Source: an uncultured Bacteroidota bacterium (GTDB taxonomy: Bacteria; Bacteroidota; Bacteroidia; Flavobacteriales; Flavobacteriaceae). Taken from it: a stretch of DNA of 39,045 nucleotides. Each line of letters starts with the position of its first letter. Within the stretch, counting starts at the first letter, position 1. The stretch is from assembly GCA_902609185.1 (NCBI GenBank), contig CACLQX010000004.1, forward strand, positions 1 to 39,045, in the 5' to 3' direction. Positions 1 through 39,045 of this stretch are shown piece by piece. The notes under the pieces were generated by a model. The model was not told the DNA's origin and made no database searches. It saw only the letters and a list, made by a program, of their open reading frames with translations. Both the position numbers and the translations under genes were made by a program.

Positions 1-1
1 A

Positions 2-583
2 CAAATTGAATTATCTGATATTTTATCCAGATTAAAATTAAAAAAAGGTAATTACTTTGTCGTGTCAGCCCATCGGGAAGAGAATATAAATTCTGTTAAT
101 TTTTTCAAATTGATAGAATCACTAAATGCTATAGCTGATAAATATAAATACCCTATTATTTTTTCAACTCACCCTCGCACTAGAAATAAAATTGAAGAAA
201 CAAGGGTGCATTTAAATAAATTGATTAAACTGATAAAACCTTTAGGTTTTCATGATTACAATAATTTACAGAATAATTCTAAAGTAGTTTTGTCAGACAG
301 TGGGACTATTTCTGAAGAATCATCAATTTCAAATTTTCCTGCATTAAATATAAGAGAAGCCCATGAACGACCCGAAGCTATGGAAGAAGCGTCTGTCATG
401 ATGGTAGGATTAAATACTGAACGTATTTTACAGGCTATAGAATTAATTAGCAAACAGCCTAGAGGAAGGGCAAGGCTTTTACGCGAAGTAAATGACTATT
501 CCATGCCAAATGTTTCAGATAAAGTAGTCCGTATTATCTTAAGTTACACAGATTATGTGAACAGGGTAGTTTGGAATAAATAA
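2..583 (+). CDS. fnlC: UDP-N-acetyl-L-fucosamine synthase-like / UDP-GlcNAc 2-epimerase family (FnlC/WbjD type), 5' truncated by window edge
   Basis: Frame is open from base 2 (QIELSDILSRLKLKKGNYFVVSAHREENI...), so the ORF-track start at 62 is an edge artefact. Motifs SAHREENI, SDSGTISEESSISNFPALNIREAHERPEAMEEASVMMVGL resemble FnlC/WbjD more than WecB. Followed directly by a WbuB-like GT. Confidence 0.82.
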   Translation, partial: QIELSDILSRLKLKKGNYFVVSAHREENINSVNFFKLIESLNAIADKYKYPIIFSTHPRTRNKIEETRVHLNKLIKLIKPLGFHDYNNLQNNSKVVLSDSGTISEESSISNFPALNIREAHERPEAMEEASVMMVGLNTERILQAIELISKQPRGRARLLREVNDYSMPNVSDKVVRIILSYTDYVNRVVWNK

Positions 584-584
584 A

Positions 585-1796
585 ATGAAAATACTTGTAG
601 TAACTCAGCATTTTTATCCAGAAAATTTTAAAATTAATGACTTTTGCTCTGAATTGATTAAAAGGGGGAATCACTTAACTATTCTAACTGGCAAACCAAA
701 TTATCCAGGTGGAAAATACTTCATGGGTTATAGTTTATTTTCAAAGCACAAAGAATTTTTCCATGGAGCAGAAATTATTAGGGTACCTGTCATTGCCAGA
801 GGCAATGGTTCTAACTTTAAATTATTTTTAAACTATATTTCTTTTTCTTTTTTTGGATCACTTTTTACTTTTTTTCACAGAAAAAAATATGATTTTTCTT
901 TTGTTTTTGCAGTTTCACCAATTACAGCTGCCATACCTGCAATAATTCATAGGATTTTTCATGGAACAAAAATGTTTTTATGGGTTTTAGATTTATGGCC
1001 AGAAAGTGTTGAAGTGACAGGAAGACTTAAAAGTTCCATTTTGAAGAGGATGCTGTCATTATTGGTCCAATTTATTTATAGGCAATCTGATAAAATTTTT
1101 ATCTCATCCCGATCTATGAAATCATCAATTAAAGAAAAAATTAGATCTAAAAATTTTAAAGAGATTTATTATATGCCAAATTGGGCTGAGGATAATATTT
1201 TTGAAAAAAGTGTAGATTTTAAAAAATATTTATCGCTAATGCCAAGTGGTTTTAAAATAATGTTTGCTGGTAATATTGCTTCTGGCCAGGACATACCATC
1301 ATTACTTAAAACAGCTTCAATATTAAAAAGGTCCAATAATATAAAATTTATTTTTGTTGGAGATGGTACATTAAAAAACTATTTGGTTGATCAAATCAGA
1401 AAATTAAAACTCGATAAAACAGTTTATTATTTAGGAAGTTTTCCTGTAACTGAAATGGCAAGTTTATACTATCATGCCGATATGATGATGCTATCTCTTA
1501 GAGATGAATACATATATTCATGTACAATTCCAGGAAAGCTGCAAGGTTATCTTGCTTCCAAAAAAGCAGTTGCAGCAATGATTAGTGGAGAAACAAATAG
1601 AATAATAAAACAAGCATCATGTGGAATCACAGTTGAAGCTGAAAATTATACTAAATTTGCATCAGAAATATTAAAAATATCAAAAATTAAACCCAAACTA
1701 TTAAAAGAAAAAGAAGAAAATGGGTATAAGTATTACCAAGAAAATTTTAATAAAAAAATTATAATTGAAAATTTTATAGAAAGAGTGTCTTTGTGA
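585..1796 (+). CDS. wbuB: Glycosyltransferase family 4, WbuB-like (probable L-FucNAc transferase)
   Basis: N-term MKILVVTQHFYPENFKINDFCSELIKRGNHLTILTGKPNYPGG typical of WbuB-like GT4; adjacent to FnlC-type epimerase. Confidence 0.8.
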   Translation: MKILVVTQHFYPENFKINDFCSELIKRGNHLTILTGKPNYPGGKYFMGYSLFSKHKEFFHGAEIIRVPVIARGNGSNFKLFLNYISFSFFGSLFTFFHRKKYDFSFVFAVSPITAAIPAIIHRIFHGTKMFLWVLDLWPESVEVTGRLKSSILKRMLSLLVQFIYRQSDKIFISSRSMKSSIKEKIRSKNFKEIYYMPNWAEDNIFEKSVDFKKYLSLMPSGFKIMFAGNIASGQDIPSLLKTASILKRSNNIKFIFVGDGTLKNYLVDQIRKLKLDKTVYYLGSFPVTEMASLYYHADMMMLSLRDEYIYSCTIPGKLQGYLASKKAVAAMISGETNRIIKQASCGITVEAENYTKFASEILKISKIKPKLLKEKEENGYKYYQENFNKKIIIENFIERVSL

Positions 1797-1824
1797 GATC
1801 AGCGAAAAAATCGATTAAATTAAA

Positions 1825-2061
1825 ATGAAAAAAATATTAGAATTAATAAACATTGTACTTGAAAATAGAGATAAAGTTAAACTTGAAGAAATATCTGAGT
1901 CATCAGATTTGAGAACTGATTGTGGTCTAGACTCTTTAGACCTTGCTGAGCTAACAGTTCGAATCGAAGCTGAATATGATATTGATATTTTTGAAGAAGG
2001 TGTAATAACTACGATCGGAGAAATCTTAAATAAGTTAGACTTAGAAAAAACAGATGAGTAA
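1825..2061 (+). CDS. Acyl carrier protein
   Basis: 78 aa, acidic, DCGLDSLDLAELTVRIEAEYDIDI phosphopantetheine-attachment motif (Ser37 in DSLD). Confidence 0.9.
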   Translation: MKKILELINIVLENRDKVKLEEISESSDLRTDCGLDSLDLAELTVRIEAEYDIDIFEEGVITTIGEILNKLDLEKTDE

Positions 2062-3292
2062 AACATTTTATTATGACAATATTGAAGGAAAAAATATTAG
2101 TTATAATAAATTATTGAATGATTTATCTAATACAAACTCATATTCAACATATTGTAGAAGCAATTCATATTATTCGATTTTTAAGCATATTATTCTTTCC
2201 TTGATTACAGGGAAGGAAATTATACTGCTTGACAATGACTTTTCGCAAGAAGAAATCCATAAGCTTATTGGATATAATAAAAACATTTTTGATATTAAAT
2301 CAATCGATCCAATTGGTCAAATCAATTTTAATGATATTATTGATAAAATTAAATTAAATGGTGCTACTTGTAAATTAACCTTGTTTACTTCGGGGACGAC
2401 CGGTATGCCAAAAAAAATTTCTCATAATTTTGATTCGTTATCTCGTTTTGTTAAAAAAGAAGAAAGTAGGAAAAATGATATTTGGGGTTTTGCATACAAT
2501 CCTACACATATGGCTGGCTTACAAGTTTTTTTTCAAGCACTTTTAAATCAAAATACAATTGTTAGGCTTTTTGGTGTTGAAAGAGTCACGTCTTTAAATT
2601 TAATTAACGAATTTAAAATAACAAATATTTCTGCTACACCTACATTTTACCGACTATTACTTCCCGCTGATCATATATGTAATAGTGTAAGAAATTTGAC
2701 CTCCGGAGGTGAAAAGTTTGATTTCAGAACCTTAAAAAAAGTGAAACAGATGTTTCCGAAATGCAGAGTGAGAAATGTTTATGCATCAACAGAAGCAGGG
2801 ACTATATTTGCTTCTGAGGGGGAGGAATTTACAATAAAGTCAGACACAAGTCATTTAATAAAAATAATTGAAGATGAACTCTATATTCATGAGTCATTAA
2901 TTGGCGAGTCAGAAAGTTTGGTAACAGTTGACGGATGGTATCCGACTGGTGATATGATTAGTGTTGTTTCTGAAAACCCGTATTTATTCCGTTTTATCTC
3001 TAGAAAAAATGAAAGTATTAATTCAGGTGGTTACAAAATTAATCCAAGTGAGGTAGAGGATATAATTCGTAGTTTTGATGGAGTAATTGATGTTTATGTT
3101 TTTGCAAAAAAAAATAGCATTTTGGGTAACATAATATGTTGTCAAGTTGTTAGCTCAAATAAATTCTTAACAGAAAAAAGACTCAGGTTACTCTTAAAAG
3201 ATAAACTTCAAGAATTTAAAATCCCTAGACTAATAACATTTGTAAAATCTATCAAAACATCTAGAACAGGTAAACTTTTGAGAAAAAATTAA
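2054..3292 (+). CDS. AMP-dependent synthetase/ligase (ANL family), probable acyl-ACP/acyl-CoA ligase
   Basis: LTLFTSGTTGMPKKI (A3), YASTEAG (A5), YPTGDM (A7), SRTGKLLRK (A10). 8-bp overlap with the ACP gene. Confidence 0.88.
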   Translation: MSKTFYYDNIEGKNISYNKLLNDLSNTNSYSTYCRSNSYYSIFKHIILSLITGKEIILLDNDFSQEEIHKLIGYNKNIFDIKSIDPIGQINFNDIIDKIKLNGATCKLTLFTSGTTGMPKKISHNFDSLSRFVKKEESRKNDIWGFAYNPTHMAGLQVFFQALLNQNTIVRLFGVERVTSLNLINEFKITNISATPTFYRLLLPADHICNSVRNLTSGGEKFDFRTLKKVKQMFPKCRVRNVYASTEAGTIFASEGEEFTIKSDTSHLIKIIEDELYIHESLIGESESLVTVDGWYPTGDMISVVSENPYLFRFISRKNESINSGGYKINPSEVEDIIRSFDGVIDVYVFAKKNSILGNIICCQVVSSNKFLTEKRLRLLLKDKLQEFKIPRLITFVKSIKTSRTGKLLRKN

Positions 3293-3300
3293 TAACTAAA

Positions 3301-4029
3301 ATGAAAAATATATTAATATCTGGTGTATCTAGAGGTTTGGGATTAGAAATTACTAAATCTCTTTTAAAAAAAGAAAATATTTGTGTTTATGGTTTTAGCA
3401 GAGCAAAAACAAAAGAGTTTGAATTTTTAAAAGAAAAAAATCCTGAGAAATTGAAATGGATGTCATATGATATGTCTAATATAAGTGATATTCGAAATAA
3501 AATTTTTAAAGAATTTATTGGTTTGAAAACTCCATTGCATGGTTTTGTTAACAATGCAGCCATATCATATGATGATATTATTACAAATCTTAATTACGAA
3601 CCTTTATTAAAAATGTATAAAATCAATGTTTTTGGACCAATGATGATTACTAAACATGTTATACGTCAATTCTTATTACACAACGTGAAGGGCAGTATAG
3701 TCCATGTTTCCTCAATCAGTGCTCATACAGGATATAAAGGTTTAGCAATGTATGCGTCTAGCAAAGGGGCTTTGGAAGCATTTTCAAAAAATTCTGCTCG
3801 TGAATGGGGTGAAAGAGGGATTCGTTCAAATTCATTAGTAGCTGGATTTATGGAGACAGATATGAGTTCAACTCTTTCTGTAGATCAGAAAAATAGGATT
3901 TTTAAACGAACATCAATGAAGGTGCCAACGACGAAAAGATCAGTTTCTGAAACAATCATATTTTTACTTTCTGAATCTGCTGAGTCAATCACGGGCCAAA
4001 ATATTCACGTTGATTCGGGTACTATTTAA
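3301..4029 (+). CDS. SDR-family oxidoreductase (FabG-like)
   Basis: GVSRGLG cofactor motif, NNAA, VHVSSIS, YASSK catalytic motif, C-term SESAESITGQNIHVDSG. Confidence 0.9.
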   Translation: MKNILISGVSRGLGLEITKSLLKKENICVYGFSRAKTKEFEFLKEKNPEKLKWMSYDMSNISDIRNKIFKEFIGLKTPLHGFVNNAAISYDDIITNLNYEPLLKMYKINVFGPMMITKHVIRQFLLHNVKGSIVHVSSISAHTGYKGLAMYASSKGALEAFSKNSAREWGERGIRSNSLVAGFMETDMSSTLSVDQKNRIFKRTSMKVPTTKRSVSETIIFLLSESAESITGQNIHVDSGTI

Positions 4030-5000
4030 TGATAATAAAAATTTGTAAAACATCTGAATGGGATAATAAATTATGGGTTAATTATTGTGATAATTTTAAT
4101 TCTGTATTTAAAAAACAATTAAAAGTTTCTGATTTTAAAAGGAAGTACAAAATAACCATTGACGGACTCTCCTATCACGCACTGCTTTATAATGATAGAT
4201 TTGAAGTTATTGGTAGTTGTACTGTTATTCCTTTTGCTTATAAAAAAAATAAAAAATTAATTAAGATTGGTCTAGTTGTGGATGTATTTATTCTTGAAAG
4301 TTATAGAACTGACCCCTTAATTTTGAGAAGAATGTATACTGAGTTAAAGAAATTTTTAATTTCTAATAATTTTGTTTCAGTCATTGCTGTACCTAATGAA
4401 ATTTCATATGCATATTGGAAAAGTGTTGTTAAATGGAAAGATGTTGGTAATTTATCTTATTGGGTCCTACCAATAAGGTTAGGGAATATCTTAAAAAAAG
4501 TAAAAATATTAAACTTGATATCCTTACTTTTCGTAAAAATTTTGATTTTAATTAATAAGATATTGTTGTTAGTTGTTAATAGAATAGAAAAAAAATCTTT
4601 ATACGAATTAAATTTAGATAAAACATTTATCAAACATAGGTATTCAAAAAAATACAATAAAATTATTTCTGGCGATGTTACTTTTTATTATCGAATTTAC
4701 AACGAAAATGGTGTCCAAACAGCTTACTTGATAGATGCTAGGCAAGGAAATAAACTTTCATTTAAAGCTTTAATAAGGAGTGCTAATTATATCATTCAGA
4801 ATACTAATGCAGATTTGATCTTATATATTGGATCTATGAATTTATTTCAAACATTATTTTTAAAATCTCCAAAAAAATTTGAACCAAAAAGACTACCATT
4901 AACATGCGACATATTAGAAGAAAAAAATTTGAATAAATACTCTGATATGTTTGATATAAAAAATTGGAATTTTGGTTTGCTAAATTATGACGTTAGATAA
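4029..5000 (+). CDS. Putative GNAT-like N-acyltransferase
   Basis: 323 aa; N-terminal half (FEVIGSCTVIPFAYKK...IGLVVDVFILESYRTDPLILRRMYTELKKFL) reads like a GNAT fold; start overlaps SDR stop (TAATG). Confidence 0.5.
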   Translation: MIIKICKTSEWDNKLWVNYCDNFNSVFKKQLKVSDFKRKYKITIDGLSYHALLYNDRFEVIGSCTVIPFAYKKNKKLIKIGLVVDVFILESYRTDPLILRRMYTELKKFLISNNFVSVIAVPNEISYAYWKSVVKWKDVGNLSYWVLPIRLGNILKKVKILNLISLLFVKILILINKILLLVVNRIEKKSLYELNLDKTFIKHRYSKKYNKIISGDVTFYYRIYNENGVQTAYLIDARQGNKLSFKALIRSANYIIQNTNADLILYIGSMNLFQTLFLKSPKKFEPKRLPLTCDILEEKNLNKYSDMFDIKNWNFGLLNYDVR

Positions 5001-5010
5001 AAATTAAATA

Positions 5011-5859
5011 ATGAACATACTTACATTTGACGTAGAGGATTGGTTTCATTTATTAGATCACAAATCCACAAAATCTGAAAAAGTATGGCTTAACTATGAG
5101 AGCAGGATACATTCCAATATGGAGCGTATTTACAAAATATTGGACAATACCAATCAAAAAGCTACTTTTTTTTGTTTAGGTTGGGTTGCAAAAACTTATC
5201 CAGAAATTATTAGAAAAATTATTGATAAGGGTCATGAAATAGGATCACATTCCCACTTACATCAACTAGTCTACGAACAAACACCTGAGATTTTTAAAAA
5301 AGATCTTGAATGTTCTATTAAAACTATTGAGGATATCTGTGGTCAAAAAGTAATTTATTATAGAGCTCCTGGTTTTTCAATAACAAAAAAAAATATATGG
5401 GCATTTGAAATTATGCATGAGCTGGGTATAAAAATAGACTGTTCAATTTTTCCATCAAAAAGATCGCATGGTGGCTTTCCTTCCTTCAAAAATCAAGAAC
5501 CAGTTATTGTGAGCTACAATGGCATAACTCTAAAAGAACTGCCTATTAATTATTATACAATATTAAATAAGCCAATTATTTATTCTGGTGGCGGATATTT
5601 CCGATTATTTCCTTATTATTTAATTAATAAATGGTCTAAAAACTCTAAGTATGTTATGACTTATTTTCACCCACGTGATTTTGATAAAAATCAACCAATA
5701 ATCAGTGACTTATCCTTAGCAAGAAAATTCAAATCTTATGTTGGCTTAAGTGGGGCAGCAACTAAATTAGAAACTTGGCTTAATAATGACCAGTTTTTAG
5801 ATGTATCAACAGCAGATCAAAAAATTAATTGGAATGAAGTTCCAGTTGTGAAGCTATAG
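5011..5859 (+). CDS. Polysaccharide deacetylase family protein (XrtA/exosortase-associated type)
   Basis: NILTFDVEDWFHL, ESRIHSNMERIYKILDNTNQKATFFCLGWVAKTYPEIIRKIIDKGHEIGSHSHLHQLVYEQTP, YRAPGFSI motifs. Confidence 0.88.
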   Translation: MNILTFDVEDWFHLLDHKSTKSEKVWLNYESRIHSNMERIYKILDNTNQKATFFCLGWVAKTYPEIIRKIIDKGHEIGSHSHLHQLVYEQTPEIFKKDLECSIKTIEDICGQKVIYYRAPGFSITKKNIWAFEIMHELGIKIDCSIFPSKRSHGGFPSFKNQEPVIVSYNGITLKELPINYYTILNKPIIYSGGGYFRLFPYYLINKWSKNSKYVMTYFHPRDFDKNQPIISDLSLARKFKSYVGLSGAATKLETWLNNDQFLDVSTADQKINWNEVPVVKL

Positions 5860-5974
5860 TTTTGTCAATAGATATTTTATTTTTACAAATAAAGTTTATT
5901 TGACTTAAAAAATTGAAACAACATAATTAAATAAGTTATTATCTCCTAAATTTAAAAACCTAATAAAGAATGAT

Positions 5975-6994
5975 ATGAAAAAAATATTAGTTACTGGTGG
6001 AGCAGGCTTTATAGGATCTCATCTAGTAAGATTATTAGTCAATAAATATTCTGACTATCAAATTATAAACATGGATATATTAACCTATGCTGGTAATCTA
6101 GAAAATTTAAAAGATATTCAAGCTAAAAAAAATTACACATTCGTTAGATGTGACATTTGTAATTTTGGAGAGGTTCAACAGGTTTTTGAAAAATATCAAA
6201 TTGACAGTGTAATACATCTAGCAGCAGAATCTCACGTAGACCGTTCTATTGAAGATCCTTTTTCCTTTGCAAAAACCAATGTAATGGGAACTTTAAGTTT
6301 ACTCCAAGTAGCAAAAGATTACTGGTCAAAAGATTTTAATGATAAACTATTTTATCACGTATCTACTGATGAGGTATATGGTTCACTAGGAGCAAGTGGA
6401 TTTTTTACCGAAAAGAGTAGCTACGACCCTCATTCACCATATTCTGCATCCAAGGCATCCTCTGATCATTTTGTAAGAGCTTTTGGGGATACATACGGCT
6501 TACCAATCGTTATATCTAATTGCTCGAATAATTACGGTTCGTATCAGTTTCCTGAGAAATTAATTCCATTATTTATCAATAACATAGTGAACAATAAACC
6601 ATTGCCAGTATATGGAAGAGGTCAAAATGTTAGGGATTGGTTATTTGTAAATGACCATGCAAGAGCAATTGATGTAATTTTTCATAAAGCTAAATTGGGA
6701 AATACATATAATATTGGTGGTTTTAACGAGTGGAAAAATATTGATTTAATTAAAGTAATTATAAAAACTGTAGATCGCTTGCTTGGAAGAAAAGAAGGAA
6801 CTTCTCTTAAACTTATTAATTTTGTCAAGGATAGAGCTGGTCATGATTTACGCTATGCAATAGACTCTTCAAAGTTAAAGAATGAATTAGGCTGGAAGCC
6901 ATCTTTGCAATTTGAAGAAGGAATAGAAAAAACAGTTAAATGGTATTTAGATAATGATAAATGGCTAAAAAATATCTCCTCTAAACAACACTAA
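5975..6994 (+). CDS. rfbB: dTDP-glucose 4,6-dehydratase
   Basis: ILVTGGAGFIGSHLVR, HLAAESHVDRSI, HVSTDEVYGSLG, YSASKASSDHFVRAF, NCSNNYGSYQFPEKLIPL. Confidence 0.96.
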   Translation: MKKILVTGGAGFIGSHLVRLLVNKYSDYQIINMDILTYAGNLENLKDIQAKKNYTFVRCDICNFGEVQQVFEKYQIDSVIHLAAESHVDRSIEDPFSFAKTNVMGTLSLLQVAKDYWSKDFNDKLFYHVSTDEVYGSLGASGFFTEKSSYDPHSPYSASKASSDHFVRAFGDTYGLPIVISNCSNNYGSYQFPEKLIPLFINNIVNNKPLPVYGRGQNVRDWLFVNDHARAIDVIFHKAKLGNTYNIGGFNEWKNIDLIKVIIKTVDRLLGRKEGTSLKLINFVKDRAGHDLRYAIDSSKLKNELGWKPSLQFEEGIEKTVKWYLDNDKWLKNISSKQH

Positions 6995-7154
6995 TTTATT
7001 ATTAATTAAATCACGAAAAACAAATAAACTATTTTGTTTATGTATTATTTAGTCATTTTTTTTTAAAAAGCCAAAATGATTATTTTTAATATGTTATCTA
7101 TTTATTTAAAGAAAATATACTCTGTTCTCTAGCATTTGAAAAAAACTTATATCA

Positions 7155-8288
7155 TTGAATTATAAAGAAACATTCTACTTTATCGCAAAATGCTTAACCC
7201 TTACTTTAGAAAGTAAAAATAAAGAAGAAATTAAAAAACAATTAATTTCAAATACCATAGATTGGGATGGGGTAGTGAAAATAAGCACTAATCATTATGT
7301 TTTACCCGCATTGTTCTGTAATTTGTATCGAGCCAATTTTCTACACTATTTACCTAAAGATTTAGTTGATTACATGAAATATATTACCAAGTTAAATAAA
7401 GAAAGGAATTTAAAAATCATTACTCAAGCTAAAAACTTAAATAAGCTATTAATTGCTAATAAAATTAGACCCATATTTTTGAAAGGAACTGCAAACTTAT
7501 TAGCAGGAATCTATGAAGATATTGCTGAAAGAATGGTAGGGGATATCGACTTTATTTTTTCAGAGAAAGACTATCCCAAAGCAATTACTTTATTAAAAAA
7601 TAATGAATACCGTGAAGTGGAAAAGTATGACTATTCTTTTTCAACGGAAAATCCATTTTTTCCTGGTGAAAAACATTATCCAAGGCTTGAAAAAGAAGAC
7701 CAAGTTGCAGCTATTGAAATTCACCATAAAATATTAGTTAAAAAAAAATATTTAAATGAATTTAATTATAGTTTAATAGAAAAAGATTGTCAGATTGTAG
7801 ACAAAATAAGAATTTTGAGCTATTCCAATAAATTAAAATTAACTATTATAGCTAACCAAATTAATGATAGTGGTTTTAAATTTAAAAATATACCTCTACG
7901 TAATGCCTACGATGTTTTTATTTTATCTAAAAAAACAAATGCAAAGGCTGCAGTGAATACTCTAGAGAGGCTAAATCACCCTTTAAATTGTTTTCTAGCT
8001 GCTTGTTTTGAGATTTTTAGTCAGGCAGATAGTTTAAAGTATAATGTAAATAAAAAAACAGGCACTTATTTGGGTATTTTTAAGAAACAATTTGCAAATA
8101 TAAAGGCAACAAAAAGTAGATGGAAAATGATCCAAATTTATTTATTTTTAATGACTAGGTTAGATATTATTTATAAATCCATTTTCTACAAAAAGTACCG
8201 GGCCTGGTTAGTTAAAAGGATTAGAAATAAAAACTGGCGTAAGCAGAAGATAGCTAATTTGATTTTTAAAAAATATTTAGCCAAATAA
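7155..8288 (+). CDS. Nucleotidyltransferase family protein (PF14907-like), TTG start
   Basis: PIFLKGTANLLAGIYEDIAERMVGDIDFIFSEKDYPKAITLL and AAIEIHHKI, typical of the uncharacterised nucleotidyltransferase family in Bacteroidetes glycan loci. No in-frame ATG near the 5' end. Confidence 0.7.
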   Translation: MNYKETFYFIAKCLTLTLESKNKEEIKKQLISNTIDWDGVVKISTNHYVLPALFCNLYRANFLHYLPKDLVDYMKYITKLNKERNLKIITQAKNLNKLLIANKIRPIFLKGTANLLAGIYEDIAERMVGDIDFIFSEKDYPKAITLLKNNEYREVEKYDYSFSTENPFFPGEKHYPRLEKEDQVAAIEIHHKILVKKKYLNEFNYSLIEKDCQIVDKIRILSYSNKLKLTIIANQINDSGFKFKNIPLRNAYDVFILSKKTNAKAAVNTLERLNHPLNCFLAACFEIFSQADSLKYNVNKKTGTYLGIFKKQFANIKATKSRWKMIQIYLFLMTRLDIIYKSIFYKKYRAWLVKRIRNKNWRKQKIANLIFKKYLAK

Positions 8289-8836
8289 TGAACTTAATAA
8301 AAACAAAAATTAAAGGTTTAGTGAAATTAAAGCCATTAATTATAAGTGATAAAAGAGGTAGTTTTATAGAATCATATAATAAAAAGAGTTTAGATAGATT
8401 ATTAGGATCTAAAAATTTTATTCAAGATAATGAATCTGAATCCCACAAAGGTGTTTTGAGGGGCTTACATTTTCAAAGACCTCCTCATACCCAATCTAAA
8501 TTAGTTCGTTGTGTAAAAGGTGTTGTGCTAGATATTGCTTTAGACCTTCGAAAGCAATCAAAAACTTATGGGCAATATATTACTATGGTTTTATCAAGTG
8601 AAAATAAAGAACAAATATTTATTCCTAGAGGTTTTGCACATGGTTTTATAGTCATGAGTGAATATGCAATCCTTTCTTATAAAGTAGATAATTATTACAA
8701 TTCTAAATCTGAGGGTGGGATAATTTGGAATGATCCAAGTTTGAATATAGACTGGAAAATAAATAAAAATGAAATTATACTTTCCGAAAAAGATGCAATG
8801 TTACCGACATTAAATAATTTTTTAAGCCCTTTCTAA
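8288..8836 (+). CDS. rfbC: dTDP-4-dehydrorhamnose 3,5-epimerase
   Basis: DKRGSFIESYNKKS, FIQDNESESHKGVLRGLHFQRPPHTQSKLVRCVKGVVLDIALDLRK, FIPRGFAHGFIV. Confidence 0.96.
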   Translation: MNLIKTKIKGLVKLKPLIISDKRGSFIESYNKKSLDRLLGSKNFIQDNESESHKGVLRGLHFQRPPHTQSKLVRCVKGVVLDIALDLRKQSKTYGQYITMVLSSENKEQIFIPRGFAHGFIVMSEYAILSYKVDNYYNSKSEGGIIWNDPSLNIDWKINKNEIILSEKDAMLPTLNNFLSPF

Positions 8837-9696
8837 TGAAAGTACTAGTGACAGGTGGAAATGGTCAATTAGGTTCTGAGTTAAAAAAAACTTCAATAAA
8901 AGACAATAATTTTAAATGGGTATTTACTGATCGTAAGTCATTTGATCTTACTTTACACAAAAACATTAATTTTTATTTGGATAATATCAAGCCTGACATA
9001 ATTATTAATTGTGCTGCATATACATCGGTTAACTATGCTGAAAATAATTTTGAAACTGCTAATGCCATAAACCATATAGCTGTTGATTTAATTGCTAAGT
9101 GGGCCAATAAAAATAATTGTAAATTAATTCATATATCAACTGATTATGTTTATGATGGAAATTCAAAAATTCCCTATTTTGAATCTGATAAAACAAATCC
9201 TTTAAATAGTTATGGAAGATCTAAATTGTTAGGTGATATAGCTTGTCAAAAAAATAACAATTCTTTCATAATTATAAGAACAAGCTGGTTATATTCAAGT
9301 TTTGGAGATAATTTTGTTACAAACATGATTAAATTAATGTACGGTAATGCTGAAATTAAAGTTATTAATGATCAGTTTGGTTCACCTACCTATGCCGGTG
9401 ATTTAGCATTTGTCATACTACATTTAATAAGAAAAAAAAAATGGATTTCTGGTATATATAATTATTCAAATAAAGGTAATATTTCTTGGTATGACTTTGC
9501 AAATGAAATCAAATCTATTTATGGCTTTAGTACAATAATTAATCCAATATCTTCAGAGTCATATAATCAAAACGTAATACGACCAAAATTTTCAATTCTA
9601 GATAATTCAAAAATTATGGATACGTTTGATATTAAACAAGTTGATTACCTGTCCAGTTTGAAGAAATGTATTAAAATTTTAAAAAATGAATCATAA
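8836..9696 (+). CDS. rfbD: dTDP-4-dehydrorhamnose reductase
   Basis: KVLVTGGNGQLGSELK, IINCAAYTSVNYAE, HISTDYVYDGN, YGRSKLLGD; TAATG overlap with rfbC. Confidence 0.95.
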   Translation: MKVLVTGGNGQLGSELKKTSIKDNNFKWVFTDRKSFDLTLHKNINFYLDNIKPDIIINCAAYTSVNYAENNFETANAINHIAVDLIAKWANKNNCKLIHISTDYVYDGNSKIPYFESDKTNPLNSYGRSKLLGDIACQKNNNSFIIIRTSWLYSSFGDNFVTNMIKLMYGNAEIKVINDQFGSPTYAGDLAFVILHLIRKKKWISGIYNYSNKGNISWYDFANEIKSIYGFSTIINPISSESYNQNVIRPKFSILDNSKIMDTFDIKQVDYLSSLKKCIKILKNES

Positions 9697-9715
9697 ACTA
9701 TTATTACTAATAAAA

Positions 9716-10831
9716 TTAGGTTCCAATGATTTCTTTAGATATTTTAAGTAGTGGTTCTTTAGCTAAAACAAAACCCGAGCTGAATATTAATCCAAAAATT
9801 AGGAAAATAATGACAATCTGACTCCTTTTGGGTTTAGATCTGCGATTTGGAACAGAAACCTCATCAATTACTGAAAAAATAGGCGTATCCTTATTTAACT
9901 TTATTTTATTGTTATTATACTCTGATGCTAGATTTATTAAAATATTTTGTTGCAATTGATATTCAGATTCTAATTTTTGTAACTCCGACATAAAACTTGC
10001 AGTAGATATACTTTTATTTGAATCTTTGAATTCTGCCAATTTTTTCTGCAGGAAATCAAATTCCTTTTGTTTTAATTCGTACTGTTCTTTAGAAAATTCT
10101 AATCTCTCTTTTATTTTATTCGTTCTAAGTTCAATTATTTTTGACTGTAAATTTTTTGTAACCTTTTCTACTATTTGAGTACTTATAAAAGCTTCCTTAT
10201 CTGTTGCAACAACTTTAATGTATCCCTCTTTTTCATTAAGCTCTATTGCAAATTTTTGTTTGAATGAATTTATCAAACTGTAGTCTTCATCACTTAAAAA
10301 ATTATAACTATTAGTAATATCAACATAGTTTAAAACCTTAGTATCATTCTTCATAAATAATCCTATAGTGTACTTTTTAATAAATCGTATTGGATTAAAA
10401 TTAAATGAGCTTGTATTTTTTTGTAAGTATTCTCTAATTGTTAGTTTATCTCCATCTAAACTAATTATTACTTCTTCAATTATGTCATATGAAAATTCCT
10501 CTGATTCAGTTAATTTTGAATATAGTAGTGGAGATAAGTATGAATCAGTTGACTCTTTAGTTGAATTTAAATTAATTCCTGCAAGCGAGGCCAATGACCC
10601 TAGCCCTTTAACTGAGGGCATTTGGTCATCACTAATTTGGGGAACAAATGTGGTTTGAGAAGTATAAACTACAGGACTAAATAGAGCTACAATGCATCCA
10701 ATAGTTGAAAACAAGACAGATATTTTTATTATCAATTTTCTTTCAAACCACATTTTTTTTAGAATTGCAATAATATCAATCGATTCATCCTCAATAATAC
10801 CATTTAAATTAGTCTTATCTTTTTTCATCAA
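9716..10831 (-). CDS. Wzz/chain-length determinant-type polysaccharide export protein
   Basis: N-terminal EDESIDIIAILKKMWFERKLIIKISVLFSTIGCIVALFSPVVYTSQTTFVPQ (Wzz domain), coiled coil, C-terminal TM segment; no kinase domain. Confidence 0.9.
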   Translation of the reverse strand: MMKKDKTNLNGIIEDESIDIIAILKKMWFERKLIIKISVLFSTIGCIVALFSPVVYTSQTTFVPQISDDQMPSVKGLGSLASLAGINLNSTKESTDSYLSPLLYSKLTESEEFSYDIIEEVIISLDGDKLTIREYLQKNTSSFNFNPIRFIKKYTIGLFMKNDTKVLNYVDITNSYNFLSDEDYSLINSFKQKFAIELNEKEGYIKVVATDKEAFISTQIVEKVTKNLQSKIIELRTNKIKERLEFSKEQYELKQKEFDFLQKKLAEFKDSNKSISTASFMSELQKLESEYQLQQNILINLASEYNNNKIKLNKDTPIFSVIDEVSVPNRRSKPKRSQIVIIFLIFGLIFSSGFVLAKEPLLKISKEIIGT

Positions 10832-13453
10832 TTATAATTTTGTTGCAATTAAAACAGTTGTAAGGGTTGTAGTTATAAAAGTTATAGTTCCAGTCAAATT
10901 ATCAACAAATTGTTTTATTGATTCTTTAAAACCTTCACCCTCTGGTCTAAAATCAGTTACTATTACTGAGTTGGGTAAAACTTTAGGATTCTTAAAAAGG
11001 CCTATTTTTTTTGTTTTTCCATTTGGTAAAATCAAGTAAGACTTTCCACCCTCATTAAATAATTTACCACCTGAATTTTTAATATAACTTTTAGCTTTTA
11101 ATCCTTTTTTCCAAATAAAATTAGATTCATTTTTCACAGCACCTGTGGTAGAAACAATTCCCTTATTGGATGCGATATTGACTATGTCACCATCTTCGAA
11201 TATTTGGTCAGAATTTAATTGATTAAAATTAAGTGAAATTAAATCACCATTTCTAATTAAACTAGATGCATCTAAATTTGCATATCGTGTTAATCCACCA
11301 GCATAATTAATTATATCATTAAGAGACGCATTTCTAAATTCAGCCACCACGGTTTGTGGAAAATTAACTTCTCCAGAAATGCTAATTTTTACACTTTCTT
11401 CATAACCTAAAGTTTCTTTGACAACTAAAATATCCCTGTCTTTTAAAATAAATCCATTATCAGGTTTTTCTTTTAATCCAAGTAAATAATCTTTATCAAT
11501 TTTTATGTTGAATTTTCTTACGATTCTTTCATTTGACATATCTAATTCTGGTCTATTCAGAATTAAATCTTCCTGATTAGCACTTATTTGGAAACCTCCG
11601 GAAAGTAACAAAAGATCTTCTACATACATATTTTCCTCCAAATCATATATGTTAGGGTTGTTGACATAGCCAAAAATCCCAACTGTTTTATTAATGTTTT
11701 CAGTTGTGCCTGTGCTAAATAATATGATTCTATCTCTAGGGTACAGCAATGTAGACTTTAATTCATCTACATTATTAAACTCAAATCTTAAGGTACTGAA
11801 ATCTCCTGTATCATTATTAAATCTTTTAATATCAATCCTTGATTTTAATAAATTAGTAAGAAAATCAGGATTATTAATTTGAGTTGCACTGAAAATTAAA
11901 TCATATACAGTTAAATTTTCCTTCCATGATGTCGTTATATTATCTACACCGTAACCACTAATGGACACAAATTTAGATCCTTCAACCCTTTCATTGCTGT
12001 AAACTTGCACTTGATCCATGTCGTTTAATTGTACAACAATGTTTGAGCTTAAAATATCATTTAAATTATATGAATTATTTACAGATATACCATTTACATT
12101 ACTGGTCACATCTACTCTTTCCAAATATACGTCTGGTAAAACACCTTTTGCGGCACCCAATATTAATGACTTTAGGTCTTTGTAAGTTAGAAGTGAATAG
12201 ATTCCTGGCTCAACTACATGGCCTGAAACAGTAACTTGATTTAATTCTATATCTAAAATTGGAAAAAATGTAATTTTATCTCCATCATATAATTTAATTT
12301 TCTCATCTGAATCCTTTGCTACTTGGTAATTAAAGGTTATTAATTCTCTGTCTGCAATCACATCTTCAGATCTATTTTCGGGTGGTGTAATTCTACTGAT
12401 ATTTACTTTTGTTGTTTGAGCAGTGACAGGTAATCCACCAGAATATTTGAGTAATTCTGAAAGTCCTTCATTTTCTTTTAATTCAAAAAAAGCGTTATTA
12501 TAAACCTCACCCTGTAATAAGAAACTATTTTTTCTAATATCAACAAAAACTATATCGTTGTTTGTTAATCTTACATCTTCCTTTAATTGACCTTTAGTTA
12601 TATAATCATAAAGATCGATAGTTTTGTAAAGTTTATTATTTCTGTAAATCTTTATTTCTCGCAATGTTCCACTTGTTTTGACCCCTCCTGCAGCATATAG
12701 GGCAGATAAGGCAGAGCCTGAGGTATTTAAAATATGTGGTCCGGGGGCCTTAACCTGTCCTAAAACCACAACTTTAACTGGTCTAAGCTGAGTCAGGGAT
12801 ACATCCATAAAGGTTTTTTGAGGATCAGAGTTAAGCCCTGATAAAAATCTACCTAAAAATATTTTTAATCTTGATTTTAATGTTTTGAAAGAATTTCCTG
12901 ATGCAAAAAAGAGCCCGTATCCTCTGATATTAATATTTCCATTTCTATCAACTTGGACGTTTTGTTCAAATGAATTATCTCCGTAGGTAATAATTCTTAG
13001 TTCATCTCCTGGAGCAATAAGATATCCTTCATCAATATTTCCAAGCAGATATTCTTTATCTAAAAACGGATTATTATTAAAAATATTATAACCAAAATAT
13101 TTTGGTCCAGCATCTTCAGTTTCTTCATTATTATCACTAGATTCTTGATCATCACTGTTTTCCTCATTTTCTTTGCTATCTTCAGAATCAGAACTTTGAT
13201 CTTTATCAGGACTTGCTGAATTTTCATTAGGGAACAACTCATTAATTAATTGATCGTAGCTAATTCCTCTCTGTGTTGCTAATTGCCTCGCTTGGGTTTC
13301 AGTCATTCCATTAGCTTTCAAAGCATCCAGCGCCTGAGTTCTAGTAGTTATATTTTGAGATTGAACAGCTTGGGTTGCTTGTTTAATAATAGTTTCATTG
13401 GTCTGCGAGAAACCTGTGAAAGATATTAAGATTATGACGAATAAATATCTCAT
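10832..13453 (-). CDS. SLBB-domain polysaccharide export (Wza-like) outer-membrane protein
   Basis: YLIAPGDELRIITYGDNSFEQNVQVDRNGNINIRGYGLF export motif, several SLBB repeats (VVVLGQVKAPGPHIL..., VTVSGHVVEPGIYSL...), signal peptide, C-term TM. Confidence 0.92.
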   Translation of the reverse strand: MRYLFVIILISFTGFSQTNETIIKQATQAVQSQNITTRTQALDALKANGMTETQARQLATQRGISYDQLINELFPNENSASPDKDQSSDSEDSKENEENSDDQESSDNNEETEDAGPKYFGYNIFNNNPFLDKEYLLGNIDEGYLIAPGDELRIITYGDNSFEQNVQVDRNGNINIRGYGLFFASGNSFKTLKSRLKIFLGRFLSGLNSDPQKTFMDVSLTQLRPVKVVVLGQVKAPGPHILNTSGSALSALYAAGGVKTSGTLREIKIYRNNKLYKTIDLYDYITKGQLKEDVRLTNNDIVFVDIRKNSFLLQGEVYNNAFFELKENEGLSELLKYSGGLPVTAQTTKVNISRITPPENRSEDVIADRELITFNYQVAKDSDEKIKLYDGDKITFFPILDIELNQVTVSGHVVEPGIYSLLTYKDLKSLILGAAKGVLPDVYLERVDVTSNVNGISVNNSYNLNDILSSNIVVQLNDMDQVQVYSNERVEGSKFVSISGYGVDNITTSWKENLTVYDLIFSATQINNPDFLTNLLKSRIDIKRFNNDTGDFSTLRFEFNNVDELKSTLLYPRDRIILFSTGTTENINKTVGIFGYVNNPNIYDLEENMYVEDLLLLSGGFQISANQEDLILNRPELDMSNERIVRKFNIKIDKDYLLGLKEKPDNGFILKDRDILVVKETLGYEESVKISISGEVNFPQTVVAEFRNASLNDIINYAGGLTRYANLDASSLIRNGDLISLNFNQLNSDQIFEDGDIVNIASNKGIVSTTGAVKNESNFIWKKGLKAKSYIKNSGGKLFNEGGKSYLILPNGKTKKIGLFKNPKVLPNSVIVTDFRPEGEGFKESIKQFVDNLTGTITFITTTLTTVLIATKL

Positions 13454-13603
13454 AAAATTATTTTGGTTGGCAAAGATAAAAAAAAACTAGACAATCATTT
13501 TTTGATGATTTTGAAACTCCACTTTTGAGTTTTAAATGGAGTGGGAAAATATGTAATATTGTATTAATTGAAATATGTAATGAAAATATAAAAATCGTAT
13601 TAG

Positions 13604-14407
13604 TTATTTATTTTCCCAATCTCTATTTTTTCTGACTTTCAAATTTGTATTCCAACCTCCTTCAATTGCATTAAGCTCAATACCTAAGTTTTTTGCATAC
13701 AGTATTAATGCATTAACATCTTTTGGAAAACATTTTCCACCATAACCAAGTTGCCCATCATGGCCAGGAACATTTAAGTGACTATCTCCAATCCTACCAT
13801 CTGATGCGAAACCATTTAATGCGTGCTCCCAATCTGCACCAATTTTATCACATATTAATTTAAATTCATTGATTATTGAAACTTTTGTAGCAAAAAAAGT
13901 ATTGTTCATATATTTTATTAACTCTGAAGTTTTTGAGTCAGTTTCAATTATGTTCTTGTTTTTAAATCTCAACTCATAAATTTTTCTTACGCTGCTTGTT
14001 AAACTCTTTGTTCCACCAAGAATAATCCTGTTTTGCGTCAACATATCCAGCTTTGATGTTCTTTCAGTTAAAAACTCAGGTGAAAAAACTATTTTAAATT
14101 GACTGTAATTTTTATTTAATTTTTCAGTTGTTCCAGGTAAAACTGTAGATTTTAGTATGTAAATAGGTTTTTCATTGGCATATTTAAAAACCTCTTCTAC
14201 AAAGTCTAAGTTCTGATTACCATCGGGATACATTGGTGTTGGTACGCATACAAAAACAAAATCAGAATCATGAGTTTGTTCCAAAGTATGAGTGGATTTC
14301 AAGTGATCAACATCATAAATCTTTATATTACTCACAGGCGAAAAGGCAAATGCTTGAGCTTCCCCAACAAAACCATTTCCAATAATTCCGATGGTTGGTT
14401 TATTCAT
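13604..14407 (-). CDS. UDP-glucose/GDP-mannose dehydrogenase family protein, short form lacking the C-terminal domain
   Basis: IGIIGNGFVGEAQAFAF, FVCVPTPM, STVLPGTTEKL, FSPEFLTERT, GGKCFPKDVNALI (catalytic Cys present). 267 aa versus roughly 400+ for canonical members. Confidence 0.85.
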   Translation of the reverse strand: MNKPTIGIIGNGFVGEAQAFAFSPVSNIKIYDVDHLKSTHTLEQTHDSDFVFVCVPTPMYPDGNQNLDFVEEVFKYANEKPIYILKSTVLPGTTEKLNKNYSQFKIVFSPEFLTERTSKLDMLTQNRIILGGTKSLTSSVRKIYELRFKNKNIIETDSKTSELIKYMNNTFFATKVSIINEFKLICDKIGADWEHALNGFASDGRIGDSHLNVPGHDGQLGYGGKCFPKDVNALILYAKNLGIELNAIEGGWNTNLKVRKNRDWENK

Positions 14408-14409
14408 AA

Positions 14410-15732
14410 TTAATATTTATATGATTCGTTTTTAAAAGGTCCCTTGATGTTTACGCCAATATAATTGGCTTGTTCTGAATTGAGTTCCTCAATCTCTACT
14501 CCAAGCTTTTCTAAATGCAACATTGCTACCTTTTCATCTAAATACTTTGGAAGTACGTAAACCTTATTTTCATAACTTCTGTGGTTTTTCCACAATTCCA
14601 GTTGTGCCAAAACTTGATTAGTAAATGAATTGCTCATAACAAAACTTGGATGGCCAGTTGCACAACCTAAATTTACTAATCTGCCCTCAGCTAATATTAT
14701 AATTTCATTTCCATTTATTTCATACTTATCTACCTGAGGTTTAATTTCTTCTTTAGTGTTTCCATATTTTGAATTTAACCAGCTCATATCAATTTCATTA
14801 TCAAAATGACCAATATTACAAACTATTGCCTTGTCTTTCATCTTCATGAAATGTTGTTCTTTAACAATATCTTTGTTCCCGGTTGCAGTAACGATGATAT
14901 CCATTTCTTCAACTACACTTGATAACTTTTTTACTTCAAAGCCATCCATAGCTGCTTGTAAAGCACAAATTGGATCAATTTCGGTCACTGTTACTAGACA
15001 TTTTGCAGAGGCAAAAGATGCAGCAGTTCCTTTACCAACATCTCCATATCCACAAACAACAACTCTCTTACCAGCTAGCATTGTATCTGTAGATCTACGT
15101 ATTGCATCAACTGCAGATTCTCTGCAACCATATTTGTTATCAAATTTTGCTTTAGTAACAGAATCATTGACATTAATAGCGGGTAATGGAAGGGTATTAT
15201 TTTTCTCTCTTTCGTACAATCTTAAAACACCTGTAGTTGTTTCCTCAGTTATTCCTTTGATTCCACTAATAAGTTCAGGGTATTTGTCTAAAATCATATT
15301 TGTCAAGTCACCTCCGTCATCCAATATCATATTTAATGGCTTACTGTCATCACCAAAAAAAATTGTTTGTTCAATACACCAATCAAATTCTTCCTCTGAC
15401 ATACCTTTCCAAGCATAGACAGGGATTCCAGCTTTTGCTATTGCTGCTGCAGCATGATCTTGTGTTGAAAAAATATTACAAGAACTCCAAGTTACATCAG
15501 CACCTAACTCCACAAGTGTTTCAATCAAAACAGCTGTCTGTATTGTCATGTGTAAGCAACCTGCGATTCTGGCACCTTTCAAAGGCTTAGAGTTGGCATA
15601 TTCTTTCCTTAATGACATTAATCCAGGCATTTCAGACTCTGCAAGTGAAATTTCTTTTCGCCCCCAGTCAGCAAGAGATAAATCTTTGACTTTAAATTTT
15701 GGTTTTGTAATTGAGTCAATTTTACTTTTCAT
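14410..15732 (-). CDS. ahcY: Adenosylhomocysteinase
   Basis: [87 protein letters not shown]. Confidence 0.97.
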
Positions 15733-16993
15733 TTTTAAAAGAATTTTTAAATTTTTTGGATAGCAAATCTACATAATCTAATTTTTCCCACGTAAATAAT
15801 TCAACACTTATTTCCTTTTTGATATTATTTTCACATATCATACTTTTAATCACCTTTTCTGAATCTCTGCCCATGTGGCCGTAGGATGAAGACTCAGTAT
15901 AAATAGGTTGTTTCAATTTCAGTCTTTCAATTATGAAGTATGGCCTGAGATCAAAGATTTTATATATTTCCTCGGAAAGCTTTTCGTCAGAAATAGACAA
16001 TTTAGATGTGTTAAGTGTATTTACATATAAACTAAGTGGTTCAGGTTTTCCAATGGCATAACTAATCTGAATGAGACATTCTTTTGCAATATTTGCTGCA
16101 ATAATATTTTTGGCGATATGCCTTGCAGCATATGCGGCGCTTCTATCAACCTTTGAAGGATCTTTACCAGAGAATGAACCTCCACCATGGGCACCCTTTC
16201 CACCATAAGTATCCACAATTATTTTTCTTCCTGTTAATCCTGTGTCCCCGTTCGGTCCACCTATCACAAACTTACCTGTTGGATTTATAAAATATTCGAT
16301 ATTATTATCACTTAAAATGTTTTTAAACTCTGGGTATTTTGTTAAAATTCTTGGTAAAACAATTTCTTTAATGTCAAGTTTAATTTTGCTTAACATTTTT
16401 GCCTCGACATCGAATTCATTATGTTGAGTTGAAATTACTATTGATTTGATTTTTTTTGGAACATTAGGCTTTTCATATTCAACTGTAACTTGACATTTTG
16501 AATCGGGTCTCAAATACTTAATTTGATTACCTTCCTTTCTTAATAAAGCCAATTCTTTAAGAATTTTGTGAGATAAATCCAATCCAATAGGTATAAAGTT
16601 TTTGGTTTCGTCTGTAGCATATCCAAACATTATTCCTTGATCACCTGCACCCTGATCCTCTGGACTAATTGTTTCAATACCTCTGGATATATCCTCAGAT
16701 TGTTCATTAATGTAAGTAAGTATTCCACAAGACTTGTAATCAAACATCAATTCACTTTTATCGTAGCCAATTTTTTTAATTTGCTCTCTAACTACCTTTT
16801 GAATATCTACATAAGCAGAGGATGTGATTTCACCAGAAACAATTACCTGTCCCGTGGTTACCATCACTTCACATGCAACTTTGGAATTTTCATCAATTGC
16901 CAAAAATACATCTAAAATTGCATCACTAATTTGATCGGCAATTTTATCCGGATGGCCTTCGCTGACAGATTCAGATGTAAAAAAATAATTCAT
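15722..16993 (-). CDS. metK: S-adenosylmethionine synthetase
   Basis: [89 protein letters not shown]. Confidence 0.98.
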
Positions 16994-17003
16994 TTTTGAG
17001 GTG

Positions 17004-17011
17004 CAAATATA
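17004..17011 (-). promoter_or_regulatory. Bacteroidetes-type -7 element (TATATTTG) upstream of metK
   Basis: Plus-strand CAAATATA matches TAnnTTTG on minus, shortly 5' of the metK ATG; no clear -33 TTTG at canonical spacing. Confidence 0.5.
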
Positions 17012-17074
17012 GTTAATACCATGTAATTAAATGACTCTGCAATTCATGATTGGTATAAACATAAAAGTTGATAA

Positions 17075-17698
17075 TTATTTTTTTTCTTTATAAGGCTTGA
17101 AGTTATAATTTATCATTAATCCACCCCTGTAAGCCACAAATTCACCACTCCTGTTAAAGGTTCTCCAATTGTCCCGAATATCAATTCTGTTATTTTCTCT
17201 ATATGCCTTATAATTTGCCATTGAATATCCTCCTCCGATGAAAGCCTCCAAAGATATTCTCTTAGTTAGTCTTTTTTTGTATCCAATGGTAAATCCATAA
17301 AATGCAACTCTTCCAGATTGGTAAGTATCATTATCATAGTTTCCTCCAGCGTAAGTATCATAAATAATGGCAAAATTTGGTTTTTTTAGAGTAAACATAC
17401 CATAACCTACATGCGGACCAATAAAAAGACCAGTTAAATCATTTTTTTTATAAAATCTATATTCTAAAAATGTTTGGTTAATGTGCAAAGGAGTTTTTGA
17501 ACTGTTTAATTTATTCCAGAAAGAAGCTAAAACATCTAGTTGTAAACTGTTTTTTTCACCAACTTGTATCTCAATCCCAACATTTGGTATCAAACCCAAT
17601 GATGTTAAAACATTTGCTTTGGCCTCTAACTGCGGATGCAATTTCGTTGCAAAGAATACAAGGATAAAAACAAGACCATATTTTTTAATTTTTTTCAA
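17075..17698 (-). CDS. Putative outer-membrane beta-barrel protein (DUF3575-like)
   Basis: Signal peptide, then repeated amphipathic beta-strand pattern (LGLIPNVGIEIQVGEKNSLQLDVLASFW..., LFIGPHVGYGMF..., AFYGFTIGYKKRL..., LEAFIGGGYSMANY). Confidence 0.55.
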   Translation of the reverse strand: MKKIKKYGLVFILVFFATKLHPQLEAKANVLTSLGLIPNVGIEIQVGEKNSLQLDVLASFWNKLNSSKTPLHINQTFLEYRFYKKNDLTGLFIGPHVGYGMFTLKKPNFAIIYDTYAGGNYDNDTYQSGRVAFYGFTIGYKKRLTKRISLEAFIGGGYSMANYKAYRENNRIDIRDNWRTFNRSGEFVAYRGGLMINYNFKPYKEKK

Positions 17699-17704
17699 CT
17701 TAAA

Positions 17705-18838
17705 TTAGATTGAATAAAAAAAAGATCTAACCGTCTCAATTATCCTATCTTGTTGAGAATTTTCCTTTTCTGAATGTATTGGAAGTGAAAAAACAGAATT
17801 ACATAATTTCTCAGTATTATCAAGGGAAAAATTTTCACTGACATAACTTGAAAAAGCTTCTTGCCTGTAAAGTGGAACTGGATAATAAATCATAGCAGGA
17901 ATTTCGTTTTCAGTTAGATATTTTATTAATTTATCTCTGTATATAGCAGATGTCTTCAGTGTGTATTGATGAAAAACATGGGTTGAATTTGAGGATCTAT
18001 AAGGTATATTTAAATGTTCTATATCACCAAAGCCAATGTCATAAGTCTTGGCCATTTTTTCCCTGTTTGAATTGTACTGATCTAAGTATTTTAATTTAAC
18101 ATTTAGTATTGCAGCCTGGATAGAATCAAGTCTAGAATTACAACCTGTGACTTTGTGGTAATACCTTTTATTTTGTCCGTGATTTGCAACCATTTTCATT
18201 TTTTCTGCAAGATTATCATCATTGGTAAACATAGCCCCACCATCCCCATAACAACCTAAATTTTTTGATGGGAAAAAAGATGTCGTTCCAATATGACCAA
18301 TGGTACCTGTTTTTTTAATTTGACCATTTGAAAATTTATAATTGGCACCAATTGCTTGAGCATTATCCTCAATAACAAATAAATCATGCTTTTTAGCTAA
18401 AATTAAAATCTCTTCCATGTTTGCAGATTGACCAAATAAATGTACTGGAACAATAGCTTTAGTTCTTGTAGTGATTAAAGGTTCAATGTGATCACCGCGC
18501 ATATTAAAAGTGTTTTCATCAACATCTGCCATGACTGGTTTTAGTCCCAATAATGCGACAACCTCAGCCGTTGCCACGTATGTAAAAGATGGGCAAATAA
18601 CCTCATCACCAGGTTTTAAATCACACGACATCAAAGCAATTTGTAGTGCATCTGTTCCATTCGCGCATGGGATTACATGTTTACAACCTAAGTATTTGGA
18701 AAGGTTTGATGAAAACTCATGTACTTTTGGGCCATTAATGTATTTGGTAGATGAAATTGTATCTAAAACCTCTTTATCAATTTGGGCCTTTATTTTTAAG
18801 TATTGACTTTTTAAGTCAACCATTTGTATATTACTCAT
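17705..18838 (-). CDS. DegT/DnrJ/EryC1/StrS-family PLP-dependent sugar aminotransferase
   Basis: MVDLKSQYLKIKAQID, HVIPCANGTDALQIAL, EVICPSFTYVATAEVV, FVIEDNAQAIGA, TTSFFPSKNLGCYGDGGA. Confidence 0.95.
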   Translation of the reverse strand: MSNIQMVDLKSQYLKIKAQIDKEVLDTISSTKYINGPKVHEFSSNLSKYLGCKHVIPCANGTDALQIALMSCDLKPGDEVICPSFTYVATAEVVALLGLKPVMADVDENTFNMRGDHIEPLITTRTKAIVPVHLFGQSANMEEILILAKKHDLFVIEDNAQAIGANYKFSNGQIKKTGTIGHIGTTSFFPSKNLGCYGDGGAMFTNDDNLAEKMKMVANHGQNKRYYHKVTGCNSRLDSIQAAILNVKLKYLDQYNSNREKMAKTYDIGFGDIEHLNIPYRSSNSTHVFHQYTLKTSAIYRDKLIKYLTENEIPAMIYYPVPLYRQEAFSSYVSENFSLDNTEKLCNSVFSLPIHSEKENSQQDRIIETVRSFFYSI

Positions 18839-18868
18839 ACAGAAATTGTAGTAAATAATTTTCTAAAG

Positions 18869-18876
18869 CAAATATA
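18869..18876 (-). promoter_or_regulatory. -7 element (TATATTTG) upstream of the DegT gene
   Basis: CAAATATA on plus = TATATTTG on minus, about 30 bp 5' of the ATG. Confidence 0.45.
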
Positions 18877-18903
18877 AGTAATAGGATATTAACTTAATAT
18901 TTG

Positions 18904-18987
18904 TACTTCGGGTGGGAATCGAACCCACACTCTGTTGCCAGAACTGGATTTTGAATCCAGCGCGTCTACCAATTCCGCCACCGAAGC
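18904..18987 (-). tRNA. tRNA-Leu (anticodon CAA)
   Basis: Reverse complement GCTTCGGTGGCGGAATTGGTAGACGCGCTGGATTCAAAATCCAG...GTGGGTTCGATTCCCACCCGAAGTA: 7-bp acceptor stem (first pair G-U), anticodon loop TTCAAAA, short variable arm, T-arm GTGGG-TTCGATT-CCCAC. CCA not encoded. Confidence 0.95.
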
Positions 18988-18995
18988 AGGGCTGC

Positions 18996-19003
18996 CAAAT
19001 TTA
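18996..19003 (-). promoter_or_regulatory. -7 element (TAAATTTG) for tRNA-Leu
   Basis: CAAATTTA on plus just upstream of the tRNA 5' end. Confidence 0.5.
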
Positions 19004-19044
19004 TAAAAACTTTTAATTTCTAGCACTTTATATCAAATAATTAT

Positions 19045-19052
19045 TAAATTTG
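19045..19052 (+). promoter_or_regulatory. -7 element (TAAATTTG) for prs
   Basis: TAAATTTG ends 12 bp before the ATG at 19065. Confidence 0.5.
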
Positions 19053-19064
19053 ACCCCCAAAAAA

Positions 19065-20006
19065 ATGGCAATTCAAAGTCCCATAGCAAAAATTTTTTCT
19101 TGTACTCAAAGTACAGATTTAGCTTCAAAAATTGCTTCTGGTTACGGTACATCTTTAGGAAAAGTTAATTTTTCTCACTATAGTGATGGTGAATACCAAC
19201 CTTCATTTGAAGAATCAGTAAGAGGAGCTCGTATATTTATAATAGGGTCTACACACCCAAGTACGGATAATTTAATGGAGATGCTCCTTATGATAGATGC
19301 TGCCAAGAGATCATCTGCAAGACACATAACCGCAGTTATGCCATATTTTGGTTGGGCTAGGCAAGACAGAAAGGATAAACCAAGGGTTCCAATAGGGGCT
19401 AAGTTAGTTGCTAATTTATTGGTAGCATCCGGTGCTACCCGAATAATTACAATGGATTTGCATGCTGATCAAATTCAAGGTTTTTTTGAAAAGCCAGTTG
19501 ATCATTTGTATGCTTCTACAATTTTCATTCCTTACATTGAATCTTTAAACTTAGATGAACTCACTATAGCTTCACCTGATATGGGAGGTTCAAAGAGGGC
19601 TTATGCCTATTCTAGATTTTTAGAAAGCAATGTAGTTATCTGTTACAAACAAAGAAAAAAGGCCAATGTAATTTCACATATGGAACTCATCGGTGATGTA
19701 ACTGATAAAAATGTAATAATTGTAGATGATATGGTTGATACTGCAGGGACCTTGACAAAAGCTGCAGACTTAATGGTTGAGAGAGGGGCTAAATCTGTAA
19801 GAGCCGTTGCAACTCATGCACTTCTTTCAGGGGATGCTTATGAAAAAATAGAAAAATCTAAGCTTAAAGAATTAATTATAACTGATTCTATTCCCCAAAA
19901 AAAGGAATCAAAAAAAATTAAAGTATTGACATGTTCTAAATTATTTGCTGATGTTATGCAAAATGTCAATAATAATCAATCAATAAACTCATTTTTTATA
20001 AAATAA
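19065..20006 (+). CDS. prs: Ribose-phosphate pyrophosphokinase
   Basis: DGEYQPSFEESVRGARIFIIGSTHP, RQDRKDKPRVPIGAKLVANLL, TMDLHADQIQGFF, VIIVDDMVDTAGTLTKAA. Start placed at ATG 19065; the track's TTG at 19050 lies in the -7 element. Confidence 0.95.
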   Translation: MAIQSPIAKIFSCTQSTDLASKIASGYGTSLGKVNFSHYSDGEYQPSFEESVRGARIFIIGSTHPSTDNLMEMLLMIDAAKRSSARHITAVMPYFGWARQDRKDKPRVPIGAKLVANLLVASGATRIITMDLHADQIQGFFEKPVDHLYASTIFIPYIESLNLDELTIASPDMGGSKRAYAYSRFLESNVVICYKQRKKANVISHMELIGDVTDKNVIIVDDMVDTAGTLTKAADLMVERGAKSVRAVATHALLSGDAYEKIEKSKLKELIITDSIPQKKESKKIKVLTCSKLFADVMQNVNNNQSINSFFIK

Positions 20007-20012
20007 ATTATA

Positions 20013-20696
20013 ATGAAATCAATAACAATAAATGGATCTAAAAGAGAAATCGTAGGGAAGTCATCGACCAAAGCTCTACGTAATGCTGGAAAGGTTCCTT
20101 GCGTTGTATACGGAGGAGATAAACCCATTCACTTTTCAGCTGATGAATTAAGTTTTTCAAAACTAGTGTATACACCTGATGCGCATACAGTGGTTATTGA
20201 ATTAGAGGATGGAAATAAAATTGATGCAATAATACAGGATATTCAATTTCACCCTGTTAATGAAAAAATTCTTCATATTGACTTTTTTCAAGTCTTTGAT
20301 GATAAGGAGGTGAAAATGATTATTCCTGTCAAGTTTGAAGGAAATTCACCAGGAGTTCGTTTACAAGGTGGTATTTTATCAAAAAACAAGAGAAAACTTT
20401 TTGTAAAAGCACTTCCGAAAAATCTACCTGATTTTATAAAAGCAGATGTCTCAACCTTAAATCTAAATGATAAAATTACAATTGAAGATTTACAAGATGA
20501 AAATTATTCATTCATCCATCCAGAAAACATGGTTGTTTGTCAAGTGAAAATGTCAAGAGCATCCATGTCACTTGAAACCGAGACTGATGAAGAAGAAGGT
20601 GAAGAGGGTGAAGAGGGTTCTGCAGAGTCTGAGTCTAAGCCTGAAGGGTCTGCTGAGTCAAATGAAACTAAAGAGGAGAAAAAAGAAGGTTCTTAA
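20013..20696 (+). CDS. rplY: 50S ribosomal protein L25/general stress protein Ctc
   Basis: [63 protein letters not shown]; acidic low-complexity C-tail. Confidence 0.95.
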
Positions 20697-20730
20697 TCTT
20701 ACATTTATTTTCTTTTGGCGTAAGCTTTTA

Positions 20731-20738
20731 TATTTTTG
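20731..20738 (+). promoter_or_regulatory. -7 element (TATTTTTG) upstream of pth
   Basis: TATTTTTG matches TAnnTTTG, 5' of pth ATG 20792. Confidence 0.35.
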
Positions 20739-20791
20739 CTTAAGTGAAAAATTTATTGAAATTTTTTTTTAATCAAAAAAAAGAATTTGAC

Positions 20792-21352
20792 ATGAGCAAG
20801 TTTCTTGTTGTAGGACTTGGAAATCCAGAAAGTGGTTATAGTGGTACTCGACATAATGTCGGTTTTGACATTGTTAATCAATTGTGTGAATCAAAAAATG
20901 TAGTTCTGTCTGAGGATCGCTATGGATTTACTGGAAAATTTAAATATGCAGGAAAATCTATACACATCTTGAAGCCCAACACCTATATGAACTTAAGCGG
21001 CAATCCAGTTAAATACTGGCTAAAAAAGCTAAAAATTGAATCCTCAAATCTAATTGTGATAGTTGATGATTTAAATTTGGATTTTGGCAAATCTAGAATT
21101 AGACCATCTGGAAAAGATGGTGGGCATAATGGATTGAAGAGCATAATTGAAAAAATAAATACAGATAATTTTATTAGACTTCGATTTGGAATTGGAAATG
21201 ATTTTAATGCTGGTGAACAGACTGATCATGTACTTGGTAAATGGTCCACTGTTGAACAAAATCAGTTGGGCAATCTTATAGCTAGTAGTGCCGAAATGGT
21301 ACTTCATATTGTTAAACATGGCATTGAGAATACAATGAACAAATACAACTAA
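20792..21352 (+). CDS. pth: Peptidyl-tRNA hydrolase
   Basis: FLVVGLGNPESGYSGTRHNVGFDIV, KPNTYMNLSG, VIVDDLNLDFGKSRIRPSGKDGGHNGLKSI. Start placed at ATG 20792; the track's GTG at 20744 adds 16 unconserved residues. Confidence 0.95.
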   Translation: MSKFLVVGLGNPESGYSGTRHNVGFDIVNQLCESKNVVLSEDRYGFTGKFKYAGKSIHILKPNTYMNLSGNPVKYWLKKLKIESSNLIVIVDDLNLDFGKSRIRPSGKDGGHNGLKSIIEKINTDNFIRLRFGIGNDFNAGEQTDHVLGKWSTVEQNQLGNLIASSAEMVLHIVKHGIENTMNKYN

Positions 21353-22288
21353 TTGGTTACTACAAATAATATAGAAAACTTAACTTCAAGTGTTCCATCA
21401 ATATTGACCATTGGGACTTTTGATGGGGTTCATCTTGGACATAAAAAAATCATTAAAAAATTAATTGAATCAGCAAATAGTAAAAAACTAAGATCATGTA
21501 TTTTAACTTTTTTTCCACATCCTAGGAATTTTTTATCAAAATCTGATGAATTAAAACTGATTAATACAATTAAGGAGAAGAAAGAAATTTTAAATGAATT
21601 AGGGGTTGATGAATTGATTATTCAAGAATTCAATAATGACTTTTCAAATCTAAGTGCTGATGAATTTATTGGACACCTAATAAAGTATTGTAAAATAAAA
21701 GAAATCATTGTAGGATTCAACCACAAATTTGGAAAAGATAGGGAAGCTGGTATTAAAGAATTAAAGACTTATGGAAAGAAGTACGGTTTTGATGTTACCG
21801 AAATTGGTGCATTTGATATAAATCAAATCAACATCAGCTCTACAAAAATTCGTAATGCAATTAATGATGGCAAAGTAGAGCTTTGTAGCCAATATCTCGG
21901 CTACAATTTCTCGCTAAGTGGTGCAATAGTTAAAGGAAAATCAAGAGGAAAACATATTGGGTATCCAACTGCAAACATCAATGTTGAGGAAAACTACAAA
22001 ATCATACCAAAAAATGGAGTTTATTTTGTTAGCTGTAAGACACAAAGCATCCAGAAATTTGGAATGATGAATATTGGTTACAACCCTACATTTGGAAATA
22101 AAGATCGAACAATTGAGGTTAATATTTTTGAATTTGATGGAAATATTTATGGTGAAAAAATTAAAATTGAATTTTTAAAATTTATAAGAAATGAAATAAA
22201 ATTTCAGAACATTGATGAATTGAAAAAACAAATAGGAATAGATCGAGAAACTTGTAAAAGTTACATGATTTCAACTTATAATAACTAG
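21353..22288 (+). CDS. ribF: Bifunctional riboflavin kinase/FAD synthetase
   Basis: LTIGTFDGVHLGHKKIIKKL, FNHKFGKDREAGIKEL, ISSTKIRNAI, GKHIGYPTANINVEE. TTG start directly abutting pth stop. Confidence 0.94.
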   Translation: MVTTNNIENLTSSVPSILTIGTFDGVHLGHKKIIKKLIESANSKKLRSCILTFFPHPRNFLSKSDELKLINTIKEKKEILNELGVDELIIQEFNNDFSNLSADEFIGHLIKYCKIKEIIVGFNHKFGKDREAGIKELKTYGKKYGFDVTEIGAFDINQINISSTKIRNAINDGKVELCSQYLGYNFSLSGAIVKGKSRGKHIGYPTANINVEENYKIIPKNGVYFVSCKTQSIQKFGMMNIGYNPTFGNKDRTIEVNIFEFDGNIYGEKIKIEFLKFIRNEIKFQNIDELKKQIGIDRETCKSYMISTYNN

Positions 22289-22297
22289 TTTTATAAT

Positions 22298-23569
22298 ATG
22301 CTAATTGTATCAGACTTAATTACTAACAAAACACAAATTGTAGAAAGCTTAAAAAAAAGAAATAAAGATTTTTCAAAAGAAATAGATTTAGTTATTGAGT
22401 TTGATAAAAAAAGAAGAACAACTCAATCTGAACTTGATCAAATACTCTCCCAACAAAATCAATTATCAAAAAGAATTGGTGAGTACTATAAATCTGGTGA
22501 TCAGAGTTCTGGAAATAAATTAAAAAAACAAGTAGAAGCATTAAAACCTGAAGTTAAAAAGTTAGAAAAAAACTTAAATGAAATTAAATCAGAATTATTT
22601 AATAGTTTAAATAATATTCCAAATGTCCCTCACTACTTAGTTAAAGAAGGTAAGGGTGAAGAAGACAATGAAATTATTTATGAATCAATAGATATTGATA
22701 AATTAACAAATAAAACAAAGCCACATTGGGAATTAGCTTCTGATTATAACCTGATTAGTTTTGAACTTGGAAATAAAATTTCAGGTGCAGGATTTCCTGC
22801 TTACATAGATAAAGGTGCCAAACTTGAAAGGTCACTAATAAACTTTTTTTTAGATTATAATATCAAAAATGATTATAAAGAAGTTCAACCTCCTTTATTA
22901 GTTAATGAAAGTTCAGGTCACGGTACTGGTCAATTGCCTGATAAGGAAGGGCAAATGTATAAGATTGAAAATGAGAATCTGTACTTAATACCTACAGCTG
23001 AAGTTCCGATAACTAATTTTTATAGAAATACAACACTTAGCAAAGATAGCATTCCAGTTAAGCTTACAGGCTATACTCCATGCTTTAGGAGGGAAGCAGG
23101 AAGTTATGGTTCCCATGTCAGGGGATTAAATAGGCTTCATCAATTTGATAAAGTTGAAATAGTTAGAATTGAAGACCCGATTAATTCTTATAAAGTTTTA
23201 GATGAAATGGTAGAGCATGTAAAAAATCTACTAATTATGCTTGAATTGCCATTTAGAATTGTTCGACTTTGCGGTGGTGATTTGGGATTTACTTCAGCTC
23301 TAACATATGATTTTGAAGTTTATGCAATGGGGCAAAACAAGTGGCTTGAGGTAAGTTCTGTTTCAAACTTTGAAAGTTTTCAATCCAATAGATTAAATCT
23401 CAAAATAGATTTTGGAGATAAGAAAAGATATTGTGCTCACACACTTAATGGAAGCTCACTGGCACTTCCAAGAATAGTTGCATGCATTTTAGAAAATTTT
23501 CAAGAAAAAGACCACATAAAAATTCCTAAAATACTGCATAAATACACTGGTTTTAAACAAATAAAATAA
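22298..23569 (+). CDS. serS: Seryl-tRNA synthetase
   Basis: N-terminal coiled coil; YLIPTAEVPITNFYR, PCFRREAGSYGSHVRGLNRLHQFDKVE, LNGSSLALPRIVACILEN. Confidence 0.97.
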   Translation: MLIVSDLITNKTQIVESLKKRNKDFSKEIDLVIEFDKKRRTTQSELDQILSQQNQLSKRIGEYYKSGDQSSGNKLKKQVEALKPEVKKLEKNLNEIKSELFNSLNNIPNVPHYLVKEGKGEEDNEIIYESIDIDKLTNKTKPHWELASDYNLISFELGNKISGAGFPAYIDKGAKLERSLINFFLDYNIKNDYKEVQPPLLVNESSGHGTGQLPDKEGQMYKIENENLYLIPTAEVPITNFYRNTTLSKDSIPVKLTGYTPCFRREAGSYGSHVRGLNRLHQFDKVEIVRIEDPINSYKVLDEMVEHVKNLLIMLELPFRIVRLCGGDLGFTSALTYDFEVYAMGQNKWLEVSSVSNFESFQSNRLNLKIDFGDKKRYCAHTLNGSSLALPRIVACILENFQEKDHIKIPKILHKYTGFKQIK

Positions 23570-23573
23570 TCTT

Positions 23574-24347
23574 TTGATTCCATTTAAGCCTAAGAAAAAA
23601 TTCGGTCAAAATTTTTTAATTAATAAGAATCTTAGTGCTAAAATCGCATCATTTATTGATGTTAAAAATTGTGATTCATTAATTGAAATTGGACCAGGGT
23701 TAGGATCCTTAACAAAGGAAATTATAAATATTGATATTGCTGAAAAGAAATTTATTGAAATTGATGGAGATTGTGTTGACTATCTACAAAAATCAATTTC
23801 AGAAATAAATGGCAACATAATAAATGAAGACTTTTTAAAAATTGATTTAAATAGTTTTAAGTCACCAATGGTTATTGTTGGAAACTTTCCTTACAATATT
23901 TCAAATCAAATATTATTTAAAATATATGAAAACAGGAATATTATTCAATCAATGGTGGGTATGTTTCAATTTGAGGTTGCAGAGCGAATATGTAGTCCAA
24001 AGGGGTCTAAAAAATATGGAGTTCTTTCTGTACTAATACAAGCCTATTTTAATGTGGAGATGAAAATAAAGATTAGACCAAATAATTTTTATCCTGCCCC
24101 GAAGATTGATTCTGCTGTAATTAAGATTGTTAAATATCGAGACCACCTAAACTGTAATGAGAAATTATTCAAAGAGGTGGTAAAAACCACTTTTAACTTA
24201 AGAAGAAAAAAAATAAGAAATAGCTTAAAGACCTTAAATTATTCACAAATTAAATTTGATAATCCTATCTTTGATAAAAGACCCGAAGAGTTAGGGGTTC
24301 TGGAGTTTATCAATTTAACAAATTTGTTGAATAATGAAAACATTTAA
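23574..24347 (+). CDS. rsmA: 16S rRNA (adenine1518-N6/1519-N6)-dimethyltransferase
   Basis: KPKKKFGQNFLINKNL, IEIGPGLGSLTKEI, VGNFPYNISNQILF. TTG start. Confidence 0.96.
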   Translation: MIPFKPKKKFGQNFLINKNLSAKIASFIDVKNCDSLIEIGPGLGSLTKEIINIDIAEKKFIEIDGDCVDYLQKSISEINGNIINEDFLKIDLNSFKSPMVIVGNFPYNISNQILFKIYENRNIIQSMVGMFQFEVAERICSPKGSKKYGVLSVLIQAYFNVEMKIKIRPNNFYPAPKIDSAVIKIVKYRDHLNCNEKLFKEVVKTTFNLRRKKIRNSLKTLNYSQIKFDNPIFDKRPEELGVLEFINLTNLLNNENI

Positions 24348-25692
24348 ACTATCAAATGAGCTAATAAACAATATTTCTGACTTAATTCTTAGAAAGAATA
24401 ATAAGGAAATTAAAAATATTGTTAAAAACCTTCACTACGCAGATTTAGCAGAACTAGTTAATGAGCTAAGCTTCAACGATAGCATTTACTTAATAAAACT
24501 TATAGATAGTGATAAGACATCTGATGTTCTCACCGAACTTGATGATGATGTTAGAGAAAAAATTTTAAAGGAACTCTCCGAAAAAGAAATTGCCGTTGAA
24601 ATAAAAGAACTTGATAGTGATGATGCGGTTGATATTTTATCTGAACTTCCCGATGAAAAGAAAGAAAAAGTTATTTCACTTATTAAAGATGAAAATATAA
24701 CAGAAAATATTAGAGAATTATTAAAGTACGATGAGGATAGTGCAGGTGGATTGATGGCAAAAGAACTTATAAGTGTAAATGAAAATTGGAGTGTGTTAAA
24801 GTGTTTAAGAGAAATTAGAAAACAGGCCAAAGACATTACAAGAGTGCATTCTATTTATGTTTTAAATAAGAAAGAGGAACTAATTGGAAGATTGTCCCTA
24901 AAGGACTTGATTATGTCTCCATCAAAAAAGAAAATAAAACAAATTTACATACCAAAAGTTGATTATGTAAATGTGAATGACAGTGGTGAAGATGTGGTTA
25001 AATTAATGACCAAATATGACTTGGAAGCAATTCCGGTTGTAAATGATAATAGAAAACTACTTGGGAGAATTACAATTGATGATATAGTAGATTTTATTAA
25101 AGATGAGGCTGAGGAAGATTATTTATTAGCTGCAGGTGTTTCAAATGATGTTGAAGCGGATGATTCAATTTTTGAACTCTCTAAAGCAAGATTACCCTGG
25201 CTAGTTTTAGGACTTTTTGGAGGACTAGGAAGTGTCTTTATTTTAGAGAGTTTTGAAGAAATTATGGCTTCGGAATCGTTGAGAGCTTTGTTTTTCTACA
25301 CACCACTAATTGCTGCAATGGCTGGAAATGTTGGCGTTCAATCTTCAGCAATTGTTGTTCAAGGCTTAGCAAATGACTTAATAAAAGGAAGTGTTTTTAG
25401 AAGATTATTCAAAGAAGTAAGTTTAACAATTTTAAATGGAGTCATACTGAGTTTATTTATCATTGCTTTTGGACAAATTGTTAATCAACCAATTGAAATG
25501 AGTTTGACAATCAGTGCTTCCATGATTTGTGTAATAGTTGTTGCTGCTCTCATCGGTACAGCAGTTCCAATTATGCTTAATAAGCTAGATATTGACCCTG
25601 CAATTGCTACGGGTCCTTTTATTACCACCGGCAATGACGTTATTGGAATTTTACTTTTTTTCTACCTAGCAAAAATAATCTTAGGTTTTTAA
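24334..25692 (+). CDS. mgtE: Magnesium transporter MgtE
   Basis: MgtE N domain, CBS pair, C-terminal TM domain with MAGNVGVQSSAIVVQGLA and TTGNDVIGILLFF. Confidence 0.96.
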   Translation: MKTFKLSNELINNISDLILRKNNKEIKNIVKNLHYADLAELVNELSFNDSIYLIKLIDSDKTSDVLTELDDDVREKILKELSEKEIAVEIKELDSDDAVDILSELPDEKKEKVISLIKDENITENIRELLKYDEDSAGGLMAKELISVNENWSVLKCLREIRKQAKDITRVHSIYVLNKKEELIGRLSLKDLIMSPSKKKIKQIYIPKVDYVNVNDSGEDVVKLMTKYDLEAIPVVNDNRKLLGRITIDDIVDFIKDEAEEDYLLAAGVSNDVEADDSIFELSKARLPWLVLGLFGGLGSVFILESFEEIMASESLRALFFYTPLIAAMAGNVGVQSSAIVVQGLANDLIKGSVFRRLFKEVSLTILNGVILSLFIIAFGQIVNQPIEMSLTISASMICVIVVAALIGTAVPIMLNKLDIDPAIATGPFITTGNDVIGILLFFYLAKIILGF

Positions 25693-25696
25693 AATA

Positions 25697-26632
25697 ATGA
25701 AAGTACTTCACCTTGACAATAATCATTCTATGATTAAGAAAAGTTTATCTGCATGGGGATTAAAAAATGATATTGATTTAACATCTAGCAAAGCTGAAAT
25801 TGGAAATATAATAGGTGCCTATCACGGACTAGTTATAAGAAGTAGAATAAAAATCGATAAAGATCTTATTGATAAGGCTGTTAATTTAAAATTTGTAGCA
25901 AGAGTAGGTTCAGGAACTGAAAATATTGATTGCGAATACTTAGTGAAAAAAAATATTGAGTTAATTTCGTCTGGTGAGGGTAATTCAAATGCTGTTGGTG
26001 AACATACAATTGGTTTGCTACTGGATTTATCTAAAAAAATTACAAAGTCCCACATTGAGATGCAAAGTAATTTAAGAAAAAGAGAAGAGAATAGGGGTTT
26101 TGAAATTAAAGGAAAAACAATCGGTATTATTGGTTATGGAAAAACAGGTAAAAGTTTTGCTAGAAAACTTTTAGGGTTTAACTGCAATGTTATATTCAAT
26201 GATTTAAAAAAAGATTTAGAGGATGAATATGCAAAACCGGTTACAATTTCTGAGTTGAAAGAAAAATCAGATATTATTAGTGTACATACAGATTTGAATA
26301 AATTAAGTCATCACTTAATTAACAAAAAATTTATCAGTGATTGTAAAAAACCTTTCTATTTATTAAATACATCTAGAGGGGAATGTGTCAATACTAAAGA
26401 TTTAATATTTGCATTAAAAGATGGTAAAGTTTCAGGTGCTGGATTGGATGTTTTGGAGAATGAAACCAAAAGTTTCTTTTCTTTAAATGATGACGATAGT
26501 TTAGAGGAGATAAAGAAATTTGAAAATGTAATTCTGACTCCTCACACTGCTGGATGGTCTTATGAAAGTAAAATTAAACTAGCAGAAATTATAGTAGATA
26601 AGATCAAAAAATTTCTAGGTAGAAAAAATTAA
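25697..26632 (+). CDS. D-2-hydroxyacid dehydrogenase (phosphoglycerate dehydrogenase-like)
   Basis: VARVGSGTENID, NAVGEHTIGLLLDL, TIGIIGYGKTGKSFARKL, LLNTSRGECVNTKDL, VILTPHTAGWS. Confidence 0.9.
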   Translation: MKVLHLDNNHSMIKKSLSAWGLKNDIDLTSSKAEIGNIIGAYHGLVIRSRIKIDKDLIDKAVNLKFVARVGSGTENIDCEYLVKKNIELISSGEGNSNAVGEHTIGLLLDLSKKITKSHIEMQSNLRKREENRGFEIKGKTIGIIGYGKTGKSFARKLLGFNCNVIFNDLKKDLEDEYAKPVTISELKEKSDIISVHTDLNKLSHHLINKKFISDCKKPFYLLNTSRGECVNTKDLIFALKDGKVSGAGLDVLENETKSFFSLNDDDSLEEIKKFENVILTPHTAGWSYESKIKLAEIIVDKIKKFLGRKN

Positions 26633-27865
26633 TTTGACTGTCTTTTCAGTTCTTTGTTCAAGTAGTAATTTTTTTCCTTTACTCACAACCTCTATTGATT
26701 TTTCGTCAAAGTGTCTGATAGTATACAGAGATGTATTTTTAAATACTTCTATTTTAAATTTTTCTTGTAAATTTTTAATTAGGTTATCGATCTGATCATA
26801 TTTATCATTAAGACAAATGGAAAAACTAATAGCTGAATTTTGTATAACATCAACTTTCATTTTACATTCATCAATTTTTTTGAATATATGACTAAGGTTT
26901 TCATCAATAGCAAAGGAAAAATCCAATGAAAAAATCTTTATAAAAATCATTTTATTCTTAAAGATATAGCAAGGTACTTTGGGGCTAAGCTTTAGGTTTT
27001 TATTTATTTCTGTACCATTCTGATCCGGTTTTTCAAAAGATTTCACGTACAATGGAATTTCTTTTTTTTGCAAAGGTTGTAATGTTTTTGGATGAATTAC
27101 AGACGCGCCATAAAAAGCAAGTTCAATGGCTTCAGAATATGAAATAGTTTTTATTAACTCTGTATTTTTGAAATATTTTGGATCACCATTTAAAAGACCT
27201 TTCACGTCCTTCCAAATTGTTAGAGATTCTGCATTTACTGCAAAAGCAAAAATAGCTGCACTGTAATCAGATCCTTCTCTGCCAAGCGTAACATTAAAAT
27301 TATTTTTATCACTAGCTATAAAGCCTTGAGTTAGATTCAGTTGATTTATCTTAATATTATTCCTGATATTTTCATTAGTTTTATCCCAAATGATATTACC
27401 CCCTCTGTAATTAGAATCTGTTTTAATACAATTTCTAGCATCAATAAAATTTGTTTTTAATTTTTCTTCAATAAAATAGCTATAAATAATAAATGTTGAT
27501 ATTAATTCACCATATGAAACAGTTTGATCGTATACAAAAGAATGGTTTGGTGATTTATTATTTTTTAAAAAAGAAACTAGTTTTGTAATAATGTTTTTTA
27601 ATCCACTAAAAATATTATGATTTTTAGGGAAAAGATCCCTACATATTTTATCATGAAATATAAAGATCTGATCAATTTTTTGCAGGTATTCTTGATTATT
27701 TTTTAAATAAAGTTCAAGTACGTTTTCCAGTGCATTTGTTGTTTTGTCCATAGCAGAAACTACAATAATCAATTCATTTGTTCCGCATGATCTTATAATC
27801 TCTACAATATTTCTGATACTATCTGAATTTTTTACAGATGCACCACCAAACTTAAATACTTTCAT
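26615..27865 (-). CDS. lysC: Aspartate kinase
   Basis: MKVFKFGGASVKNSDSI, TLGREGSDYSAAIFAFAVNAESLTIWKDVKGLLNGDP, ISYSEAIELAFYGASVIHPKTLQPL. Confidence 0.92.
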   Translation of the reverse strand: MKVFKFGGASVKNSDSIRNIVEIIRSCGTNELIIVVSAMDKTTNALENVLELYLKNNQEYLQKIDQIFIFHDKICRDLFPKNHNIFSGLKNIITKLVSFLKNNKSPNHSFVYDQTVSYGELISTFIIYSYFIEEKLKTNFIDARNCIKTDSNYRGGNIIWDKTNENIRNNIKINQLNLTQGFIASDKNNFNVTLGREGSDYSAAIFAFAVNAESLTIWKDVKGLLNGDPKYFKNTELIKTISYSEAIELAFYGASVIHPKTLQPLQKKEIPLYVKSFEKPDQNGTEINKNLKLSPKVPCYIFKNKMIFIKIFSLDFSFAIDENLSHIFKKIDECKMKVDVIQNSAISFSICLNDKYDQIDNLIKNLQEKFKIEVFKNTSLYTIRHFDEKSIEVVSKGKKLLLEQRTEKTVKLIFST

Positions 27866-28337
27866 TATCTATAAATTTCTTAATTGATTTTCTATTCATT
27901 ATTGTAACTCTCCAATCATCTAAAATTTCTCCACCACTTCTTTTATAAAAGTTAATTGCAGAGGTATTCCAGTCTAAAACAACCCATTGAACTCTTCTTA
28001 CTTTCTTTTTGTGTGCATAATTAATGAATTTTGAAAATAAAGCATAGCCAACCCCTTTTCCTCTAAATTTTTCACTTACTATTAAGTCCTCTAAGTGTAG
28101 TACTTTACCCTTCCAGGTTGAATATCTTGGATAAAATAAAGCCATCCCAATAATTTTGGATTCCACTTCCGCAACAAAACAGCAAAAATTTTTTTCATCT
28201 CCAAAACCATCATTGATTAATTCCTCCCTGCTGACCTCCACTTCATCAGGTTCTTTTTCGAATAAAGCAAGTTCTTTGATTAAAGACAAGACATCATGCA
28301 TGTCATCTTGATTTGCTTTTCTAATTAAAAAGTTCAT
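27852..28337 (-). CDS. GNAT family N-acetyltransferase
   Basis: LHLEDLIVSEKFRGKGVGYALFSKFINYA, WNTSAINFYKRSGGEI. Confidence 0.93.
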   Translation of the reverse strand: MNFLIRKANQDDMHDVLSLIKELALFEKEPDEVEVSREELINDGFGDEKNFCCFVAEVESKIIGMALFYPRYSTWKGKVLHLEDLIVSEKFRGKGVGYALFSKFINYAHKKKVRRVQWVVLDWNTSAINFYKRSGGEILDDWRVTIMNRKSIKKFIDNESI

Positions 28338-28346
28338 ATTATACTA

Positions 28347-28354
28347 CAAAACTA
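28347..28354 (-). promoter_or_regulatory. -7 element (TAGTTTTG) for the GNAT-lysC operon
   Basis: CAAAACTA on plus, shortly upstream of the GNAT ATG. Confidence 0.4.
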
Positions 28355-28411
28355 GTTGAATCTTAATAAAAACATAATTTTAAAAAATCTTCAATATAAT
28401 AAAGGAATTTT

Positions 28412-28425
28412 GTTACATATGTAAC
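28412..28425. promoter_or_regulatory. 14-bp perfect palindrome GTTACATATGTAAC in the GNAT/mfd divergent intergenic region
   Basis: Exact dyad symmetry; upstream of mfd between a TTTG (28409-28412) and a TATATTCG (28436-28443). Confidence 0.5.
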
Positions 28426-28470
28426 TTAGTCTTTTTATATTCGCTTTGCTTTTCATGGATTTTCCAATTG

Positions 28471-31400
28471 ATGAATAGAATTGATGAAAACAAAAATGAT
28501 TCAGAAAAAATAAAGGTGTCTATTTTCGATAACCTCCTAGAATCTATTGCCCGAAATAAAGATAATATTAAAATAAAGGGTGTCACTGGATCGTCAATTT
28601 CTGTTTTAATTTTTAAGCTATTTAAAAAATTAGATAGACCTATTTTTTATTTAACCAATGACATTGAAAAATCATCATATATCTATACAGATTTATTTGA
28701 TACAGTTGATAAGGATCTTAATTATTTTCCATCTAGATTTAGAAAAAGCTCAAACAAAATAGAAGATAAAAGTAATATCCTCAGCCGTACTAAAATACTA
28801 AACGAAATAAATCAAAATAAAAACCAAGTTTATGTTTTATCCACTGATTCAATAATAGAAAAAGTACCAAGCCTTAAAAATCTTTCAAAGAAAACTATCA
28901 GTATAAAAAAAGGATTGAAACTTAATTTAACAAAGTTTATTGAGGATTTATTTGAGCTTAATTTTATAAAAAGAGATTTTGTCCATGAGCCAGGTGAATT
29001 CTCATCCAGAGGGAATATCCTTGATATATTTTCTTTTTCCAATACAAATCCAATAAGAATTGAATTTGATGATGATTTGATTGAAAGTATTAGAGAATTC
29101 GATATCAATACTCAGCTTTCAATAAAAGATTTAAATTCAATAAAAATTGCTCCCAATATTTTAAGTAATAGAAATGAAAGTTTTTTTAATCTAATAAATA
29201 AAAACTCCATATTAATAATAGATGATATTAACGCTGTTCTAAATGAAATATCAAAAAATAATAGTACTGAAGACTATAGTTTAAATGAATATGAATTTAA
29301 AAATTCAATTGAAAATTATCATAAAATACTTATTTCAGAATATGAGAGTAAAGTTGACTTAATTTTCAAAACAAGTCCACAACCCGCATTCAATAAAAGA
29401 ATTGATATGCTTAATAAAAGTCTGAATGATGTGTGGGCTAAAGGTTATAAAATCAACTTGTATTATACAAATGAAAGTCAAAAAGATAGACTTCAGCAAC
29501 TTCTTTCAAAACATAATAAAAAATATGAATTTAAACTAATACAAAAATCCTTGTTCGAAGGATTTATTGATCACGATGAAAAAAAGGTATTTTATTCAGA
29601 TCATCAAATATTCAATAGGTTTCATAAGTATAAAATTTCTAAAGTTTACTCTAAAATTAAAAGAGTTAATGTTGATGAGATTAACAAATTAAAATTTGAC
29701 GATTATGTGACACATATAGATCATGGAATTGGAATATATAAAGGTCTCACAAAAATTGAAAATAATGGTAAAAAACAAGAAGCAATTAAACTTTCATATG
29801 GTGAAGGTGATGTAATCTATCTCAGTATTCACCTTTTTCATAAAATATCAAAATATAATAGTAAGGATGGGGCAAAACCAAGAATATATAAATTAGGTTC
29901 GGGTGCATGGGAAAGGGTAAAGAATAAAGCAAAAATTAAAATTAAGGAGCTTGCTTTTGATCTTATTAAAACTTATGCTAAAAGAAAAATTTCTAAAGGT
30001 TTTAAATACAAAAAAGATAGTTGGCTTCAAAATGAGTTAGAAGCATCTTTTTTATTTGTTGAAACTGAAGATCAAATAAAGGCGAATAAACAAGTTAAAA
30101 TGGATATGGAGTCTGAAAATCCAATGGATCGTTTAATTTGTGGAGATGTTGGTTTTGGTAAAACTGAAATTGCAATAAGAGCAGCATTTAAAGCTATTGA
30201 AAATGGAAGGCAGGTAGCCTTCCTAGTACCAACAACTATACTAGCTTTTCAACACTATAAAACATTTAAAAAACGTTTTGAAAATTTTCCGATTTCATTT
30301 GACTATCTAAATAGATTTAGGACTAATTCTGATAAAAATATTATACTGGAGAAATTAAAATCTGGGAAACTAGACTTAATTGTTGGCACTCACCAGTTAG
30401 TTAATGAAAAAGTATTGTATGATAATCTTGGATTGTTAGTTGTTGACGAAGAACAAAAATTTGGTGTAAATGTAAAAGAAAGGATCAGGTCAATGAAAGA
30501 AAATATAGATGTTTTAACATTAACAGCAACCCCAATTCCAAGAACACTTCAATATAGTCTTATGTCTGCTAGAGACTTATCAATAATTAATACACCTCCA
30601 TTAAACAGAGTGCCAATTCAAACTGAAATTATTCGCTTTGATAAAAAGATAATACGTGATGCAATTCTATACGAGCTTGAAAGAGGCGGACAAATATTCT
30701 TTGTTCACAATAAAATTGAAAATATTCTTGATTTCGGTGAGTTATTAAAAGTACTTGTTCCTGAGGCAATTATTAAAATAGCTCACAGTAAAATTCGTGG
30801 AAATCAACTAGAAAAAATAATGCTTGAATTTATAAATAATGAATTCGATATTTTAGTTTCCACAACCATAATTGAAAGTGGTTTAGATGTTCCAAATGCA
30901 AATACAATTTTTATTAATAATGCACAAAATTTTGGTTTGAGTGACTTACATCAAATGAGAGGAAGGGTAGGTAGAAGTAATAAAAATGCTTACTGTTATT
31001 TCATTACTCCTGAATCAAGATCTTTAACAATTGAAGCAAAAAAAAGAATAAATGCTATAAACCAATATAATCATTTAGGTGCAGGATTTAATATTGCCAT
31101 GAAAGATTTAGAAATCAGAGGAGCAGGAAATTTATTGGGTGGGGAACAAAGTGGGTTTATAAATGATATTGGATTTGATACGTATCAAAAAATTTTAAAT
31201 GAAGCTGTTGAAGAGTTGAAATCAGATGAGTTCAAAAATTTTTTTCAAATAAAAAATAAAGATTTCAGTAATACTAAGGAAGTTATAATAGATACAGATC
31301 AAGAAATATTGTTTCCAAATTCATATGTCCCACAAATTGATGAAAGATTATCATTGTATAAGGAACTATCAAAAATTGAAAATGAAAAGGAACTGAATAG

Positions 31401-31713
31401 TTTCATAAAAAGAATTAGAGATAGATTTGGTAAGATTCCAAAGGAATCAAAAAACTTAGTCAATAGTATAAAATTAAAGTGGATCGCTCGTAATATTGGA
31501 TTTGAAAAAATTGTTTTAAAAAATAAAAAAATGATATGTTATTTTATTTCTGATAAAAATCATGAATATTTTAATTCTAAAACTTTTGTTAAGGTTTTAA
31601 AAATAATTAATCAAACTCCGAACTGTAAACTGAAAGAAAAAAATAAACTATATGTTGTTTTTGAAAATATAAATTCAGTTGATGAAGGATTAAAAAACTT
31701 AAATATTTTTTAA
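28471..31713 (+). CDS. mfd: Transcription-repair coupling factor
   Basis: DYVTHIDHGIGIYKGLTKIE, DMESENPMDRLICGDVGFGKTEIAIRAAFKAI, VVDEEQKFGVNVKERIR, TLTATPIPRTLQYSL, LHQMRGRVGRSNKNAYCYF. Confidence 0.97.
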   Translation: MNRIDENKNDSEKIKVSIFDNLLESIARNKDNIKIKGVTGSSISVLIFKLFKKLDRPIFYLTNDIEKSSYIYTDLFDTVDKDLNYFPSRFRKSSNKIEDKSNILSRTKILNEINQNKNQVYVLSTDSIIEKVPSLKNLSKKTISIKKGLKLNLTKFIEDLFELNFIKRDFVHEPGEFSSRGNILDIFSFSNTNPIRIEFDDDLIESIREFDINTQLSIKDLNSIKIAPNILSNRNESFFNLINKNSILIIDDINAVLNEISKNNSTEDYSLNEYEFKNSIENYHKILISEYESKVDLIFKTSPQPAFNKRIDMLNKSLNDVWAKGYKINLYYTNESQKDRLQQLLSKHNKKYEFKLIQKSLFEGFIDHDEKKVFYSDHQIFNRFHKYKISKVYSKIKRVNVDEINKLKFDDYVTHIDHGIGIYKGLTKIENNGKKQEAIKLSYGEGDVIYLSIHLFHKISKYNSKDGAKPRIYKLGSGAWERVKNKAKIKIKELAFDLIKTYAKRKISKGFKYKKDSWLQNELEASFLFVETEDQIKANKQVKMDMESENPMDRLICGDVGFGKTEIAIRAAFKAIENGRQVAFLVPTTILAFQHYKTFKKRFENFPISFDYLNRFRTNSDKNIILEKLKSGKLDLIVGTHQLVNEKVLYDNLGLLVVDEEQKFGVNVKERIRSMKENIDVLTLTATPIPRTLQYSLMSARDLSIINTPPLNRVPIQTEIIRFDKKIIRDAILYELERGGQIFFVHNKIENILDFGELLKVLVPEAIIKIAHSKIRGNQLEKIMLEFINNEFDILVSTTIIESGLDVPNANTIFINNAQNFGLSDLHQMRGRVGRSNKNAYCYFITPESRSLTIEAKKRINAINQYNHLGAGFNIAMKDLEIRGAGNLLGGEQSGFINDIGFDTYQKILNEAVEELKSDEFKNFFQIKNKDFSNTKEVIIDTDQEILFPNSYVPQIDERLSLYKELSKIENEKELNSFIKRIRDRFGKIPKESKNLVNSIKLKWIARNIGFEKIVLKNKKMICYFISDKNHEYFNSKTFVKVLKIINQTPNCKLKEKNKLYVVFENINSVDEGLKNLNIF

Positions 31714-32358
31714 TTTATTTATTACTGAAAATGCATTATCAACCTCATCTTCAGAAACTAAAATAGTGAATTCGTTAGATGTTGAAATTACTTGAGAGAT
31801 ATTTATTCCATCCCAAGATAATTTTTGAAAAACATAATAATAAATTCCTGGTACAGAAACATTTTCTGTGGGTAATTTGAAAGATATAGCCGATAATTTT
31901 TCTGTCTTCTTTATTAGTAATTCGCCCTGAAAGTTTTCCTCAACCAAACTTGTAAGGTTATCACTCACAACAATATTACATTCATCAACTCCTCTTGATG
32001 AAGAATAAAAACTAGTGTTAGTGTTATTGAGTTTTTTCAAAATATCTGATTGATTATTCATCAAAGTCTCTGATACTTTAAAATTATAATCAGTCAAATT
32101 TGATCTAACGGTAATATCTCCAATATTTTTAATTACTCTAACAATCTTTTGAGTATGCTGAAATTCAAGATTTAAAGAAAGTCTATTAAGGGCCATTACA
32201 ATAGCACCATGATTTATATTTTTTCTTAATATTTCTTCAATATCAGGCTTAATGGTTCTAGATAATGAAGTTAAATTTATTATACCCTCGGTAAGAGCAG
32301 AACTTAAAAAAGGTTTCGTCTTTATGTACTCACTAACAGCACTAGATATAGTTTTCAA
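31699..32358 (-). CDS. ACT-domain-containing protein of the Bacteroidetes family often labelled 'aspartate kinase'
   Basis: 219 aa; N-terminal helical/wHTH-like part (ISSAVSEYIKTKPFLSSALTEGIINLTSLSRTIKPDIEEIL), C-terminal PGIYYYVFQKLSWDGINISQVISTSNEFTILVSEDEVDNAFSVI ACT pattern; no kinase motifs. TTG start. Confidence 0.65.
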   Translation of the reverse strand: MKTISSAVSEYIKTKPFLSSALTEGIINLTSLSRTIKPDIEEILRKNINHGAIVMALNRLSLNLEFQHTQKIVRVIKNIGDITVRSNLTDYNFKVSETLMNNQSDILKKLNNTNTSFYSSSRGVDECNIVVSDNLTSLVEENFQGELLIKKTEKLSAISFKLPTENVSVPGIYYYVFQKLSWDGINISQVISTSNEFTILVSEDEVDNAFSVINKLKNI

Positions 32359-32436
32359 AATACAATGTTTTAAATATCACAATTTATTGTAAAAATAACA
32401 TATTAATAAAAAACAGAACATCATTATTAAATTGAT

Positions 32437-32444
32437 TATTTTTG
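32437..32444 (+). promoter_or_regulatory. -7 element (TATTTTTG) for metG
   Basis: Ends 6 bp before the metG ATG at 32451; predicts a near-leaderless mRNA. Confidence 0.45.
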
Positions 32445-32450
32445 AAACTG

Positions 32451-34136
32451 ATGGAAAAAAATCAAAGGTTCACTATAACCTCTGCTCTTCCCTATACCAA
32501 TGGACCTATTCATATAGGTCATTTAGCAGGTGCTTACTTACCTGCCGATATTTACGCCAGATATAAACGTCTTTGTGAGAATGATGTCGCTTTTATTTGT
32601 GGAAGTGATGAACATGGAGTTGCAATTTCTATTAAAGCTAAACAAGAGGGGAGTTCTATTAAATCAGTAATCGATAAATATCACAATCTTATTAAGGATA
32701 CATTTGAAAGTTTTGGAATTTCTTTTGATAATTATGCAAGAACCTCTGACATTATTCATCATGAAACATCAAAAGATTTTTTTAAAAAATTGGATAAAAA
32801 AGGACTATTTGAAATCAAAACCACTAAACAACTTTACGATGAAAATGAAAATCAATTTCTTGCAGATAGATATGTTGTGGGTGAATGTCCAAAATGTGGA
32901 CATAAACATGCTTATGGCGACCAATGTGAAAATTGTGGAGCGTCATTAAGTCCTAATGACTTGATCAATCCAAAATCTAGACTAAGTGGTTCGAAACCAA
33001 TACTCAAAGAAACAAAGCATTGGTATTTACCATTAGGAAATTATGAGCAATTTTTGACTGAATGGATATTAAAAGGAAAAAGGGGTTTATGGAAATCCAA
33101 CGTTTACGGTCAAGTAAAATCATGGATAGATCAAGGTCTTGAGTCAAGAGCGATTTCACGAGATCTGGATTGGGGAATCCCAATTCCTAGAGATGATGCG
33201 AAAGGCAAGGTTATGTATGTATGGTTTGATGCTCCCATTGGATACATTTCCTCTACCAAGGAATGGGCAAAGAGAAATGATAAAAATTGGGAGGATTATT
33301 GGAAAAAACCTGATACAAGACTAATCCATTTTATCGGAAAAGATAATATTGTTTTTCATTGTATTATTTTTCCATCAATATTAAAAGCCCACGGTGAGTT
33401 CATATTGCCAGACAATGTTCCTGCCAACGAGTTTTTAAATCTTGAGGGAAGAAAAATTTCAACTTCTAAAAATTGGGCTATATGGCTTCATGAATATTTA
33501 AATGATTTTGAAAACATGCAAGATTCACTAAGATATACGCTTACAGTAAATTGTCCAGAAAACAAAGACAATGATTTTACCTGGAAAGATTTTCAGAGCA
33601 GGAATAACAATGAATTAGTGGCTATACTTGGAAATTATATTAATAGGGTTTTTGTATTAACAGAAAAATATTTTGATAATGTAATTCCTAAATATGAGAA
33701 AATTAATTCAGATCAATTACTGAAAATCTATAATTATGTATCATTAATATCTAATTCTTTAGATAAATTTAAGTTTAGAGACTCTGTAAATCAATTGATT
33801 GACCTTGCAAGAACAGGCAATAAATACTTAGCAGATAAAGAACCGTGGAAACTTTATAAAGAAAATAATATCAGTGAGGTAGAACAAATACTTTACATTT
33901 CATTGGAGAACTGTGCCTTACTTTCTATTCTATCAGAACCTTTTATCCCAAACTCGGCAAAAAAAATAAGAGAAATTTTAAATATAAAACTGATTCCTTG
34001 GACAAAATTAAGTTCAGAAAAAAAAATTATTGAGCCTGGGCATAAAATAAAAAAATCTAATTTGATATTTAGGAAAGTTGAAGATGATGAAATTCAAAAT
34101 CAGTTGAATAAACTTAAATTAAATATCAAAAATTAA
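32451..34136 (+). CDS. metG: Methionyl-tRNA synthetase, form without C-terminal EMAP/tRNA-binding domain
   Basis: [47 protein letters not shown] zinc knuckles, [32 protein letters not shown]. Start placed at ATG 32451; the track's TTG 32442 is inside the -7 element. Confidence 0.96.
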
Positions 34137-34617
34137 TTTCTTTTACTCTTGCATTTAACTGGTAGACGAGTGCATTAAATGAAACTATTATTTTCTTAAT
34201 ATCATCACTATACTCTTCTGTAGAAAACTCAGATTCACTAGAGAGAGAAATTTTTTCAACAAATGTCTTTAAAACTTTAGTTCTTCCAATTATGGGTGGT
34301 GTATTAAAAGGATCTGGTATTTTATCTATTTCAATATTATCTAATTTATTTGATAAGGAAGAGATCATGATCCTATGATTTTTATCATCCTCTGACATAT
34401 CATTGAGTATTACGGAAAAGCTTATAAACTCAGTCCACTTTTCAAATTCTGAATTGTACAAACTATCTAACTGTAATATTTCAGGAATTATACCTTGATC
34501 AAAAAAAGACTTGAATACTATTTCACGATTAACTTGAGAAATATTATTAGTCTTTGTTTCGTCTTTACATGCGAACAAGAATAGAGTCAGGGAAATAACT
34601 AAATATCTCAAAGTCAA
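34126..34617 (-). CDS. Hypothetical lipoprotein
   Basis: [17 protein letters not shown] signal peptide with lipobox Cys; 163 aa; TTG start. Confidence 0.7.
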
Positions 34618-34641
34618 CTTTTGAGTAAAATTACGTTTTTA

Positions 34642-36450
34642 TTATAATCCGTAACCTATTTCAAAAAGCAGATTATCTTTATCAGCATTAGACCCCTCCT
34701 CTGCATTTATTGGCCAAGGAAATGACAACCTTCCTGTTGAACCAAAATCACCAAATAAAACATCAGATACACCATCACCTTCGGTTCCAGGTAACCAAAT
34801 GGCCGCAAAAGCATCCCATTGATCAATGTGATCAGCAACATTCAAGGGTCTCCCAGAAATCAAAAGAATGGCAACCTTAAAACCTTTATCCTTTAAATCG
34901 CTAATAAGGTTGATATCATCTTCACTTAAATCTAGATTTTCTTTATCTCCAAACCATTCTGTGTACGGGTCTTCGCCAATTACAACCACCGCTATATTGT
35001 CAGAGTTAGAAACAATATCTGATCCATCTTCGCTGTAAATAATTTCAGTAGATTCAGAAACGGTTTTTTTAATTCCATCAAGTATTGTTGTTCCTATCGT
35101 AATATCTCCTTGACCACCTTGCCAGTCAATAGACCAACCACCACATTGCATACCAAGATTATCAGCTCCTTTACCAGCAACAACTAAAGTTTCAAGATCT
35201 TTTGATAATGGAAATATATTTTCGTTCTTCAAAACCACTACACTTTCCCTAACTGCTTGCCTACCTACAGCTCTGTGTTCTGTTGATCCAATTAAATGTA
35301 AATTTTCATTACTTACAAGCGAATTATCCATTAATCCATTTCTAATTTTAACTTTTAATATTCTAGTAACTGCATCATCTATTCTAGACATCGGAATAAT
35401 TCCCTCTTCAACATTTTCCTTTAATAACCTAATAAACTTTTTGTAAGGTTGACCTTCACCTGACACCATTACCATATCAATACCTGCATTAATTGCTATA
35501 TCAATATCAGATTTATAATCACCTGAAACTTGATCTATACCTTCCCAATCAGAGATGACAAACCCTTGAAAACCCATTTCATCTTTTAAAATATCTGTTA
35601 ATAACTCTTTACTACCATGACACTTAACACCATTCCAACTGTTGTATGACGCCATAATAGTTTGAACATTTGCATCAATCGCTTTTTGATATTTTGGTAG
35701 TAACTTTTCTTTTAATTCTTCAATAGTAAGAATTGTATTTCCTCTATCTACCAATCCATTCATTCCTGTACCAAATTCAGTATTACCGTCTCCTACAAAA
35801 TGTTTTGCACAAGCAATTACTTTTTTTCCGTTCATATTTTCAACACTTTGATATCCAGAAACTGCTGCAGAGCCTAGGTTAGCAACCAAAGCAGGATCAC
35901 TGGAAAAACCTTCATAAGTTCTTCCCCATCTGTAGTCCTCTGGTGAGGATAAGCAAGGTGAAAAAGTCCAATCAATTCCAGTTGCAGCAACTTCTTTAGA
36001 TGTGATTTCAGAAACCTTAAAAACAATATCTGGGTTATTGGTTGCACCCAACCCAATATTGTGAGGGAAAATGGTTGCTCCATACACATTATTATGTCCA
36101 TGAACAGCATCAATTCCATATACAAGTGGAATTTGTAATCTTGATTTCAGTGCTTCATTTTGATACTTATTATACATATCTAGCCATGCTTGAGGCTCGT
36201 TTACTTCAGGATGGGATCCTCCACCACTCAGTAATGATCCAATATGATAAGTAGAAAGGTCAGTAATAGTATCTAAAAAACGCTGATCAATTTGTGTCAT
36301 TTGACCAACTTTTTCTTCCAAAGTCATCATGTTTAAAATTTCATCGACTCTTTTGGAAATTTCACCCTCAGCAATTTGATTATTTTTTTCATACTCACAA
36401 GAAATATTTGTGATGAAAATCATTATGATTAAAATTTTTAAGTATTTCAT
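34642..36450 (-). CDS. Glycoside hydrolase family 3 lipoprotein (beta-glucosidase)
   Basis: TLEEKVGQMTQID, GIDAVHGHNNVYGATIFPHNIGLGATNNPD, CAKHFVGDG, GFQGFVISDWEGIDQ (nucleophile Asp). Start placed at MKYLKILIIMIFITNISCEYEKN (36450). Confidence 0.96.
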   Translation of the reverse strand: MKYLKILIIMIFITNISCEYEKNNQIAEGEISKRVDEILNMMTLEEKVGQMTQIDQRFLDTITDLSTYHIGSLLSGGGSHPEVNEPQAWLDMYNKYQNEALKSRLQIPLVYGIDAVHGHNNVYGATIFPHNIGLGATNNPDIVFKVSEITSKEVAATGIDWTFSPCLSSPEDYRWGRTYEGFSSDPALVANLGSAAVSGYQSVENMNGKKVIACAKHFVGDGNTEFGTGMNGLVDRGNTILTIEELKEKLLPKYQKAIDANVQTIMASYNSWNGVKCHGSKELLTDILKDEMGFQGFVISDWEGIDQVSGDYKSDIDIAINAGIDMVMVSGEGQPYKKFIRLLKENVEEGIIPMSRIDDAVTRILKVKIRNGLMDNSLVSNENLHLIGSTEHRAVGRQAVRESVVVLKNENIFPLSKDLETLVVAGKGADNLGMQCGGWSIDWQGGQGDITIGTTILDGIKKTVSESTEIIYSEDGSDIVSNSDNIAVVVIGEDPYTEWFGDKENLDLSEDDINLISDLKDKGFKVAILLISGRPLNVADHIDQWDAFAAIWLPGTEGDGVSDVLFGDFGSTGRLSFPWPINAEEGSNADKDNLLFEIGYGL

Positions 36451-36460
36451 TTTTTTAAAT

Positions 36461-38053
36461 TTATTGGTAAACTCGAACATAATCAACTTCCATGATGTCC
36501 GATACAAAACTATCAGGTACTGAACCACCAAAAGTACCACCCATTGCTATATTAAGAATTAAAAAGAAGTCCCAATTAAATGGCAAAGCACAAGAATTTC
36601 CTACTATGTGAAAAGGCTTATCATTTACGAGAAATGTTACTCCTTTTTCTGTCCATACTACTGAGTAGATGTTGAAATCTGTTGAAACATTTGAATATTC
36701 ATTTGTTTCACCTCCATCGCCACTGCCATATTTGTCAGGATGATGTACCGTACCTTGGATTTTATTTAATCTATTTCCTGCATGCTCCATGATATCAATT
36801 TCTCCACACTTGGGCCAATCAATATCATCGTAATTTGAACCCAAAAGCCAAAGAGCTGGCCAAGTACCCTTTTCTCCAGGCAATTTTGCCTTAATATCAA
36901 CACGACCATAAGTAAAGTCAAATTTACCATTTGACTTGATTCTTCCCGATGTAAAACTCTTACCGTTATAATTTTCTCTTTTTGCAATGATTCTTAGTTT
37001 ACCATCTTGAACAATAACATTATCTAGTCTATCAGTAGTTGCCTGTAATTCTTGATTATACCACTGATCTCTTATTTCATATACCCATTTGTTACTGTCA
37101 ATTTTTCCATTATAGTTAAATTCCTCTTGCCATACTAGATTGGTAAAAAAATCTTTTGAAGGCACAGTTGCAACCTCTTGATCTGTGAGCCAAATATACC
37201 AAGCTCTATTTTGATCATCTACAGCTCTAACAAATAAATTATTATTATCATAACATTCAATAGTAAACTCATGCTGACCAACAAAAAATCCAACAAATCC
37301 TTTATCTTGGAAGCTCAATTTATTTTCATCATTTTCTTTTACAACAGAAAATGTAGTTTGATAGTTTGATAAACTATATTTTTCAATCTCATTGGAGCCA
37401 TTTATAGGCTGACCCGTATTACCAAATGTTTGATTAAGATAATTTGCTTTACCATAAACATCCCCGTTTGTTTCATGAATATATGTTCCATCGGATTTAA
37501 ATACAAACTTGTCATCATAAAACCCAGAATTTGATTTTGAGAAAGCTGATGCCTCCCACCAGGTTGGATATTTAAATTGATTTTCTCCATTTGAAAAGTG
37601 AGCATCATAAGCTGCATTCACTTTCCAAGATTTTTGACTTCCACCAGTAAGTACATTTGATAGATCTGGGTCTGACTGCACAGCTACATAAACTTCAATA
37701 TTTTCTGAAATACTAATAAAATCATTGGTTGAAGAGTATGCTAAAACATTTATATTATAAGAATGATTTCCAGCTTGAGTATATGTATATTCAACAGATC
37801 CTGATGAACTTTCTTCACTTTCACCAGTACCAAATCTAAAACTATAATTAACAGCGTTGTTAGCATTGGCTTTAAATCTGACAAGACCAGAACCATCACC
37901 ATTTGAGTTTTGAGAATTAGATCCAACTATTTCAATATCTAAGACTAAGTTTGTCGGAATGACTTGTTCTGGATCTGTTGGTCCAGAATCGTCCGAGGGT
38001 TCTTCACCTGAACATGAAAATAACAAAAAGAAAAACAATAAAAAATTATACAT
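36461..38053 (-). CDS. PKD-X-GH16 multimodular lipoprotein (probable endo-beta-1,3-glucanase/laminarinase)
   Basis: Lipoprotein signal MYNFLLFFFLLFSCSGEE; PKD-like region; shared X module; GH16 with TSGRIKSNGKFDFTYGRVDIKAKLP, GTWPALWLLGSN, GEIDIMEHAGN catalytic motif, ending VDYVRVYQ. Start placed at M9 (38053) of the track ORF (38077). Confidence 0.92.
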   Translation of the reverse strand: MYNFLLFFFLLFSCSGEEPSDDSGPTDPEQVIPTNLVLDIEIVGSNSQNSNGDGSGLVRFKANANNAVNYSFRFGTGESEESSSGSVEYTYTQAGNHSYNINVLAYSSTNDFISISENIEVYVAVQSDPDLSNVLTGGSQKSWKVNAAYDAHFSNGENQFKYPTWWEASAFSKSNSGFYDDKFVFKSDGTYIHETNGDVYGKANYLNQTFGNTGQPINGSNEIEKYSLSNYQTTFSVVKENDENKLSFQDKGFVGFFVGQHEFTIECYDNNNLFVRAVDDQNRAWYIWLTDQEVATVPSKDFFTNLVWQEEFNYNGKIDSNKWVYEIRDQWYNQELQATTDRLDNVIVQDGKLRIIAKRENYNGKSFTSGRIKSNGKFDFTYGRVDIKAKLPGEKGTWPALWLLGSNYDDIDWPKCGEIDIMEHAGNRLNKIQGTVHHPDKYGSGDGGETNEYSNVSTDFNIYSVVWTEKGVTFLVNDKPFHIVGNSCALPFNWDFFLILNIAMGGTFGGSVPDSFVSDIMEVDYVRVYQ

Positions 38054-38090
38054 TTTAAATTGATAAAAAATTTTCATTGGATAAGTTTAT

Positions 38091-38122
38091 AAAAAAGAGC
38101 TTGGGGGGAAAACCCAAACTCT
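38091..38122 (-). terminator. Rho-independent-type terminator/attenuator between the PKD-X lipoprotein and GH16 genes
   Basis: On minus: AGAGTTTGGG-TTTTCCC-CCCAAGCTCT-TTTTT; 10-bp stem (one G-U) followed by a T run. Confidence 0.75.
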
Positions 38123-38148
38123 TTATTTAAGCATTAAAAATCAATTAT

Positions 38149-39045
38149 TTAGTCTGCTGGATCATTTGTAATTATCCAAAACCAACCTAAACCGCCTGAA
38201 CCTACTGTTCTTAAGATAATTCTATTTGATGATCTGGATAAGATCGTGTAATCATGTGAACCAACATAAAATCCCATAAAACCAACTCCTGTAAAATTAA
38301 TAGTTTCGACACCTCCAGGTGCTGAGATCGACCATTTTTCATCAAAACTTTCAAAAGGATAATTGGTGTATTCATTATCTCCATTTCTAGTTTGTCCTCT
38401 GTCTCCACCTAAATCTGCTTCCATTGGATCTGCTTTTCCAAAAATTTGACCGTCAGGGCCAACATCAAAACTAAAAGTTCCATCAGATGCAAAAGTATAT
38501 CTATCATCATACATCCCAGTTGAAGCCTTGTCGTATGGGTTTGCACCCCACCACCATGGTTCAGGAGCATCAGATGGTCCAACACCCATATGTCTCCATT
38601 CTTCAGCTTTTACTCTCCAATTTCCAGTCTGCAATGCTGCAACAAGCTCAGCCGGTGGAGTATAAGTTACAAGTACTTCAACAGCTAACGCTGCACTTGA
38701 TGTAGTTCCACCTTTTCCAACAGCAATTGCAGTAACAGTGTATGTATTAGTACCTAATTGCGAAAATGTATAAGTGTGAGTTCCGCTACTACTCATGGTT
38801 TCAACTCCATCATTAACAAACTTATATGCAATAGCACCTTCAGCAGTTACTGTGAAAGTAACCTCTCCAGATCCATCTCCAAATGGATTATCGGAGTCTT
38901 GTCCTGCAATATCAGATGTTACTTGAACATTTGATGGTGCCACAATATCTCCAAAACTAAATTCATCATTTTCAGCAAAGCTATCAACTTCACAGCTCGT
39001 AAAAGCTACCATTAGTAGTGAGGCAATTACAATTTTAAATAGTGT
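38149..39045 (-). CDS. PKD-X surface lipoprotein (putative glycan-binding protein), 5' truncated by window edge
   Basis: Frame open to the window end (TLFKIVIASLLMVAFTSCEVDSF: lipoprotein signal), so ATG 39012 is not necessarily the start. PKD-like FGDGSGEVTFTVTAEGAIAYKF...TYTFSQLGTNTYTVTAIA followed by the X module shared with the GH16 protein. Confidence 0.82.
   Translation of the reverse strand, partial: TLFKIVIASLLMVAFTSCEVDSFAENDEFSFGDIVAPSNVQVTSDIAGQDSDNPFGDGSGEVTFTVTAEGAIAYKFVNDGVETMSSSGTHTYTFSQLGTNTYTVTAIAVGKGGTTSSAALAVEVLVTYTPPAELVAALQTGNWRVKAEEWRHMGVGPSDAPEPWWWGANPYDKASTGMYDDRYTFASDGTFSFDVGPDGQIFGKADPMEADLGGDRGQTRNGDNEYTNYPFESFDEKWSISAPGGVETINFTGVGFMGFYVGSHDYTILSRSSNRIILRTVGSGGLGWFWIITNDPAD

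Follow-up and report, generated by a model that had tools for sequence, protein, structure and literature searches.

A candidate N-acyl-exchange cassette with a dedicated acyl carrier protein in a surface glycan locus of an uncultured Flavobacteriaceae bacterium

Gene organization of the locus

The stretch of DNA analyzed here, hereafter the window, spans 39,045 nt and corresponds to a whole contig from a MAG (0.92 Mb, 57% complete) of an uncultured Flavobacteriaceae bacterium; its first base already lies inside a gene similar to fnlC/wecB (Table 1). An earlier note, made from the sequence alone, described a compact module of four genes for an acyl carrier protein (ACP), a ligase, an SDR and a GNAT-like protein, and ORF calls matched its coordinates and spacing exactly: the ACP and ligase genes overlap by 8 bp, an 8-bp gap separates the ligase and SDR genes, and the SDR and GNAT genes share one base, within the sequence TAATG. 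The L-FucNAc-type module that the same note placed upstream agrees with the end of the fnlC/wecB-like gene and with a glycosyltransferase of the WcaI family, probably the L-FucNAc transferase judging from its context, but it is only partly visible, the contig starting within it.

Table 1. Position and assignment of the genes of the module and of its surroundings in the window.
Positions	Strand	Feature	Basis
2-583	+	UDP-sugar 2-epimerase, non-hydrolysing (fnlC/wecB-like), C-terminal part, truncated by contig start; context gene	PF02350, 3.6e-40
585-1796	+	GT4 glycosyltransferase, WcaI family; context gene	NF007640, 8e-40, under its cut-off
1825-2061	+	Acyl carrier protein (ACP)	PF00550, 1.6e-8; Ser in GLDSLDLAEL
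2054-3292	+	Compact ANL (AMP-forming) acyl ligase, 412 aa, proposed ACP loader	PF00501, PF13193
3301-4029	+	FabG/NodG-like classical SDR, proposed 3-oxoacyl-ACP reductase	PF13561, 4.6e-40
4029-5000	+	Tandem-GNAT N-acyltransferase, 323 aa	AlphaFold2 and Foldseek; loop comparison
5011-5859	+	Polysaccharide deacetylase, NodB domain plus DUF3473	PF01522, 2.1e-23; PF11959, 1.3e-30
5975-6994	+	rmlB-like dehydratase, first rhamnose gene; context	PF16363, 4.9e-97
8288-9696	+	rmlC plus rmlD-like rhamnose-pathway genes (ORFs 8288-8836 and 8836-9696); context	Sequence reading and neighbourhood
17705-18838	-	DegT aminotransferase, 12.7 kb from the module	

Pfam assigned the first three products of the module to PP-binding (ACP), AMP-binding plus AMP-binding_C (ligase) and adh_short (SDR). 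The ACP scores over the cut-off of PF00550 and under that of the AcpP model, and its homologs carry a phosphopantetheine serine motif of the DSL, DSF or TSF type; a second ACP of the MAG is on another contig. The ligase contains the ANL motifs A3 (TSGTTG), A5, A7 (TGD), the A8 arginine and A10 (GK), while the SDR, with its N-S-Y-K tetrad and GxxxGxG motif, is a FabG-like classical SDR. Its nearest solved structure is MupS, with CylG also among the nearest, both of them enzymes of polyketide-like pathways. In E. coli FabG, R129 and R172 are ACP-docking residues; the R172 column holds an arginine in the window SDR and not in all of its relatives, the R129 column does not, and the two columns did not discriminate. 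The deacetylase immediately downstream of the module shows the motifs FDVEDW, SHSHLH, RAPG and YFHPRD and no N-terminal hydrophobic signal; it is over the cut-off of both Pfam models in Table 1 and reaches 236.9 bits with the XrtA-type model TIGR03006, whose curated cut-off is 276.

Neither the ORF list nor Pfam revealed any other acyltransferase gene in the visible operon, which also lacks the ketosynthases and the PglD-like transferase of the R-group module from the wfp locus of Flavobacterium psychrophilum. As the earlier note had stated, the window contains no PPTase gene. A search of the MAG for one was also negative, which says little at a completeness of 57%. A promoter scan stayed at chance level, no terminator turned up, and a scan of viral contigs retrieved no relative.

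Distribution of the trio and its variable fourth gene

The survey of gene neighborhoods was anchored on the ligase and sampled its closest relatives, for a total of 83 loci (at least 80 named loci, the window, and two from a whole-genome search), including two duplicate or near-duplicate pairs (L049/L097 and L050/L124). The SDR gene adjoins the ligase gene in all 83 loci listed and the ACP gene does so in 80; in two of the three remaining loci (L069 and L084) the contig ends at the ligase gene or close to it. Intergenic distances within this ACP-ligase-SDR trio are mostly between -4 and +4 bases in the loci listed, which belong to Bacteroidota, Bacillota, Calditrichota and Cloacimonadota, and the arrangement is far from chance. 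Residues S113, H152, E220, E247, D300, G406 and K407 of the ligase, as well as N109, S137/S138, Y151 and K155 of the SDR, are kept in 83/83 of these loci. From the linkage with the ACP gene (80/83 loci listed) we infer that the ligase loads this carrier, although it could make acyl-CoA instead of acyl-ACP. Remoter trios, also in the order ACP-ligase-SDR, occur on alphaproteobacterial plasmids (Qingshengfaniella, Azospirillum and Haematobacter), differing in that their ligases are only around 30% identical and their acyltransferases are others; an acyltransferase is found in loci L005 and L007, whereas L006 lies near genes for pseudaminic acid synthase and flagellin and contains a KASIII.

Glycosyltransferases, sugar dehydratases or NeuB mark most of the trio loci listed as glycan loci, and the co-occurrence of the module genes in other glycan loci, on which the earlier note depended, was found many times in this ligase-anchored survey. 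The trio is widespread, its cultured carriers including Flavobacterium tiangeerense, Cyclobacterium xiamenense and Epilithonimonas, and no function is assigned to it in the literature searched. The fourth position is variable and often occupied by an acyltransferase, be it an LbH protein, a WecD-like GNAT, an AAC(3)-like protein or a tandem GNAT of the type found in the window. One of these, a 250-aa protein from L097, L064 and L070, has no Pfam match, and its model has E. coli WecD as best structural match (Foldseek E 1.4e-12, TM 0.67/0.77); E. coli WecD is a TDP-fucosamine acetyltransferase. In L064 this WecD-like gene is two genes away from that of a WecE-type dTDP-4-amino-4,6-dideoxygalactose transaminase, which scores over its curated cut-off, and in Bacteroides fragilis L110 the trio is next to an LbH acyltransferase and an aminotransferase of the LegC family. 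This association with acyltransferases beside sugar transaminases is the clearest evidence for a trio that feeds amino-sugar N-acylation, and it supports the core proposal of the earlier note, a self-contained carrier-loading pathway supplying an amino-sugar N-acyltransferase. Additionally, the GRGAGA loop of E. coli WecD is absent from the trio-linked WecD-like proteins, whereas the proteins in the fourth position of L066 and L075 are less clearly free of the P-loop.

These neighborhoods also bear on whether the product of the trio and its acyltransferase might be, instead of a glycan decoration, a small lipid or a secondary metabolite. In Epilithonimonas/Chryseobacterium an ACP-ligase-SDR-LbH unit lies outside any glycan locus, as does a unit from Balneolaceae, and the structures closest to the SDR, mentioned above, come from polyketide-like pathways. 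Nevertheless, we consider this very improbable, given the glycan type of most loci and the presence, among the fourth genes, of a WecD-fold protein and of LbH enzymes next to sugar transaminases.

The tandem GNAT and its pairing with a deacetylase

By sequence, the product of the fourth gene of the window had no match in Pfam (PF13527, Acetyltransf_9, included), NCBIfam or the PDB, nor did any Pfam or NCBIfam match relate it to NodA; we therefore used structure prediction. Foldseek comparisons of the AlphaFold2 model (pLDDT 82) retrieved tandem GNATs, namely Enterococcus 2hv2, Eis and N-myristoyltransferase (NMT), with E values down to 6e-11. The predicted structure thus confirms a GNAT fold, similar to those of Eis and NMT, in agreement with the acyltransferase fold anticipated for this gene. 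Nine of the loci listed, including the window, combine a GNAT of this type with the trio, leaving L075 out of the count for its weak match. All nine proteins stop at the same residue, with an end of the YDVR or YDLL type; NMT and Eis have a catalytic C-terminal carboxylate, and by analogy the same is possible in the trio-linked GNATs. A hydrophobic helix at approximately residues 164-182 of the window GNAT is pronounced in just three of the proteins, those of the window, L057 and L058, and we do not claim it as a membrane anchor.

The loop that binds the pyrophosphate of CoA is degenerate in the window GNAT (YRTDPLIL, residues 92-99). The P-loop motif R/QxxGxG/A (also written Q/R-x-x-G-x-G/A) is replaced by YRxDP or similar sequences in the nine trio-linked GNATs, while its glycine is retained in 16/16 relatives without a trio nearby, namely L004, from a Bacteroides thetaiotaomicron plasmid, and 15 distant ones. 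In a tree of these 25 relatives the trio-linked GNATs formed a single clade (support 96/93) with L004 as sister, so that loop loss and trio linkage fall on the same branch. This pattern in the sequences supports ACP as the donor, falling short of proof because it represents one evolutionary event, in one clade, and because CoA-using GNATs with atypical P-loops are known, such as AAC(2')-Ic and PseH (PMC4964394). Those enzymes, together with the distant members of the family without a trio, which keep the CoA loop and match PF13527, would fit a GNAT that uses acetyl-CoA or another acyl-CoA and is functionally separate from the trio, with some other transferase taking the ACP-bound acyl group, for instance to form an O-acyl ester. 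We find this improbable: there is no gene for such a transferase in the visible operon, translational coupling ties the GNAT gene to the SDR gene, and the loss of the P-loop coincides with linkage to the trio.

The deacetylase adjoins the module, as the earlier note had it; instead of a mere neighbor, however, it appears as a conserved fifth member, since a DUF3473-type deacetylase directly follows the GNAT in 8/9 loci of the GNAT clade, and in the ninth (L128) a de-N-acetylase of the PIG-L family follows the SDR. A DUF3473-type deacetylase was close by in 8/9 GNAT-clade loci vs. 3/74 of the others (Fisher 4e-8, counting related loci as independent). Conversely, 0/8 GNAT loci vs. 26/54 others had a DegT aminotransferase gene within 8.5 kb (p ~0.016, again with related loci taken as independent). 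The pairing of GNAT and deacetylase also occurs without the trio, in 5/15 distant loci; the gene after the GNAT in L004 has no Pfam match and was not counted as a deacetylase. At least three changes are required to place the GNAT-linked loci on the ligase tree, indicating that the association of GNAT and trio was passed, or re-made, between lineages. The occurrence of two de-N-acetylase families beside one GNAT family argues for a shared chemical role, whereas DUF3473 deacetylases from loci without a window-type GNAT, such as L038, must serve another one.

The pairing with deacetylases and the lack of DegT genes nearby make deacetylation the simplest source of the free amine. Alternatively, a 4-amino sugar, for example UDP-Qui2NAc4N, might receive the ACP-bound acyl group, with the dehydratase and aminotransferase genes located off-contig and the deacetylase acting separately on the polysaccharide. 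Such an arrangement would resemble that predicted for F. psychrophilum, with whose O-polysaccharide (L-Rha, L-FucNAc, Qui2NAc4NR; PMC6519341) the window shares FucNAc-type and rhamnose genes. The contig begins mid-locus, where an aminotransferase gene could be missing, the window itself contains a DegT gene (Table 1), and many trio loci have one. We nonetheless regard this alternative as rather unlikely in view of the distribution of DegT genes and de-N-acetylases among the GNAT loci.

A putative N-acyl-exchange pathway

We propose that the deacetylase, the ligase with its ACP, the SDR and the GNAT constitute an N-acyl-exchange cassette for a surface glycan, a reading to which we assign a probability of about 0.55. 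It is built on what was observed, namely the linkage of the genes, the folds and catalytic residues of their products, the lost CoA loop, the repeated pairing with deacetylases and the presence of the trio beside other amino-sugar acyltransferases; from these we infer the donor, the acyl group, the sugar and the order of the steps. The DUF3473/NodB-type deacetylase would first N-deacetylate a 2-acetamido sugar, probably as a cytoplasmic nucleotide- or lipid-linked intermediate. The ANL ligase would then use ATP to activate a short acid and load it onto the dedicated holo-ACP, the FabG-like SDR would reduce 3-oxoacyl-ACP to 3-hydroxyacyl-ACP and, lastly, the tandem GNAT would move the acyl group from ACP, and not from CoA, to the freed amine. 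As a first guess by analogy, the acyl group may be of the 3-hydroxybutyryl type, because FabG-like reductases take 3-oxoacyl-ACP and because a reductase of this kind serves Pseudomonas syringae in making a 3-hydroxybutyryl amide (PMC3927599). FucNAc genes lie beside the module in the window as well as in L059 and L079, the latter two having a fnlC/wecB-like gene and FnlA upstream, and none were seen around it in L057, L061 and L071.

The earlier note considered that this gene set, with a stand-alone ACP as acyl donor, might be poorly described; a stand-alone ACP in that role has, however, already been described or predicted for O-antigen and flagellin glycan loci. In F. psychrophilum, genes wfpC-G are predicted to direct ACP-based acylation of an O-antigen amino sugar (PMC6519341); both systems have a dedicated ACP (WfpD), a ketoacyl reductase (WfpF) and an N-acyltransferase (WfpG) among L-FucNAc and rhamnose genes, and for both the predicted acyl group is short and hydroxylated, although the ketosynthases WfpC/E, a PglD-like transferase and an aminotransferase occur there instead of the ligase, tandem GNAT and deacetylase found here. 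Likewise, the viosamine island of P. syringae (vioA/B/R/S/acp) equips an amino sugar with a 3-hydroxybutyryl amide, and deletion of vioR leads to loss of the modified viosamine (PMC3927599). It shares acp, a 3-oxoacyl-ACP reductase and an N-acyltransferase with our module, but has a KASIII (VioS) in place of the ligase, the aminotransferase VioA and no deacetylase. The flagellar glycosylation islands from Aeromonas (orf1-3) and Enterobacteriaceae (Acp/CaiC/FabG), considered possible "liposugar" genes (PMC7874193, PMC4875605), come close by their description, with genes for ACP, an AMP-dependent synthetase/CoA ligase and a 3-oxoacyl-ACP reductase noted together in glycan loci, and differ in containing LuxC/LuxE.

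The logic of deacetylating and then acylating from ACP is that of NodB/NodA/NodF or LpxC/LpxD. For the Nod factor, deacetylation by NodB frees an amine that the N-acyltransferase NodA loads from an acyl carrier protein (PMC5080398). The NodB/NodA/NodF/NodG system resembles the cassette in its NodB-type deacetylase, dedicated ACP and FabG-like SDR, and is distinguished by its long fatty acyl chains, ketosynthase and chitooligosaccharide acceptor. The cassette is, then, a variant within known ACP-based sugar acylation and not a separate kind. With regard to its origin, our tentative view, held at somewhat less than even odds, is that the trio serves interchangeable sugar acyltransferases and that, in this branch, a tandem GNAT of the CoA type, which already had a sugar deacetylase as partner, came to take its acyl group from a dedicated ACP instead of CoA. 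If true, this donor switch yields an N-acetyl-exchange pathway for surface glycans; the loss of the CoA loop opens the switch to a direct test with purified proteins.

In many bacteria, serotype and recognition hinge on non-acetyl amides of the surface sugars, yet what supplies their acyl groups is known in only a few cases. The pairing of deacetylase and GNAT predicts re-acylation of ordinary N-acetyl sugars, which is not guessable from the sugar-nucleotide genes, and the trio provides a simple genomic marker for non-acetyl amide decorations throughout Bacteroidota, among them Bacteroides and Prevotella of the gut.

Trio units away from glycan genes

The trio of ACP, AMP-forming ligase and SDR genes forms, with a hexapeptide (LbH) acyltransferase gene, a conserved four-gene operon in Epilithonimonas and Chryseobacterium (comparison loci L050, L092, L101–L103, L105, L115, L121, L124, L125 and L132) that does not lie within any glycan locus and is flanked by a LytTR-type response regulator on one side and a sigma factor on the other. 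Likewise distant from glycan genes is the Balneolaceae unit, in which a WecD-fold protein follows the trio, with an RNA methyltransferase on one side and amidohydrolase genes on the other.

Variation in the acyltransferase gene

The protein encoded after the SDR in L067, L068, L069, L073 and L078 has 272–305 aa, and a further long ORF follows; the L067 protein, the member examined, is AAC(3)-like (PF02522). The acyl acceptor is possibly different in these loci. A DUF3473 deacetylase gene adjoins a PF13527-type tandem GNAT gene in L152 and L161–L164, where the trio is absent, possibly as a CoA-based N-acyl exchange pair.

Other sugar genes

Upstream of the same five-gene block as in the window (trio, tandem GNAT and deacetylase), L057 carries an amidotransferase gene and two candidate partner genes, and its glycan may contain an acetamidino sugar. 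In the window, the dehydrogenase-like ORF retains the NAD-binding and central domains and lacks the C-terminal UDP-binding domain. The DegT aminotransferase could be a source of amino sugar for the glycan of the five-gene block.

Coordinates of features in the window and in comparison loci
Feature	Location	Strand	Remarks
Uncharacterised nucleotidyltransferase	window 7155-8288		PF14907; rmlB on one side, rmlC on the other
Short UDP-sugar dehydrogenase-like ORF	window 13604-14407	(-)	267 aa; flanked by polysaccharide export and S-adenosylhomocysteinase genes
DegT sugar aminotransferase	window 17705-18838	(-), opposite	near SAM synthetase and S-adenosylhomocysteinase
WbuX/WbpG type N-acetyl sugar amidotransferase, then two candidate HisH- and HisF-type partner genes	L057:4903-7460		
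ACP-ligase-SDR-WecD-fold unit	L049/L097, about 10352-11706		Balneolaceae
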